The translations under genes were made by a program, and so were the position numbers. Shown piece by piece: positions 1-62,938 of a stretch of 62,938 nt of DNA; the first letter of the stretch is position 1; the number at the start of each line of letters is the position of its first letter. The stretch is from Bacteroidaceae bacterium (GTDB lineage: Bacteria > Bacteroidota > Bacteroidia > Bacteroidales > Bacteroidaceae). The stretch is taken from NCBI GenBank assembly GCA_017540585.1, contig JAFYAT010000005.1, positions 1-62,938 on the forward strand, in the 5' to 3' direction. Under the pieces are notes generated by a model. The model made no database searches and had not been told where the DNA came from. It saw only the letters and a program-made list of their open reading frames with translations.

Positions 1-365
1 AGTTACATTAGTAAGTAAGTAAGTAAGTAATAACACAATTATTGAAATGACCAAATATTTCAGCCATTTTAACACTATTTATTGCATTATTATTTGATTG
101 ATTTGTAAACATATCAATACAGATCGTTAATCGTTTTATATTGTAGTTATGAGTAATGTCTCTAAACTTTTTATCGGGGTCAGAGGCACTTGAGTTTTCG
201 TTAATCGGGTGCAAAGGTACAACATATTTCCATTCAAACAAACTTTTCAGACAAAAAAGTTGAGGTAAAATGTTTTTACACACAACAAACTACTTTATTG
301 CACCTTCGGTGCTTGGAAGGACAATAATTACCAACAATTTATCCAATAAAAAACGTTCAGGTTCG
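1..365. other. Gene-free left edge
   Basis: I see no convincing gene here. A tetranucleotide run of five GTAA units lies at 11-30. The open frame on the minus strand (8-283) has no recognisable domain and poor composition for a protein. The stretch 300-352 is a partial copy of the MITE-like element described separately. Confidence 0.5.
300..352 (+). repeat. Partial MITE-like element (left end only)
   Basis: A hairpin GCACC-TTC-GGTGC (300-312) is followed by CTTGGAAGGACAATAATTACC and the start of the element's interior (CCAATAAA). This matches the left end of the complete copies at 765-925 and 46978-47139. The right end is absent, so this is a truncated copy. Confidence 0.6.
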
Positions 366-507
366 TTTGTCCCATTTGTACAATAGAAACTTACACCCAT
401 ACGAGGGACTTATCGTAAAATATCAGTCATTAAAATACGCAAATGTGGCGATAAAGGCAATATTTGCACGCGAAGAAAAATTATCTGCATCACGATGGAG
501 ATTGTTT

Positions 508-543
508 TTGTACGCGTACAATTTTTTTTCTACGCGTACAAAA
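508..543. repeat. Paired TGTACGCGTACA palindromes
   Basis: A perfect 14-bp palindrome TTGTACGCGTACAA (508-521) is followed 9 bp later by TACGCGTACAAA (531-542), with a T-run between them. The pair is kept in copy B near 46722-46757, where only the T-run length differs. It could be a protein-binding site or a terminator-like structure; the sequence alone does not decide. Confidence 0.5.
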
Positions 544-764
544 AATACGACCCTTTTCCAACGATTTTTAAGGACAAATGAATGTGTATTCACATACTTA
601 CGTCTTATCGTATTTATGCACATGAGATAAGAGGTAATTTACAGACCCAGTATAATCAAAATAGGAGGAATAATTGATATTGAGCAATGCAGAATATGCC
701 ACCACACATAGCAAATGTCTCACTGACAAACGGGGAGTAAATAGATCAAAACAAGAATTTAATT

Positions 765-925
765 GCACCTTCGGTGATTGGGAAGACAATAATTACCAAT
801 AATTGTCCCAATAAATTCTTTTTTACCCATTACTGTCTTCAAGTTTTTTTATTGGATTAAGATTACTTCCTTCCAGTCTGTGAGAAAAGTTGGTAATTAT
901 TGTCCTCCAAGCACACACTGTGTGC
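765..925 (+). mobile_element. MITE-like element, ~161 bp, copy 1
   Basis: Terminal inverted repeats of about 19 bp (GGAAGACAATAATTACCAA at 781, matched by TTGGTAATTATTGTCCTCC ending at 907) are each capped by a small hairpin. The left hairpin is GCACC-TTC-GGTGa and the right is GCACACA-C-TGTGTGC (911-925). The interior carries CCAATAAA and TATTGGATTAAGATTACTTCC. No coding capacity. It would have to be moved by a transposase elsewhere, if it moves at all. Confidence 0.6.
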
Positions 926-936
926 CTAATATATTA

Positions 937-1095
937 CCAGCCTGTTCGGCTGGAAGAAGACAATAATTACCAATAATTGGTCCAATAAATTATTTTTGTC
1001 ATCTTTAACCAATAAATTATTGGATTAAGACTACTTCCTTCCTGTCAGTGAGAATAGCTGGTAAATATTGTCCATCCCAAGCGTGCCGAGCACGC
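937..1095 (+). mobile_element. MITE-like element, ~159 bp, copy 2
   Basis: Same architecture and size as the copy at 765-925. The left hairpin is CCAGCC-TGTTC-GGCTGG (937-953) and the right is GCGTGC-CGA-GCACGC (1081-1095). Internal inverted ends are GACAATAATTACCAA and CTGGTAAATATTGTCC. The hairpin sequences differ from copy 1 but the pairing is kept. Confidence 0.6.
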
Positions 1096-1321
1096 AAAAA
1101 GAATAATGACACCCAAAAGTAGAACAAAACGAAATAACGTCAAGAGTCATAAGTACTCTGAAAACACCATACAAATGACAAAGCGAAGCATTCCCGAACA
1201 ATACCCGAACCATTCCCGAAGGAAAAACAAGGGTAAAACATATACATAATTACACATACACCATACCCAAAGTACGTTTTTGAATTTACACCCATATCTC
1301 CCGTCCGTAAGATGTATATCT

Positions 1322-1376
1322 CCCGAGATTTACACCCATATCTGACAGGTGTGGAGATATGGGTGTAAATTTCGGG
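1322..1376. terminator. 22-bp stem hairpin downstream of CE15
   Basis: Arms 1322-1343 and 1355-1376 pair over 22 bp with one mismatch (core TTTACACCCATATCT) around an 11-nt loop. It lies past the stop codon of the leftward CE15 gene, where a transcript end is expected. An equivalent hairpin is at 47382-47422 past GH9. There is no long T-run, so termination is an inference. Confidence 0.5.
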
Positions 1377-1510
1377 AGATATGGGTCTCTTTTTGCCCTT
1401 CAACGAATGATATTTTTAGGTATCATTCTTCTTGCATTAAATTAGGACATTCCTAACCTGACAGAGAGGGAACATTCCAAAAAGCTACGCAAGAAACAAC
1501 GGCAAATAAG

Positions 1511-2671
1511 CTACTTTCTAATCAGATATTTATCAATATAGTGGCGCACGATGTCGTACTGCGACTCTGGCAGCTGGCAGTGAGGATGGCCTCCTACGAT
1601 GCTACAGTCGATGCGGTCGCCAATACCGAAGGCATCCCACACCTTGCGGGCTGCCTCGTAGCTCTGTCTCATGGACTCGTCTGCAAGCCACTTGTAGTCT
1701 GGATTGCCAAGCAGCAAGATGGCACGCGGACAGACCATGGCGACAAGCTCATGATGGTCGTAAGGGAGCCTATACACATAGTCATCGTGGAACTGCTCCT
1801 TAAGTGACTCCTTGAACCAGTGATAATCGGTGTGGTCGAGGTCCTCAACTCCCTCCATGGTGTGTGACACGCGCCAGGCAGCCGCGCCACCACCTCCCGG
1901 TTCCTGCGCTATGACCAGTGAGACGCGCTCGTCGAAAGCACCACAGAAGAGTGCCATCTTACCGGCATACGAGCATCCGTTGACTGCAATGCGCTCCGTG
2001 TCTATCTTGGTCACCTTTGGACCGAGCTGCTGAAGACCGTCGATGAGACGACTGAATCCCCAAGCCCACTCGCTGTACGCACCATTGTCAATAAGGTGCG
2101 GATAGAGGTGCACGAAAGGATAAGTGGTGCGGTCGGTGTTGCCACGGAACTGTGAGTAACCGTTGACCTGACGCTCGTTGAAGTTCATAGTGGCAATCGG
2201 GCGATCGAGGAACACCTCACCGGGCAGGGAGATACGGCTTGAGCCGATGAGCAGTGGGTAGGGTGCCTTGCCATGGGTAGGGTAAGTGATGACGCAGGAG
2301 ATAGTTATGGTGTTACCTCCTACCATAACGTCAACTATGAGCGTATCCCCACTCATTCGTGCCTTGACCTGCTCCTTGCTGACGGCTGGCTTCTCGCCTA
2401 TCTCGTAGTGCTGTATCTCACTGGCTATCTCTGCACGGCGGCGTGACCAGTTGCTGAACTTGCCAACCTTGCCCTTGCTTGCATCTGACCACTCGAGAGG
2501 GTCAGGCAGTGACTTGACGACAGGCAGTCGGTCAACAGACGGCATGGCAGGTGCCGCATACTTGGCACCCGTATTCTCAACTGAATAGCAGAAAGGAATC
2601 TTGCTTGCCTTCTGCGCACCTGCCGACAGACAGATGAACAGAAGGGCTAATGATAAAGTCTGTGATTTCAT
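1511..2671 (-). CDS. CE15 glucuronoyl esterase
   Basis: Predicted 4-O-methyl-glucuronoyl methylesterase, which cuts the ester between xylan glucuronic acid and lignin. It has 386 aa with a cleavable signal peptide (first ~19 residues, ending SAGAQ) and no lipobox. CE15 signatures are clear: nucleophile motif GCSYAGK with Ser234, QEPGGGG with Glu257, NPDYKWL around 323-329, and GGHPHC with the likely catalytic His364. In many bacterial members the residue after the Ser is Arg (GCSRNGK); here it is Tyr. It is the last gene of the long leftward operon, 25 bp after the truncated CE1 gene, so it is probably co-transcribed with the other xylan esterases. The family call is secure; substrate preference is inferred. 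Confidence 0.9.
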   Translation of the reverse strand: MKSQTLSLALLFICLSAGAQKASKIPFCYSVENTGAKYAAPAMPSVDRLPVVKSLPDPLEWSDASKGKVGKFSNWSRRRAEIASEIQHYEIGEKPAVSKEQVKARMSGDTLIVDVMVGGNTITISCVITYPTHGKAPYPLLIGSSRISLPGEVFLDRPIATMNFNERQVNGYSQFRGNTDRTTYPFVHLYPHLIDNGAYSEWAWGFSRLIDGLQQLGPKVTKIDTERIAVNGCSYAGKMALFCGAFDERVSLVIAQEPGGGGAAAWRVSHTMEGVEDLDHTDYHWFKESLKEQFHDDYVYRLPYDHHELVAMVCPRAILLLGNPDYKWLADESMRQSYEAARKVWDAFGIGDRIDCSIVGGHPHCQLPESQYDIVRHYIDKYLIRK

Positions 2672-2696
2672 ATTGTAGTCTATTTAGGATATTAGT

Positions 2697-4622
2697 TTAG
2701 TTTCCAGTCATGAACAAGTACTTTTCCGCAACCTTTGCATCCTCAGGAGCCACGTTCTTAGTACCGAAATAGCGAAGGAGAGTTCGTTCAATCTCCTTTC
2801 TGCCCTCAACCCATGAGGTGAAGTTGCCAGAGTAGAAAGCAGGCAAGGTCTCACCTTCACGGTAAGACGCCTGTAAGCAGTAGAACGAAACGGGATATAT
2901 CCTTCCTTCAGCCACGAGTCTGTCGGCAATGAGATTGACGTGCCCCACCTTAATCCAGCTCTCATAGCTGTCATTCAAGCCGCTGATAAGGTTACAACGG
3001 TACGAACGCTTAGCCCGTCCGAAGCCTGGAGAGACGTAGTCTATCGACTGATAGTTAATACCATTGACCTTAACCTCGCCGTGAGCCATGTCTGCGCTCA
3101 TGTTCTGTATGTTGTAACGTGCAGTAGGGAACTCTGCAATGCTGTACTTAAAGCCCCCATAGTCAGGAGACAGCCACAGACTGTTTGGGTCTGCCACTTG
3201 CATGCCGTCCACCACGAAGCAGTAACGGTAAGTGTCAGGTACTATGCCTGTGAGCGTTATGCTCCACACTCCGTCTGCATCCTTCTGCATGGCCTTAGGC
3301 GAAGAAACGATTTCGCCGTCGAGCATCACCTGCTTGGCATTCTCTGCCTTGAAACGGAACGTGACGCTTCCATCTTCAGTACCATACTCAGGAGAGACTA
3401 TCGGACGAGGGAAGAGGCGTGCCATTACGCCCGGAGTGAACTGCTGTTCCTTACCTGTCTTGGCGAGTGCCGGCTTACCATTGCGCATTGCCTTTTCAGA
3501 TGCCTTTGGATTGAACAGGAGAGGAAGTGTCTTGGTAAGGAAGTAACGTGCGTTCATCCAAGTATGGCCAAACTTGTCGTCAGTGTATTCCTTGACAGAA
3601 CGGATACCTTTCTGGTCAAGGAACTCCATATAGTCACGTGCATTGCCGTAAAGGAAGTCATCGGTTCCGACACCAAGCCAGAAGAGATGCAGCTTGCTAT
3701 TGGTATCCTTTGCGTTGTCATACACACCAGGGATGTCGGTGCTCGTGAAAGAGCTGTACGAACAGAGGTAAGAGAACTTGTCGAGGTTACGCAGACCGTT
3801 GCTCAGTCCCTGGTTGCCTCCGCGCGAGAATCCACCTATGGCACGATGGTCACGGTCGTTGATTGTACGGAAGCGGGACTCCACATAAGGCATGAGGTCG
3901 TCAGTAAGGTCCTTGCTGAACACGTCACCGCCGAACTGCGTCATCGGCATTCCCTGCTGTGGCTGTGCTGGTTTGAGCTTGTAAGGGTTACCGTATGGAA
4001 GTACGATAATCATCTCAGCAGCCTTGCCCTCAGCAAGCAGGTTGTCGAGGATGTAGTTCATACGTCCCACCTTGTAGTAAACCTCCTCTGTGTCGGTCGT
4101 ACCGCTAATAAGATAGAAGACAGGATAACGCTTGTCCTTGCTATCCACATCCAAGTATGTAGGCGGTGTATAGACTATAGCGTTGTTATACGCTCCAAGA
4201 CTCTTTGAATAGTAGTTGATGTAGTGAACGTCGCCGTGTCGCACGTTCTTTATGTCATGTGCAAGCGGTGACTTGCCGGGTATATCGAGAATACTGTTCT
4301 TGAAGCCTTCGTTAGGGAACCATTGAGGACACTCCGGGTCCATGACGCTCACGCCGTCAACTATGAAGCAATAAGGATACATGTCGGGAGCAGCCGGACC
4401 GACAGTAGCAGTCCACACTCCGTCATCGCTCTTTGTCATGGCAGTTCGTCCCGCAAACTGGACATCGACCTGTACTTCTTTTGCGTTATCGTTCCTATAC
4501 CTGAACGTAACGGTTCCGTCCTGATTGAACGACACGTTCTTGACTGGACGCAACTCAGTCTGCGCCTGCGTCATGGTGGCGGAAGCACAGATAAAGGATA
4601 TCAATGTTAGTAGTTTTTTCAT
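2697..4622 (-). CDS. CE1-type esterase with truncated second CE1 copy
   Basis: Secreted feruloyl/acetyl-xylan esterase candidate of 641 aa. The start at 4622 is chosen because MKKLLTLISFICASATMTQAQ is a good signal peptide; the frame extends 26 codons upstream without one. Domains: an E-set/CBM48-like module at ~30-115, an esterase D (CE1) domain at ~130-375 with nucleophile Ser266 in GGFSRGG, Asp321/322 and His353, then a second E-set module (~400-490) and a second esterase start (~515-641). That second esterase ends YLFMTGN, about where GGFSRGG aligns in the first, so it has no nucleophile, acid or His. No other frame in the 26-bp gap supplies the missing half. One active site is therefore predicted; the tail may serve binding. 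Confidence 0.85.
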   Translation of the reverse strand: MKKLLTLISFICASATMTQAQTELRPVKNVSFNQDGTVTFRYRNDNAKEVQVDVQFAGRTAMTKSDDGVWTATVGPAAPDMYPYCFIVDGVSVMDPECPQWFPNEGFKNSILDIPGKSPLAHDIKNVRHGDVHYINYYSKSLGAYNNAIVYTPPTYLDVDSKDKRYPVFYLISGTTDTEEVYYKVGRMNYILDNLLAEGKAAEMIIVLPYGNPYKLKPAQPQQGMPMTQFGGDVFSKDLTDDLMPYVESRFRTINDRDHRAIGGFSRGGNQGLSNGLRNLDKFSYLCSYSSFTSTDIPGVYDNAKDTNSKLHLFWLGVGTDDFLYGNARDYMEFLDQKGIRSVKEYTDDKFGHTWMNARYFLTKTLPLLFNPKASEKAMRNGKPALAKTGKEQQFTPGVMARLFPRPIVSPEYGTEDGSVTFRFKAENAKQVMLDGEIVSSPKAMQKDADGVWSITLTGIVPDTYRYCFVVDGMQVADPNSLWLSPDYGGFKYSIAEFPTARYNIQNMSADMAHGEVKVNGINYQSIDYVSPGFGRAKRSYRCNLISGLNDSYESWIKVGHVNLIADRLVAEGRIYPVSFYCLQASYREGETLPAFYSGNFTSWVEGRKEIERTLLRYFGTKNVAPEDAKVAEKYLFMTGN

Positions 4623-4684
4623 AGAATATTCTGTTGGTATTAGTATCAACAATGTATTAAAAAGGAAAAGGCAACCAAAGAAAA

Positions 4685-4737
4685 GATAAAAAGACGACAA
4701 GCATGACGGTGACTCGCCTCCCTATCGTCTTTTTATC
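4685..4737 (-). terminator. Intra-operon hairpin with T-run
   Basis: GATAAAAAGACGA (4685-4697) pairs perfectly with TCGTCTTTTTATC (4725-4737) across a 27-nt loop. Read leftward it ends in a T-run. It lies between the CE6-CE1 gene and the CE1 gene, so it may partly terminate the operon transcript or protect its 3' end. Confidence 0.5.
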
Positions 4738-4769
4738 CACCTTCGTATTGCCCGACGATTTAATCTATA

Positions 4770-6824
<2,055 letters not shown>

Positions 6825-6860
6825 TTAATTAAGTTTTATCGGTTAGACACTAAATGCGGA

Positions 6861-6868
6861 CAAAGATA
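6861..6868 (-). promoter_or_regulatory. Possible internal promoter (-7 box)
   Basis: On the minus strand the sequence reads TATCTTTG, matching the Bacteroidetes -7 consensus TAnnTTTG, about 50 nt upstream of the CE6-CE1 start. No TTTG box is found at the usual -33 spacing, so support is weak. Confidence 0.35.
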
Positions 6869-6955
6869 TATATTTTTTCAACACCATAAGCATGCACAAG
6901 CATAAATCATGCTTCAGAATGAATAATACAGCCTAAGTCCGCAAAAATAGGTGTT

Positions 6956-8815
6956 TTATTCTGTGATTGGAATCTCAAACTGAGGAGTTGGTATTCCATC
7001 CTTAGAAAATATCTCTGGAACAGGATAGTCATCATAGCAGTAACGAAGGCGGTCACCGACTATTGACCATGTGACGGTTGATTCCTTAACCACCTTTGTC
7101 TGACCATCATCGAACGTCACTACAATGCTACCATCGAACTGTCGTTTGGCAGAAAGAGCACGTGGTCCTTCACTCTCAAGCGATTTCTCACCATACGCAA
7201 GTTTACGCATTTGAAGTGCTGCACGATGACCAGCCACCTGCTTGTCCTGTGGGTGGATGTCATTCCATTCACCAGTGTCGAGTGTGGCGCCAAGAGCAGA
7301 CTTGCTGATGATACGTGTTGCTATTCGCTGCTGTTCACGGATGTCACACCATCCGCTCTGCTTAACAGGTTCTGTATGACGGGTCATATAACCTGGGAGC
7401 TGCATGATGACTATAGGTAGTTGTGCACGGAACTGCTTACGCCAGCTGTCCACCATAGCAGACAGATAGCTTGCATAATCCACTGTACCAAGGTTTGACT
7501 CACCTTGATACCATAGTATGCCCTTGAACTGGAAGTCGCGGAGAGGATAAATCATAGCGTTGTAGAGTGCCGTAGGACAATCAACGAAGTATGTAGAAAA
7601 AGGACGTGGGCGCATCTGCTTGGCAATGCACATCTGTGCCTCTTCCGACACTTTATAGACATTGTCACCCACCTCAAGCTGATAAAGCTTACCCTTGGTA
7701 AAATTAGGACGTCCTGACTGGGACATAAGGTGCACCATAATATCGTTATCACCCTTACGGAGAACTCCTTCTGGTACTTTATATATACGAGGAGGATATT
7801 CGTAAGTTGTATTGCCTACATACTTGCCATTGACGAAGATGGTATCAGCATCTTTCATTGCGCCCATACGGAGTACAGCAGCCTTGGCTGCATCTTCATC
7901 ATTCACATTGACAGTAAAACGGAACCAATAAGAACCGTTACCCTTGCTCCAGTTTGCGAAGATATTAGTCTTCTGCCAAGAAGAGAAATCATAGTCAGCC
8001 GTGTGCCAGCGGTTAACAACTGTGTCTTGAGACATCATTGTTCGTTCCCAATCACGGAAAGCGTTCATCTCGGCACGATTGACCGAATCCACCCAGTTCT
8101 CCTGTATATACTTCTGCTTATAAAACTCCTTCTCGTAAACAGGGAATGACTTGAGAGTCTGCTGCGGCATCCAAGCCTCAACACGTGTACCGCCAACGGC
8201 AGAGTTGATGATTCCAATTGGCACATGCTTTTCTTCCTGAAGTTCACGAGCCATGAAATAGCATATAGCCGACACCTCAGCACAGTTCTGTGGTGTGATG
8301 TTTTGCCATCGTAATGCACGCACGTCATTATTTGGGCGAACATAGTTGTACTGATGAGGGAACTTGAGGTAACGTATCTGGTCGTTGGAGTAATCCTTGA
8401 CGAGGTCACCTACCCTATCCATACAACGTCGTATAGGAAGTTCCATATTAGATTGTCCCGAGCAAAGGAACACGTCACCAATGAGGACGTTCTTGAAGGA
8501 TTTGCCGAGGGATAATGCGGAACGCTTTGCCCCACCCTTTACGTAGATATCGAGGGTTGTTGGTTCGGAGCATACATTCATCTTAGGAAGATATACCTTC
8601 CACCTGCCATCATCCTGTACCTTACACTTGGCAGACTTGCCATTGAGTTCCACCTTTATGGTCGCGCCAGGCTCGCCCCATCCCCAAACAGGGATTTTGA
8701 CATCGCGCTGGAGAACAATACCATCACTAAAGAATGCAGGCAAGCGCAATGTTCCTTGTGCAAGGAGCATTGCGCATTGTGCGAGAAGCAGTAATATGAA
8801 ACCGTATCTTTTCAT
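6956..8815 (-). CDS. SASA-family carbohydrate O-acetylesterase
   Basis: 619-aa secreted protein of the sialate O-acetylesterase (SASA) family; some members in xylan loci are acetyl-xylan or xyloglucan deacetylases. Signal peptide ~1-20. An N-terminal β-sandwich (~22-100) precedes the SGNH-type catalytic domain with Ser122 in FLCSGQSNMELP. A galactose-binding-like jelly roll is inserted at ~265-385 (WFRFTVNV, IFVNGKYVGNT). The catalytic Asp/His is in WNDIHPQDK near residue 525. The family name comes from sialic acid enzymes, but the location directly after SusD and before CE6, CE1 and CE15 argues for removal of acetyl groups from xylan. It is 46 bp downstream of the SusD gene. Confidence 0.85.
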   Translation of the reverse strand: MKRYGFILLLLAQCAMLLAQGTLRLPAFFSDGIVLQRDVKIPVWGWGEPGATIKVELNGKSAKCKVQDDGRWKVYLPKMNVCSEPTTLDIYVKGGAKRSALSLGKSFKNVLIGDVFLCSGQSNMELPIRRCMDRVGDLVKDYSNDQIRYLKFPHQYNYVRPNNDVRALRWQNITPQNCAEVSAICYFMARELQEEKHVPIGIINSAVGGTRVEAWMPQQTLKSFPVYEKEFYKQKYIQENWVDSVNRAEMNAFRDWERTMMSQDTVVNRWHTADYDFSSWQKTNIFANWSKGNGSYWFRFTVNVNDEDAAKAAVLRMGAMKDADTIFVNGKYVGNTTYEYPPRIYKVPEGVLRKGDNDIMVHLMSQSGRPNFTKGKLYQLEVGDNVYKVSEEAQMCIAKQMRPRPFSTYFVDCPTALYNAMIYPLRDFQFKGILWYQGESNLGTVDYASYLSAMVDSWRKQFRAQLPIVIMQLPGYMTRHTEPVKQSGWCDIREQQRIATRIISKSALGATLDTGEWNDIHPQDKQVAGHRAALQMRKLAYGEKSLESEGPRALSAKRQFDGSIVVTFDDGQTKVVKESTVTWSIVGDRLRYCYDDYPVPEIFSKDGIPTPQFEIPITE

Positions 8816-8861
8816 AACTAAATATTGTTGTCACGCATTGCTTTGATACGTGAGAGTTTGT

Positions 8862-10550
8862 TTACTTAATAGGTAAGTACCAGTTCTTCTGATCTTTCAA
8901 GTAGTTGAAGAGTTTCTGGTCGAATGTTCCGTTACGACGGGCTATCTTATCTGCAAGGAATGTTGGATCATTGCGATGCATGGAGATGCGCATGAGGTCG
9001 TAGTACCTGAGGCCTTCGGCTACTGTTTCAAGAGCCATCTCGTCACAGATAAGATTCTCTACAGCAAGGATGCTATCAGCCTTAGTGGCACATTCTGGTA
9101 TCTTGTAAAGAGTATCGGCATCTGCTCGGTTACAACCACGAGAGTGGATTCCTTGAGTGTTCTCCTCTGTAAAGGAATACTCGCTGAATGATAGCAGGTC
9201 ACCAGCAACTTCACGTTCGTGCTCTGGTATGTAGTTTGCTATATTGTCTCTCCACAATCCATACTTGAGGATGGCGAATGCCGCATTCGGATAACCAGCA
9301 CGATTGAGTGCCTCAGCATAACGGAGATAGACATGCTGTGTACGATAGAGCCTTACAAAGGCATCACTCGTAGTCCTATACTTGTAATTAGTAAGATAAT
9401 CCTTACTATAGCCATCGTTGCTTGACAAGAGTGTCGCTCTGTTGAAGACTCCGTACTCACGGAGGTCGCCCCTGACAATCTCCGGATGACCATTGATATG
9501 TTCATACACAAGCGTATCAGGCAATTGTGTCACTGGGTCAATGTCAACAAGAATGCTACGCTGCGCCTTTGAGAGACTGGTGTAAGACTCTGATGCGTCA
9601 AGTGCGTAGAAGTAGTTGTTGTTCGTTGTTGAACAGAAAGCATCATACAGCTTTGTAATGAGTCCATCATACTCGGTTGTCTCCATAGGAATGACGGTGA
9701 TGTTCTCGGAACGGAGATTCAGATCGTTGATGTAAGATGCTGTGATAGGAGAAGAAAAGTCCCTGTCCGACCAGTAGGCCTTAGCTACTCCCGTTGGGTG
9801 AGTATCACCAAGCTTTGTCAGGTAGTCATGATAGTACTTTGCTGCCTCGGCATAGCGTCCTGCCCAGAGGCATAGGTCACCAAGAAGAACACGGACATTA
9901 AGGTAGAAGTCACGTGAGTTGGTGAATGTACCCATAGAGCCGTATGAAGGATATTCAATATCGACATTGTCCTTGATATCGTTGATGAAGTACTCGGCTA
10001 TCTGCTGTACGTCATACTTAGGATAGGCATTTACGTCTGCCTCCTTCTCCGAGAGGATTGTCTTAGTGAAAAACGGTACAGAACCATAGTTGATGGCGAG
10101 CTGGAGATAAGCCCACGCACGATAAGACTTGATAACCGCATATTCCTTGCGGAAGATGTACTCGCCATGCTTCTTGAGACTGAGGTTTGCGTTCTCTATA
10201 AAGAAGTTGCAGTTCTGTATGATGGCGTAGTAATCGCTTATTTTATTGTATTCGTTGTTACCAAGATTCTTGAACCCTGCAAGGTTCTTGAGGTCATAGC
10301 TTGCGGCATCTGTGACGGTGACAAGGTCACCACGTACCTCACCGAGGATGACCGTACGGTCTGCTACCTTTCGCATCGAATGTATCACTCCGAGGAGCGA
10401 ATACACGGTGTCGTTAGGTGAATTGAGTGTATGGTTAAAGTCAACAAGATTGCTCTCTGGCTCAGAGCAGCTTCCGAGTGTGAGGAGTGAAGAGCCAAAT
10501 GTGGCAAGAGCAAGTGACAATACGGAGACTTTTCTTATAATAGATTTCAT
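8862..10550 (-). CDS. SusD/RagB family lipoprotein (pair 2)
   Basis: 562-aa outer-membrane glycan-binding lipoprotein expected to cap the SusC transporter just upstream. The signal peptide ends in lipobox LTLGSC, with Cys28 as the lipidation site and SEPES after it. SusD features include helical TPR-like repeats (YRAWAYLQLAINYGSVPFF, YLRYAEALNRAG) and the C-terminal DEMALETVAEGLRYYDLMR segment. It starts 13 bp after the SusC stop, so the two are translationally close. The glycan is inferred to be substituted xylan from neighbouring enzymes. Confidence 0.92.
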   Translation of the reverse strand: MKSIIRKVSVLSLALATFGSSLLTLGSCSEPESNLVDFNHTLNSPNDTVYSLLGVIHSMRKVADRTVILGEVRGDLVTVTDAASYDLKNLAGFKNLGNNEYNKISDYYAIIQNCNFFIENANLSLKKHGEYIFRKEYAVIKSYRAWAYLQLAINYGSVPFFTKTILSEKEADVNAYPKYDVQQIAEYFINDIKDNVDIEYPSYGSMGTFTNSRDFYLNVRVLLGDLCLWAGRYAEAAKYYHDYLTKLGDTHPTGVAKAYWSDRDFSSPITASYINDLNLRSENITVIPMETTEYDGLITKLYDAFCSTTNNNYFYALDASESYTSLSKAQRSILVDIDPVTQLPDTLVYEHINGHPEIVRGDLREYGVFNRATLLSSNDGYSKDYLTNYKYRTTSDAFVRLYRTQHVYLRYAEALNRAGYPNAAFAILKYGLWRDNIANYIPEHEREVAGDLLSFSEYSFTEENTQGIHSRGCNRADADTLYKIPECATKADSILAVENLICDEMALETVAEGLRYYDLMRISMHRNDPTFLADKIARRNGTFDQKLFNYLKDQKNWYLPIK

Positions 10551-10563
10551 ATCTGCAATGTGT

Positions 10564-13500
10564 TTAGAGGTTAATCTTCATACCAAGTGAGAAGCTGCGA
10601 CCAGAGCCGAGCATGCCACGGTCAATGCCCATGCCAATGACTGCGTTCGTTGAGGCAAACTCCGGGTCATTGCCGAGATACTTGGTAAGTGTGAACAGGT
10701 TGTTTCCAGCAGCCCATACAGTGATGCCTTGTATGTAGTCGTTGTGGACTGGTAGCTTGTAGCTGAACGTAACATTCTTGAGCTTTAAGTAGCTGCCATC
10801 CTCTATCCAACGATCTGAGAAGCGGCTGTTGCCCATCTCGTCGAGGAATGAGGCACGAGGCACGTCTGTAATCTGGCCTTCATGTGTCCAACGGTTGAGC
10901 ATCGTGGTGGTCTGGTTGTAGAAGTATGCACCAGACTCGATGATAGAACGCTGGTAGTTGTAGATATCACCTCCAAGAGAGTAGTTAAAGTTGGCAGAAA
11001 GCGTAAAGCGCTTCCAGGTCAACATGGTATTGATTGCACCAAAGAGATCAGGGTTAGGGTCACCAATGACCTGCATATCGCCCTTATCAAGACACTTGTC
11101 TTCTGTCGCAAAGCGAACGTCTCCGGCACGGAAATACTGCTTTTCTCCATTCTGCTTTTCCTGGTAGATTCCTGCGTCTGATGCTTCCCTCTCAGTAGCA
11201 TAAACGCCATTGGTCTTATATCCATAGAAAAGATTCGCAGGGCTGCCCACCTGAGAACGTATCGTTGCCCCATAAAGTTCAGTATCGACGTAGGTTGTCG
11301 ATGCCGCAAGGGCCTTGATTGTGTTCTTGTAGTGACCAGCACTTATGCCTATAGACCATACGAGGTCTTTAAGGTTTAAAAGCTTTGTGTTAATAGCGAC
11401 ATTAAAGCCTTCGTTGGCGAGGCGACCACCATTGTTCCAGTTGGATGGAAGGCCTGCGATATAGGTGAGGCCATTGATGGAGAGGAGGTCGGAAGTCGTG
11501 CTTCGGAAGTATGTGAGGTCAAGACTCAATCGGTTGTCGAACGCTGCAAGGTTCAGGCCTGCCGTGAGACGACGTGTCGTCTCCCACTTCAACTTCGTAT
11601 TGCCTATGTTGCCAATGAAGAGCCCTGTCGTCTGCTGGAACATGCGGGCTGCCTCGAAGTATGTCCTTGCTGCTTTGCTGTCGATATCGTCATTGCCGAG
11701 GATGTCATAGCCCACGTTGAGACGGAGATAGTCGATTCCCTTGGCATTGAACCATCGCTCATTGGTAACGACCCATGCTGCCTCTACAGATGGGAAGAGA
11801 CCGAAGGCGTAGTTGCACATCTTGATACCCCCATCGACGTCCTTACCGAAACGGCTTGAACCGTCGAGCGATGCCCCGAGTGTGAGGTAATAACGCTCGA
11901 GGTAATTGTAGTCGGCTGTGAGGTAGTATGTGACGTTGGTGTTACGAATGTCATCGCCCTTTGTCTTCTTGTAGCGTAGGGACTTGGACATGTTAGGAGT
12001 CTTATCGTTACCCGTATCGTAGCCATTTGCAGCATTGAGTGTGTAGGTGTCGTTGAGATAGCGTACTCCTGCATGAGCATCTAAGAAGTGGGCATTGAAG
12101 CGACGGCTATATCTCGCAGTGAAATCGTTCATGATGGTAATCTGACGACCCGCAAGTGCAGCGGAGATGTTATCGACAAGTCCGAGACCTTCGACACGGT
12201 ACTCAGGGACGCCATTGGTAGGGACGTAATAACGGTCCTCGGTATTGTCTATCTGGAATGCAAAGTGGTTACTAAGACTCAGTTCATTAGTGATGCTCCA
12301 CTTCGGTGTGATAGCAAGCGTGATGAGACGATTGCCGAAGAGGTTCTTGTTCATTCCCTCACCATTGTCGAGGATGCTTACGGGATTGGCAAGTGACTTG
12401 TTGTACTTGTTGTTCACTATGCTTACATCGGAGAGGTAATCATCTGCTTCAGAGAGGTAACTTGAGAGGTTGCCCTTAGTATCGTGAGCGTATGGTGAAA
12501 GGAATGGTGCCTTGATGAGCGCAAGGAATGATGGCGAGGTGATGAGTCCGTCTGTCACATCGTCCTTGATGGCATCGTCACGAAGATTACGGCTCAGGTC
12601 ACTGTAGGATGCGTCGAAGCGCACATCAAGCTGTGGGAGCACGATGATGTCAGTGTTGAGGCGCAGGTTGAAGCGTGAGAAGGAGTTGTCCTTGAGTGTG
12701 GCGTCGCCACCTGTGTAACCTACAGAGAGGTTATAGTTGGCTACTTCGTCACCACCCTGTACGTTGATGCTGTAGTTCTGGGTGAAGGCTTCCTTATAGA
12801 CTTCCTTGTTCCAATCTGTTGAGTTGTGGTACATATTATAATAATAGTACTTAGGGTCAGACTGCAGGAACTTGAATGACGTTGACTTCTCGCCTGTTGT
12901 ACCGATAAGTTCGGATGCATAGATGCGATAGTCTGCGGCATCCATCATCACCGGTGTCTTAGGGAGAAGTTCGAATCCTCCCCCTATGCTCACGTCAATG
13001 CGTGTAGCCATCGACTTGTTGCGCTTAGTCTCGATGATGACTACTCCGTTGGCAGCCTTGGAGCCATAGATAGCGGTACCGTTCTTGAGGACGCTCACCT
13101 TCTCTATGTCCTCAACCATGATGTTGGCAAGGATGTTGTTGAAGAATCCATCATGCAATGAGTATGCGTTAAGCTGCATGTTCTGCACCACGCCATCAAC
13201 GATGACGAGCGGCTGTGCATTGGCATTGAGCGAGTTGATACCATTGAGCAACATTGTAATACCTTGACCCGGCACACCGCTGCGGAGTGTAGTGAGCATC
13301 TCCCCACCGAATGACTGCTGTATCTGGTTGTCGATACTGAGGTCATTATTGAGGTATGTGACGTTCTCGCTCTTGCCAAGTGTTGCGGTGGTGCTCTTGC
13401 TGTATATCTCTGCAAAGCGGTCGCTGTACATCTTCACTTCCCTTAGCTCGTGGTCAGCATTGCCTATTCCCTGCTGAATGACGTTATAGCCTTCGCCGGT

Positions 13501-13782
13501 ATAGATGAGCGAAGTGACGAAGTCAGGGAGCTTGATGGTGAAGGTGCCATCGTCCTCTGTCATTGCGGCAGCAAGTGGGTAGTTGTATGCCTGGATGCGG
13601 ATACCGGCGAGTGGTTCGCCAGTGGCGGCATCTATGACCTTGCCTTTGTATTCCCTTTTGGCAACGACTGCTTTCTGTGTAGTATTCCTCTGTGGCTGTG
13701 CAAAGTTGCTTGTTGTCATGAGCGACGACTGCATGGCAATGGTAGCAGCAAGTGCCAGCATCTTATATGTTGTAGTATTCAT
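10564..13782 (-). CDS. SusC/RagA TonB-dependent transporter (pair 2)
   Basis: 1072-aa outer-membrane oligosaccharide importer. After the signal peptide a carboxypeptidase-regulatory-like domain (~42-115, YKGKVIDAATGEPLAGI) leads into the plug (~125-250, VIVDGVVQNM and GSKAANGVVIIETKRNK) and a β-barrel that ends GSGRSFSLGMKINL. Its ATG overlaps the stop of the preceding fasciclin gene by 4 bp (ATGA), indicating translational coupling. It forms a pair with the SusD at 8862-10550 and is the second SusC of the operon. Confidence 0.93.
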   Translation of the reverse strand: MNTTTYKMLALAATIAMQSSLMTTSNFAQPQRNTTQKAVVAKREYKGKVIDAATGEPLAGIRIQAYNYPLAAAMTEDDGTFTIKLPDFVTSLIYTGEGYNVIQQGIGNADHELREVKMYSDRFAEIYSKSTTATLGKSENVTYLNNDLSIDNQIQQSFGGEMLTTLRSGVPGQGITMLLNGINSLNANAQPLVIVDGVVQNMQLNAYSLHDGFFNNILANIMVEDIEKVSVLKNGTAIYGSKAANGVVIIETKRNKSMATRIDVSIGGGFELLPKTPVMMDAADYRIYASELIGTTGEKSTSFKFLQSDPKYYYYNMYHNSTDWNKEVYKEAFTQNYSINVQGGDEVANYNLSVGYTGGDATLKDNSFSRFNLRLNTDIIVLPQLDVRFDASYSDLSRNLRDDAIKDDVTDGLITSPSFLALIKAPFLSPYAHDTKGNLSSYLSEADDYLSDVSIVNNKYNKSLANPVSILDNGEGMNKNLFGNRLITLAITPKWSITNELSLSNHFAFQIDNTEDRYYVPTNGVPEYRVEGLGLVDNISAALAGRQITIMNDFTARYSRRFNAHFLDAHAGVRYLNDTYTLNAANGYDTGNDKTPNMSKSLRYKKTKGDDIRNTNVTYYLTADYNYLERYYLTLGASLDGSSRFGKDVDGGIKMCNYAFGLFPSVEAAWVVTNERWFNAKGIDYLRLNVGYDILGNDDIDSKAARTYFEAARMFQQTTGLFIGNIGNTKLKWETTRRLTAGLNLAAFDNRLSLDLTYFRSTTSDLLSINGLTYIAGLPSNWNNGGRLANEGFNVAINTKLLNLKDLVWSIGISAGHYKNTIKALAASTTYVDTELYGATIRSQVGSPANLFYGYKTNGVYATEREASDAGIYQEKQNGEKQYFRAGDVRFATEDKCLDKGDMQVIGDPNPDLFGAINTMLTWKRFTLSANFNYSLGGDIYNYQRSIIESGAYFYNQTTTMLNRWTHEGQITDVPRASFLDEMGNSRFSDRWIEDGSYLKLKNVTFSYKLPVHNDYIQGITVWAAGNNLFTLTKYLGNDPEFASTNAVIGMGIDRGMLGSGRSFSLGMKINL

Positions 13783-15461
13783 TTCTTAGCCTCCTTTCTT
13801 GACTTAACGCCATTTGTTGATTCACCGTTCTCTGTGTCTGTCTCTGTCACCGGGCGAAGGTAGATGCAGTCGAGGAGACACTCACGGCTGTACTTTGTCT
13901 CCGTACGTCCGAGAGTACACTTGATGGTGACATTGAGATTAGGGTCGAGTTGTCCGTAGCTGCACACTGGCAATGAGATACGTCCAAAGCAGAGTGTGTC
14001 TGTAGTGTAACCAGTTGACACGGCTGCTTCCTTAAACTCGACTGTGCGCTTCTTGTTGTCGGCGTCACGATATGTGAGCGATGCGAAGAGCTTGTTAGGA
14101 CGGAAGTCACGTGATGTGGCACGCTGTACGGTCTTCGGCAGTACCACCGCACACACGTCATAGGTACCGCTCAGAGTCTGTTCAACATTGAACGATGCCG
14201 TCCAGTTCTTGTTGTTGTTTGCCTTGATGTCGAGGTAGGCATTACCAGAGATGGTGTCGCCTATTGCGGAAGCTGTGGTGCATGTACAATCCTTGTTCTC
14301 TGTCATGTTCCATGTTGACTCTGCCTGCATCGTTATCGGGCGGAAGAAGAGGTCGGTGACGGAGAATGGCCACTGGGTCATGTTCATGATGAAGCCGTTG
14401 GAGCACTGGCGTGTGCTGCTGACCTTGGCGCGAGTGATGATGCCATCCTCTCCGTAAGGCTGATAGAAGACATGATATGGCCATCGCATAAGCGAGTACA
14501 TATTGGAGATGATGGAGTCTGCCTCACTCTTCTGTCGCTTACTATTGAAGAAGAGGTCCTGAAGAAGGCTGACCGTTGTCCAAAACGACTGGATAGAGTC
14601 TGCCTTTGCCACATGGCCGTAATCGAAGTATGCCTTAGCCTCGTCATACACGCTCTGCCACAGTTCCTTTGACGGTGCAAGCATGAAGAAGGTAGAGTCC
14701 TCATCATTGATATAGTCAAAGTATGAGAAGAGACGGTTTGCCTTGTATGTTACCGAGTCAGAATAAATCTTCTGTCCGTTGACGATGTCTGCCACGACGC
14801 TTGATTCCTCGTCAAGCTCACGGCGTTCGAACTGCATGAGAGACGAGCCGAAGTGGGCATACTCATCGAGCGATGTGATGGCATCGTATATATTATAATA
14901 GTAGTAAGCATCACCATTCAGCTTGTGGAGCAAACCGTTCTTTGCAGGGATGTTGGAAGAGGCTGCCTGACTGCCACCAACACGTCCTGCCTTCACTGGC
15001 ACATACTTGTTGTTGAGCATACGCACACTCTCGTCCGTATTGTCGGTGATGCCGTGCAGACTGCGTGATATGTGGTTGCAGACAAAGTGGGTGGCTACGC
15101 CCGAATCGCCTTTCTCGCTCTGACAGAGAGCAAGGAGGGAGTCGGCATTGTATGTTCCATCGAGTGGCGCCCAGACAGTGAGCGACTGGTCGGCAGACAG
15201 CATATCGGCGTAGGTATCCGCTGTGCGACGGTCGTTGACATAGATATGCGTTGCACGGAGCAGCTTGCCAAAGCCCGTGAGCTGTGGGTCTGCATCGATT
15301 ATTGCCATAAGCGACTGCGTACCGCTCTTCTGAGGGTCGTCATAGTGTTCCTCCCACGTGTCGGAACAAGCAGACAGGGAGAACAGGGCACAGTGCGCCA
15401 TCATCATGCCAACAGCTGCACCAAGCAAGCCCCTACCCTTTATTTTATCTTGTAATTTCAT
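13779..15461 (-). CDS. Fasciclin-domain lipoprotein (560 aa)
   Basis: Surface lipoprotein candidate: the signal peptide ends in lipobox SLSAC. Two FAS1-like repeats are visible, at ~45-180 (LTVWAPLDGTYNADS) and ~200-345 (TFFMLAPSKELWQSVYDEA), followed by a β-rich C-terminal part (~385-545). FAS1 proteins bind surfaces and glycans and are often encoded beside SusCD; a surface glycan-binding role for this operon is inferred, not shown. It lies 4 bp into the SusC gene downstream and 205 bp from the fasciclin gene upstream; that gap holds a 24-bp tandem repeat. Confidence 0.75.
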   Translation of the reverse strand: MKLQDKIKGRGLLGAAVGMMMAHCALFSLSACSDTWEEHYDDPQKSGTQSLMAIIDADPQLTGFGKLLRATHIYVNDRRTADTYADMLSADQSLTVWAPLDGTYNADSLLALCQSEKGDSGVATHFVCNHISRSLHGITDNTDESVRMLNNKYVPVKAGRVGGSQAASSNIPAKNGLLHKLNGDAYYYYNIYDAITSLDEYAHFGSSLMQFERRELDEESSVVADIVNGQKIYSDSVTYKANRLFSYFDYINDEDSTFFMLAPSKELWQSVYDEAKAYFDYGHVAKADSIQSFWTTVSLLQDLFFNSKRQKSEADSIISNMYSLMRWPYHVFYQPYGEDGIITRAKVSSTRQCSNGFIMNMTQWPFSVTDLFFRPITMQAESTWNMTENKDCTCTTASAIGDTISGNAYLDIKANNNKNWTASFNVEQTLSGTYDVCAVVLPKTVQRATSRDFRPNKLFASLTYRDADNKKRTVEFKEAAVSTGYTTDTLCFGRISLPVCSYGQLDPNLNVTIKCTLGRTETKYSRECLLDCIYLRPVTETDTENGESTNGVKSRKEAKK

Positions 15462-15527
15462 AATCTATATTTGTTTGATATTTCTTTTTCTTCTGTCTTG
15501 GGATTATCATCCGGAAACACATTCAAA

Positions 15528-15622
15528 ATCGATCCTCGATTGATGTGTCATATCGATCCTCGATCGATGTACCATATCAATCCTCGATCGATGTTATACA
15601 TCTTTCCTCGATTGATTTTTGC
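15528..15622. repeat. 24-bp tandem repeat, four units
   Basis: Units begin at 15528, 15552, 15576 and 15600 and share the core ATCGATCCTCGATCGATGT, which is internally palindromic (CGATCCTCGATCG). They sit between two genes of the operon, so the transcript would carry a row of small hairpins. There are no unique spacers, so this is not a CRISPR array. A role in RNA stability or coupling between the two halves of the operon is possible. Confidence 0.75.
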
Positions 15623-15666
15623 ACCCATCCACAGAAGAGTTTTTTGATTGTATGAGTGATGCAAGT

Positions 15667-17655
15667 TTAGTGAGTATCCTCTGCATTGATACCTGCATAG
15701 ACTGACTTAGGGCAGAACTCAAAGTAGTTGATAGGAAGCTCAGCCTTGGCGTTCTCTATGACAAGCTTGATGCGCAAGTAGTATTGCTTATTCGGGTCAA
15801 TCGTCTGTGTACACAGAATCTTTCGGTACTTGGTATTGAGAGCACGCAGGTTGGTCGAACCGCCCTGGTTCCAGGAATCCATCTCCTTCATGTAGCCACG
15901 ATTGTGCATAGCCTTGTCGATGGCACGGTTCTCTTCCTCGTCATCGGTGTCAGCCACCCAACCGATGGTAGGGTCGGCAGCACCCACGGTGAAGTCGATA
16001 GGAAGACCCATAGGTTGCAGATTGTCCTTCTCGCCGAAATATACCTGCACCACTCCACGGTCAGGGTGAGCACCGCAGGCAAAACGTATCTCGTAAGTAT
16101 TGGCTGGAAGAGGCGGAATCTTGAAAGTGACGTCAAACTGACCTACGAGGTCAACGGCATCCGAATAGGTAGCGTTCCAGACATTACGGTTGCGCACCGC
16201 AAGCTGTGGCTCCTTGCCATGGAAGTCCCAACCCTCTACCTGCTTGAGGCCGACAACGCGGCCAACGATACCACGGGTACCAGCGTTGAGGAACTCAGGC
16301 GACATGGTGATGATGTCCCAACGGATACGGTCATTGAAGACAACATCACGGGTCTTTGTGTCGTACACGAGCACGTCGTCAATATAATGATAGATACCGT
16401 TGAGAGCCTGCTGATTGAGCGTGTCACGCTTCTCACCATCGGCGAAGCCTTCAGCATACAGTCCCTTCATCTCTGTAGGAGTATAAACCTTGACACCACG
16501 TACAGAGCAGCGCCTGCCCACACCCTTGCGGTTGGCAAAGAGACCGTCGCTTGGTGAGGACATCTTGAGGATAGTGCCCGGGCACATCGTAGTGTACCAG
16601 TCCGTACAGTCGATGAGGTTAGGCATGGCACACGTAGTCTTGTAGTCAATGCCGCTCTCGGATATTGTAAAGTCATTGATGGCAGCATAGTAAGGCAGGA
16701 TGTGGTAAGACACGAAGCGGCGGAGAGGGTTCTTAGGATTATGCCAGTCATTGTCGTACAATCCCGCATCCTCAGGATAAGTCTCATCGTACACCTTCTT
16801 GGCAAATGCCTTGAGGTCGTCAAGACTGTTTATGCCCTTGGAGGCAAGAACCTTATTGGTCTCGACGAGAGCCGTGAAGCGCTGCGTGCGGTAGCCGATG
16901 TACTTACAGTTCCAGTCGTCGCCCGCACGGTGCATGATGACACCATTATTGACGGAGTCGGCACCACAGAAGTACTTCTTGTCCATATAAGTGAAGAGTG
17001 TGTCCTTCAGTCCCACAAGATTGAGGGCAGAGACGAATAGGCTGATATTCTTGTCCTGCTCAAGCAATTCAGGGAGATAGGCATTAGAAGGCTGGATGAC
17101 ATGGTCAAGGGTATGTACCACGCCATTCTCCACGGAGTCATCACGGATGATGAGCTTAGACGACATATTGACGAAGTAGGCGACGTTACCGTCGTTCACA
17201 TTGTCGCTGTCGCAGGAGAACGTGAGGTAACGCTCGTTCATGTTAGCCACAGGAATGTTGCCGTCAGCAAGGTCGGTCGTGAAGTAAGCCTCGCTGATGA
17301 TATGGTTCCATGACAGGGTGTCGCAGTCAGCATCCGAGAGGTCGTCCACCGACTTTAATCCGCGTGAGTGCAGATAGCTCTGTATCGCATCGTTCGTAGG
17401 AGCAAAGCAGGTGTAGTTGCCATACGTTGCCATCATGCCATAGAGCCCCGAACGGTGAAGAATCTTTGTGAAGTCACTGTACATGTCAGGCTGATGGTCG
17501 AGGTAGTCACTCACCATCTCGCCCGTGAAGGTATAATAATTGTCACCGACAGGTTCGTCCGAACAAGCCGACAGGTAGAAGATAGACGTGCACAAGGCTA
17601 CTGCCCCAATGAGCACGTTCTTCATACTGGATGTATTGTCTATATTTAGTTTCAT
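15667..17655 (-). CDS. Fasciclin-domain lipoprotein (662 aa)
   Basis: Lipoprotein with lipobox FYLSAC near residue 31. The first FAS1 repeat (~40-190) shows YTCFAPTNDAIQSYL and VVHTLDHVIQP; a second, diverged one (~195-400) contains FVSYHILPYYAAI. The C-terminal third (~440-650) is β-rich and resembles a ligand-binding sandwich (TYEIRFACGAHPDRG). It lies between the SusD of pair 1 (50 bp upstream) and the 560-aa fasciclin protein. Likely an accessory surface glycan-binding protein of the SusCD complex; the ligand is unknown. Confidence 0.75.
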   Translation of the reverse strand: MKLNIDNTSSMKNVLIGAVALCTSIFYLSACSDEPVGDNYYTFTGEMVSDYLDHQPDMYSDFTKILHRSGLYGMMATYGNYTCFAPTNDAIQSYLHSRGLKSVDDLSDADCDTLSWNHIISEAYFTTDLADGNIPVANMNERYLTFSCDSDNVNDGNVAYFVNMSSKLIIRDDSVENGVVHTLDHVIQPSNAYLPELLEQDKNISLFVSALNLVGLKDTLFTYMDKKYFCGADSVNNGVIMHRAGDDWNCKYIGYRTQRFTALVETNKVLASKGINSLDDLKAFAKKVYDETYPEDAGLYDNDWHNPKNPLRRFVSYHILPYYAAINDFTISESGIDYKTTCAMPNLIDCTDWYTTMCPGTILKMSSPSDGLFANRKGVGRRCSVRGVKVYTPTEMKGLYAEGFADGEKRDTLNQQALNGIYHYIDDVLVYDTKTRDVVFNDRIRWDIITMSPEFLNAGTRGIVGRVVGLKQVEGWDFHGKEPQLAVRNRNVWNATYSDAVDLVGQFDVTFKIPPLPANTYEIRFACGAHPDRGVVQVYFGEKDNLQPMGLPIDFTVGAADPTIGWVADTDDEEENRAIDKAMHNRGYMKEMDSWNQGGSTNLRALNTKYRKILCTQTIDPNKQYYLRIKLVIENAKAELPINYFEFCPKSVYAGINAEDTH

Positions 17656-17705
17656 AACTTTATCTTTTTGTAGTTACTAAGCCGTTACAGAGAAGACGAT
17701 AGATG

Positions 17706-19442
17706 CTATATATTCTTCTCCGACTTATCCGTATCGTAAGCAGGGTTCTGCTTGAGGTAAGGATTGACCTTCAGCTCGTCACGATTGTAAGGCCAGAAGA
17801 GGATATCGCGAGTTGATAGCTTGATGCGGATGGCAGGACCGTTCTCCTGGAACTTCTGCACAACCTTGGAGAGCATACGGTCATTGTTACCGTCTCGCAG
17901 ACTGAGGCGCACAAGGTCATACCATCGCTTGCCCTCGAACATCAGTTCGCGCTGACGCTCGTCATACACAAGGTCTTCCATCGTGATGCGTGAAGTAGCA
18001 TAGTCGTCATACACGAGAGTGTCGGAAGTAGCCACACGCTTGTTGTTGGCACGCTTCCACACGGCAGACACACACGAGAACGCCTCGCGATAACACATCG
18101 TCTGCACATCCGTGAGCTTGGAGTCAGCACCAGTATCGCCTGCAAGCTCAACGAGGGCCTCGGCACGCATGAGCATGACATCAGTGAGGCGGTACACAAT
18201 CCAGTTGACGAAAGGAATGTTCCAGTAAGTAAGCTTAGACCTCATCTCTCCTGTTGCCAGCGAGTAATTGAGGGTCACATCGCTTGCCGCATACTTGGAG
18301 ATGAAGCCCTTGTTGTTCTGCACAAGCATGTTCTCAAGACGACGGCAGTCGGTCTTGGTAAAATAGTCGTTAGTCGATGACGTAGGGTCGGCACACAAAT
18401 AAGCAGGTGCACCAATCTGCCCAGTCTTGTTGTCATCAGTACCATAAAGCTTGGCAACCGGGTTATCGGAAGTCGTTCTGCCAATGCGGTTGCCATTAGA
18501 CGCAAGCTCGAAGATGGTCTCGAATGAGTTACCGCGACTGAAGATTGCATTATACGCCTTACCCATCTCGTTCGAACCCGTTGAAGCCTCAGGTATCAGC
18601 GGATAACCATTGAAGAGTTCAACATCAGTCGAATTAGGATTCTTATCAAGCATGAGAACGTACTCAATACCCTTTTGTGCAATGACGTAGTCACAATGCT
18701 CAATACACTTACGCCAGTCACCCTTCCACAGATACATATCGGCAAGGAGAGCATGACAGGCAGAGCGAGTGATGCGGTAGGTGTTCTCACTCGTATTCTC
18801 ACCAAAGCGTATCACGGCATCGTCCTTCACAGCCTCAACGTCAGCGATAATCTGGTCGAGGACATTGTCGAACTTCTCCGCAGGAATGCGAAATGACTTG
18901 CTGTCATCTATCGAAGGTTCAACTACGTATGGCACGTCGCGAAACGTACGAATGAGATAGAAGTAAGCAAGGCTACGGAGTGTCACAGCCTCAGCAATCG
19001 TGGCACGAAGCTCGGCATCCGTGAAGTTAGGGTCAGCTGCCGCCACCTCAGGAGCATAATGGATAACAGTATTGCACCTGTTGATGGCAGTATAGAATGG
19101 AAGCCACTGGGTATAAGGATTAGTCTCAAGTATGTTCTCCTTGAATATCTGATTGATATCATTCGGAGTACCTGAGCCTGCCTGCATATCGTCAGAACGG
19201 CTCTCACCCCACAGTATCATACGCTGCACGCAATCGTTGCTGTTCATCTGCTCATAACAAGAGAAAAGCACGCTATACACATCAGTTTCCTCCGTCCAGT
19301 AATTCTCAAGCACTACATCATTGAGAGGCCTGATTGAAAGGAAGTCGTCACACGAGGTCAACGATGCCGCTCCACACATCGGAAGAGCCATCATCACCAA
19401 TCGGCGGCTATACCTTTTTAAATATATATATAAAGAAGTCAT
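17706..19442 (-). CDS. SusD/RagB family lipoprotein (pair 1)
   Basis: 578-aa SusD homologue. The signal region ends in SLTSC, the lipid attachment site, followed by DDFLSIRPLND, a very common SusD N-terminus. Other features: SLAYFYLIRTFRDVPYVVEP, ADMYLWKGDWRKCIEHCDYVI, and the C-terminal DLVYDERQRELMFEGKRWYD block typical of the family. It follows its SusC partner by 147 bp, which contain nothing recognisable. The internal MM pair at residue 17 could be an alternative start that still keeps a signal peptide. Confidence 0.93.
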   Translation of the reverse strand: MTSLYIYLKRYSRRLVMMALPMCGAASLTSCDDFLSIRPLNDVVLENYWTEETDVYSVLFSCYEQMNSNDCVQRMILWGESRSDDMQAGSGTPNDINQIFKENILETNPYTQWLPFYTAINRCNTVIHYAPEVAAADPNFTDAELRATIAEAVTLRSLAYFYLIRTFRDVPYVVEPSIDDSKSFRIPAEKFDNVLDQIIADVEAVKDDAVIRFGENTSENTYRITRSACHALLADMYLWKGDWRKCIEHCDYVIAQKGIEYVLMLDKNPNSTDVELFNGYPLIPEASTGSNEMGKAYNAIFSRGNSFETIFELASNGNRIGRTTSDNPVAKLYGTDDNKTGQIGAPAYLCADPTSSTNDYFTKTDCRRLENMLVQNNKGFISKYAASDVTLNYSLATGEMRSKLTYWNIPFVNWIVYRLTDVMLMRAEALVELAGDTGADSKLTDVQTMCYREAFSCVSAVWKRANNKRVATSDTLVYDDYATSRITMEDLVYDERQRELMFEGKRWYDLVRLSLRDGNNDRMLSKVVQKFQENGPAIRIKLSTRDILFWPYNRDELKVNPYLKQNPAYDTDKSEKNI

Positions 19443-19589
19443 TGTTATAATCTTTTAAGAAGTTATGAAGTCGAGTAGCTATGAAGTCAAGATGCGTGCC
19501 CATACCATGAACCGACACTAAAGCATCCGACAACCTTCAACTCATAATAATTAACCTTATGTCAGCATCGCGAATAATGATTAAGCGAG

Positions 19590-22500
19590 TTAGAATCCAA
19601 CCGACATACCGAACGTAACGGAACGTGAATTAGGAGTACGCGCATTATCCGTTGCCACGCCCATAGTGCCAACAGTAATCTCAGGGTCGGCACCGCTATA
19701 ACCAGTGAGACAGAAGAGGTTATTAGCATTGACATCGAATCGCAATGACTGTAGTCCAAGACGCTTCAAGCTGCTTGCTGGGAACGAGTAACTAATCTGG
19801 GCATAGTTGAGTCGCATGAACGAGCCGTCCTCAACAAAGCGATCAGAGCCGAGCCAGTTGTAGCCTGCCTTGTGAAGGGCACGAGGAAGAGGAGCAACAT
19901 CACCCTCCACACGCCAACGCCAGTTGACAGCAGCACTCTGGTTGTTGCTTGTGTACATATTCTCTGCATTCATACGAGCAGCATTGACAATCTTATTGCC
20001 TGCACGGAAGTTGAACTGAAGGTTAAGAGCCCAACGGTCATAGCTGAAACGCATACCCCATCCTCCTGTCACCTTAGGCAGAGAACTACCGAGATAGACG
20101 ATGTCGAGTTCGTTGATATTACCATCGTGGTTGATATCATCATATATTGCGTCACCACCATGGAACTGATAGATGTAATTCTTGTCACGGTTATTGTAAC
20201 CAAAGACCATAGGCGTAGTGAAGCCGTTCTTGTCAACGATTACGTCACCATTGGCATCACGAGCAACAGGTGCATTAGGACCACTCACACCAGGTACTTC
20301 AACCTCTGAGTACTTGGTGTATTGATACACTCCCTTGCTGCGGAAACCGTAGATTGAACCGAACGCATTGTGCAGCTGGACACGAGTGAGGTACGAGCCA
20401 TTGTTCTTGTTGAAATCACCATTAAGAGAAGCAAGAACGGTCGGGTCCATCTCGATGATTTCATTCTTGTTATTAGCGAATGTTACATTGAAGTCCATAG
20501 AGAACTTACCAAGCGTGATGAACTTGGTACCACGAATATTGAACTCCCAACCAGTGTTACGCATCTTACCAGTATTCTGACTTGCAAGAGTCTTGAAGCC
20601 AGAGGAAGTAGGAATACCGAAGTTATTCATGATAAGATCACTCGTATTCTGTACATACACATTGAAGTCTGCGACATACATGTCATCGAAGATACCGATA
20701 TTGAAACCGAGGTTCCATGTCTGCTTGTCTTCCCACTTCATCGAAGAAAGACGTACGTTGTTTGGATACACAGTTGCATAGTCAGCATAACCATTACCAT
20801 TAGAGTATTTAGAGAAGTACAAGTACTGACCATTAGGCTGGTTACCTGTCTTACCCCAACCCGGACGGATAGAGAGCATTGACAACCATGGGAAACGAGA
20901 CTGAATGAATGGTTCATCACTTACATTCCAACGGAATGATACCGAAGGGAAGTTACCCCAACGCTTATCGTCACCGAACTTGGTTGAACCATCTCGACGC
21001 AAAGAGAAATCGGCAACATAACGCTCCTTATATGCGTAGTGAGCCGAGAGAGTCAGATATACTGAACGCCACTGGTTTGCACCCGATGCAACATCACTGA
21101 TGACTCCGTTAGCAACAGAGCTTGTGATAGAGCCATGAGGCAAACCGAAGACTATGTTAGAAGAGGATGAAGAACTACCGTCTGTCAACTGGAAACGTCC
21201 CATAGCCATGAAGCTATGATCTGTATTGCTAAAACGAGGAACGAATGTGAGTGTATGTGTTGTAGTCACAGCCGTACTCTTGTTGGCATCTGAACCAGAT
21301 CTATTGTTGTTGGTATCAGCCCATCCCTTTGTCACGAGGCTTGAAGGATAAAACGTATCATTGTACTTATTGAAGATATTGAACAACACCTTTCCCTCAT
21401 ACTTCAGCTGAGTCTGGTCACCGCTTGTACCAAGAAGCTGGTAGTGGAGCTGGAACTCAGGCTGAATCTGATAAGTTGACTCATCGTTCTTTGCCTCATT
21501 GGCAAGTGCCACGGGATTAGGATAATTGAACTGGTCTTCCTTCAACTCTGTTGAACACGTGTTGAGCATGTGGTAGTACTCAGGAAGAACATTGCCATCA
21601 TCGTCCTTCTCGTAGATAGAGAGATTAGGCATCTTCTGATAAGCAATAGACAGTATATCTACCGGCTGATTGTTTATCCTAATCTGATAGTTCTTCTGGT
21701 TCTTGGTGTAAGTAAGATTGAAGTCAGTAACAATCTTGATGCGGTCGCTCACATAGTAGTCGAGTGCGATGCGTGTGGAGAAACGGTCAAGCTGCTGCTT
21801 GATGACAGTTCCTGTCTGGTGGTCATAACCGAATGATACACGGAACTGAGCCTTCTCACCACCTCCCGTAAGACTTATGTTATGCTTCTGAAGAAGACCA
21901 TTCTTTTTGATAGCCTCGCGCCAATCAGTATTATTGTTATACATATGATACTCACTGAATGATGGGTCGTAGTTAAACTCACGTATATCAGAAGCATCAT
22001 TAGAGAGACGAGGATTATAGTAAGCCTCCTTCATAAGCATGGTATATTGGTCACCATTGAGGAGTGACAGCCCCTTAGGCTGATGAGTCATTGTGGCACG
22101 GTAAGAGTAAGTAACCCTTGTCTTGCCTCGCTGACCACGCTTTGTCTTGATTTCGATTACACCATTAGCTCCCTGTGAACCCCAGATTGCACAGGCGGCA
22201 GCGTCTTTCAACACCGTGATACTGGCGATATCATCAGGGTTGACATTAAGGAGTTCTGCATACTGGTCTTCTGTTGCAGAAGCATAGTTGAAGTTGCTCT
22301 TGTAATCAGACTCGAAAACATTGCCGTTTACCACGATAAGAGGCTCAGAGCTACCATTGATGGAACTGACACCACGAAGACGCATCGTAGTACCAGAACC
22401 GAGGTTACCTGAGTTGCTAACGATATCGAGACCAGAGATACGACCCTGAAGAGCCTCATCGACACTTGTCATTGCAAGACCTTCGAACTCCTTCATATCT

Positions 22501-22898
22501 ATGGTCTGGGATGCTATTGAAAGCTCGCGTTCAGGAATGGCAAGACCACTTGCAGGGATAGTCTTCTTACCCTTTACAACCACCTCCTTTATGATGTTAT
22601 TACTTACAAGGCGAATATTGTAGTTAGTACCGTTTATCTTGACGAACTTGGTCTCGTATCCAATGAACGATATACGCAACTGATCCTTAGGATCAACGAT
22701 ACGCAGCGAGAAGTTACCATTGATATCGGTAACGGTATGTGCCACGATACGGTTGTTCTTATCCAACTCGACGACATTACAAGCCATGAGCACGTCCATA
22801 TCATCCATCACAGTACCACGTATCATCGTGCCTGCTTTCTGTGCTGATGCCGTCAGTGACATTGCTGTAAGTGCGAGTAGTGAAATATATTTTTTCAT
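19590..22898 (-). CDS. SusC/RagA TonB-dependent transporter (pair 1)
   Basis: 1102-aa outer-membrane transporter. Signal peptide MKKYISLLALTAMSLTASAQ, a regulatory carboxypeptidase-like domain (~25-105, IRGTVMDDMDVLMACNV), a plug (~130-255, LIVVNGNVFE, WGSQGANGVIEIKTKRG) and a β-barrel ending SVTFGMSVGF. Only ~90 bp separate it from the large fasciclin gene upstream. Having two SusC/SusD pairs in one operon is common in xylan loci of Prevotella and Bacteroides and may let the cell import differently sized or decorated products. Confidence 0.93.
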   Translation of the reverse strand: MKKYISLLALTAMSLTASAQKAGTMIRGTVMDDMDVLMACNVVELDKNNRIVAHTVTDINGNFSLRIVDPKDQLRISFIGYETKFVKINGTNYNIRLVSNNIIKEVVVKGKKTIPASGLAIPERELSIASQTIDMKEFEGLAMTSVDEALQGRISGLDIVSNSGNLGSGTTMRLRGVSSINGSSEPLIVVNGNVFESDYKSNFNYASATEDQYAELLNVNPDDIASITVLKDAAACAIWGSQGANGVIEIKTKRGQRGKTRVTYSYRATMTHQPKGLSLLNGDQYTMLMKEAYYNPRLSNDASDIREFNYDPSFSEYHMYNNNTDWREAIKKNGLLQKHNISLTGGGEKAQFRVSFGYDHQTGTVIKQQLDRFSTRIALDYYVSDRIKIVTDFNLTYTKNQKNYQIRINNQPVDILSIAYQKMPNLSIYEKDDDGNVLPEYYHMLNTCSTELKEDQFNYPNPVALANEAKNDESTYQIQPEFQLHYQLLGTSGDQTQLKYEGKVLFNIFNKYNDTFYPSSLVTKGWADTNNNRSGSDANKSTAVTTTHTLTFVPRFSNTDHSFMAMGRFQLTDGSSSSSSNIVFGLPHGSITSSVANGVISDVASGANQWRSVYLTLSAHYAYKERYVADFSLRRDGSTKFGDDKRWGNFPSVSFRWNVSDEPFIQSRFPWLSMLSIRPGWGKTGNQPNGQYLYFSKYSNGNGYADYATVYPNNVRLSSMKWEDKQTWNLGFNIGIFDDMYVADFNVYVQNTSDLIMNNFGIPTSSGFKTLASQNTGKMRNTGWEFNIRGTKFITLGKFSMDFNVTFANNKNEIIEMDPTVLASLNGDFNKNNGSYLTRVQLHNAFGSIYGFRSKGVYQYTKYSEVEVPGVSGPNAPVARDANGDVIVDKNGFTTPMVFGYNNRDKNYIYQFHGGDAIYDDINHDGNINELDIVYLGSSLPKVTGGWGMRFSYDRWALNLQFNFRAGNKIVNAARMNAENMYTSNNQSAAVNWRWRVEGDVAPLPRALHKAGYNWLGSDRFVEDGSFMRLNYAQISYSFPASSLKRLGLQSLRFDVNANNLFCLTGYSGADPEITVGTMGVATDNARTPNSRSVTFGMSVGF

Positions 22899-22986
22899 TT
22901 TTGATTTATTCTATTTGGGAGAGTTAAAAGGAATATGAAGGAGTAAGAGTTATCTTAATTCCTCATTCCTCATTTCTAATTCCTCA

Positions 22987-25533
22987 TTATTTATACTGTA
23001 ACACACCATTGATACGATGTACAACCGCATGCGAAGAAGTATATATCTTGCTTGCACGACTTGCAGTAGCATTATCATACTGGTACTCGCGGCAAGTGAT
23101 ATTATACAATTCAGGGTTAGACGTATCAACCTGAAGCTTGTGTCCCTTGCCGTCAATGACTGTTATTCCATCATTGGTTACAGTAGTGTTCAACTTATAA
23201 TAGGAAAGGTTGTCACCATCAAGCTTGTAAGCGGATGTCTCATACTCACCCTGCTCATCGCCTTGACCGATGTAGAAGCCATTATCTTGAATATGGTACT
23301 TGATGAATGTTTCGATCTCATGTGCAAGACTATCCTTGACCTCGGTCTCGGTAGCGGCATCGACCTGTTCCCATGTAGGAAGCTTACCCGAAGCCTGAAG
23401 CTGCTCTATAGCCTCATTAGTAGGAACATATACCGTATAACGGAAAGTATTGAATGTAGTGATATTAGTACTTGCACATGCGTGCATATCCTTTCCTACA
23501 ACATGTCTTGTCTCCGTCAGCTCTGAGCTTGCAAGGAGGTTGCGGAATGCAGAGAATTCCTCATGCTCACCAAGCACGTCCATAACGGACTTACGAGTCG
23601 TCATTATTGGAGACTCATCTATGATATAAGTCTTACCATTACCCTGATAAGACTGGTCATATACTTCCGTAACTGCCACGGATGTACCCTCGACCTCTTG
23701 AGCACTACCCTGAACGGTCATACCATTGCTGCCCATAGCGGCATTGGCAATCTTAACTACGCTACCGCCCTTGGTACGATAGAATGTGTTGCCGTCCTCC
23801 ACATTACCAATAACGATGTGAGTATTGAGAATGTCTTCGAGGCGATTCTTTATCTCGTCGTATGTGGCAACGGATATAGAGTCTGTCACAGTCTTTGTCA
23901 CCGTATCATAGTTCCATATACTTGCCCATACCTTTTCACGTTCTGTCTGAGCTGTTGGTCGGTAATGGAAACGGAACAACTGAGTCGTTGTCTTTCCGTA
24001 TGAACATGGGTCGATATACTCAAGCAAAGCATCGTTTGTAGGAATGAAAAGACTGTAGTATGAGTTCTGCGAATTGAGATACACATCATAGCCACATTGT
24101 TCGATGCCCCAGTAGAAGATGCTCATGGTCTCATTCACAAGTGCAGGGAATGAAACCGAGATATAAGCAACTGGATTGAACACACGGTTAGTGAGATAGA
24201 CAGCACCATTACAAGCCATGAATACAGAATCAACATATTCCTTCTCAAGACCGAGTTCATCGTTGGCATCATTGAGTACATTCTTGAACTTGCTTGGTAC
24301 AGAACTAACGAAAGAGTTGAGCATATTCACGTTAAGGAGCTTTGATACAACCTTGTCTGGCACATTGTCCCAAGAACCATATCTATTCTTGAGCACCTTA
24401 CCAGCACCCTCGTTCCAGTACTTCTCCATTGCCTCATTGCTTGGAACAAGCATTACACCCATATTCTGCTGGAGTGCAACATTCCAGGAAAGACTGCTTG
24501 TCGTTGCAGAGTAGAACTGGTTCCATCCTGGGTCGAACTTGAGAACACCAGGCACAGGTCCATCCTGAGGAGTAAGTTCGAGAGTCTCATTGCCCTGTGA
24601 ACGCTTAGAGAAGTAACGCTTCTCGAATACGGAATCCACATTGGTATTGTAGATACGATTATACTCAGTAGTGAGTTCCTGACCTACATAGTATGGGGCA
24701 CAGAAACGCTCAAGGAGACGTGAGAACTCTGACACGTTCTTCTTCTGACGGATGAGTTCTGCCATATTAGGAAGTGGAGTAAGCACATCCTTCATCTCAT
24801 GAACAAATCCATTAGAGCACTTAATATTAGGATGCTCCATCTTGATGCCGTTGACATTGGCATCACCTGGCTGACGACTGCTCTCGTAGTTGAAGAGGAA
24901 GTTGCAGTCATCATTCGTGATAAGCTTGTTTGCAAGGAAAGCCTCGATGAAGTGAATCATAGGAGGAGTTGTCTTGTCAAGGAAACAAGGGATTGACTTC
25001 TTGTTGTCCTTGTAGTACTGCCAGTAAGGATTATCTGGCATCTGTGCAGGACTAAGCACAGGTACAGAGTCAAACAGAGACACAGCTGTAAGACGACGCA
25101 TGCAGTCGCCCTCAACAGGAAGAGCATTCTCGCTTGACGCCTGCGAACTTGACAGGTAAGCTACCTGACAGGAGTTGTTAATCATACTTCCATACAGAAG
25201 AAGTTTCTTCTGTGCGGGAGAGAGGTCGGAGTATTGTCTTACTCCCCACGTGTTTGTCTGATAGAAACGGTTGAAAGCCTCATCGTTCGCCACAAAGAGT
25301 GTCTTACTACCCGTCTTTGCAAGTACTTCCTTGTAGTTCAGGTCATCGATGAGTCGAACCATGTTTGTGTAGCCGCCATCATCCTTCAGATAGTCATACA
25401 CGCTTGAGCCCAACCAGTCTGGTGTAGTCTCAGCAAGGTCATAACCATCACACGATGACATAAGCCCCATCGCAAACATTGCACAGCCAACCAAATAGGT
25501 AAAGCTTTTTCGATGTACAGGTTTAGTTATCAT
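22987..25533 (-). CDS. Large fasciclin-repeat lipoprotein (848 aa), first gene of operon
   Basis: First gene after the operon promoter. The signal peptide ends in lipobox GLMSSC. Four FAS1-type repeats can be picked out by their conserved strand: TLFVANDEAFNRFY (~80), GVMLVPSNEAMEKYW (~350), YSLFIPTNDALLEYI (~490) and YTVYVPTNEAIEQLQ (~715). The protein ends in HAVVHRINGVLQYK, which is typical of the last FAS1 strand (VHxIxGVL). Presumably an elongated surface-exposed binding protein. As the first gene it should be the most highly expressed product of the operon. The specific ligand is unknown. Confidence 0.8.
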   Translation of the reverse strand: MITKPVHRKSFTYLVGCAMFAMGLMSSCDGYDLAETTPDWLGSSVYDYLKDDGGYTNMVRLIDDLNYKEVLAKTGSKTLFVANDEAFNRFYQTNTWGVRQYSDLSPAQKKLLLYGSMINNSCQVAYLSSSQASSENALPVEGDCMRRLTAVSLFDSVPVLSPAQMPDNPYWQYYKDNKKSIPCFLDKTTPPMIHFIEAFLANKLITNDDCNFLFNYESSRQPGDANVNGIKMEHPNIKCSNGFVHEMKDVLTPLPNMAELIRQKKNVSEFSRLLERFCAPYYVGQELTTEYNRIYNTNVDSVFEKRYFSKRSQGNETLELTPQDGPVPGVLKFDPGWNQFYSATTSSLSWNVALQQNMGVMLVPSNEAMEKYWNEGAGKVLKNRYGSWDNVPDKVVSKLLNVNMLNSFVSSVPSKFKNVLNDANDELGLEKEYVDSVFMACNGAVYLTNRVFNPVAYISVSFPALVNETMSIFYWGIEQCGYDVYLNSQNSYYSLFIPTNDALLEYIDPCSYGKTTTQLFRFHYRPTAQTEREKVWASIWNYDTVTKTVTDSISVATYDEIKNRLEDILNTHIVIGNVEDGNTFYRTKGGSVVKIANAAMGSNGMTVQGSAQEVEGTSVAVTEVYDQSYQGNGKTYIIDESPIMTTRKSVMDVLGEHEEFSAFRNLLASSELTETRHVVGKDMHACASTNITTFNTFRYTVYVPTNEAIEQLQASGKLPTWEQVDAATETEVKDSLAHEIETFIKYHIQDNGFYIGQGDEQGEYETSAYKLDGDNLSYYKLNTTVTNDGITVIDGKGHKLQVDTSNPELYNITCREYQYDNATASRASKIYTSSHAVVHRINGVLQYK

Positions 25534-25636
25534 TTTGATATTATGTATTAAGTTAATTAATTCTCGGTTAATGTATTATAATCTTTCCTGCCTCTGTTCA
25601 TTTGCTTATGAGGGACAAAGGCACTTATTCACATTA

Positions 25637-25644
25637 CAAAAGTA
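25637..25644 (-). promoter_or_regulatory. Promoter (-7) of SusCD/esterase operon
   Basis: The minus strand reads TACTTTTG, matching TAnnTTTG, about 105 nt upstream of the 848-aa fasciclin gene. The -33 position reads TTTC rather than TTTG, as expected for a promoter that needs an activator. The upstream block 25654-25734 carries TGTAACAT, ending exactly 50 nt from this box. Confidence 0.55.
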
Positions 25645-25653
25645 TAATATTTT

Positions 25654-25734
25654 CACAAGAGCAGGAAATATTCATGTAACAGGTAGTTTACATCATGTTA
25701 CATATTTTTTATCATGGTATATATTAACCACTTA
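25654..25734 (-). repeat. 81-bp upstream block, copy 1 (putative activator site)
   Basis: By eye 77 of 81 positions are identical to 31899-31979, in the same orientation. It contains an inverted pair ATGTAAC ... GTTACAT and, on the minus strand, TGTAACAT (25695-25702). It lies directly upstream of the promoter of the esterase operon, while the other copy lies upstream of the C25/serpin operon. The most likely role is binding of the hybrid two-component regulator encoded at 39681-43763; this is inferred. Confidence 0.7.
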
Positions 25735-25760
25735 GGCATCCTTTTTATTTTTCATTCATC

Positions 25761-25827
25761 ATGACGTGCACTAAAAAAGTTGACACTTTTGAACTACAAA
25801 AATGTCAACTTTTTTAGTACACGTCAT
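25761..25827. terminator. 25-bp stem hairpin at end of serpin operon
   Basis: Arms 25761-25785 and 25803-25827 pair over 25 bp with one mismatch (core ACTAAAAAAGTTGACA) around a 17-nt loop. The right arm includes the serpin stop codon. The A/T tracts give U-runs in both directions, so it can serve as a bidirectional terminator. The length and symmetry also resemble the ends of a tiny mobile element. Confidence 0.6.
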
Positions 25828-27221
25828 CTAACTACTACTTTTTTTCCATTGACAATGTACACTCCTGATTGAGACACAGAACTACACCTTCGTCCATATA
25901 TATCGAAAATACGTCCTTCTGTCTTTGTATGCTGCGACGATTCAATACTTGTCACATCTGTACCCTCGATATTGTTGATGCGACCCATAAATAGTACATT
26001 TCGTGATTCTTTATGTACAATAGCGAATTTAAAAGGACGGTCTATTACCCAATCAATATCCTTTCTAATTGCTCTAAATCTATTTGTTCTCGTATTACTT
26101 TGGTCTGCAAGAAACACGCCATCAGCTTCAATATTGAAATTTGTATTCTGAACAATATTACCAATACCATTGCCTATGTTATCTGACAATTCATTGAGCG
26201 AGATATCCGTGTTCAAGTTAATACCTGTCAGTTCTGCAAAATAAGGATTGATTTCGATAGTACTACTCAGAGACAATTGTGGAATAATTACATATCCACA
26301 ACCAACACTATATATGTTGTCAATATTTTTGATGAGCGTATCCTCACTTTCTATTGCTTTAATAGATAGTTGTTTCATTTCATCTTTGTTTTTAGGCAAA
26401 TATATTACAAGATCATATAGGTTAGGTCTGGTCCATGGTATTTGAAAAGAGCCTAAATCATTGTCGATGACTGGGTTGTATTTAGTATCAAATTCACACT
26501 TTATAACACAATAATCATCTACGTCATATATTACTGAAGTATAATTATTCGAATTCATTCTTATGTTTTTCACACTTGAAACACTTCCATTCTGATTATG
26601 GAATTCTCCATTTATAATTTTATTAGCAAGTAGCCATGCATCCTTAAAATACAATATACTCTCAATATCAATTTTTTTGTTTGATGAAGTATTTTCTTGT
26701 TGATTCTTTACAAGAAACCTTGTTTGTTGTTGACTCCACTTATTTACAGCTTCAACATCCTTATTTGAAGAAAAATCCACATTACAAAATTGCGTATTAA
26801 ATAAATAGTATTTAGCCAAAGTGTCAACATAATTTTTTTTATACGCATATCCATCTTGTAGCCAGATTGCATTCTGTGGTTCAATACATGGATAATCTCT
26901 AGATATATATTCAGCTCCACTTAAACAATTTTTTAGAAAGATGTTAATATCCGTCATAGAATATTTATCCAAGCCCATAGATTCCATAACCTTTCTCTGT
27001 GTCTTTTCATCAGTTCCATTAAGAATCATACCAAGAGTAAGATTCGCACATAGAGGGGAAAATAAAATATTTTCATTTGGGTTATCCACACATATTTTTT
27101 CAAACAGATTAAAATTGAATTCATCAAGTTCTTTCTTTTGAGAAAAAACACAAACAGAACTTAATGAGAATATTAAGAGACAAACAATTTCCCTCATCAT
27201 ATCTTGAGTTTTATTTGACAT
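25824..27221 (-). CDS. Serpin-like protein with C-terminal sorting-like tail
   Basis: Start chosen at 27221 (MSNKTQDMMREIV...) because AAAGGA lies just upstream and a signal peptide follows; the frame is open 20 codons further. The serpin fold is supported by NILFSPLCANLTLGMILNGT near the N-terminus, and by the hinge/reactive loop followed by VIDRPFKFAIVHKESRNVLFMGRI. The hinge reads EADGVFLADQ rather than the small-residue stretch of inhibitory serpins, so inhibition is doubtful. The last ~30 residues (FDIYGRRC ... GVYIVNGKKVVVR) look like a short type IX secretion sorting tail. Last gene of an AT-rich operon with a C25 peptidase, for which it could be a partner. Confidence 0.8.
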   Translation of the reverse strand: MSNKTQDMMREIVCLLIFSLSSVCVFSQKKELDEFNFNLFEKICVDNPNENILFSPLCANLTLGMILNGTDEKTQRKVMESMGLDKYSMTDINIFLKNCLSGAEYISRDYPCIEPQNAIWLQDGYAYKKNYVDTLAKYYLFNTQFCNVDFSSNKDVEAVNKWSQQQTRFLVKNQQENTSSNKKIDIESILYFKDAWLLANKIINGEFHNQNGSVSSVKNIRMNSNNYTSVIYDVDDYCVIKCEFDTKYNPVIDNDLGSFQIPWTRPNLYDLVIYLPKNKDEMKQLSIKAIESEDTLIKNIDNIYSVGCGYVIIPQLSLSSTIEINPYFAELTGINLNTDISLNELSDNIGNGIGNIVQNTNFNIEADGVFLADQSNTRTNRFRAIRKDIDWVIDRPFKFAIVHKESRNVLFMGRINNIEGTDVTSIESSQHTKTEGRIFDIYGRRCSSVSQSGVYIVNGKKVVVR

Positions 27222-27300
27222 TATAAAATTTCCTTTTTGGTCTATTACGGCTATACGTGAATAAGTTTCACATTTTGCCATTTGTTATTATTACTTGTTT

Positions 27301-28257
27301 TTATTTTGAAGAAACGGTTATCAGTTTTGAGTCACAATGAATACCATCAACGACCAAGATCACAACATGTATTCCAGACTTCAATTCTGATACTGATTCA
27401 GAATAAGTATTTGAAGATTGTGTAAGTAAAATAGTTTTTTCGTTTTGACCATGTAGAGACTTAATTATAACATAAGCATTTTTAACGTTACTTGCAACAT
27501 TGTATTCTATGTATATATTTTCACCATTTATTTTACAACTTATAATTTTACTATTTTTCAATTTCTTAACAAGCGACGAAGGTAGATGGCTTGACATTTG
27601 TTCAATTCGACGTGACTGTTCTGCCACCTTAGCATTTAACTCTTGAATGGATTCAACAAGCATTGGAATTAGTGCAATATAATTCACTCCCTTTTCTCCT
27701 TCTTCTGAAGTATGAACAATATCAGGCATAATATCCTCTACTTCCTGTGCGAGAAAACCATATTGGTCGTTATCATCTTTTGGTCCAATAGCAAAATTTT
27801 TACCATCAACTATAACATCAGGATCTTCATCTTTCTTCCAATTAAATTTAACTGGTCTAAGCCTTAATAAATTGTTTAATCCGCCTCCCAAAGACTTGAC
27901 ATTTTTCTTTGCGCGAGAATCTGATGTAATTTTACAATCAGCAACATGTATTTTATCATATATAATTTTATGTTTATCCTCTAAAGTATGGACAAAGTAT
28001 ATTTTGTCACCAGTACCAGCTAAACATACTTTGTCTGAACGCAAATCAAGTTGAAAAAATTTATTACCAAGAGTCCAATAAGTACCACCAGCCTTTAATG
28101 TTATAGGAAGAAACTTGTGTTGCTCAACATCTCCATATGTTAACTTCCCTTTGGTGTAAATTATCTGAGCATCTACGACACATGACAACAACAACAATAT
28201 TGTCAAGACATATAATTTAGAATAGTATTGCATTGTACTTAAACATATTTTTCTCAT
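27301..28257 (-). CDS. Peptidase S74 (intramolecular chaperone) domain protein A
   Basis: 318-aa secreted protein. The frame extends further upstream but overlaps the neighbouring gene; I start at 28257 (MRKICLST...), and 28233 (MQYYSKLY...) is equally possible. The signal peptide ends VVDAQ. A ~110-residue β-rich N-terminal part precedes an S74 domain: SDSRAKKNVKSLGG holds the Ser-Asp ... Lys motif at which S74 domains cut themselves, then FLAQEVEDIMPD and a coiled coil (LNAKVAEQSRRIEQM). The C-terminal ~80 residues form a β-sandwich ending GIHVVILVVDGIHCDSKL, similar to type IX secretion tails. It is a paralogue of the adjacent gene. Confidence 0.8.
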   Translation of the reverse strand: MRKICLSTMQYYSKLYVLTILLLLSCVVDAQIIYTKGKLTYGDVEQHKFLPITLKAGGTYWTLGNKFFQLDLRSDKVCLAGTGDKIYFVHTLEDKHKIIYDKIHVADCKITSDSRAKKNVKSLGGGLNNLLRLRPVKFNWKKDEDPDVIVDGKNFAIGPKDDNDQYGFLAQEVEDIMPDIVHTSEEGEKGVNYIALIPMLVESIQELNAKVAEQSRRIEQMSSHLPSSLVKKLKNSKIISCKINGENIYIEYNVASNVKNAYVIIKSLHGQNEKTILLTQSSNTYSESVSELKSGIHVVILVVDGIHCDSKLITVSSK

Positions 28258-28282
28258 ATAGTAACTATTTACATCTGTTATA

Positions 28283-29218
28283 TTACTTCTTTGACCATGT
28301 AAAAAGTTTTGTGTCACAAGACAGACCATCAACAACAAGTGTAACAGCATGTAAGCCTGATTTAATATCGGAAATATTCTCATTAAAGCAGTCTGCATAT
28401 TTTGATATTCCAAACTTTTTCTCTTCACGTCCTAGAATTGATTTAACGACAATGTATGATTCCTTTGCATTGCTTGTCAACGTATAATCTATATCCAAAT
28501 ATCCTTCATCATCTACTGAACATTTCTGGATTTTACAATTCTTTAATTTTTTTAATATTGTAGAAGGCATCTGATTCTCCAGCTGTTCTATTTTAACAGC
28601 TTGCTCGTCGAATTTTGATTGCAATTCTTGAACAGCTTCTACTAGCATAGGGATAAACGCAATATAGTTTATGCCTTTATCTCCTTCTTCTGATGTCTCT
28701 ACAACCTCTGGCAAAATATCTTCGACCTCTTGCGCCAAAAAACCATATTGGTCATTCACATCATTCGTTGGTCCAATAGCAAAACTTTTTCCATTTACTA
28801 TGGCATCCGCATCATTATCTTTCTTCCATTTATATGTAACAGGACGCAATTTAAGTATATTTTCTAATCCATTACCAAACGACTTTATATTTTTCTTTGC
28901 ACGTGAATCAGATGTATTGATCATGCTTGCAGCATAAATAGTATTGTATTTGTTCGTAGCCGTATTATAGAAATATATTTTCTCACCAGTTCCAGCTAAA
29001 CGTGGATTATCTGGAGACAAATCCAACTGAAAGAACTTGTTATCTATAGTCCAATATGTACCACCACCTGTTATGGTAATTGGCAAAAATGGATGTGGTT
29101 CAGCCTTACCATATAATAAACAACCATTAGAATATGATATTTGTGCGTGTGCTGAAATAAAAACAATTGACAGCAACGAAACGATAAGTACTCTTTTTAG
29201 TAAAATATTGTATAACAT
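28283..29218 (-). CDS. Peptidase S74 (intramolecular chaperone) domain protein B
   Basis: 311-aa paralogue of the previous gene, with the same order: signal peptide (ending SAHAQ), short β-rich module (GGTYWTIDNKFFQLDLSPD), S74 domain (SDSRAKKNIKSFGNGL, YGFLAQEVEDILPEV), coiled coil (LQSKFDEQAVKIEQLENQ) and a C-terminal sandwich ending GLHAVTLVVDGLSCDTKLF. S74 domains trimerise and release folded trimers by self-cleavage in phage tail fibres; here a cell-surface trimer is inferred. It is 26 bp downstream of the C25 peptidase gene and 25 bp upstream of paralogue A, clearly one operon. Confidence 0.8.
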   Translation of the reverse strand: MLYNILLKRVLIVSLLSIVFISAHAQISYSNGCLLYGKAEPHPFLPITITGGGTYWTIDNKFFQLDLSPDNPRLAGTGEKIYFYNTATNKYNTIYAASMINTSDSRAKKNIKSFGNGLENILKLRPVTYKWKKDNDADAIVNGKSFAIGPTNDVNDQYGFLAQEVEDILPEVVETSEEGDKGINYIAFIPMLVEAVQELQSKFDEQAVKIEQLENQMPSTILKKLKNCKIQKCSVDDEGYLDIDYTLTSNAKESYIVVKSILGREEKKFGISKYADCFNENISDIKSGLHAVTLVVDGLSCDTKLFTWSKK

Positions 29219-29244
29219 ACTATATATTTATTAAATTGTTATTA

Positions 29245-31515
29245 TTACATTCTTCTTTTAACTGTAACTTTTGCATCTCTTGATATATACACATTTGGTT
29301 TGATAACATATTTCTCGGCATCAAAAATGTATGTTCCTCCATTTATACGGACATCACCTTGTTGCTTACTATTAGTAACATTTGTTCCAATATGTATAGT
29401 TTCTCCATAAAAAGATTTGTTACCATTTATGTTCTCATTTTGTACATATACATTCTCTGGTTGCGGTTCAAAATACGCTGTTTTTATGTATGGAATATAA
29501 TTCCGTTTTGTAACAACGATGGACACATCACCACTCACATTGTGGAAAACACATTCTTTCCCGTTTTCCACACTATAGTAACTTTTTCCATTATCTTGTG
29601 AACTCATAACACAAACACGACAGCCTTCAACATTTGTTTTTACGTTCAAAGTCGAACCAGAACATGTTATGTTTATATTGTTGAAACAGATAGGTTTCTC
29701 AGTAAAAACTGGCATTTCTGGATCACCCAATGTATTCAAGCCAAATTGAATCCAGCGATAATAAGCATGGCATATCGCAAAAGATGACTTCTCATATTTT
29801 GCAACTGAAACAATTTTTGCCAGATTTTCACATTCAACACAACCAAACATTTTTTCTTGTATGGACTTGTCATACTCGTATGACACTCCATAACCATCAT
29901 CATCTACATTTCCCAACCCCTCTACAGAACTACCAATATATGCAACAACACCACTTTTTGGTGCATTTATAAAAGCTTCTCCAAGACAGCAATTTATATA
30001 ATCCATTTCAGGAATGTATTCGTAAACTGTAAAATCATTTGTAAGACAAGCTTCTGTCAAAACAATTGTAGAAGTTTTGTTTTCGATATTTTCTACATTT
30101 TTTTTTCTATACAAGTTTCCATAAAAATTCCAACCTAATTTGTCACCATGCGAGAGCACATCGATAAAACTATAGCCCTGTGAGAAAACGTCGCTTAATT
30201 TTTCGACGCCAAATGGGAAATTAAAATTATTCTTCTTGTCAAAAAAATATTTTGGTTCAATACTAGTCCATTTTTTTACACAATTATTATATAAATCTTC
30301 AGCACAACGATAGTTACTACTGTTTCCACCATATGAACATCCTGCATATAGAAACGTATTATTAACATTTGCATTCTGTTCATAATTTAACACCTTTTTT
30401 ACAAATGTTTCAACATCTACCTTACTATGACAAGCTACACGAGAGAGATAAATATTCGGAAACAATGATATATTATCATCCAGTTCTCCATATATATTAT
30501 TATTATTAGCATTCCACTCAAAATTATCGTCGAAACATTGAAAATACATGTCTGTTGGTATTCTACAATTTATCAAAGTTTCTTTAGAATTTTTTATTAC
30601 ATTTATCTTCATATAGCATTTTCTTGTTGGCACAACATCGTCACCGCCGCCTAACAGAACAAATTTCAATCCATTACAATATGCGTCATACAAATAATGT
30701 TTTACCATCAACGGAATATCATTTCCATACATGCTATATTTACTATTTTTCTTTATCTGTTCTATCGATACAATTGCTGATGGAACTCCTTTCTTTTTTT
30801 TCCAATCAGCCAAAGGTAAGAATGAGTCTTTAAATTTATCGGAAGTAATTATTAAATATTCTATTTTATCACAGGATTTGGATAAAGTTTTACTTCGTGT
30901 TAATGGTGCATCATAGAAAACCACATCACTTGGATTGATGCATAATGATTTTACTATTTTACTATTATCATGTCCAAGTTTCACACTAGAATTTACATTT
31001 TTAAGTTTGATGTTTATTTTGATATTCTTAGTCAATGAAAGAGAATTATCTTTAGCGTTGTAAGTAAAAGGACATACTAAAAAACGAAGTAATTTATATT
31101 CACCAAAGTTATCCGTTTTAATGTATCGAACGCAAAATGGATAAGTTTTCTTTGCATAATTTGATGGCTGACGCTGTTTATTATCAATATTTTGCGAAGT
31201 GACACTTTGCATAACTGTTTGAGCGACAACTGTCTTACTAAAAATAGTCTGTAATGTAGCATCAGTTGTAAAAGAGTCAAAATCATACAATGATTTAACG
31301 GCTACATTAATAGGAACAAATGGTAATGCTGGAGCATTTAAATCGGCACCATATGAATACGAAAATTTTGAAGATGATATATTTAATTCATTTAATATAT
31401 TATAGTCATAAATGAAATCTTGTTTACCAAAATCAAGACTTATGACTTTAACGGACTGAGCATAATTACTCAGGCAAAAACTTAAAACGAATAACAAAAC
31501 AAATAACTTTCTCAT
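29245..31515 (-). CDS. Gingipain-like cysteine peptidase (family C25)
   Basis: 756-aa secreted peptidase. The signal peptide ends SNYAQ, followed by a propeptide-like β domain (~20-200). The C25 catalytic region runs ~215-620 with His in FIDVLSHGDKLGW and Cys in STIVLTEACLTNDFT, plus the family signature LGDPEMPVF. After it come β domains and a C-terminal stretch (INGGTYIFDAEKYVIKPNVYI) of the kind found at the ends of secreted Bacteroidetes proteins. C25 enzymes are classic type IX cargo. The length is far below PorU sortase, so this is not PorU. First gene of the AT-rich operon; its upstream region copies that of the xylan operon. Confidence 0.82.
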   Translation of the reverse strand: MRKLFVLLFVLSFCLSNYAQSVKVISLDFGKQDFIYDYNILNELNISSSKFSYSYGADLNAPALPFVPINVAVKSLYDFDSFTTDATLQTIFSKTVVAQTVMQSVTSQNIDNKQRQPSNYAKKTYPFCVRYIKTDNFGEYKLLRFLVCPFTYNAKDNSLSLTKNIKINIKLKNVNSSVKLGHDNSKIVKSLCINPSDVVFYDAPLTRSKTLSKSCDKIEYLIITSDKFKDSFLPLADWKKKKGVPSAIVSIEQIKKNSKYSMYGNDIPLMVKHYLYDAYCNGLKFVLLGGGDDVVPTRKCYMKINVIKNSKETLINCRIPTDMYFQCFDDNFEWNANNNNIYGELDDNISLFPNIYLSRVACHSKVDVETFVKKVLNYEQNANVNNTFLYAGCSYGGNSSNYRCAEDLYNNCVKKWTSIEPKYFFDKKNNFNFPFGVEKLSDVFSQGYSFIDVLSHGDKLGWNFYGNLYRKKNVENIENKTSTIVLTEACLTNDFTVYEYIPEMDYINCCLGEAFINAPKSGVVAYIGSSVEGLGNVDDDGYGVSYEYDKSIQEKMFGCVECENLAKIVSVAKYEKSSFAICHAYYRWIQFGLNTLGDPEMPVFTEKPICFNNINITCSGSTLNVKTNVEGCRVCVMSSQDNGKSYYSVENGKECVFHNVSGDVSIVVTKRNYIPYIKTAYFEPQPENVYVQNENINGNKSFYGETIHIGTNVTNSKQQGDVRINGGTYIFDAEKYVIKPNVYISRDAKVTVKRRM

Positions 31516-31898
31516 TATTATATAGTTTATATTTTATCAACACAAATAGTATTAATATAGATGAACACACACTATCTTATGGGTAAATAAAAACACCCAT
31601 ATTCATAATAGTCATAAGTTTTTGCTGATGTGGCTTCACATATAGGGGCCGCAAGAGTAATAATTAAACTTATTTGAGTTCTTCTTGTATTTACCAAGTT
31701 TCTTATTTCTTTTGCAAAGTTATGCAAAAAAAACAAACTCACAAAAAATAAACAAGCATTTTTCCGCAAATGCGAATATATTTCTAAATTAGGTTATCTT
31801 AAGAAACATCATATTACACATATAACAGATTAACACTCTGTACACTTGAAAACAAGTTACGACCTTAGTCACTATAGGTGATGACAATTATACATTAC
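31516..31898. promoter_or_regulatory. Leader region of C25 operon
   Basis: No gene is seen. On the minus strand a weak -7-like box TATAATTG (31885-31892) lies 47 nt from TGTAACAT in the upstream block. That would give a leader of about 360 nt before the C25 start, so another promoter closer to the gene may exist. Confidence 0.3.
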
Positions 31899-31979
31899 CA
31901 CAAGAGCAGAAAAAATTCATGTAACAGGTAGTTTACATCATGTTACATATTTTTTATCATGGTATATATTAAGCATTTA
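31899..31979 (-). repeat. 81-bp upstream block, copy 2
   Basis: Nearly identical to 25654-25734 and in the same orientation. It carries TGTAACAT on the minus strand (31940-31947). Together the two copies bracket the C25/S74/S74/serpin operon as direct repeats about 6.2 kb apart. Confidence 0.7.
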
Positions 31980-32039
31980 TGATATCCATACCTTTCACCG
32001 TCACCCATCAAAAGCAAGTATGCCACCACCCCATTTTGA

Positions 32040-32118
32040 GTTAGTGGGCAACTCTAATACAGTTAGTGGGTAACTATATTATAGTTAGTGGGTAACTCCA
32101 ACATAGTTACCCACTAAC
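32040..32118. repeat. 22-bp tandem repeat plus inverted half-unit
   Basis: Units at 32040, 32062 and 32084 share GTTAGTGGGTAAC, followed at 32106-32118 by its exact complement GTTACCCACTAAC. The last unit and the inverted one form a 13-bp perfect hairpin. Each unit also has GTTA/TAAC dyad symmetry. Located between the C25 promoter and the GH43 gene. Confidence 0.7.
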
Positions 32119-32142
32119 TCAAAATGACTTTCCCAAGGCATA

Positions 32143-32211
32143 CGATTCTATTAAAATCGTTGTATCAATTCTATTAAAATCATTTTATCGATTCTATTAA
32201 AATCGATGTAT
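32143..32211. repeat. 23-bp tandem repeat, three units
   Basis: Units at 32143, 32166 and 32189 share the core ATTCTATTAAAATC; units 1 and 3 are flanked by CG on both sides, giving a CGATT/AATCG dyad. Size and layout resemble the repeats at 15528 and 32040 although the sequence is different. Confidence 0.7.
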
Positions 32212-32297
32212 GTCCTATTAGGGATGAACGTATAATTGCTTCCCGATTACACTCTTTAATGAATACGTATCATCTGTACCTTCCATTATATACACAA

Positions 32298-32330
32298 TTA
32301 GCCGTTCGGATGCTTACTCCGAACGGCTAA
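32298..32330 (-). terminator. 13-bp perfect hairpin
   Basis: TTAGCCGTTCGGA (32298-32310) pairs perfectly with TCCGAACGGCTAA (32318-32330) across 7 nt. It lies downstream of the leftward GH43 gene and of the gene remnant at 32434, and is a likely transcript end for the transporter/GH43 operon. Confidence 0.55.
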
Positions 32331-32403
32331 TATAGTGGATAACGGTCAGCAAGACCGATTAGTATAGTTTCTTATGTGAGCCTATGCCCCACTCGATAAG
32401 AGT

Positions 32404-32436
32404 CCTCCCCCTTGGGGGAGTTAGAGGGGGCTTTTA
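32404..32436. repeat. GC-rich REP-like palindrome
   Basis: CTCCCCCTTGGGGGAG is followed by TTAGAGGGGGCTTTTA. On the other strand this reads AAAGCCCCC ... CCCCCAAGGGGG, sharing the AAGCCCCC edge of the palindromes at 54143, 54620 and 57336. It directly abuts the stop codon of the gene remnant at 32434-32540. Confidence 0.5.
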
Positions 32437-32540
32437 CTTGCATACCGCACGGACTGAGAAGCCGAAGAAGCGAGCGAAATTACTTTTTTCGCACTTGTAA
32501 GAATAGAAGCTCTGTGTTATATTATTGGGGGAGTTAATCG
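32434..32540 (-). pseudogene. C-terminal gene remnant ending FGFSVRAVCK
   Basis: An open minus-strand frame of about 35 codons reads ...NNITQSFYSYKCEK then FARFFGFSVRAVCK and a stop. The GFSVRAV ending is a familiar C-terminus of Bacteroidetes secreted proteins of the major-paralogous/FISUMP type. There is no start codon and the upstream part is missing, since the GH43 stop lies immediately beyond. Best read as a leftover of a deleted gene. Confidence 0.45.
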
Positions 32541-32546
32541 ACAAAA

Positions 32547-33593
32547 TTACTCGTCAATACCTTCGATTGTCTGGATTGTTCCATCCTCATTGTATGTGAG
32601 TTCGCATACCTTGAGGCTGCGGAGCCATGACTTGCCACCTGATGGTACGCTGTCGTGGTGGAAGAGATACCACTTGCCCTTGTACTCGATGATGCTGTGG
32701 TGAGTTGTCCAACCAACAACAGGAGTGAGGATAACGCCCTGATAAGTGAATGGTCCGTATGGGTTGTCACCTACTGCATAGCAGAGGAGGTGGCTGTCAC
32801 CTGTTGAGTAAGAGAAGTAATACTTGCCCCTGTACTTGTGCATCCAACTTGCCTCGAAGAAACGATGTGGGTCGTCTGCCTTGAGAGGATTGCCGTCCTT
32901 GTCAACCACGAGGATTGGACGTGGTGCCTCAGCATAGTTGAGGCCATCCTTAGTGAGGCGTACGCAACGGCTTGGAAGTGAATCTGCCTTGCCCTCTGGG
33001 AGATATGGTTCCTCAAGGTGGATATTATCCTTGTAACGCTGGAGCTGTCCACCCCAGAGACCACCGAAGTAAACGTATGTCTCGCCATCTGCATCATCAC
33101 GGAAGGCACACATATCGATGCTGTAGCTTCCTGGTATTGGTGCTGGCTGAGGAATGAATGGACCTGCTGGATTGTCGGCAATGGCAGCACCCCAGTGGAA
33201 CACGTCGTTGCGGTCCTTGAGTGGGAAGTACATGATATACTTCTTCACCTTCTTGCTGAAGCCCATACCCTTTGCCTGCTCTTCCGCATTTGTAGGAACC
33301 TCGACCTCATACTCCTGAACGTCACAGTCCCAGAGCTGACGGCCTGCCCAAGGAATATCCTCCTGACGAAGCACACATCCATGGTCAGTCACCTTGCCTG
33401 TCATAGGGTCACCATCGATAGAAAGAACGTGGTAATCCTTCATGACATACTGGTCGCCATTGTCATTTTCTACATTCTCACACTCCCAGTCGTGACTTGG
33501 ATAGATGTATATCTTACCGTCAAAGATGTGAACAGATGGGTCTGCCATGTAATCCTCTGGGAATACATATCTCTTCTTAGTTTTTGTTGCCAT
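32547..33593 (-). CDS. GH43 β-xylosidase / α-L-arabinofuranosidase, cytoplasmic
   Basis: 348-aa five-bladed GH43 enzyme without a signal peptide. Catalytic residues can be placed: base Asp18 in YMADPSVHIF, the middle Asp in SIDMCAFRDD, and acid Glu in FFEASWMHKYRGKYYFSY. The N-terminus (ADPSVHIFDGKIYIYPSHD) resembles the GH43 subgroup found beside xylo-oligosaccharide transporters. It lies 117 bp after the pentoside symporter gene and is probably co-transcribed with it, so it should hydrolyse imported xylo-oligosaccharides in the cytoplasm. An arrangement of symporter plus GH43 beside a GH10 gene is reminiscent of the xylanase cluster of Prevotella bryantii. Confidence 0.88.
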   Translation of the reverse strand: MATKTKKRYVFPEDYMADPSVHIFDGKIYIYPSHDWECENVENDNGDQYVMKDYHVLSIDGDPMTGKVTDHGCVLRQEDIPWAGRQLWDCDVQEYEVEVPTNAEEQAKGMGFSKKVKKYIMYFPLKDRNDVFHWGAAIADNPAGPFIPQPAPIPGSYSIDMCAFRDDADGETYVYFGGLWGGQLQRYKDNIHLEEPYLPEGKADSLPSRCVRLTKDGLNYAEAPRPILVVDKDGNPLKADDPHRFFEASWMHKYRGKYYFSYSTGDSHLLCYAVGDNPYGPFTYQGVILTPVVGWTTHHSIIEYKGKWYLFHHDSVPSGGKSWLRSLKVCELTYNEDGTIQTIEGIDE

Positions 33594-33710
33594 AGTTATA
33601 TTGTATTAGTATTGTACTATCTTATCCTTCTTGCTTCGTCAACCATTACGTAAGAATTACGAAGGGTTAACGAAGGGTTACCGAAGGATTATGTTCGATT
33701 TTTTCTTGTA
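33594..33710 (-). repeat. Short ACGAAGGGTT repeats between symporter and GH43
   Basis: The gap contains three successive copies of an 11-bp unit (TACGAAGGGTTA, AACGAAGGGTTA, CCGAAGGATTA) around 33658-33690. Similar units recur at 52325-52365. No promoter box is evident, so the two genes are taken as one operon. Confidence 0.45.
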
Positions 33711-35111
33711 TTATTTTGTCCTTGCCTCTATTTCTCTGTTAATCTCGTCAAGCTTCTCGTCAGTAAGTGGGTACTTGTAGATGAGGTAAGCCACCACAAC
33801 GAGGAGAGCAGCAGGAATGACACATGTGAACCAGAGGATTGTCTCCTGAGCACTTGCAGAATAATTGGCAAGTTTTGGATAGTAAGCGTTTACTGGTGCG
33901 CTGATGAATGATGCGAGGAACACAACCACGAAGATGCTGAGCATCAACTGGAGACACTTGTTTGCCTTGAATTCAGCAAACATCTCGCCGTATGTTACAG
34001 GCTTCTCTGGTGTTGTTGCGATACGTTCCTTACAACCTGTGAAACAAAGGAGTAAAAGAACGAAACCGATAAGAGCAAACACACAAGTAACAGTAAACCA
34101 CGCATCAGGAGCAATAGGAAGAGCGGATTCCTCACTTGCAAGGTCGAAACCAATCATTCCCATTACCAATGGAGTAATCCAACCAGCAATAGAGAATCCC
34201 GCCTTGAAAGCCACACCTGCAAGGGCGTTGACAGTAGCAGCAGGACGGTTGCCAGTACGATATTCTGCCTCTGTTATTACCTCTGGGACAAGAGCCCACA
34301 TGAGTGAACCAACGAGAAGACCTACACCTGTCATAATCTTTGCAATCTGAACAAATGTGTTGCAACTCTCAACGTCTGACACCTTTGGAATTGTGTAGAG
34401 AATCACGAATCCAACGAATCCGATAGAGAGGAGCAGATAGTAAAGTCCTTTCTTTCCGAACCATGACTTCAAGAGAGGAAGAGATGGAAGGATGATGAAG
34501 GCAGGAATTGTTCCGATAGCCATGAAAGTAGCCTGATTCCAGTCGATGACAGTATGAGCCACGACAGCAAGTCCTACAGGGAAACCTGCCTGAACAAGTA
34601 TCTGACCGATGTTGGCACATACCATTCGTGTAGATGTAAGCTTGAGTACCTCGTCATTATCACGAGTCATACTTGCCATGATTGAGCCGTAAGGAATGTT
34701 GACCACAGAATAAATCATGCTCAACAATGTGTAGCTGACAGTTGCGTATGCAATCTTCATCGACATTGACCACTCTGCCACCTGTGGGAGCATCAAGAGA
34801 CAAGCTGCCACAGTAAGAGGAATACCGCCATAGAGGAGATATGCACGATACTTACCGAGCTGAGGATTACGGTTGTCGATAAAACGTCCCACTACAGGAC
34901 TCCAGAAACAGTCAAGGAGTCGTACAGCAAGAATCAGTCCGCTCACGAATGCAGGATTAATCTTCAATACTGTCGTAAGGTAAAGCATCAAGAAACATGC
35001 TACCGTCTGGAAAATGAGGTTCTGTGCGAGGTCGCCTGAACCATAGCCGATTCTCTGTAACCAGCTTAATTTGTAGAAGCCCTTAGCTTCCTGAGTTGAA
35101 TTTTCAGTCAT
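33711..35111 (-). CDS. GPH-family pentoside/oligosaccharide:cation symporter
   Basis: 466-aa inner-membrane transporter with about 12 membrane segments. I start at 35111 (MTENSTQEAKGFYKL) because a -7 box TACCTTTG (35156-35163) lies only ~45 nt upstream, so the longer open frame to 35246 would begin ahead of the transcript. GPH family marks are YGSGDLAQNLIFQTV at the first helix and DPxVGRxxD-like SPVVGRFIDNRNPQLGKYR in the loop after helix 2. It is divergent from the GH10 gene and followed by the cytoplasmic GH43, which fits import of xylo-oligosaccharides or xylose into the cytoplasm. Confidence 0.88.
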   Translation of the reverse strand: MTENSTQEAKGFYKLSWLQRIGYGSGDLAQNLIFQTVACFLMLYLTTVLKINPAFVSGLILAVRLLDCFWSPVVGRFIDNRNPQLGKYRAYLLYGGIPLTVAACLLMLPQVAEWSMSMKIAYATVSYTLLSMIYSVVNIPYGSIMASMTRDNDEVLKLTSTRMVCANIGQILVQAGFPVGLAVVAHTVIDWNQATFMAIGTIPAFIILPSLPLLKSWFGKKGLYYLLLSIGFVGFVILYTIPKVSDVESCNTFVQIAKIMTGVGLLVGSLMWALVPEVITEAEYRTGNRPAATVNALAGVAFKAGFSIAGWITPLVMGMIGFDLASEESALPIAPDAWFTVTCVFALIGFVLLLLCFTGCKERIATTPEKPVTYGEMFAEFKANKCLQLMLSIFVVVFLASFISAPVNAYYPKLANYSASAQETILWFTCVIPAALLVVVAYLIYKYPLTDEKLDEINREIEARTK

Positions 35112-35155
35112 CTGAGTTGTTTTAGGTATGAATTGTTCATAAATTATTTTTGACA

Positions 35156-35201
35156 CAAAGGTAATTGTTTTAGCCATGTCCACATTCGTGTTATGTAACA
35201 T
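35156..35201 (-). promoter_or_regulatory. Symporter promoter and TGTAACAT box
   Basis: The minus strand reads TACCTTTG (35156-35163), a perfect -7 match. No TTTG is seen at -33. Thirty nt upstream is a near-palindrome TTATGTAACATAA (35192-35204) that shares TGTAACAT with the upstream regions of the 25533, 31515 and 36976 genes. Its position between divergent genes could serve both. Confidence 0.5.
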
Positions 35202-35312
35202 AAAGTTTCTCGTGTGTTTCACGATACACAAAAACGATACAGACACAGACGCTTTGGAATAAATTCAATAAAGAATGAAACAAAAAAGAAAAAGCCTAAG
35301 GATAATTGTTCG

Positions 35313-35320
35313 TTACTTTG
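35313..35320 (+). promoter_or_regulatory. GH10 promoter (-7-like box)
   Basis: TTACTTTG, one mismatch from TAnnTTTG, lies 54 nt upstream of the chosen GH10 start; the same octamer precedes the CE1-CE6 gene at 36925. A start at 35306 would lie upstream of this box. Confidence 0.45.
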
Positions 35321-35374
35321 CATCGTCAAAAAATTTCACGCATTTATTCATATTTACAGACAACAATCAGAAAA

Positions 35375-36496
35375 ATGACAAATAATAATAGTAGTAATAG
35401 TTTAGTTAAGTTGATGCTCATGCTGCTTGCGCTTCCTTTTTTCGCACAAAGGATGGAAGCGCAGCAGGTGAGTCTCAGAGATGCATTTCAGGACAAGTTC
35501 CTTATCGGCACAGCCATAAACATGTGGCAGGTGCGACAGGGAGGAGAAAAGATGCACAACCTCATCAAGAAGCAATATAGCGCAGTCGTTGCTGAGAATT
35601 GTATGAAAGCAGAGGCTGTACAGCCTATCGAGAACATATTCAACTTCAAGGACGGCGATGACCTTATCGAGTTTGCAAAAAGAAACAATCAGGTTGTCAC
35701 AGGTCATTGTCTCATCTGGCACTCACAGACACCTACATGGTTCTTCACAAACGATAAGGGCGTGCAGGTTGACCGTGAGACTATGATTGACCGTATGAGA
35801 AAGCACATCTATACTGTTGTCGGTCATTTCAAAGGCAAAGTCAAGGGATGGGACGTAGTAAACGAAGCTATCGAACAGGACGGTTCACTCCGCCGCAGCA
35901 AGTTCTACGACATCATAGGTGAAGACTACATCCGTCTTGCCTTCCAGTTTGCACATGAGGCAGACCCTGACGCAGAACTATACTACAACGACTACAGCAT
36001 GGACAATCCCGCAAAGCGTGAAGCTACCATACGCCTTATACGTGACCTCAAGAAACACGGACTACGTATTGACGCAATCGGTATGCAGTCACACCTCGGA
36101 CTTGACACAAATCTCAAGCAGTACGAACAGAGTATCGAGGCTTACGCCAAGGAAGGTGTAAAGGTCATGGCAACAGAACTCGAAGTGAGCGTACTCCCAT
36201 GGCCATCTGACCAGCAGACGGCTGAGATAAGCACCAATTTCGCTTATCAGGAGATGCTCAATCCATTCAAGAACGGCATCACAGCCGAGATGCAGACAAA
36301 GCAGGACAAGTTCATGGTTGAACTTTTCAAAATCTATAAGAAGCACTCAAAGGACATCACACGTATCACCTTCTGGGGCGTAAGCGATGGAGACTCATGG
36401 AAGAACGACTTCCCAATCAAGGGACGTACAGACTACCCTCTCCCATTCGGACGTGACCTCGAAGCTAAGCCTTGGGTGAAAAAGATTATAGATTAA
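35375..36496 (+). CDS. GH10 endo-1,4-β-xylanase
   Basis: Single-domain GH10 xylanase, 373 aa from the chosen ATG at 35375, which gives a signal peptide (MTNNNSSN then a hydrophobic run ending RMEAQ). The frame is open to 35306 but that start would precede the promoter. The acid/base Glu is in GWDVVNEAIEQ and the nucleophile Glu is in VMATELEVSVL; usual members have TELD, here TELE. Other GH10 hallmarks: TGHCLIWHSQTP and FWGVSDGDSW. It has no CBM and no lipobox, so it is secreted or periplasmic. It is the only endoxylanase visible in the window. Confidence 0.93.
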   Translation: MTNNNSSNSLVKLMLMLLALPFFAQRMEAQQVSLRDAFQDKFLIGTAINMWQVRQGGEKMHNLIKKQYSAVVAENCMKAEAVQPIENIFNFKDGDDLIEFAKRNNQVVTGHCLIWHSQTPTWFFTNDKGVQVDRETMIDRMRKHIYTVVGHFKGKVKGWDVVNEAIEQDGSLRRSKFYDIIGEDYIRLAFQFAHEADPDAELYYNDYSMDNPAKREATIRLIRDLKKHGLRIDAIGMQSHLGLDTNLKQYEQSIEAYAKEGVKVMATELEVSVLPWPSDQQTAEISTNFAYQEMLNPFKNGITAEMQTKQDKFMVELFKIYKKHSKDITRITFWGVSDGDSWKNDFPIKGRTDYPLPFGRDLEAKPWVKKIID

Positions 36497-36598
36497 CAAG
36501 CACACATTCTTCCCTCAATCATAATACGTATGAGGGCAAGACATGATTAGATGGTAATCAAAATAGGTTAATGGTTAGTAATAATAGTATTTTTTGCA

Positions 36599-36637
36599 AG
36601 CGGTTCCACGACGAGATGTCGTAGAGCCGCTAATTTT
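36599..36637 (+). terminator. Terminator after GH10
   Basis: AGCGGTTCCACGAC (36599-36612) pairs with GTCGTAGAGCCGCT (36618-36631) with one wobble and one mismatch, followed by TTTTTT. A standard intrinsic terminator on the plus strand. Confidence 0.75.
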
Positions 36638-36712
36638 TTAAGCGAAAATACCCACCCGTCAAACAGGCAAAAAAGGACAAACAAGAACACCTCCAGTCAG
36701 AAAATGGCAAGG

Positions 36713-36775
36713 GCGAAGTACTGACGAAGTACTGACTAACTATAGACGAAGTAGAGACTAAGTAGTGACTATGAA
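36713..36775. repeat. Short GAAGTAnTGACTA repeats
   Basis: Five imperfect ~12-bp units of the type ACGAAGTACTGACTA run through the gap between GH10 and the CE1-CE6 gene. Related units (ACTAAGTACTGACT) occur at 59779-59830. Function unknown. Apart from this, the terminator and the promoter elements, the 479-bp gap holds nothing recognisable. Confidence 0.5.
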
Positions 36776-36866
36776 CATTGAGACAACATATATCCATTTT
36801 GACATATTGAGTAGATTAAGGAAACATAGCATACGAATTAGGCAGGTCTGTCTTTGTTTACAAGTT

Positions 36867-36932
36867 TGTAACATATCAACAAATTCGGGAAACATTCCAT
36901 GGTTTACGTCTAACATATTTTCCGTTACTTTG
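36867..36932 (+). promoter_or_regulatory. CE1-CE6 promoter with TGTAACAT box
   Basis: TGTAACAT (36867-36874) is separated by exactly 50 nt from a -7-like TTACTTTG (36925-36932), which is 43 nt before the start codon. The 50-nt spacing is the same as upstream of the esterase operon (25637-25702). Confidence 0.5.
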
Positions 36933-36975
36933 TAGTCCAATAACAACTAATATCTAACAATACCAAAATCAAACG

Positions 36976-39396
36976 ATGAAAAGATTATCATTACTTTTTG
37001 CATTCTGTATGTTGTTCATCGCATCATACGCCTACAAGCAGGTAAAAGTGGACATCACGGTCAACGGAAAAAGCCGTAACATGGTCGTATTCACTCCTAA
37101 TACCGTTACCGAGAATTTACCTCTCATGATTGTCACCCACGGCATGAATCAGGACCCGGAGTATCAGTACGGTTCTGACAAACTCTACACTCTTGTCGAT
37201 ACCGAGAAGTTCATTGTTACATACCTCAGAGGTAACGACAAGTCATGGGACATATTCGGTACAGGTGACACAGACTTTGTACTCCAGACTATTGATGCGA
37301 TGTACGACAAGTACAAGATTAACAAGGCTCGTGTCTATTGGTCAGGCTTCTCTATGGGAAGTATGGTCATGTACCATAGCCTTACCAAGAGCACATCCAA
37401 GGTAATGGACAAGATTGCAGCCTTTGCTCCAACAAGCGGTATTATGCAGAACGAGAACCCTATGAGCAACATCAAGTCTATCAAGAAGCCTATACATCTC
37501 ATTCATTGTCACGCTTACGGAGACAATGTCTTTGGTTATAACGAGTATAACATCCATTCCTATGTGGAGAACGTGGCTAAGGCAAACGGAAACGTTACCT
37601 GCAAGAAGACTTCAGGCTACAGAACTCCAGGCGGCAAGACTGGTACAAAAGAAGTATGGACTACCGCAGAAAACGACGGCGAGGTAGTGCTCTTCTCTTA
37701 CGACAATGGCGGTCACTGGCCTACAGTCGAGAACGCCAAGGAGATATGGAATTTCTGCAAGAGATTCTCCAAACTTACTCCATACGAGGAATTTGTGCAG
37801 ACTTACAATAGGGCAAAGGCTCTGCTCAAGGAGTGGGAAAACATTCCTGAGATGACTTCAAATAGTGCCTATTCATCATTGGAGAAGAAGGTGACAGAAT
37901 ACGATTTGGAGACTCTGAAGGAAGAAAGCACGTCTAATGTGAATAATGCAAATACATTTCTCGCAAGATATATTACATCATTCAACACTCAGGTACAGAA
38001 ACTTGCCAACAAGGTAAATAGTGGTGCTACAACACAGCCAACCGAGTTTGACCCAAACTTTCATATCTACCTATGTTTCGGACAGTCAAACATGGAAGGT
38101 AATGCCGCTATAGAGGCAAAGGACCGTGTGGGTGTTGACCCTCGCTTCCTCATGATGGCAGGTGTGAACATGAGTTCGTCATCACGTACAAAGGGGAAAT
38201 GGTATATTGCCTACCCTCCTTTGTGCCGCAACAATACAGGTCTCACTCCAGTCGATTACTTCGGTCGTGAAATGGTTGCCAATCTCCCTGAGAACATCAA
38301 GGTTGGTGTCATCAACGTGGCTGTAGGTGGTGCAAGCATCGACCTCTTTGACGAGGACAAGTGTGCCAACTATATCAAAGGCGAGGCTGACTGGTTCAAG
38401 GCTTATTGTAAGGAATACAACAACAACCCATTCCGCGAACTTGTAAACCTCGCAAAGAAGGCACAGAAGGTGGGAGTCATCAAGGGTATTCTCCTCCATC
38501 AGGGATGTACAAACAACGGACAGCAGGACTGGCCTGTACGTGTCAAGCGTATATACATCCGTCTGCTCAACGAGTTAGGACTTGAGGAAAGTGAATGTCC
38601 ATTGCTCATAGGCGAGTTGGTACGCCAGAATATGGGAGGAATCTGTTACGGTCATAATAATGTCATCGGCTGGACAAAAAATGTCATTCCTAACTCGGCA
38701 GTCATATCATCAGTCAGCTGTCCAGCTGCATCTGACGGTCTTCACTTTACAGCAGAGGGCTATCGTATGATTGGAAAGCGTTATGCTGAGAAGATGCTCA
38801 CGCTCCTCGACAAGAAAGCAGAGATTGATTTTGACTACCAGACAGAGCCATTCCCAATAAACAAAGAGGCCTTCAATCCTTCACTCAACATTCCTGCTAC
38901 CATAAAGGCAAGCAGCTCGTATGTGGGTATGACATCAACCCAGAAGAAGTCATTCGGTGGATGGCGCTACTCAAAGGGACTTGATATCTCTGGGAGCAAA
39001 TACATCACATTCAACTGGCTCCGCAGTCCGATAAAAAACTATGCGACAATAAAGATATACGATACAGATGACTACCTCAACCCTTGTGCAGAATGCAAGG
39101 TACAAAGCGAGATGACAACTACCATCGAACTTTCTTCGCTCGTACGTACAGACGGTAAGGCTCTAGACCTCTCACACATATACATGATTGGCGTGGAACT
39201 CTCCGACCCAACGTCCATATACATTAAGCAAGCATTCCTCAGCGACGACGGAGTGACACCTACCTCTATCCTTGAAACAAACGTCGAAGAACAGAACAAA
39301 GATTGTAATGATTACTATGACCTCACGGGCAGAAAAGTAAAAAATCCTCGCCATGGCGTATATATTTTAAACGGTAAAAAGATTTTTGTAGAATAA
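36976..39396 (+). CDS. CE1-like / CE6 fusion esterase with sorting-like tail
   Basis: 806-aa secreted protein with two esterases in the order opposite to the gene at 4770. Signal peptide ~1-19. Residues ~22-265 are an LpqC/feruloyl-esterase-like α/β-hydrolase with Ser126 in SGFSMGS, Asp183 and His247 (GGHWP). A helical linker (~268-350) follows. Residues ~358-615 are CE6 with Ser371 in [10 protein letters not shown] and the SDGLHFTAEGY Asp/His pair. A β-sandwich (~640-760) may bind carbohydrate. The tail DYYDLTGRKV ... GVYILNGKKIFVE resembles a type IX secretion signal and the serpin's tail. It has its own promoter with the proposed regulator box. Confidence 0.88.
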   Translation: MKRLSLLFAFCMLFIASYAYKQVKVDITVNGKSRNMVVFTPNTVTENLPLMIVTHGMNQDPEYQYGSDKLYTLVDTEKFIVTYLRGNDKSWDIFGTGDTDFVLQTIDAMYDKYKINKARVYWSGFSMGSMVMYHSLTKSTSKVMDKIAAFAPTSGIMQNENPMSNIKSIKKPIHLIHCHAYGDNVFGYNEYNIHSYVENVAKANGNVTCKKTSGYRTPGGKTGTKEVWTTAENDGEVVLFSYDNGGHWPTVENAKEIWNFCKRFSKLTPYEEFVQTYNRAKALLKEWENIPEMTSNSAYSSLEKKVTEYDLETLKEESTSNVNNANTFLARYITSFNTQVQKLANKVNSGATTQPTEFDPNFHIYLCFGQSNMEGNAAIEAKDRVGVDPRFLMMAGVNMSSSSRTKGKWYIAYPPLCRNNTGLTPVDYFGREMVANLPENIKVGVINVAVGGASIDLFDEDKCANYIKGEADWFKAYCKEYNNNPFRELVNLAKKAQKVGVIKGILLHQGCTNNGQQDWPVRVKRIYIRLLNELGLEESECPLLIGELVRQNMGGICYGHNNVIGWTKNVIPNSAVISSVSCPAASDGLHFTAEGYRMIGKRYAEKMLTLLDKKAEIDFDYQTEPFPINKEAFNPSLNIPATIKASSSYVGMTSTQKKSFGGWRYSKGLDISGSKYITFNWLRSPIKNYATIKIYDTDDYLNPCAECKVQSEMTTTIELSSLVRTDGKALDLSHIYMIGVELSDPTSIYIKQAFLSDDGVTPTSILETNVEEQNKDCNDYYDLTGRKVKNPRHGVYILNGKKIFVE

Positions 39397-39402
39397 TTTA
39401 TT

Positions 39403-39410
39403 TATCTTTG
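39403..39410 (+). promoter_or_regulatory. Possible promoter of the hybrid regulator
   Basis: TATCTTTG is a perfect -7 match 271 nt upstream of the regulator's start; no TTTG lies at the -33 spacing. The gap 39397-39680 shows nothing else clear. Confidence 0.4.
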
Positions 39411-39680
39411 CACCTGCAATTATAAATAATAAGGTGTGCCTTGAGCATTCCGTTCATTATTGGATGGTTGCCAAAGGCACACTTTAGGCAGGTTCTATAA
39501 ATTAGCTTTAGACTATTTGTAGCAGATTTTGCAACTGATTTTTGTAAAAAAACGCAGATGCATAGCGGGCTATGGTTCCAGCCTTTGAGCAAAAAGATGT
39601 GCAAAAGATGCACAAATAGGCAAAGATAATTCAAAAAGAATTTATTAATTAATAGAACATGCCTTAAATTATTCCTTAAT

Positions 39681-42600
39681 ATGAATATCTCTATTACTAA
39701 CACGAAATTAACCAAAGAAAGAAGAGTAACAACGATCATAGCAATACTTATCCTGGCAGTCATACTCACCGTACCGATGAGCATGTATGCCCAGAATGTA
39801 ATACCGCTTACTTCGACACAAGGATTACGTAACAGTCAGGTACGCGACATCTATCAAGATTCCCGTGAGAACGTGTGGATTGGTACACAGGACGGACTAT
39901 TCAGATATGATGGCGCAAAGCTTCGTGGATACTATCATGACAAGCATGATAACACATCACTCGGCTTCAACTATGTAATATGTCTCATGGAGTTCGACAG
40001 AGACAGAGTGCTTGTCGGAACCAAGCGTGGTCTGTATGAATACAACTATCGTACAGATTCATTCAAGCTACTTCCATTTGTCGATAACAATGGCGATACG
40101 CTTCATCTTCATGTGGCTTCCCTGTACAAGCCAGATGACAAGACCGTTACCGCATTTGTTGGAGTATATGGAAGTTATAACGTAGTGGAAGAACAAGGTA
40201 CACTTGTGTGCAAGCTATGTACTGACTACGTTACATCTAATGTATCATGCAGCCAATGTATCCGCAACTCCAAGGGTGACATCTTCGTCATCAACGACAT
40301 TCACGAAATACACTACAAGAAGAAAGGCACACGCAACTTCGTACGCATAGACAAGACAAATGACGTTGTTTCCGCATGTCTCGGAGACGACGACAACGTG
40401 TATGTAGGTACTCTTCACAGAGGTCTCTTCCGCTGTGACACAAAGACTAAAACACTGGTTCGCATATCACCTGAGGACGAGTCATTCGTTACCTCCAATG
40501 TAGTCAACGTCAAGAACGGATTTATCGGTGTATGTACCGACGGACAGGGTCTCAAGCTGTATAATGTACAGACAAAGCGTTTCACACAAAGCAACGTACG
40601 TACTCCACAGTTCGACTTTACACAGTCAAATGTCAAGGACGTGCTGTTTGACAACAAGTCAAACCTATGGATTGGCGTATTCTGGAAAGGTGTATTCGTC
40701 ATGCCTTTCAGCCGTAGTCCATTCCAGTACATAGGTCGTAACTCTCCATCAAGCAACACCATCGGTACAAACTGCGTAACAGCCATAGCCGACAAGTCAC
40801 AGGACGGTCTCTGGGTAGCAACAGACAACTGTGGTCTATACCAGATATCACTCGACGGACGTACAGGAAGCCATGTTGACGGACTACCAACAACCATTTC
40901 TGCCATCAGTCAGGACAAGGAAGGTAAGATGTACATAGCATCTGCTATCGGCGACTTCATAATGTATGACCCAGCTGCGGGAAAGGTTACCAATATCACA
41001 CGTACAGTAAAGAACGGATTCAGTCTCGCCAATGCCTATGATGTGGATATAGACAACAATGGCAACGTATGGATAGGTGCAATGGGCAACGGAGTAAGCA
41101 TCTATAATCCTCGTACTAACGAGATAGAGACTTATACGGCTGTAGCCAATGCCTCTGCAAGCAAGAAGTATCGTGTACTTGTCAACACCTTTGTCAAGTC
41201 TATATGCGTAAGCGGTTCACGTCTATGTGTAGGAACAGCAGACGGTCTTGAGATATTCAACATCGGCAAGGATCACAGCTTACATGCCGTGGCACGATGC
41301 GGAATAGGCCTACAAATCAACGCTCTTCGTGTAGATGCAAAAGGCACGGTATGGGCTGCAACTACTGACGGTCTGCTTAAGTGGTCTGCAGACGACAAGA
41401 ACAACTGCAAGATATATAATGTTGACGACGGACTACCAAGCGATGTAGTCGTCAGCCTTGAGATAACATCAGGAGGCAATAACATCTGGTTATCGACACA
41501 TAGAGGTCTCTGCTGCTTTGACCCATTGAAAGGCAGGGCTATGCACAACTATTTCGAGATTGACGGACTACAGGACGAAGAGTTTGCAGACAACGCTTCG
41601 TTGTTCAAGGACGGAGTACTCTATTTTGGTGGTATCAACGGCATCTCATACTTCCGTCCTGATGATGTTGTGTCATCAACGTCAAATACTGACATGAATG
41701 CCGAGATACAGATAGTCGATTTCTTTGTATTCGGTAAGAGCATCCGTGGAGGACAACACTCTGGCTACTATACAGCATACGAAGGCTGTATAACAGATGC
41801 AGAGAGAGTGGACCTCTGTGCTGATGACAACACATTCAGTCTTGACCTTGCCGTAATGAACATTTCACGTCAAGGCATACGTTACGAATACTCTGTGAAC
41901 GATGGTGACTGGATAAGTCTCGGCGTTGACCAGCATACAGTATCATTCACCAACATGGCACCTGGCTCATACGTTGTCAAGGTGCGTGCACTCCACAGCG
42001 ATGTTGCACTCTCTGAACGTGAGATACTGATATACGTTCATCCAGCATGGTACGCATCTGTAATTGCCAAGGTCATCTACCTGCTTCTGTTCCTTCTTGT
42101 TGCATACATCATTTACGTTCAGGTCAAGGAAAGAATGCGTGCACGTAAGGTACTGGAGCATCACAGGCAGAAAGAACAGCTCAACGAGGCACGTATCCAG
42201 TTCTTCATGAACATAAGTCACGAGATACGTACTCCTATGACGCTCATTCTCTCGCCTCTTGAGAAACTCATGAATATGGACAAGGACGCAATGAGACAAC
42301 GCAACTACAAACTCATGCATCAGAATGCACAGCGCATACTCCGTCTCATCAACCAGTTGATGGATGTCCGCAAGATTGAGAAAGGTGAATTCACGATAGA
42401 ATATACAAAGGTAGAGGCTGTATCATTCCTTCAGGGACTCTTTGAGGTATTCGAGATAAGCGCACGTTCACGCAACATCAATTACCAGTTTGTACATGAT
42501 ATGGACAAGCTCGATGTCTATGTCGATGCACAGAGTCTTGACAAGATAGTCATGAACCTTCTCAGCAACGCATTTAAGTTTACTCCTGACGGAGGAAACA

Positions 42601-43763
42601 TCACCATGCGCCTTGCAACTCCAGACAATCAGAACTTCACGGTTGAAGTTATAGACAACGGTGTGGGTATTCCTGACGAGGAGAAAACTAAGGTATTCCG
42701 ACGTTTCTACTCTTCACAGCATCAGAACGGTTATATCGGTACTGGAATCGGACTCAACCTCACATACCTCCTCGTTGGTCTCCACAATGGTAACATCGAG
42801 GTGCGCGACAATCCTGCTGGCAACGGAACAGACATGTTCGTACAATTGCCTATGGGTGACGAATCTAAGTGCACAACTAACGCTGCTACAGAAGAAGAGT
42901 CACAGGAAGAGGATGCTGTACAGACAGCAACCGAGCCACAAGACATGGCAGAGGTTCCGACAACCAATGTTCCACGAAAGACAGGAAAGCGTTGCAACGT
43001 AGTTGTGGTGGATGATGAAATTGAGATACGTCACTATATCCATACTGAGTTTGAGACTGAGTATAATGTCACAGAGTGCGGCAACGGTAAAGACGCATGG
43101 GAGTATGTACTCAAGAATCCAGAGAACGTTGACCTCGTTATCTCCGACATATCAATGCCTGTGATGGATGGTAACGAATTATGCAAACGCATAAAAGGTA
43201 ACTACAATACGTCACACATTCCTGTAGTGCTCCTTACTGCCAAGGCAACAGATGCTGACCGTATTGCAGGAGCAGTCATCGGTGCAGACGCATACGTGAC
43301 TAAGCCATTCAATCTGGAGCTTCTCCGTGCAACGGTAAACAACCTTCTCATGTCACGTGTAGCACTCAAGGGACGCTACGGCTCAGACGTAGTGAAGGAG
43401 ACAACCATAGAAAAGATAGAACTCGTATCGCCAGACCAGCAGTTCCTCGAGAAAGTGAACAAGCTCATCAGCAAACATATCGACGACCCAGACATGTCAG
43501 TAGAGTCTATAGCCGACACAATAGGATTCAGCCGTGTACACTTCTACCGCAAGATAAAGGAACTTACAGGTCAGACGCCGCTCAACTATGTCAAGACCAT
43601 ACGTCTCCAGCAAGCTGCACGTCTGCTTCTTGAGCACAAGATGGACGTTACGGGTGTAAGTGTGGCAACTGGTTTCCGCACACTATCAACATTCTCAACC
43701 AGCTTCAAGGAACTCTACGGTATGACACCTTCCGAGTACGTCAAGGAACACAAGGATAAGTAA
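39681..43763 (+). CDS. Hybrid two-component system sensor/regulator (HTCS)
   Basis: 1360-aa single-chain regulator typical of Bacteroidetes polysaccharide loci. A signal anchor is followed by a periplasmic two-component propeller of repeats (VWIGTQDGLFRYDG, LWIGVFWKGVF, VWAATTDGLLKW), a Y_Y_Y domain (~690-785) and a membrane helix (~795-815). The cytoplasmic part has HisKA with His847 (NISHEIRTP), an ATPase domain (NLLSNAFKFTPDGG, GTGIGLNL), a receiver domain with Asp1156 (DLVISDISMPVMDG), and a C-terminal AraC-type DNA-binding domain (~1260-1360). It should sense xylo-oligosaccharides in the periplasm and switch on the locus; the P. bryantii homologue XynR has this role. It is flanked by the esterase genes on both sides. 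Confidence 0.95.
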   Translation: MNISITNTKLTKERRVTTIIAILILAVILTVPMSMYAQNVIPLTSTQGLRNSQVRDIYQDSRENVWIGTQDGLFRYDGAKLRGYYHDKHDNTSLGFNYVICLMEFDRDRVLVGTKRGLYEYNYRTDSFKLLPFVDNNGDTLHLHVASLYKPDDKTVTAFVGVYGSYNVVEEQGTLVCKLCTDYVTSNVSCSQCIRNSKGDIFVINDIHEIHYKKKGTRNFVRIDKTNDVVSACLGDDDNVYVGTLHRGLFRCDTKTKTLVRISPEDESFVTSNVVNVKNGFIGVCTDGQGLKLYNVQTKRFTQSNVRTPQFDFTQSNVKDVLFDNKSNLWIGVFWKGVFVMPFSRSPFQYIGRNSPSSNTIGTNCVTAIADKSQDGLWVATDNCGLYQISLDGRTGSHVDGLPTTISAISQDKEGKMYIASAIGDFIMYDPAAGKVTNITRTVKNGFSLANAYDVDIDNNGNVWIGAMGNGVSIYNPRTNEIETYTAVANASASKKYRVLVNTFVKSICVSGSRLCVGTADGLEIFNIGKDHSLHAVARCGIGLQINALRVDAKGTVWAATTDGLLKWSADDKNNCKIYNVDDGLPSDVVVSLEITSGGNNIWLSTHRGLCCFDPLKGRAMHNYFEIDGLQDEEFADNASLFKDGVLYFGGINGISYFRPDDVVSSTSNTDMNAEIQIVDFFVFGKSIRGGQHSGYYTAYEGCITDAERVDLCADDNTFSLDLAVMNISRQGIRYEYSVNDGDWISLGVDQHTVSFTNMAPGSYVVKVRALHSDVALSEREILIYVHPAWYASVIAKVIYLLLFLLVAYIIYVQVKERMRARKVLEHHRQKEQLNEARIQFFMNISHEIRTPMTLILSPLEKLMNMDKDAMRQRNYKLMHQNAQRILRLINQLMDVRKIEKGEFTIEYTKVEAVSFLQGLFEVFEISARSRNINYQFVHDMDKLDVYVDAQSLDKIVMNLLSNAFKFTPDGGNITMRLATPDNQNFTVEVIDNGVGIPDEEKTKVFRRFYSSQHQNGYIGTGIGLNLTYLLVGLHNGNIEVRDNPAGNGTDMFVQLPMGDESKCTTNAATEEESQEEDAVQTATEPQDMAEVPTTNVPRKTGKRCNVVVVDDEIEIRHYIHTEFETEYNVTECGNGKDAWEYVLKNPENVDLVISDISMPVMDGNELCKRIKGNYNTSHIPVVLLTAKATDADRIAGAVIGADAYVTKPFNLELLRATVNNLLMSRVALKGRYGSDVVKETTIEKIELVSPDQQFLEKVNKLISKHIDDPDMSVESIADTIGFSRVHFYRKIKELTGQTPLNYVKTIRLQQAARLLLEHKMDVTGVSVATGFRTLSTFSTSFKELYGMTPSEYVKEHKDK

Positions 43764-43796
43764 CTCAAGTTTCGGAAGTACTTATCTTGTAGTAAA

Positions 43797-43912
43797 GAGG
43801 AGTAAAGAGAAGTAAAATGGAGTAAATAGACATTACCATGTTAGCATAATTGAGCAAACAGACTATCGTCTTTTTACTTCTTTTTAATCCTTTTTACTCC
43901 ATTTGTTCTCCA
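43797..43912. repeat. Palindromic element made of GGAGTAAA repeats, copy 1
   Basis: Arms built from ~10-bp units (GGAGTAAAGA, GAAGTAAAAT, GGAGTAAATA) face their complements (TTTTTACTTC, TTTTTACTCC). Next to the right arm is AACAGACTATCGTC-like sequence (43858-43871). A related element in opposite orientation is at 55275-55392. It lies between the regulator and the SGNH esterase and can fold into one long hairpin. Confidence 0.6.
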
Positions 43913-43974
43913 ATAAATGAGCAAGTTAGAACTTGCAAAACTTAAACAAGTGTAAAGGCAGGATAATACAATAT

Positions 43975-45114
43975 ATGGAAAGATATACCAAATGGGTGGC
44001 ATGCTGGGGCAATGCCACATCAATAACAGACCGTAAGGAGGCTGTGTATGCCAAGGACATCACTCTGCGCTATCCCGTGCGAGTATGTTTTTCAGGTAAC
44101 AAGATGCGCTTTCGTTTCTCCAACCTCACAGGTACAGAGCCAGTCACAATCACCAAGACATTCGTAGCAAAGAAAGAATCGCCATACACTCCCTTACCAA
44201 TAACATTCAACGGAAATCGCAGTTTGACCATTGCTCCAGGCAAGGAGGTGGAAAGTGACGAGATTACGATTGACATCACAGCAGGCGAGACAGTGGAAGT
44301 AAGCATGTATCTTGGCGACTACACACAGATGAATGCTGGTACACTCATCACAGGTCCGCTATCCAAGGGACAGTATTCATACGGCGACTTTGCCGAAGCA
44401 GAGACTCTCCCACTCGACCTCACACGCAACACCAACTGGTTCTACTTCCTCAATACGATTGACATCCTCACCGAAGATAAGAACCATGCCATCGTGTGCT
44501 ACGGTGACTCCATCACAGCACAGAGTTGGCCAGACTACCTTGCAACAGAGGCATGGGAAAGCGGCAGACACGACATATCTATCATTCGCCGTGCCGTAAG
44601 CGGCACACGCATACTACGTCAATACGATTGCATAACCTATCAGGCTTACGGACTCAAGGGTGAGACTCGTTTCCCAATAGAAATGAATGTAGCAGGTGCA
44701 AACACGGTTATCATACAGCATGGCATCAACGACATCATACACCCTGTGGGTACAGATGTCAATCCTTTCCGTCCTTGGAGCGACATGCCAACGTGCAAGG
44801 AGATGGCTGACGGAGTAGAACAACTCTATGTAAACCATGCACGCAAACTCGGTCTGCGCGTAATTAGTGGCACACTTCTTCCAATCGAAGGATGGCGAAC
44901 ATACAATGAGGAACGAGACCGCATACGTCAGGAGTTTAACGAGTGGCTACGTACATCACCTATCTTCGACAGTTGCATCGACTTCGACCTTGCCGTACGT
45001 GACACCAAAAATCCAAAGGCATTTGCACAAGGCTTTGACTCTGGCGACCACCTCCACCCAAGTGAGGCAGCCTACAAGGCAATGGCTCATGCCGCCTTCA
45101 TCGGATTGGACTGA
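43975..45114 (+). CDS. SGNH/GDSL esterase without signal peptide
   Basis: 379 aa from ATG 43975 (MERYTKWVACWGN). The N-terminal ~165 residues form a β-sandwich typical of a GDSL subgroup (MRFRFSNLTGTEPVTI). The SGNH domain has Ser179 in CYGDSITAQSW, the HGIND block (block III), and Asp/His in GDHLHPSEAAY. No signal peptide is seen, so it should act in the cytoplasm. Next to the xylan regulator, a likely job is to remove acetyl groups left on imported xylo-oligosaccharides. A longer frame from a TTG at 43933 is less likely. Gap to the regulator: 211 bp, holding the palindromic element. Confidence 0.8.
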   Translation: MERYTKWVACWGNATSITDRKEAVYAKDITLRYPVRVCFSGNKMRFRFSNLTGTEPVTITKTFVAKKESPYTPLPITFNGNRSLTIAPGKEVESDEITIDITAGETVEVSMYLGDYTQMNAGTLITGPLSKGQYSYGDFAEAETLPLDLTRNTNWFYFLNTIDILTEDKNHAIVCYGDSITAQSWPDYLATEAWESGRHDISIIRRAVSGTRILRQYDCITYQAYGLKGETRFPIEMNVAGANTVIIQHGINDIIHPVGTDVNPFRPWSDMPTCKEMADGVEQLYVNHARKLGLRVISGTLLPIEGWRTYNEERDRIRQEFNEWLRTSPIFDSCIDFDLAVRDTKNPKAFAQGFDSGDHLHPSEAAYKAMAHAAFIGLD

Positions 45115-45141
45115 GCATAACAGAAAACATAACAACAAAGT

Positions 45142-45188
45142 GCCACTTTACGCAACGTAAACACTATGTTTACGACACGTAAAGTGGC
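45142..45188. terminator. Nested hairpin after SGNH esterase
   Basis: GCCACTTTACG (45142-45152) pairs with CGTAAAGTGGC (45178-45188), and inside it CGTAAAC (45156-45162) pairs with GTTTACG (45168-45174). It begins 28 bp after the esterase stop and probably ends its transcript. Confidence 0.6.
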
Positions 45189-45356
45189 AACTTGTTATAC
45201 GTAAGTATGATACTTATCACCTCACAATAACCTTGCGGCCATCATGAATATATACCATCACTTATCTACTGCTCCTAAAAATAAATATTACTGTCCGCTA
45301 ATCTTATTCACTCTCAATATACTAATCGGCCAACACATCCGTCAGTATCCGTGCGT

Positions 45357-45424
45357 ACAGATAAGAACCTCTACACATCATCATCCCAATTGATGGATTA
45401 TGATGTGTAGAGGTTCTTATCTGT
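45357..45424. terminator. 25-bp perfect stem between convergent genes
   Basis: ACAGATAAGAACCTCTACAC and five more bases (45357-45381) pair perfectly with 45400-45424 across 18 nt. It lies between the convergent SGNH esterase and lipoprotein genes, so a bidirectional terminator is likely. The stretch 45189-45356 holds nothing recognisable. Confidence 0.6.
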
Positions 45425-45441
45425 CTCGTTGATAGTGTATT

Positions 45442-46464
45442 TTACATCTTCTCTAATACAATTCTCTTTTTCTTTATTGTATTGTATTCAAATGGCTTGT
45501 TTATCTTGATGGTGTTTTCTTTTTCTATATATTCATTGTCATCCAAATACACATTGGAATCGAACAAATATAGTTTGTCATGGTATTGTCTGTAACAATA
45601 AGCCTCCCCATAGTTCCATGTCTTTCTCGATACAAATTTCTTGTTTTGTAGCACAGAGTCCTCTATGAATCTGAATGAATTGTCAGCATCTGTATCAACC
45701 TTGTACTCTCGTGTCAGGTAGTAACCATCTGTTGTGTCCCTCTTGTTTGCATAGTGATATCTTAGCAACTCAATAGTTTTATCTACCTTGTCCACATCCA
45801 ACTTGTACATTTTGTCTTTAGTTGTGATTATCTGGCTTTCCACACTTACCTTCCTGTATGTCTTTAGGTACGCACATTCATAAGTCATAACAGTGTCCAA
45901 CACAGTCAGGAAACAGGTTGTATTCTTGAATTCCAGTATGTCCATGCCTGATAGCTCGTCAGCTTTGATTGTATCCACACTTTCTGTAATGCTTGATTCC
46001 AATTGTGCGTATTTTGAGAGAAATGCAAAGAGGTTCTTTGCCTCTTCGTTAGCTGTGTCTTCATTTGCTATTGCTTCGGGTCTTCCAATCCATACTGTAT
46101 TGTTGACACTATCATTATTAGCAACCTTACCTTCTCTTACTGCCCAGTTAATATATTTATAGCCGCCTTTTGGAAACATGATTATCGCATCTCCAAATCT
46201 ACTTACTATGACATGTGTTCCTTTGCTATAATAGATTGTATAATCTATTTCATTCTCCATTGACACTGAAGATACCGAATAGATAGAATCAAGATTTTCA
46301 TCGAATAGTTTTGCGTTCTCAAGTGCATCAACTACATAGAGAGGCAACCATTTCTGCAGATAAGAACCTTTTCTTACGGGTTCTTCTGGTATTGTCTCAT
46401 CATCTCCACACGATGTAACCAATAGTGATAATAGGGATATTGCCCAAATGAATAGTTTTCTCAT
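45442..46464 (-). CDS. Lipoprotein of unknown function
   Basis: 340 aa with a clean lipoprotein signal (lipobox LLVTSC, Cys19), followed by the acidic stretch GDDETIPEEP. I do not recognise a family. The mature part has repeated strand-like segments with Thr/Tyr-rich text (YYLTREYKVDTDADNSFRF) and a C-terminus rich in Lys. It lies just inside the right long direct repeat, at the edge of the xylan locus, convergent with the SGNH esterase. Codon use looks more AT-rich than the esterase genes, suggesting a different history. Whether it belongs to the xylan system is unclear. Confidence 0.7.
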   Translation of the reverse strand: MRKLFIWAISLLSLLVTSCGDDETIPEEPVRKGSYLQKWLPLYVVDALENAKLFDENLDSIYSVSSVSMENEIDYTIYYSKGTHVIVSRFGDAIIMFPKGGYKYINWAVREGKVANNDSVNNTVWIGRPEAIANEDTANEEAKNLFAFLSKYAQLESSITESVDTIKADELSGMDILEFKNTTCFLTVLDTVMTYECAYLKTYRKVSVESQIITTKDKMYKLDVDKVDKTIELLRYHYANKRDTTDGYYLTREYKVDTDADNSFRFIEDSVLQNKKFVSRKTWNYGEAYCYRQYHDKLYLFDSNVYLDDNEYIEKENTIKINKPFEYNTIKKKRIVLEKM

Positions 46465-46578
46465 AAATGTCTTTTATTTTTTCTTAACTGTTTGCAAAGT
46501 TAGTGCATAGTAGATTTATGTCAAATACTTTCGCAAAAAAAATGGTACATCAATAGTTGATTTGTATGTTTGCCCCAC

Positions 46579-47452
46579 TTTGTCCCATTTGTACGATAGC
46601 GACTTACACCCATACAAGGTACTTATCGTAAATTATCAGTCACATAATTTCGCAAATGTGGCTATAAAGACAATATCCGTATGCGAAGAAAAATTATCTG
46701 CATCACGATGAAGATTATTTTTGTACGCGTACAAATTTTTTTTTCTACGCGTACAAAAAATACGACCCTTTTCTCACGATTTTTAAGGACAAATGAATGT
46801 GTATTCACATACATCCGTCTTATCGTATTTATGCACATGAAAAATGAGGTAATTTACAGACTATATATAATCAAAATAGGAGAAACAATTGATATTGAAC
46901 AATGCGAAATATGACATCACATAGCAAATGTCTCACTGGCAAACGGGAAGTAAATAGGTCAAAACAATAATTTAATTGCACCTTCGGTGCTTGGAAAGAC
47001 AATAATTACCAACAATTGTCCCAATAAATTATTTTTCAACCATATCATTCTCCAAATTTATTATTGGATTAAGATTACTTCCTTCCTGTCAGTGAGAATA
47101 GTTTGTAAATATTGTCCATCCCAAGCGTGCCGAACACGCAAAAAAAAATGGAACCCAAAAGTAGGACAAAACGAAATAACGTCAAGAGTCATAAGTACTC
47201 TGAAAACACCATACAAATGACAAAGCGAAGCGTTCCCGAAGCATTCCCGAACAATACCCGAACCATTCCCGAAGGAAAAACAAGGGTAAAACATATACAT
47301 AATTACACATACACCATACCCAAAGTACGTTTTTGAATTTACACCCATATCTCCCGTCCGTAGGATGTATATCTCCCGATATTTACACCCATATCTGACA
47401 GGTGTGGAGATATGGGTGTAAATCTTGGGAGATATGGGTCTGTTTTTACCCT
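46579..47452 (+). repeat. Long direct repeat, copy B (right border of xylan locus)
   Basis: About 874 bp matching copy A (366-1400) in order and orientation, with scattered substitutions and one MITE-like unit instead of two. It ends 26 bp before the GH9 stop codon. The open frames in it are not protein-like. Its 3' hairpin (47382-47422, arms TTTACACCCATATCT and complement) may terminate the GH9 transcript. Confidence 0.85.
46978..47139 (+). mobile_element. MITE-like element, ~162 bp, copy 3
   Basis: Left hairpin GCACC-TTC-GGTGC (46978-46990), inverted ends GGAAAGACAATAATTACCAA and TTTGTAAATATTGTCCATCC, right hairpin GCGTG-CCGAA-CACGC (47125-47139). Same length and interior as the copies at 765 and 937. 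Confidence 0.6.
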
Positions 47453-47477
47453 ACTCTAATCAGTCTAAAATTGTAAG

Positions 47478-49247
47478 CTATCGCCACATCTCTGCCTCAA
47501 TCCAGCAGATGAGTGAGGCGAGTGAAGCGTTCCAGTTGATGGCTATCTCGTTAGAAGCGTATGAACCTGCGGCATCGAGGTAGGACTCGTCGGGCTGATT
47601 GGAAGTGTAAACCTCCTTCATGTCGTTCTTGTCCTGCTGCCCTGGGTTGGAACCGCCTACGAGGAAGCCAGGCAGAGGGTCTGCTACATTGTCAGCAGCC
47701 GAGAGACGATGATGCGGATTTTTAGGAGAGAAGTTGCCGAAACCTGTCACATAGCAGTAACCTGTAGCGTTGCGGCCGAGAAGGTAGTCGGCATTCTCAA
47801 TTGCGCCCGTGAGATACTTCTTGTCACCTGTCAGACGATAGGCATATAGCAAGGCGATACCCTGACCTGCGAAGCTCTCGGAGTTGCAGCCCCAGAAGAA
47901 GTCCCTCGGACTGTTGCCTCCCGGCGTGTTGTAGCATGACGTCGGCACAGCCTCAAGAGCCTTGTCTGCATAGCCTATGATGCTGTTCTTTGCAAAATCA
48001 TATACGTCACCATACTTGAGCATACCTCCATACTTCTCTACCGCTCCGATGTAAGAGTAGATGGCAAGCGAGCCTACGTTACCCCATGTAGGAAGAGAGA
48101 AGCGTGCATCCTGCATTTTGTCCATAGCCACATCGAGGTATCTCTGTATGTCGAAGTTGGAGTTTGTCACCTCAGTAAGGAGAATCTCCACGGCAGCCCA
48201 CAAGAACTCGTCATTCACACTATGGTCATCATAAGCACCCGTATTAACCTTTGGCTCAAACTTGGCGTTCATCTCGTTCTGACGATAGTAGATGTCAGGG
48301 TGAGCCACAGCCCAGTCGAAGGCAAGTTTTGCCTGGCGGCGAGCCTCGTTGGCAAAGTACTTGTAACAGTCGAAACTGCTATATATGCGGCTTGCCTTTG
48401 CCATGGTAGCAGCAAAGTCGAGTGCGGCGGCTGTGGTCTTCTGTACCAAGTAGCGTGGCTGTTTGCACTCCTTAGGCATGATGAAGCCCTCGAAGTTAGG
48501 TGTGGTAAGCTTGTGATATACACCTCCGTCCTCAGGGTCCTGCATTGTCTGCATCCACTTGAGGTTAACCATTATCTCATCAAGGAAATCAGGCACATTG
48601 TTACGGCTCTCAGGTATGTTGAGTTCAAGTGTCTTGAAATAAGCTTCGTTCATCTCATAGGCACAGAGCATGAGACCAACGGAATAGCCTGAGTTGACAA
48701 TGTATTTGTTATAGTCGCCGGCATCGTACCATCCACCAGGACTGCTAATCACAGTACCCGCAGGACGAGAGGCTGAAGCTGCACTTGGGTGAATGTACAC
48801 CACGGTGTCGGGATGTCCCGCTGGCCTTGACCAGTCACCAGCATATTCCTTAGGGATGACTTCACCGCTCCTTTGTAGGTAGAATGCCTTGATGCTTGCC
48901 TTGGCAAGGTCGCTGTATGCGGTGTCGCTGATGTGTATTAGCTGATTGTACTTTCCGTTGGTGAGAATGTACGTGCCAGGATAAGTCAGCTTGGAGAAAT
49001 CAATTATTGCCCTCTCCTTGCCTGACCATGGTGACGTGGCTATGCGTACCGCCTTGCCTTTCCATATTTTTCTGCCACCCTTGAAATCCCTGATGGCATA
49101 TTCCTTTGACCATCCATCAGCCTCGATGACAGCTGTCTTCTCTGCATTAGGAAAGTAACCCACTTGATTAACTCGGATTGGATTGGGGTTCTGAGCCATT
49201 GCCACCATGGCAATACCAGAAACCAAGATAGTTGATAGTCTTTTCAT
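47478..49247 (-). CDS. GH9 endoglucanase / β-glucanase
   Basis: 589-aa secreted GH9 enzyme. Signal peptide ~1-18 (ending AMAQ), then the N-terminal Ig-like domain usual in this GH9 type (~20-105, IRVNQVGYFPNAEKTAVIE). The (α/α)6 catalytic domain follows, with GGWYDAGDYNKY carrying the catalytic Asp pair, the FSPKNPHHRLS block, and the acid Glu in SNEIAINWNASL near the C-terminus. It may act on cellulose, mixed-linkage glucan or xyloglucan; the sequence does not decide. It lies just outside the right long repeat and has its own promoter nested in the xylulokinase terminator. Confidence 0.92.
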   Translation of the reverse strand: MKRLSTILVSGIAMVAMAQNPNPIRVNQVGYFPNAEKTAVIEADGWSKEYAIRDFKGGRKIWKGKAVRIATSPWSGKERAIIDFSKLTYPGTYILTNGKYNQLIHISDTAYSDLAKASIKAFYLQRSGEVIPKEYAGDWSRPAGHPDTVVYIHPSAASASRPAGTVISSPGGWYDAGDYNKYIVNSGYSVGLMLCAYEMNEAYFKTLELNIPESRNNVPDFLDEIMVNLKWMQTMQDPEDGGVYHKLTTPNFEGFIMPKECKQPRYLVQKTTAAALDFAATMAKASRIYSSFDCYKYFANEARRQAKLAFDWAVAHPDIYYRQNEMNAKFEPKVNTGAYDDHSVNDEFLWAAVEILLTEVTNSNFDIQRYLDVAMDKMQDARFSLPTWGNVGSLAIYSYIGAVEKYGGMLKYGDVYDFAKNSIIGYADKALEAVPTSCYNTPGGNSPRDFFWGCNSESFAGQGIALLYAYRLTGDKKYLTGAIENADYLLGRNATGYCYVTGFGNFSPKNPHHRLSAADNVADPLPGFLVGGSNPGQQDKNDMKEVYTSNQPDESYLDAAGSYASNEIAINWNASLASLICWIEAEMWR

Positions 49248-49321
49248 GAAAGGTTTGTGTTATTTGTTTTTGGTATTTCTCTGTTTTGATTCAGGGAAAA
49301 CGTTGGTATAAATTATCGCGT

Positions 49322-49353
49322 CAAAGATAAATAAAAATGCGATGCAAACCAAA
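49322..49353 (-). promoter_or_regulatory. GH9 promoter (-33/-7)
   Basis: On the minus strand TTTG (49350-49353), 20 nt, then TATCTTTG (49322-49329): a perfect match to the Bacteroidetes housekeeping promoter. The -33 box lies in the loop of the hairpin that terminates the xylulokinase gene. Confidence 0.75.
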
Positions 49354-49366
49354 TGTTTGCATCGCA
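49332..49366 (-). terminator. Terminator of xylulokinase gene
   Basis: TGCGATGCAAAC (49338-49349) pairs perfectly with GTTTGCATCGCA (49355-49366) across 5 nt; on the minus strand it is followed by a T-run (49333-49337). Classic intrinsic terminator. Confidence 0.8.
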
Positions 49367-49443
49367 AGTATCATGTTTGGATAAATAATCGCTATGAATA
49401 GCCGAGTACGTCTAATTGCTCATTACTAATTATTCATTCCTCA

Positions 49444-50916
49444 TTACTTACCAAGTCTCTCGCACCAAAGCTTATAAGCAGCCTTGTAAGCAGCTGTGTC
49501 TGCTACTGGCTTCTCTGTTGCGATGTGCTTGAGAGTCTTGAATGCATCGTCGCTATCCTTGTAGATACCAGCACCAATACCAGCTCCGTATGCTGCACCG
49601 ACAGAACCGTCAGTCTCGTAAAGCTCGATGCTTGCGCCTGTTACGGCAGCAAGTGTGCGACGGAAGAGTGGGCTGAGGAAGAGGTTGGCATGACCAGCCT
49701 TGATAGTCTTGATGTCCATGCCCATCTGCTTCATGATGTCCATACCGTAGGCAAATGAGAAGGCGATACCTTCCTGTGCTGCACGGAGCATGTGAGCCTT
49801 AGTGTGGATATTGAAGTTGATACCGTGAACAGATGCACCAGGGTTCTCGTTCTGGAGAACACGCTCTGCGCCGTTACCGAATGGGATGATGCTCAAGCCC
49901 TCTGCACCTACAGGAACGCTCTCTGCGAGGTCGTTCATTGCAGGGTAGCTGATGCCCTCAGGAGCAACGGTACGCTTCATCCATGCGTTCAGGATACCAG
50001 TACCATTGATGCAGAGGAGCACACCGAGACGAGTGTCAGGCTGATTGTGGTTGACGTGAGCAAACGTATTAACACGACTGAGCTTGTCGTAGTTAACCTC
50101 ACCAAGTACACCATAAACAACACCTGACGTACCACCTGTTGCAGCAATCTCGCCTGGCTTCATCACGTTGAGTGAGAGTGCATTGTTTGGCTGGTCACCT
50201 CCACGGTAAGAGATAGGAGTACCCTCTGGTACACCGAGAAGGCTTGCTACCTCAGCACACACCTTTGACTGAACAGCAAAAGTAGGTACAATGTCAGCAA
50301 TGATGCCTTCAGGGAAACCGAAGAACTTCATGATGTCGTCACTCACCTTGTTCTCCTTGAAGTCCCAGAACATACCCTCTGAGAGTCCTGATATCGTAGT
50401 ATTGATTGTGCCACCGCTGAGGCGCATAGCGATATAGTCGCCAGGGAGCATAATCTTGTTAATCTTCTTGAAGTTCTCTGGCTCGTTCTCCTTTACCCAA
50501 GCAAGCTTGGCAGCTGTGAAGTTACCTGGCGAGTTGAGGAGGTGGCTGAGACACTTGTCGCCACCGATTGCCTCGAATGCCTTGTTGCCGTAAGGTACTG
50601 CACGACCGTCGCACCAGATGATACTTGGACGTATGGCCTTGCCTTCCTTGTCAACGCATACGAGTCCGTGCATCTGGTAACTTATACCTATTGCACCTAC
50701 CTGCTTGAGGTCAGCCTTTGCGGCAACTCTCTTTGTGGCGTTGACGAGTTCGTCCCACCACATCTCAGGCTCCTGCTCTGCCCATCCTGGCTGTGGAGCG
50801 CTGATTGGTGCCTCAGCATCTGGATACTGGGCTGATACTACACATTCGCCTGTCTCTGAATTGACAATGGCGGCCTTTACTGAAGATGTACCTATGTCGT
50901 AACCGAGTAAATACAT
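49444..50916 (-). CDS. xylB: Xylulokinase (FGGY family)
   Basis: 490-aa kinase that phosphorylates D-xylulose, the step after xylose isomerase, feeding the pentose phosphate pathway. Marks: N-terminal ATPase motif GYDIGTSSVKAA, the sugar-binding segment ISYQMHGLV, and the C-terminal FGGY part with PFGNGAERVLQNENPGAS and GHANLFLSPLF. It links xylan breakdown in this window to central metabolism. No xylA is present nearby; the gene upstream is a Nudix-type regulator, a pairing seen in Bacteroides xylose operons. The gap upstream (50917-51075) contains a run of AGTTTTTGAGTTTGTAAG-like repeats. Confidence 0.92.
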   Translation of the reverse strand: MYLLGYDIGTSSVKAAIVNSETGECVVSAQYPDAEAPISAPQPGWAEQEPEMWWDELVNATKRVAAKADLKQVGAIGISYQMHGLVCVDKEGKAIRPSIIWCDGRAVPYGNKAFEAIGGDKCLSHLLNSPGNFTAAKLAWVKENEPENFKKINKIMLPGDYIAMRLSGGTINTTISGLSEGMFWDFKENKVSDDIMKFFGFPEGIIADIVPTFAVQSKVCAEVASLLGVPEGTPISYRGGDQPNNALSLNVMKPGEIAATGGTSGVVYGVLGEVNYDKLSRVNTFAHVNHNQPDTRLGVLLCINGTGILNAWMKRTVAPEGISYPAMNDLAESVPVGAEGLSIIPFGNGAERVLQNENPGASVHGINFNIHTKAHMLRAAQEGIAFSFAYGMDIMKQMGMDIKTIKAGHANLFLSPLFRRTLAAVTGASIELYETDGSVGAAYGAGIGAGIYKDSDDAFKTLKHIATEKPVADTAAYKAAYKLWCERLGK

Positions 50917-51075
50917 AAATATATTAAGTTTTAAGTTTGTAAGTTCTTATGTTTTTGAGTTTGTAAGTTTTTGAGTTTTTGGATACCACGTTTTTATTAC
51001 GTAAATCCAAAGTTCAGCCGCATTAAGTATCAAACCTGACAACCTGATAACCCGACAACCTTACAAAAAAAGGCA

Positions 51076-51774
51076 TCATTTACGCTTGAACTTGTAGTAG
51101 CGTGCTGCCCTATGACTCACACCTTCTTCCTTCTCCTCAAGCATGACGAGGTAAGGCATCTTTGCAAGTTTCTTATGGAAATTCTTGATATCCACCTTAT
51201 CGTCTGTCACACTCTCCATGAGTCGACGGAGCTGTGTAGCTGTGAACTTGCGTGGCAGAAGGTCAAAGAACATCGTCGGGTCAAGTGCCGTCATCTTCTT
51301 TACAGACCTTACAGCCTCATGCACAATCTCACTATGGTCAAAAGCCAATTGTGGAAGCTCGTCAATAGGAATCCACTGTGCCTCGAACCCCTTGTCAAGC
51401 TTCTCCATCTTGCGGTCAATGCGCAGGAGCGAAAGGTACGCTATGGTGACTATTCGCTCAAGATGATGCTCAAGATGATGATATCGTTCGAGCCAGATGG
51501 AGTCACGAGGATTGGCAAGGCGCTGTGCACCTCCGAAAGCCTTGAATTGTACCATCTTCACCTGAACGAGTCCTGTAAGTTGTTTCAATACTCTCTGTGC
51601 AGCATCGTCGAGGTCTTCGTCCATATTGATAAGACTACCCGGCAACTTATAGCATCCCGTGTCGTTTCCCGGGTCAGCATTTGTCTGTCTTACGACAAGT
51701 GCATTGAGTTTTTCCCCGTCAAAACCGAGAAGCACGCAGTCAACAGAAACGTATGGATTAACGCTGTTTATCAT
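51076..51774 (-). CDS. Nudix-type transcriptional regulator (NrtR/XylR-like)
   Basis: 232 aa from ATG 51774, chosen because a -7 box at 51799-51806 and AAAGGGAGAAATC just before it rule against the longer frame. Residues ~1-140 are a Nudix fold, but the catalytic box is degenerate: the REUxEE signature reads RVLKQL, so hydrolysis is unlikely. Residues ~145-232 form a winged helix (KFTATQLRRLMESV) typical of NrtR/AraR-like regulators in Bacteroidetes. In Bacteroides such proteins next to xylulokinase control xylose genes, so xylose or a derivative may be its effector. It could equally be an arabinose-type regulator. Confidence 0.8.
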   Translation of the reverse strand: MINSVNPYVSVDCVLLGFDGEKLNALVVRQTNADPGNDTGCYKLPGSLINMDEDLDDAAQRVLKQLTGLVQVKMVQFKAFGGAQRLANPRDSIWLERYHHLEHHLERIVTIAYLSLLRIDRKMEKLDKGFEAQWIPIDELPQLAFDHSEIVHEAVRSVKKMTALDPTMFFDLLPRKFTATQLRRLMESVTDDKVDIKNFHKKLAKMPYLVMLEEKEEGVSHRAARYYKFKRK

Positions 51775-51798
51775 GATTTCTCCCTTTGAATACAGATG

Positions 51799-51806
51799 CA
51801 AAAGTA
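51799..51806 (-). promoter_or_regulatory. Promoter (-7) of Nudix regulator
   Basis: The minus strand reads TACTTTTG, matching TAnnTTTG, 24 nt upstream of the chosen start codon. This places the transcript start inside the longer open frame. Confidence 0.55.
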
Positions 51807-52490
51807 CAAATTTTAACTTAACGCCACAAGAAAAAGATAATTATTTTTCAAAATATTATATATTTTCTTTCAGTATGTTACTTTTAGTGTTGTGTACGAT
51901 AAGGCTTCACGCTTCTATATCGTAGTATTTACGAAATGAAGACACAATAATGGTAACTACAAGATTTCGTGTGGACGATGTTTTTACCACGAACCTTTAG
52001 CTCGGAGAAGCCAATAACACTAATGACATTCGGCTTCATGTTGTTGTACAAGAGTGTAATTAGTGTTTTGAAAAAAACATACATAATCTTGTAGAAGCAA
52101 ATAATGGATGAAGAACCAAAGAAAAAAAACTATTTTAAGTATATTTACAACTAAATAGTTTTCATCCAATCAACACGTCGCATCATGACGAATCGAACGG
52201 AATCGGACATAAAGTTCTTCATTTCTTTGGTTACACACAATTATCAGCATATCTTTGTGGCATGATTCGGAGGTAATCAGCATGCTTCAACCACATACTT
52301 GCAGAAGGAATGATAACAAATTCTAACGAAGGTGTTACGAAGGGTGCACGAAGGGTTGCCGAAGAAACAGGGGTAGATAACTATGTCAAAACGGCAACTC
52401 GAGGTAAAATAAAATATAAAAATGAAAGACAAGAATTAGGGCAAAATATTCGTTGTTAATACACTCATAGTGAGATAAGCACTATTTTTA
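51807..52490. other. Gene-free intergenic region
   Basis: No gene is seen in ~680 bp between the divergent regulator and prfC. Two dyads stand out: ACACTAAT ... ATTAGTGT around 52016-52065, and a nested hairpin 52106-52167 (GGATGAA/TTCATCC outside, ACTATTT/AAATAGT inside). Near 52325-52365 are three ACGAAGGGT-type units like those at 33658. None can be assigned a function. Confidence 0.4.
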
Positions 52491-52522
52491 TTTGGTATTT
52501 ACCTCACTAAAGCGTACCTTTG
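52491..52522 (+). promoter_or_regulatory. prfC promoter (-33/-7)
   Basis: TTTG (52491-52494), 20 nt, TACCTTTG (52515-52522): a perfect Bacteroidetes promoter 21 nt upstream of the prfC start codon. Confidence 0.75.
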
Positions 52523-52543
52523 CACTAAATTTATAGGTAGTAT

Positions 52544-54145
52544 ATGAACGAAATAGACAGAAGACGAACATTTGCGATCATCTCGCACCCTGATGCCGGT
52601 AAGACTACATTGACAGAAAAGCTCCTGCTTTTCGGAGGACAGATACAAGTTGCCGGTGCCGTAAAATCAAACAAGATAAAGAAATCAGCCACTTCTGACT
52701 GGATGGAAATCGAGAAGCAGCGTGGTATCTCTGTCAGCACTTCCGTAATGGAGTTTGACTACACACCTGCTGGCAAGGAAGCACCATCCGGAGAAGCTGG
52801 ACTCTATAAGGTCAACATCCTCGACACTCCTGGACACCAAGACTTTGCCGAGGATACATTCCGCACACTTACAGCCGTTGACTCTGCCATCATCGTCATC
52901 GATGGTGCTAAGGGTGTTGAGGCACAGACACGTAAACTGATGACAGTTTGCCGTATGCGCAAGACTCCTGTCATCGTATTCATCAACAAGATGGACCGAG
53001 AGGGTAAGGACCCATTCGATCTCCTCGACGAGGTGGAGAACGAACTTCAGATTAAAGTACGTCCTCTCTCATGGCCAATCAACCAAGGCGCACGATTCAA
53101 GGGTGTATATAACATCTACGAGAATAACCTCAACCTCTTCACACCTAACAAGCAAGTGGTGACTGAGAAGGTGGAGGTAGATATCAACTCCAACGAACTC
53201 GATGAGCGTGTAGGATCAGAGGATGCAGAGAAGCTTCGCGAAGACCTCGAGATGATTGACGGAGTATATGACACATTCGACGTACAGAAGTATCTCGATG
53301 CAGAGATTGCACCTGTGTTCTTCGGCTCAGCTCTCAACAACTTCGGTGTGCAGGAACTTCTTGACTGTTTCGTAGAGATTGCTCCTAACCCACGTCCTAC
53401 GACTGCAGAGGAACGTCTCGTTAAGCCTGAGGAACCTAAGTTCACAGGATTCATCTTCAAGATTACAGCCAACATTGACCCTAACCACCGCAGTTGTACA
53501 GCCTTCTGCAAGGTATGTTCTGGTAAGTTCGTGCGCAACGCTCCTTATCTCCATGTACGCAATGGCAAGACAGTACGATTCTCAAGTCCAACACAGTTCA
53601 TGGCACAGAAGAAGTCAACAATCGACGAGGCTTATCCAGGCGATATCGTTGGTCTTCCAGATAATGGTATATTCAAGATTGGCGACACACTCACAGAGGG
53701 TGAGCAGCTTCATTTCAAGGGACTCCCATCATTCTCTCCAGAGATGTTCAAGTACATCGAGAATGCTGACCCAATGAAGACAAAGCAGTTGGAGAAGGGT
53801 ATCAACCAGTTGATGGACGAGGGTGTTGCACAGTTGTTCGTCAACCAGTTCAATGGACGCAAGATTATCGGTACGGTAGGACAGTTGCAGTTTGAGGTCA
53901 TCCAGTACCGTCTTGAGAACGAGTATAACGCCAAGTGCCGTTGGGAACCAGTCAGCCTTTACAAGGCATGCTGGATAGAGAGCGAGGACGAGGCTGAACT
54001 TGAAGCATTCAAGAAGCGCAAATATCAGTATATGGCTAAGGACCGCGAAGGTCGTGACGTCTTCCTTGCCGACTCTGGCTACGTTCTCTCGATGGCACAG
54101 CAAGACTTTGAGAAAATAAAGTTCCACTTCACAAGCGAGTTTTAG
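52544..54145 (+). CDS. prfC: Peptide chain release factor 3
   Basis: 533-aa GTPase that recycles RF1/RF2 from the ribosome after termination. G motifs are intact: [12 protein letters not shown] (P-loop, ~16-27), DTPGHQDF with the catalytic His, and [16 protein letters not shown], which is diagnostic for RF3 rather than EF-G. Length is normal for the family. The gene ends FHFTSEF and its stop codon is directly joined to a GC-rich palindrome. Confidence 0.96.
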
Positions 54146-54177
54146 CCCCCCGACCCCCGAAGGGGGCGGCCATCCGG
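54143..54177 (-). repeat. REP-like palindrome at prfC stop codon
   Basis: AGCCCCCCGACCCCCGAAGG and GGGCGGCCATCCGG follow the TAG of prfC; the A and G of the stop codon are part of the repeat. It is the reverse complement of the copies at 54620 and 57336 (core GCCCCC-TTCG-GGGGTC). It forms a strong GC hairpin and probably also ends the prfC transcript. Confidence 0.75.
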
Positions 54178-54216
54178 GACACAACGTTTTGTTTTCCATT
54201 CAATGATTTCATAAGT

Positions 54217-54606
54217 ATGAAGTACGGATATGAAACAGCAAATGAAGCAAACTATACATTACTTCGACGTTTCTCAAAAGAGAACCGCAAGTATTGTACG
54301 GAGGCCGAGAGCATATTATGGAGTCGCTTATGCAATAAGCAACTTGGGGACAAATTCAGACAGCAACACATCATCGGCAACTACATAGCCGACTTTGTAT
54401 GTCTGAAAAGAAAACTGATTATCGAATTAGACGGTAGATATCATCTCTACGGAGAGCAGATAGAGAAAGACCGTGTTAGGGAGCAAATCCTTAATGACTA
54501 CGGCTTTAAGATAATACGTTTCACTAACGAGGAACTGATAGGAGACATCGACTCTGTCGTGTCAACGATACGCAAAGAATTAGAGGCAAGAGCCTCAACA
54601 GAATAA
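54217..54606 (+). CDS. DUF559 (Vsr-like fold) endonuclease-domain protein
   Basis: 129-aa protein of the DUF559 family, related by fold to very-short-patch repair and other PD-(D/E)xK-type nucleases. Conserved features: N-terminal NRKYCTEAESILWSRL, then KFRQQHIIGNYIADFVCL with the first acidic residue, KLIIELDGRYH with the ELDG active-site strand, and the C-terminal GFKIIRFTNEEL. No known cellular role. It sits alone between two inverted GC-rich palindromes (54143 and 54620) that separate it from prfC and tsaC, so it looks like an inserted cassette rather than part of the operon. Confidence 0.8.
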   Translation: MKYGYETANEANYTLLRRFSKENRKYCTEAESILWSRLCNKQLGDKFRQQHIIGNYIADFVCLKRKLIIELDGRYHLYGEQIEKDRVREQILNDYGFKIIRFTNEELIGDIDSVVSTIRKELEARASTE

Positions 54607-54619
54607 CAACAACTTAATA

Positions 54620-54672
54620 GGCCACCACCCCTATCCGAATGGCCGCCCCCTTCGGGGGTCGGGGGGCTTTAT
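54620..54672 (+). repeat. REP-like palindrome abutting tsaC start
   Basis: GGCCA ... TGGCC brackets CCCCTATCCGAA, followed by CGCCCCCTTCGGGGGTCGGG and GGGCTTTAT directly before the tsaC ATG. The hairpin has a C(UUCG)G tetraloop in RNA. The last 45 bp are identical to the copy at 57344-57388. No ribosome-binding site fits between hairpin and start codon. Confidence 0.75.
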
Positions 54673-55239
54673 ATGTTACAAGACGAAGTAAAGAAAGCAG
54701 TAGAAGTACTGAAGCAAGGAGGAGTGATACTCTACCCTACTGACACAATATGGGGAATAGGTTGTGATGCAACCAATCCCGAAGCAGTAAAGAAGGTTTA
54801 CGAAATAAAGAGACGCTCTGACAGCAAGGCACTCATCTGTCTCGTTGACTCAGATGCACGCCTCACACGTTATGTACGCAACGTGGCTGACGTAACATGG
54901 AACATGATTGAACTTGCAGAGAAACCACTCACGGTCATCTTTGACAATGCTACAGGACTTGCTCCAAACCTCCTCGCCGAGGATGGCAGCGTAGGCATAC
55001 GCATCACAAAGGAAGAGTTCAGCAAGGAACTATGTTTCCGTTTTCAGAAGCCAATCGTCTCTACAAGCGCAAACATAAGCGGCGAACCTACCGCACAGAC
55101 GTTTGACGCAATAAGCGACGAGATTAAGAATGCCGTAGATTATGTTGTGCGCTACAACCAGCGTTGCAAGGAAAAGCATAAGCCATCAAGCATCATCAAG
55201 ATGAAGCCAAACGGAGAGTTCACAATCATACGTGAATGA
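54673..55239 (+). CDS. tsaC: Threonylcarbamoyl-AMP synthase (TsaC/Sua5/YciO family)
   Basis: 188-aa enzyme that makes threonylcarbamoyl-AMP for the t6A37 modification of ANN-decoding tRNAs. The family motifs are clear: GGVILYPTDTIWGIGCDATN near the N-terminus, KRRSDSKAL binding threonine/ATP, and PIVSTSANISGEP. The length fits the TsaC/YciO group, not long Sua5. The start is well supported by family alignment (MLQDEVKKA) and lies 3 nt after a GC hairpin, so its translation may be sensitive to that structure. Confidence 0.9.
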   Translation: MLQDEVKKAVEVLKQGGVILYPTDTIWGIGCDATNPEAVKKVYEIKRRSDSKALICLVDSDARLTRYVRNVADVTWNMIELAEKPLTVIFDNATGLAPNLLAEDGSVGIRITKEEFSKELCFRFQKPIVSTSANISGEPTAQTFDAISDEIKNAVDYVVRYNQRCKEKHKPSSIIKMKPNGEFTIIRE

Positions 55240-55274
55240 TTTTTTTCTCTTTACACTTTAATCTCGGAGTAAAG

Positions 55275-55392
55275 AGAAGTAAAAAGGAGTAAGAAGGAGT
55301 AAAAGGACGATAGTCTGTTGCTACTATTGGACGAACAATCATTCGTCTCTTTACTTCTCTTTACTCCCATTTACTCCTCTTTTACTCCTATT
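55275..55392. repeat. Palindromic element made of GGAGTAAA repeats, copy 2
   Basis: The left arm (GGAGTAAAGAGAAGTAAAAA, GGAGTAAGAAGGAGTAAAAG) faces a right arm of complementary TTTACTCC/TTTACTTC units. The loop begins GACGATAGTCTGTT, the complement of a motif in the element at 43797. It fills the gap between tsaC and the CLC gene and may act as a bidirectional hairpin. Confidence 0.6.
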
Positions 55393-55411
55393 AAAAACAA
55401 TAAAACAAACA

Positions 55412-57241
55412 GTGAGCAAACGTCATTTCCTAAACACCATACACGTCAGGAAGAAGGAGATAACCTTCCTCAATTTCGTTACTGAACGACTGAAGGCTAA
55501 CAGGAGTCAGAAGCACATAATGTTGCTTCTGAGCTTTTTCGTAGGTATATGCACTGGACTCACAGCCATCGTGCTCAAGACTCTCATCGAGGAAATAAAG
55601 CACCTGCTCACGTCAGACTTCCTGCCACAGGATGTCAACTGGCTCTACCTCGTCTATCCTGCCTTCGGTATTCTGGTGACGATGATGTTTGTCAAGTATA
55701 TAGTACGGGGCGACATAAGTCATGGTGTTACGAAGATTCTCTACGCCATGTCAAGAGGACGCTCACGCATCAAGTCACACAACCGCTGGTCAAGCATCAT
55801 AGCATCAGCCATAACCATCGGCTTCGGTGGTTCCGTGGGAGCCGAGGCACCTATCGTGCTTACTGGTTCGGCATGGGGTTCAGACTTCGGAAAGCGTTTT
55901 CACCTTCCACCAAGCAGTATCATGCTCCTTGTGGGATGTGGTGCAGCAGGAGCCGTGAGTGCCGTGTTCAAGGCACCTATCGCAGGACTCATGTTCGTAC
56001 TTGAAGTTCTGATGCTTGAACTTAACATGGGTTCGCTGTTGCCTCTCCTCGTGACAAGCCTCACGTCCGTATGTATATCATACGCCTACTACGGCACAGA
56101 CCCACAGTTCGACTTCAGTCTATATAAGGGATTCACCATCGACATCGTACCAGGATGTATCATCCTCGGTATATGCTGCGGACTTGTATCGCTATACTTC
56201 ACACGTGCCATGAACTGGTTCGAGGGTATCTTCGGCAAGCTGAGCAAGAAAAGATACAAGTTCTTGCTTGGTGCAACCGTCCTTGGTTCACTCATATTCT
56301 TCTTTCCAGCCATGTACGGAGAAGGTTATGATGTCATCAACCAGCTTATCAACGATGCTCCTGCGGGCGAGATAATGTCAGGTTCCCTATTCTACGGCAA
56401 TGACAGCAACCTCCTCGTCTATCTTGGACTTGTACTCCTGCTGAAGGTGTTTGCCACTACCGCAACCAATGGTGGTGGTGGATGTGGTGGAACATTTGCA
56501 CCAAGCCTCTTCCTTGGCTGTATCACAGGATTCATCTTTGCACACCTATGGGACGACAGCTTCGGCTTGCAACTGGGTGATAGCTTCTACCTTACCTCAC
56601 GCAACTGCGGACTCTACGGTATGGCAGGACTCATGTCTGGAGTGATGCATGCCCCACTTACGGGTATCTTCCTTATTGCCGAACTGACAGGTGGCTACAA
56701 GCTCTTTGTTCCACTTATGATAGTTTCGTGCATAGCATACCTCACCATCGTAATTTTCGAGCCACATAGTATATATGCTTACCGACTTGCACGTCGAGGA
56801 CAACTCCTCACTCACGACAAGGACAAGGCTATCCTCACGCTCCTCAGCCTCTCGTCACTCATAGAGAAGGACTACAAGAAGGCAGAGGCAGACATGGACC
56901 TCAGCAAGTTCACGATAGTCATTAGCAAGTCACATCGTAACATCTTCCCTGTGGTGGATAAGGACAACACGTTCCTCGGAGTCGTCTCACTCGACTCCGT
57001 ACGCAACTACATGTTCCGTCCTGAGTTGTACCACAAATATACGGTAAGTATGTTCATGAAGGCTCCACCTGCACTCGTCAACATCAACGATGCTCTCGAC
57101 CTCGTAACTAAGAAGTTTGAGGAGACAAACGCATGGAACCTCCCTGTGGTTGACAAGAACAACAAGTACCTCGGCTTCATTTCACGCTCAGGAATGTTCC
57201 AGAGTTACCGAAAGACGCTCAGAGATTTCAGTCAGGAATAA
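55412..57241 (+). CDS. CLC-family chloride channel/transporter with CBS pair
   Basis: 609-aa inner-membrane protein. The start is GTG at 55412; the next Met is deep in the first helix, so GTG is preferred. CLC signatures: GFGGSVGAEAPIV with the gating Glu (usual form GxxGxEGP), NGGGGCGGTFAPSLFLG (usual GxxPG/GGxFxP), and MAGLMSGVMHAPLTGIFLIAELTG. Two CBS domains follow (~470-535 and ~545-605) and may sense nucleotides. Probably a proton-coupled or passive chloride carrier; no specific context links it to its neighbours. Confidence 0.9.
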   Translation: MSKRHFLNTIHVRKKEITFLNFVTERLKANRSQKHIMLLLSFFVGICTGLTAIVLKTLIEEIKHLLTSDFLPQDVNWLYLVYPAFGILVTMMFVKYIVRGDISHGVTKILYAMSRGRSRIKSHNRWSSIIASAITIGFGGSVGAEAPIVLTGSAWGSDFGKRFHLPPSSIMLLVGCGAAGAVSAVFKAPIAGLMFVLEVLMLELNMGSLLPLLVTSLTSVCISYAYYGTDPQFDFSLYKGFTIDIVPGCIILGICCGLVSLYFTRAMNWFEGIFGKLSKKRYKFLLGATVLGSLIFFFPAMYGEGYDVINQLINDAPAGEIMSGSLFYGNDSNLLVYLGLVLLLKVFATTATNGGGGCGGTFAPSLFLGCITGFIFAHLWDDSFGLQLGDSFYLTSRNCGLYGMAGLMSGVMHAPLTGIFLIAELTGGYKLFVPLMIVSCIAYLTIVIFEPHSIYAYRLARRGQLLTHDKDKAILTLLSLSSLIEKDYKKAEADMDLSKFTIVISKSHRNIFPVVDKDNTFLGVVSLDSVRNYMFRPELYHKYTVSMFMKAPPALVNINDALDLVTKKFEETNAWNLPVVDKNNKYLGFISRSGMFQSYRKTLRDFSQE

Positions 57242-57300
57242 GCCAGTACAATCCACAAAGTGAGTATCCTTTTAGTTATATAAAAGCGTAAATCTTTTGC

Positions 57301-57308
57301 TATCTTTG
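57301..57308 (+). promoter_or_regulatory. fmt promoter (-7 box)
   Basis: TATCTTTG matches TAnnTTTG 78 nt upstream of fmt. No -33 TTTG is seen at normal spacing. If used, the palindrome 57336-57388 lies in the fmt leader. Confidence 0.5.
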
Positions 57309-57335
57309 GCAAAAGTCCAGTAATAACCACTCACG

Positions 57336-57388
57336 GCCATCTCCCCCTATCCGAATGGCCGCCCCCTTCGGGGGTCGGGGGGCTTTAT
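57336..57388 (+). repeat. REP-like palindrome overlapping fmt start
   Basis: Same element as 54620-54672: GGCCA ... CCCCTATCCGAATGGCC, then the GCCCCC-TTCG-GGGG hairpin. Here its last bases are the first two of the fmt ATG (GGGCTTTATG). The shared 45 bp are identical between the two copies. Confidence 0.75.
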
Positions 57389-58355
57389 GAACAAACAAGA
57401 TTTCAGAATAGTATATATGGGTACTCCCGACTTTGCTGTCGAGGGACTCAAGGCTCTCGTTGAGGGCGGATATAATATAGTAGGTGTTGTCACCATGCCC
57501 GACAAGCCTATGGGCAGACATCAGGACACTCTCCAGCCAAGTCCTGTAAAGGTATATGCTCAGGAACATGGTCTCAAAATCATGCAGCCAGTCAAGCTGA
57601 AAGACCCAGAGTTCGTAGAGGAGTTGCGCAGCCTACGTGCCGACCTCCAGATTGTCGTGGCATTCCGTATGCTTCCAGAGATAGTATGGAGCATGCCTAA
57701 GTACGGCACATTCAATGCTCATGCCTCACTCCTCCCTAAGTACCGTGGAGCTGCTCCTATCAACTGGGCAGTCATAAATGGAGAGACAGAAACAGGTATC
57801 ACCACATTCCTCCTGAAGCATGAGATTGACACAGGTGACATCATCGACCAGGTACGCATACCTATCGCTGACACAGACAACGTGGAGATTGTTCACGACA
57901 AGCTCATGGAACTTAGCGGCAAACTCGTAACAAAGACTGTTGACAGCATCATCGACGGAACCTTCACAACTACTCCACAGGACGAATGGCTCAAGGATGG
58001 AGCAAAGGAAGACTCTTTTGCACCTGCCCCAAAGATATTCCGCGAGACATGCCGTATCGACTGGAATCAGCCTACAAAGAAAATATACGACTTCATACGT
58101 GGTCTCAGTCCTTACCCAGCAGCATGGACGACACTCAACGGCAAAGCCGTAAAGATATACGAGACAGAGAAGGAGTTTACCGCCCACAATCTCCAGAACG
58201 GTACAATCATCAGCGATGGCAAGAGCACCTTCAAGGTTGCTACCCAAGATGGTTACATCAACGTCAAGGTTCTCCAGCTCGAAGGCAAGAAACGTATGCC
58301 AGTAGCCGACCTTCTCCGTGGATTCAAGGTTACAGACGGCATGATATTTGAATAA
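57387..58355 (+). CDS. fmt: Methionyl-tRNA formyltransferase
   Basis: 322-aa enzyme that formylates initiator Met-tRNA using 10-formyl-THF. The N-terminal formyltransferase domain (~6-185) has RIVYMGTPDFAV, the catalytic segment FNAHASLLPKYRGAAPINWA (Asn and His) and HEIDTGDII. The C-terminal OB-like domain (~210-322) binds tRNA. Normal length; start supported by family alignment. Its leader carries the GC palindrome that overlaps the start codon. Confidence 0.96.
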   Translation: MNKQDFRIVYMGTPDFAVEGLKALVEGGYNIVGVVTMPDKPMGRHQDTLQPSPVKVYAQEHGLKIMQPVKLKDPEFVEELRSLRADLQIVVAFRMLPEIVWSMPKYGTFNAHASLLPKYRGAAPINWAVINGETETGITTFLLKHEIDTGDIIDQVRIPIADTDNVEIVHDKLMELSGKLVTKTVDSIIDGTFTTTPQDEWLKDGAKEDSFAPAPKIFRETCRIDWNQPTKKIYDFIRGLSPYPAAWTTLNGKAVKIYETEKEFTAHNLQNGTIISDGKSTFKVATQDGYINVKVLQLEGKKRMPVADLLRGFKVTDGMIFE

Positions 58356-58463
58356 AGCCAACACATTTTATTTCTACGATACTGGCGAAAGTTCCAACGC
58401 AGAATTCTGCCAAATCATAGCAATAAAGCCTAAATAAGTCAAGAAAAAAGGCAAGCAAGACAA

Positions 58464-58512
58464 AAAAATGCACCTCTTTTGGTAAAAAACAAGCCAAAAG
58501 AGTTGCATTTTT
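58464..58512. terminator. Terminator after fmt
   Basis: AAAAATGCACCTCTTTTGG (58464-58482) pairs with CCAAAAGAGTTGCATTTTT (58494-58512) over 19 bp with one mismatch, ending in a T-run on the plus strand. The rest of the gap 58356-58623 shows only a weak -7-like box near 58530. Confidence 0.75.
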
Positions 58513-58623
58513 GGTTTAAATGTATTTTCTTTGCACCGATTTCATTAAAAATATTTTACTAAACATTAAAAACTTCATTGCCTATAGAAAAGACATTACG
58601 CTAAATCAAAACATTTAAGCATA

Positions 58624-59214
58624 ATGAATGAATTGAATGTATATGCCGACGAAAAGTTGGTATCACTCTACATTAATGGCAATGATGAAGCGTTTGACGA
58701 ATTGTTGAATCGCTATCAGAGTAAGGTATTTCAATATATCCTACAATCCACAAAAAATCAAGAATTAGCAGAGGACCTCTTCCAAGATGTCTTCGTAAAA
58801 GTCATTATGAGTTTACGCTCAGGCAAATATTCGGAGAACGGCAAGTTCCTCGGATGGGTAATCCGTATTGCGCGTAACCTCATCTTCGACCGTTCACGTC
58901 GTACCCTTGCATCCCCTTCCATCGTTTCATCTGATGATGAAGGCACCAACTATCTTAACGATAGCAGCGTCGCCGTGAACGAAAACCGTGAAATGGAGCT
59001 TATTGACGAGCAGACACTCTCAGGTGCAGAGTTTCTCATCACCTTACTGCCTACCAACCAGCAGGAAGTACTACGTATGCGCATATACGACGAACTGTCC
59101 TTCAAGGAGATTGCAGAAAAACTAAACATAAGCATCAACACAGCACTTGGCAGAATGCACTATGCCATCAACAATTTACGCAAGCTTGCCAACGAGTATG
59201 GACTTACAGCGTAA
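58624..59214 (+). CDS. ECF-type RNA polymerase sigma factor
   Basis: 196-aa sigma-70 family factor with only regions 2 and 4. Region 2 (~20-95) has DEAFDELLNRYQSKVFQYIL and AEDLFQDVFVKVIMSL plus the -10 binding part FLGWVIRIARNLIFDRSRR. Region 4 (~135-190) has LLPTNQQEVLRMRIYDELSF and the helix-turn-helix EIAEKLNISINTALGRMHYAI. No anti-sigma gene is adjacent. Its regulon is unknown; the tiny lipoprotein downstream has its own promoter. Confidence 0.9.
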   Translation: MNELNVYADEKLVSLYINGNDEAFDELLNRYQSKVFQYILQSTKNQELAEDLFQDVFVKVIMSLRSGKYSENGKFLGWVIRIARNLIFDRSRRTLASPSIVSSDDEGTNYLNDSSVAVNENREMELIDEQTLSGAEFLITLLPTNQQEVLRMRIYDELSFKEIAEKLNISINTALGRMHYAINNLRKLANEYGLTA

Positions 59215-59356
59215 GTGTACAAACAACACCAGTTATGCGCAAACAAAAGATGCAATATTTCGCAAGCAATGTCCATTTAATACCAATTATGCAGTTTTTT
59301 TGCTTTTAAACAATAAAATTAGCAATTGTGTGTGTACACAAACCGAAATAAGTACT

Positions 59357-59364
59357 TACCTTTG
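59357..59364 (+). promoter_or_regulatory. Promoter (-7) of small lipoprotein
   Basis: TACCTTTG, a perfect -7 match, 52 nt upstream of the start codon at 59417. The -33 region reads TGTA rather than TTTG. Confidence 0.5.
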
Positions 59365-59416
59365 CATCGGTTTTGAAAAAGCAATAGATTGTTTAACATT
59401 AAAAAGTAAAAGAAAA

Positions 59417-59593
59417 ATGAAGAAGTTGGTTTTCATGTTTGCTGCTGTTGTAGCAATGTCATTCGCATCTTGTGGTAACAACTCTAACGAGGCTGCTGCT
59501 GCTGACTCTGACACAGTTGTTGTTGAGGATACAGTTGTTGCTGACACAGCTGCTGCTGACACAGTTGCTGCTGATTCAGTTGTTGCCGAATAA
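59417..59593 (+). CDS. Small Ala/Asp/Val-rich lipoprotein
   Basis: 58-aa lipoprotein: MKKLVFMFAAVVAMSFASC is a signal peptide with lipobox, leaving about 40 residues. The mature part is low-complexity and acidic, made of repeated (D)TVVADT/AAADTVAAD units. The frame is open further upstream into the sigma-factor gene, but the promoter and signal peptide fix this start. It has its own promoter and a strong terminator. Such short acidic lipoproteins are frequent and often abundant in Bacteroidales; no function is known. Confidence 0.75.
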   Translation: MKKLVFMFAAVVAMSFASCGNNSNEAAAADSDTVVVEDTVVADTAAADTVAADSVVAE

Positions 59594-59642
59594 TTAAAGC
59601 AAACAGACAACTTTTCCAGTTCTCAGAACTGAAAAAGGAATA

Positions 59643-59675
59643 AAGGGTGTATCTCAGATACACCCTTCTTTTTGT
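59643..59675 (+). terminator. Terminator after small lipoprotein
   Basis: AAGGGTGTATCT (59643-59654) pairs perfectly with AGATACACCCTT (59656-59667), followed by CTTTTTG. Intrinsic terminator. Confidence 0.85.
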
Positions 59676-59686
59676 TTAAAAATCAA

Positions 59687-59998
59687 GCCCCCATCCCCCA
59701 ACTTAGCGAAGCGGTCTCACTGACCGCAGGGAAGTAACGGGGCGTCCATCCGGATCTCTCCACATACATTGAAGCCACTATGAGACAAAGTAATGACTAA
59801 GTACTGACTCACATGAGACTAAGTCGTTCAGGGTAACTCATTCTCCTCCCCAACGGGACAAGCTTCCAGAAAAGTTTGAGTATCATTTCTGAAAACTTGG
59901 GGCGCAGTGCTCGGCTGGTGAGCGGCAACGAAGGAAGCCGAATCAGCAGACGTCAAGCACAAGGGTGGGAAACGGTCGGGAGGGGGCCTCCTCCCCCA
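59687..59998. repeat. Gene-free block with REP-like ends
   Basis: It begins AAGCCCCCATCCCCC and contains GGGGCGTCCATCCGGAT (59738-59755), like the edges of the palindromes at 54143/57336, but the middle differs and holds its own hairpin GCGGTC-TCACT-GACCGC (59711-59727). At the right, GGTCGGGAGGGGGCCTCC (near 59975-59992) resembles an inverted edge just before the hemW stop. Between them are TGACTAAGTACTGACT repeats. No gene. Confidence 0.45.
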
Positions 59999-61120
59999 TC
60001 ATCCCTTCATGAGGTCACTCATGACATCATTAGAGACAAACAATCCTTGACGAGTAAGACGAAGACTACCTGCATCTATAACAAGACGGCCGCCATCAAT
60101 ATGGGTATTGGCATTACGAAGACAATAGTCACGACTCTCTATTCCAAACTGACGTTCCAGTTCTTCAAGATCAACACCATCACAAGTACGGAGACCCGTC
60201 ATAACATATTCATCATAACGTTCATCTTCGGTCAGCGACTCATACTCGCGCACATCCTTGCCATTGTTTATACCTTCTATATATTCGGATATCGAATCAG
60301 GATTATACCAACGCTTCACGCCATCATACGAGTGAGCACCTGCTCCAAGACCAAGGTAAGGAATACCTTGCCAATAACTGGAGTTATGACCTGAACGATA
60401 ACCAGGCTTTGCAAAGTTAGATATCTCATAATGTTCAAAGCCAGCATCATGAAGCGCATCCATAAGATACTCGTACATACTCAACGAAAGCTCATCCGAC
60501 ACCTCGCAAATCTTGCCATCTTCAAGCATCCTACAGAGTGCCGTACCTTCCTCATACATCAAGGAATATGCCGAGAGATGCTGAACATCAAGCGTGAGAG
60601 CCTTATCTACGTCACGTTTCCAATCATCCAACGTCTGACCTGGGAAACCAAACATAAGGTCTATACTTATATTACGAAAACCAACAGCTTTTGCTTCTTC
60701 TACCGCTCTTACTGCCTGCTCAGCACTATGACGACGATGAAGAAAAGCAAGACGAGCATCATCAAACGACTGAACGCCCATGCTCAACCTATTCACGCCA
60801 ATACTACTAAGTCCACGAAGGTACTTAGGAGTCATATCGTCTGGATTACCTTCCAAAGTTATCTCCGCATCCTCTGCAACCTCATACATTCCATATATAA
60901 CACTCAGAATGCTCTCAAGCGATGCCACTGGCATTTGCGAAGGCGTGCCTCCACCAAAGTATATAGTACGGATGTTCCGATACTTCCAATCCGTCTGGTC
61001 AAGTTCATGGCACACAGCATCCACGTACTCATCTTCCCTCGCTAACTGAGTCGTAGAGTAGAATCCGCAATAAATGCAACGTGACTTACAAAAAGGTATA
61101 TGTATGTATATTCCTGACAT
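59999..61120 (-). CDS. hemW: Radical SAM heme chaperone HemW
   Basis: 373-aa HemN-related radical SAM protein, of the type now considered a heme chaperone (HemW) rather than coproporphyrinogen oxidase. The [4Fe-4S] motif is CKSRCIYCGF (CxxxCxxC) near residue 10. Further family segments: TIYFGGGTPSQ, EGNPDD, NRLSMGVQSFDD, SIDLMFGFPGQT and the C-terminal HemN_C-like part. There is no N-terminal extension with the extra Cys of HemN. Leftward and alone; its 3' end abuts the REP-like block. Confidence 0.93.
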   Translation of the reverse strand: MSGIYIHIPFCKSRCIYCGFYSTTQLAREDEYVDAVCHELDQTDWKYRNIRTIYFGGGTPSQMPVASLESILSVIYGMYEVAEDAEITLEGNPDDMTPKYLRGLSSIGVNRLSMGVQSFDDARLAFLHRRHSAEQAVRAVEEAKAVGFRNISIDLMFGFPGQTLDDWKRDVDKALTLDVQHLSAYSLMYEEGTALCRMLEDGKICEVSDELSLSMYEYLMDALHDAGFEHYEISNFAKPGYRSGHNSSYWQGIPYLGLGAGAHSYDGVKRWYNPDSISEYIEGINNGKDVREYESLTEDERYDEYVMTGLRTCDGVDLEELERQFGIESRDYCLRNANTHIDGGRLVIDAGSLRLTRQGLFVSNDVMSDLMKG

Positions 61121-61678
61121 TCCTTGAGTTTTTGAGTTCCTAAGTTTTTACGTTATTTAGTTAATGCGGAAAGGCAACACAATCATGCCGCCTTTCTGCA
61201 AACGAAAACAAGCACAAAAATAGTATAAAAACATGAGAATATAATATGAATACGGAAAAAGTTAAATAAAAAGACGCCCATATCTTTCTATTGTCTGACG
61301 TATATCTGTCAGTCAAGATATATGGGTGTATCTGTCATCAAATATATAAGATAATTATCACAACCTTACATTTCCCTTATCTTTCTGTACAAATCTGTAC
61401 AGAATCGTACAGAAAACTAAGGGAAACATAAGGGAATATGTAAAGATACAAATGGCGAAAAAAGCATAAAATATGACAAAATGTTGTACAACATATTTTT
61501 TCAATATTGCATTTCTTGCTTTTTATGTAATTTGCACCCGATTTTAAACAAGGGCAATTTATTTTGCCCTACATTTACTAAACCTTAATGGCATATTCTA
61601 ATAATTAAGTAAAGACATCGGCAATACCATAGAATGTTAAACGAAATTTTAGATACGCCTTAAAAAACACAACCTATT
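61121..61678. other. Intergenic region and leader of EF-G paralogue
   Basis: No gene is seen in 558 bp. Features: a dyad CCCATATCTT ... AAGATATATGGG (61276-61327) related to the CCCATATCT hairpins in the long repeats; a group of three GTACA units (near 61386-61415) enclosed by CCCTTA/TAAGGG; and a -7-like TGTAATTTGC near 61526, which would give a leader of ~140 nt for the EF-G paralogue. Confidence 0.4.
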
Positions 61679-62938
61679 ATGAAAGTATATCAGACTAACG
61701 AGATCAAGAACATTGCACTCCTTGGCAATGACGGGTCAGGTAAGACCACGCTCACAGAGTCACTCCTCTATGAGGCAGGTATAATAAACCGACGTGGTCG
61801 CATTACAGCAAAAAACACAGTGAGTGATTACTTCCCAGTAGAGCAGGAGTATGGATACAGCGTATTCTCTACTGTCTATCATGTGGAATGGAATGGAAAG
61901 AAACTTAACATCATTGACTGCCCTGGAGCTGACGACTTCGTGGGTTCGGCAATGACAGCTCTTAATGTGACAGACACGGCAGTTCTTCTGCTCAACGGTC
62001 AGTACGGACCAGAGGTAGGAACACAGAACCACTTCCGCTACACAGAGAAGTTAGGTAAGCCTGTCATATTCCTTGTTAACCAACTCGATTCTGAAAAGTG
62101 CGACTATAACAATGTTCTTGATCGCTTGACAGAGATATACGGCTCAAAGGTAATACCAATCCAGTACCCTCTCAACGAAGGACCAGACTTTAACGCCCTC
62201 ATCGACGTGCTCCTCATGAAAAAATACTCATGGAAGCCTGAGGGTGGAGCACCAATCATCGAAGACATTCCAGCCGACCAGATGGAGAAGGCTAAGGAGA
62301 TGCACAAGGCTCTCGTAGAGGCTGCTGCCGAGAACGACGAGACCCTTATGGAGAAATTCTTCGAGACAGAATCATTGACAGAAGACGAGATGCGCGAAGG
62401 AATACGCAAGGGTCTTGCTGCACGTAGCATGTTCCCAGTATTCTGCGTATGCGCAGTTAAAGATATGGGTGTACGCCGACTTATGGAGTTCCTCGGCAAC
62501 GTGGTTCCATTCGTTGACGAGATGCCACAGGTTCACAACACACGTGGCGAGGTTGTGAATCCAGACCCTAATGCTCCAACATCACTCTATTTCTTCAAGA
62601 CTGCCAACGAGCCACACATCGGTGGTGTGCAGTACTTCAAGGTGATGTCTGGTAAGGTACACGAAGGTGATGACCTAACCAACACAGACCGTGGTTCGAA
62701 GGAGCGCATGGCTCAGCTGTTCTGCTGTGCAGGTGCAAACCGCATCAAGGTGGAAGAACTGGTGGCTGGTGACATCGGTTGTACAGTGAAACTGAAGGAT
62801 GTCAAGACTGGCAATACCCTCAATGCCAAGGAAGTGGACCAGAGGTTCGATTATATCAAATATCCCAACTCCAAGTATTCACGTGCCATCAAGGCTGTCA
62901 ACGAGAGTGACACTGAGAAACTCATGGCTGCTGTACTC
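61679..62938 (+). CDS. EF-G paralogue with degenerate G domain (EF-G2-like), partial
   Basis: 420 codons are present; the gene runs off the window. It is a translation GTPase of the EF-G superfamily: P-loop GNDGSGKTTL (16-25), NQLD in place of NKMD, and domain 2 (TSLYFFKTANEPHIGG). Two GTPase elements are altered. The switch I ERGITI is EYGYSV, and DTPGH is DCPGA, so Ala84 replaces the catalytic His. Bacteroides thetaiotaomicron has an EF-G2 that lacks GTPase activity, is induced on carbon limitation and is needed for gut colonisation; this gene looks like that type. A tetracycline-resistance RPP is unlikely because those keep the His. Confidence 0.88.
   Translation, partial: MKVYQTNEIKNIALLGNDGSGKTTLTESLLYEAGIINRRGRITAKNTVSDYFPVEQEYGYSVFSTVYHVEWNGKKLNIIDCPGADDFVGSAMTALNVTDTAVLLLNGQYGPEVGTQNHFRYTEKLGKPVIFLVNQLDSEKCDYNNVLDRLTEIYGSKVIPIQYPLNEGPDFNALIDVLLMKKYSWKPEGGAPIIEDIPADQMEKAKEMHKALVEAAAENDETLMEKFFETESLTEDEMREGIRKGLAARSMFPVFCVCAVKDMGVRRLMEFLGNVVPFVDEMPQVHNTRGEVVNPDPNAPTSLYFFKTANEPHIGGVQYFKVMSGKVHEGDDLTNTDRGSKERMAQLFCCAGANRIKVEELVAGDIGCTVKLKDVKTGNTLNAKEVDQRFDYIKYPNSKYSRAIKAVNESDTEKLMAAVL

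Follow-up and report, generated by a model that had tools for sequence, protein, structure and literature searches.

The four genes between positions 25824 and 31515 of the window, the whole 62,938-nucleotide stretch of Bacteroidaceae DNA that was analysed, probably represent a divergent copy, inserted lineage-specifically, of a conserved Bacteroidales operon whose products resemble type IX secretion system (T9SS) cargo. The operon joins a C25 (gingipain-type) protease gene to a gene for an S74 protein and to a third exported protein, a position that is held here by a serpin.

The module and its proteins

All four genes are intact and leftwards (minus strand), in the order C25, S74, S74, serpin. 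The module seen in the initial annotation is confirmed, the reading frames matching Peptidase_C25 (PF01364, 1.3e-39), Peptidase_S74 (PF13884, 8e-14 and 1.6e-16) and serpin (PF00079, 1.5e-40). The AT-richness reported there also holds: the G+C content is 0.307-0.333 in each gene, whereas most 1-kb steps along the window give 0.42-0.52. Low G+C is typical of this C25 type (43 of 44 genes). The gaps, given as 19-50 bp, come to 26, 49 and 19 bp from C25 to serpin with a corrected start for the second S74 gene, which is most likely 28233 (MQYYSK..., where a signal peptide can be made out by eye) and not the GTG at 28428. The last gap, however, is probably ~80-100 bp, because the listed serpin frame reaches its signal peptide only at residue 21-29 and the true start is then likely 60-84 bp inside it.

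The C25 precursor (29245..31515, minus strand; 756 aa) consists of a signal peptide, a prodomain-like region, a catalytic domain, an Ig-like region and a conserved C-terminal domain. Pfam, matches to RgpB and Kgp, a family profile and an alignment all place it among C25 catalytic domains with a His-Cys dyad; H456 and C490 are invariant in the 14 aligned sequences, the window's included. The profile of these 14 sequences matches the RgpB prodomain (4ief_A, 9.9e-8), and PF08126 gives no match on the window protein at 0.01. RgpB Asp163, which we take to be the S1 residue, aligns with Glu406 (by count on the alignment), in a column that is not conserved among the relatives. The protein matches no NCBIfam model. 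Its C terminus matches neither Por_Secre_tail nor TIGR04183 and carries instead a 68-aa domain common to the relatives (6e-25; 29248..29451, minus strand; YIQNE..IG.NVT..K..G.V.I), which we call COAT; this name and EGKW, used below, were coined in this analysis.

The two S74 proteins, identified by Pfam and alignment, are 53-56% identical to each other. The first has 311 aa (28283..29218, minus strand) and a T9SS-like tail, and the second has 310 aa from its likely start (27301..28233, minus strand). SDxxxK is the motif of self-cleaving S74 domains. It is present in both, within SDSRAKKN at 28889-28912 and 27901-27924, and in 18 others of the 40 S74 proteins that adjoin a C25 gene, but absent from the remaining 20. 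The term self-cleaving, as first applied, may thus suit the window pair but not half of its C25-linked relatives. This split bears on a different reading of the operon, in which the C25 enzyme cleaves its S74 partner in place of the S74 self-cut and the whole assembles a surface fibre. The pair does persist where the motif is missing, and PorU, another C25 enzyme with a gene in this genome, serves the type IX route as a processing enzyme, according to the available portion of PMC11969387. Against this stand the 20 proteins that keep the motif, both of the window's among them, and we regard such a maturation role as rather unlikely.

The secretion route itself is represented in the source genome by PorU (920 bits) and PorV (493 bits). 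The initial annotation gave most of the proteins T9SS-like tails, which stands only in part: the serpin tail fits by eye and the S74 tails by homology, while the C25 protein has none and none of the module's own tails matches a T9SS tail model. The homology runs through the S74 protein of locus L103, to which the window proteins align over their full length (39% and 36% identity) and whose own tail is of T9SS type A (TIGR04183, 31.4 bits; cut-off 23); TIGR04183 tails are found on the S74 partners in three loci, L067, L103 and L104. The serpin's last 42 residues (25827..25952, minus strand) fit the 'short' T9SS signals which PMC11969387, in the portion available, describes for Prevotella intermedia. 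Together with the conserved C25-S74 pair, the type A tails and the presence of PorU and PorV argue for the suggestion already made that this is a surface protease system.

The C25-S74 operon across genomes

Of 46 loci whose C25 protein carries COAT, the window included, 39 have an S74 gene directly beside C25; 37 of these were scored by script, and the window and the frameshifted L068 were added by hand. The other seven comprise four contig ends, one masked locus and two that truly lack S74. The adjacency is found in Prevotella, Muribaculaceae, Porphyromonadaceae and others. As a check, the initial annotation had proposed a search for conserved co-occurrence of C25, S74 and serpin genes; this is borne out for C25 and S74, but in these loci the serpin lies beside C25 in the window only.

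The 46 loci were drawn from 65 C25 rows, the 19 without COAT being left out. The latter are PorU, 1500-2000-aa forms, WOR-3 and similar sequences, with L075 and L092 probably there only by frame or threshold. S74 adjoins C25 in just one of them (L092), and in L079 and L088 it is no more than four genes away; EGKW, the family usually found in the third position, is the first 3' gene in L113 and L115 and the second in L075. Four loci on contigs already represented (L097, L105, L106 and L114, on those of L065, L069, L067 and L072) and L020, on a 3.6-kb contig, were dropped before the count; 14 more loci with C25 forms of ~600-800 aa were added, and others, e.g., G141, G220, G406, G094 and G239:C34, were left out. 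Some loci come from the same genomes (L109-L111, L100/L101, L104/L112, L108, L071/L202, L073/L077 and L091/L200).

S74 commonly comes first, followed by C25 and then by a third exported protein; in many cases a small exported protein stands in front. By eye, a small protein lies 5' of S74 in 15 loci; when nine were compared with Pfam, three matched DUF3244 above the cut-off (45.0, 38.9 and 35.1 bits), three did so weakly below it and three had no match. L103, nearest to the window by path on the C25 tree, has C25, S74 and EGKW, with C25 and S74 in the same order as in the window. The distances of C25 and S74 agree weakly over 38 pairs (Mantel r 0.14, with 25 of 2000 permutations as high). No description of the C25-S74 pair was found in open-licence PMC papers, and the set of C25, S74 and third protein is apparently both widespread and undescribed.

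Probable insertion into the xylan locus

An 86-bp direct repeat brackets the module. The left copy (25649..25734), which includes an operator-like palindrome, lies beside a promoter-like site of the fasciclin/SusCD genes (-7 at 25637-25644), and the right copy (31894..31979) is 93% identical to it; both are upstream of same-strand genes. A near, syntenic relative has an empty site, with a single copy of the repeat and no module. Three palindromic arms change in step, ATGTAAC/GTTACAT in the window versus GTGTAAC/GTTACAC in the relative G020. At the serpin end, a hairpin found once in the genome (25761..25827; 31-nt arms, -45.5 kcal/mol, z -11) overlaps the stop codon and is likely the terminator. 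At the other end, a match to what we take to be the Bacteroidetes -7/-33 consensus, with TAACTTTG as -7 (31715..31722, minus strand) and TTTG as -33 at 19 bp, is likely to be the module promoter. The genome is a draft in 149 contigs, and the repeats may mark a false join.

The initial annotation tentatively connected the module to growth on fibre. The module has no visible tie to xylan use: it is absent from the syntenic relative, and a separate promoter-like site precedes C25. The upstream placing of both repeats and the matched changes in the arms speak for xylan control through a duplicated operator, which was nonetheless left unproven: the right repeat has no adjacent perfect -7, and C25 has its own TTTG-N19-TAACTTTG. 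A repeat-flanked mobile cassette was rejected as a general rule. Of the 27 C25 loci compared, 7 have a direct repeat flanking C25, and in only two, the window and L109, are both copies just outside the operon; in L074, one copy is just before S74 and the other ~4 kb past the third gene, and those at L065, L068, L072 and L108 are short or resemble gene duplications. Plasmids and viral contigs gave no match.

An insertion point with repeats is also where unrelated AT-rich surface genes might gather by chance, in a part of the xylan locus that varies, and a serpin beside C25 was found nowhere else. As an account of the whole module, this is highly improbable. It is already refuted for C25 and S74 by their adjacency in 39 of 46 loci, and is tenable at most for the serpin.

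The third position and comparison with known systems

A strict model places EGKW no more than four genes 3' of C25 in 28 of 44 loci, a wider one in 32 of 44; the family has no Pfam or NCBIfam model. The window has no EGKW protein, and the serpin (25824..27281, minus strand) occupies its place. Serpin membership is clear from Pfam and from matches to 131 distinct PDB sequences at 0.001. The reactive-centre loop region (26052..26126, minus strand; ADGVFLADQSNTRTNRFRAIRKDID) is Arg-rich, and its hinge reads GVFLADQS in place of the small residues (~GTEAAAVT) that all 12 other serpin domains and all 19 further serpin frames compared show, which argues against classical inhibition.

Serpins occur in 14 of the 45 C25-positive genomes, the window's own included. 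Among the C25 matches listed in these genomes, none besides the window's shares a contig with a serpin, and in the 46 COAT loci none besides it adjoins one. Matches of the window serpin to L066 and L108 (phmmer, E 0.0031) were rejected as signs of a conserved third gene; Pfam finds no serpin there, and they are taken to reflect a common short tail. A distant WOR-3 locus, L124, has a serpin ~5 kb from C25 on the opposite strand.

Four of 30 serpin frames (L189, L212, L213 and L217), with the inhibitory hinge type, are fusions of a serpin with EGKW, and the two are adjacent genes in three more loci (L218, L223 and L227). L224 has the order serpin, serpin, S74. Directly 3' of C25, L069 has a free-standing C25-type prodomain (PF08126, 24.8 bits; cut-off 22) and L200 one fused to EGKW (1.8e-29 with our own model; PF08126, 17.4 bits, below the cut-off). 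The RgpB prodomain is an inhibitor, as stated in the available portion of PMC13366090. The fusions, the adjacent genes and the prodomains make a regulator role for the third protein plausible without proving it. The further suggestion that the protease comes with its own inhibitor fares unevenly, the serpin holding a slot whose usual occupant is fused to serpins elsewhere, but having a non-inhibitory hinge and no other C25-linked counterpart.

EGKW is not confined to these operons. All 35 matches of a first set fell at C25 genes, but a claim that it marks C25 loci was withdrawn because that set had been chosen around C25 and S74 genes, while the family is widespread (a model covering the tail as well finds it in 276 of 399 genomes at 1e-5). 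Of 18 EGKW loci read for their neighbours, 15 have no C25 remnant or S74 gene. In L182, the genes ahead of EGKW are for S74 and for a GH95 enzyme, which stands in place of the protease. Since it is broad and mostly away from C25 and S74, EGKW may be a general partner of surface enzymes.

For gingipains RgpA and Kgp, haemagglutinin-adhesin domains hold the enzyme in place. It is possible, if somewhat doubtful, that the third proteins and S74 fibres do likewise, as subunits that hold C25 on a substrate or neighbouring cell, with the serpin as a non-inhibitory binding domain. This would suit the third protein of L109, a BspA-type leucine-rich repeat protein with a dockerin that is not inhibitor-like, as well as the repetition of EGKW up to three times in a frame, its place beside a GH95 enzyme and the hinge of the window serpin. 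It fits less well with C25 prodomains in the same slot or with EGKW fused to serpins of the inhibitory hinge type. The third protein of L119 is not inhibitor-like either, looking by eye like a lipoprotein.

We prefer a regulator in the third position of the plan [small exported protein]-S74 protein-C25 protease-third exported protein. The C25 zymogen would be exported and activated at the surface, where the S74 protein would trimerise as a stalk or carrier for the protease, or be its substrate, and the third protein would bind and tune the enzyme. In the window, the serpin would have taken over that role, probably by offering a cleavable bait, by binding reversibly or as a scaffold, and not as a suicide trap, because the inhibitory hinge is missing. 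The operon may serve in competition, in defence or in the processing of surface proteins. Extended to Bacteroidales at large, we offer only speculatively a modular surface proteolysis in which C25 works with an S74 stalk, matured by C25 where self-cleavage was lost, and with an exchangeable exported regulator: EGKW, which would be a protease-inhibitor family not yet described, a C25 prodomain on its own or, so far here only, a non-trap serpin. Judging by record titles, the operon occurs widely in Bacteroidales from gut and rumen samples. It links self-cleaving chaperones of the phage-fibre type to surface proteolysis, and points to EGKW, the free prodomains and the serpin as specific candidates for regulators dedicated to C25.

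Most of what is known of gingipain-type proteases comes from oral Porphyromonas. The window C25 shares aligned catalytic His and Cys residues with RgpB and Kgp of Porphyromonas gingivalis and matches RgpB at 1.6e-9 as a single sequence (4ief_B at 1.6e-43 with the family profile), but it is remote in sequence, ends in COAT with no recognisable T9SS tail, and comes from an operon that also encodes S74 and a third exported protein. The type IX sortase, PorU, likewise belongs to the C25 family, but here it is a 1091-aa protein on another contig that scores with NF033707. The S74 proteins resemble endosialidase-type intramolecular chaperones in their PF13884 matches and SDSRAKKN motif; unlike these, they have a signal peptide just ~80 aa ahead of the S74 domain and a T9SS-like tail behind it, and half of the C25-linked relatives are without the self-cleavage motif. 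Bacteroides C10 proteases pair with staphostatin-like inhibitors. We know of no S74 protein in those pairs, and the protease family is C10, not C25; the likeness lies in secreted cysteine protease genes set with candidate inhibitor genes, as the available portions of PMC2873492 and PMC3462683 describe. A near analogue of the serpin is miropin of Tannerella forsythia, likewise a secreted Bacteroidota serpin, which the window protein matches through 5ncs_A (8.3e-13; 5nct and 5ncw carry miropin in their PDB titles). Miropin acts as an inhibitor of gingipain K, according to the available portion of PMC8201313; the window serpin differs from it in its non-canonical hinge, its short T9SS-like tail and the C25 gene alongside.

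Layout and insertion site of the module

The module comprises four intact minus-strand ORFs, for the proteins named in the initial annotation, in the order C25, S74, S74 and serpin. The gene for the gingipain-type C25 protease (31515-29245) comes first, followed by two genes for Peptidase_S74 (endosialidase-type intramolecular chaperone) proteins (29218-28283 and 28233-27301), which are duplicates at 53-56% identity, and by the serpin gene (27281-25824). By eye, all four proteins have signal peptides, that of the serpin starting within the listed ORF. A hairpin with 31-nt arms at the serpin stop (-45.5 kcal/mol, z -11; single copy in the host genome) closes the module, which is flanked by a GH43 gene (32547-33593) and a fasciclin/SusC/SusD operon (25533 downwards). 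The DNA was also correctly described as more AT-rich than its neighbours: the module genes have 31-33% G+C, and the rest of the window is mostly at 42-52%. In 43 of 44 loci, the C25 gene is poorer in G+C than the DNA on either side, by a mean of 11.4 points, so low G+C is a trait of the C25 family and alone is no sign of recent arrival in the host genome. That sign is the empty site. A second AT-rich patch of the window (45442-46464, 34-39% G+C) holds a single lipoprotein-like gene.

The fasciclin protein is matched in 41 of 45 genus genomes searched (1e-60). None of the module proteins appears in the 19 fasciclin places fetched from genus genomes, several of which are stretches that end early. 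GH43 lies beside fasciclin in three of them, in genomes G020 (locus L151), G037 (L165) and G014 (L168). G020 is close to the window (fasciclin 87.7%, GH43 99.7%, SusC, MFS and xylanase 92-94%); its fasciclin and GH43 genes are 339 bp apart with the module absent and the repeat core in one copy. The window has an 86-bp direct repeat (93%) on both sides of the module, and the host genome has exactly these two copies (search at E 0.001). Thus, the nearest relative seen lacks the module at this site, and module presence accompanies duplication of an operator-like repeat. Three arms of the palindromic repeat core differ in step between G020 and the window, which suggests a putative regulator binding site. 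The left copy lies right at the promoter-like site of fasciclin; no perfect -7 adjoins the right copy, and C25 has a promoter-like site of its own at 31715-31722. Our interpretation of the right copy is that it is an insertion footprint; that xylan controls the module is unproven. A false join in the window assembly, from a draft genome 86% complete and in 149 contigs, is possible.

Two other repeat arrangements were observed. Between the right repeat and GH43 (32039-32211) are two sets of three short repeats with 22-23 bp spacing and hairpin potential. Locus L109 has 111-bp direct repeats (95%; 6653-6763 and 12737-12847) just outside its S74-C25 operon, as in the window.

The C25-S74 operon

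Close relatives of C25 are rare in the genus, with full-length matches in 2 of 45 genomes, the host included. In the family, relatives occur in 17 of 399 genomes at 1e-30 and in 45 by profile at 1e-40. A GTDB contig scan yielded 31 C25 loci: 22 from named Bacteroidota (Prevotella, Muribaculaceae, Porphyromonadaceae and others), one other, and eight distant (WOR-3 and similar). Relatives share the final 68 residues of C25, a domain that we call COAT and that has no Pfam or NCBIfam match.

Among 46 loci with C25 and COAT, a script found S74 as the immediate neighbour in 37 (34 before C25, three after). Two that the script missed were added by hand: in the window it was misled by overlapping ORFs, and in L068 a frameshift splits C25. 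Seven have no adjacent S74 call; four are at contig ends (L073, L110, L111, L202), one is masked by N (L100), and S74 is truly absent in L071 and L077. In 14 loci picked after the GTDB scan from family genomes, solely by C25 profile matches, S74 adjoins C25 in 13, and the remaining one begins at a contig end. The order with S74 after C25 is found in the window, L103, L118 and L208. In a tree of 42 C25 proteins, the window is one of nine members of a supported group (98/96), L103 and L118 among them, the placement holding to group level. The co-occurrence of C25, S74 and serpin raised initially is therefore conserved for the C25-S74 pair; by the listed coordinates, the window's serpin is the only one in the 45 C25-positive genomes to share a contig with a listed C25 match. 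The parts of PMC8201313, PMC11969387 and PMC13366090 consulted contain no description of the C25-S74 operon that we found.

The S74 proteins had been called self-cleaving, and both in the window keep the SDxxxK motif. Among 40 S74 ORFs adjoining C25, it is kept in 20 (in L209 perhaps by chance) and missing in 20, so self-cleavage is not what keeps the pair together. The S74 proteins of L067, L103 and L104 bear T9SS type A tail signals, and the window's two align full length to that of L103 (39% and 36%). Runs of at least three S74 genes, mostly ~300 aa and so similar in size to the window pair, were seen at L084 (8154-10841) and L085 (2148-5610), with no C25 in the fetched stretch.

Third genes: the EGKW family and the serpin

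Immediately 3' of C25, or of S74 in loci where S74 comes second, the third gene usually encodes an exported protein, often of 230-300 aa and up to ~900. Most belong to a family that we call EGKW, with '..EGKxW..' near the mature start, '..WVEGIG..' mid-protein and, by eye, a short T9SS-type tail. None of the members tested matches Pfam or NCBIfam above cut-off, and the only good match of the EGKW profile to PDB sequences is to a tail that it shares with an arabinanase entry (4.3e-8). By a strict model, EGKW is the first gene in 25 of 44 loci and within four genes in 28; a wider model adds L070, L074, L116 and L199, making 32. It is missing in 12, including the window, which has no match anywhere. 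Other third genes encode an LRR/dockerin protein (L109), a lipoprotein-like protein (L119) and proteins uncharacterised here. After C25, L069 has a free-standing C25 prodomain and L200 a prodomain-EGKW fusion. EGKW proteins also occur away from C25 loci; a model that takes in the tail finds them in 276 of 399 genomes at 1e-5.

At L173 (genome G182, contig C29; 2786-3247), an ORF joins the first 78 C25 residues, the prodomain start, to an S74-like tail and is followed by two EGKW genes; it looks like a deletion remnant, a collapsed operon of the window's gene order. L182 (G371, C80; 2850-8235) is built like the C25 operon, with the protease replaced by a sugar enzyme: S74, GH95 glycoside hydrolase, EGKW. 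In L117, a 175-aa ORF (7023-7550) like the C25 prodomain (1.2e-7) lies ~0.4 kb in front of the C25 gene.

Serpins occur in 14 of the 45 C25-positive genomes. Outside that set, L124 (WOR-3, C25 without COAT) has one ~5 kb from C25 on the opposite strand. In 30 serpin ORFs (11 + 19) chosen from earlier serpin searches, EGKW domains lie within the ORF in four (L189, L212, L213, L217) and an EGKW gene adjoins it in three (L218, L223, L227; L223 weak, 6e-6); the two families are thus linked. The 1223-aa protein of L189 (G040, C52; 4061-7732) combines two EGKW domains, a serpin and a weak DUF3244 match (6.8e-5, slightly under the curated cut-off). L224 (G249, C42; 932-4469) has two serpin genes and an S74 gene in a row, spaced 36 and 49 bp apart, and no C25 in the fetched stretch.

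Inhibitory serpins require small hinge residues for loop insertion. All 12 other serpin domains compared, and all 19 serpin ORFs compared in addition, have hinges such as GTEAAAAT or GAEAAAVT; the window's is GVFLADQS, which makes classical trapping unlikely. The loop after the hinge is Arg-rich (RTNRFRAIRK), a candidate cleavage site that would suit C25 if it is Arg-specific like gingipains. Miropin, a serpin of Tannerella forsythia, inhibits gingipain K (PMC8201313).

Type IX secretion and gingipain likeness

PorU (NF033707, 920 bits) is the sole other C25 gene found in the host genome, and PorV (493 bits) is nearby, so type IX secretion is present. In the part consulted, PMC11969387 distinguishes short and long kinds of T9SS signals in Prevotella. 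The reading that best joins these facts, judged from sequence, is that a surface C25 protease would work with a trimeric S74 partner and an exported regulator. Readings of the operon as an adhesin or as a maturation system remain beside it.

His456 and Cys490 of C25 are invariant in an alignment of 14 sequences. The RgpB prodomain is an inhibitor (PMC13366090, in part). The window protein by itself matches RgpB at 1.6e-9; the family profile matches the RgpB catalytic domain at 1.6e-43, Kgp at 3.6e-33, PorU at 5.3e-16 and the RgpB prodomain at 9.9e-8. By profile, the family appears to have the layout of a gingipain precursor.
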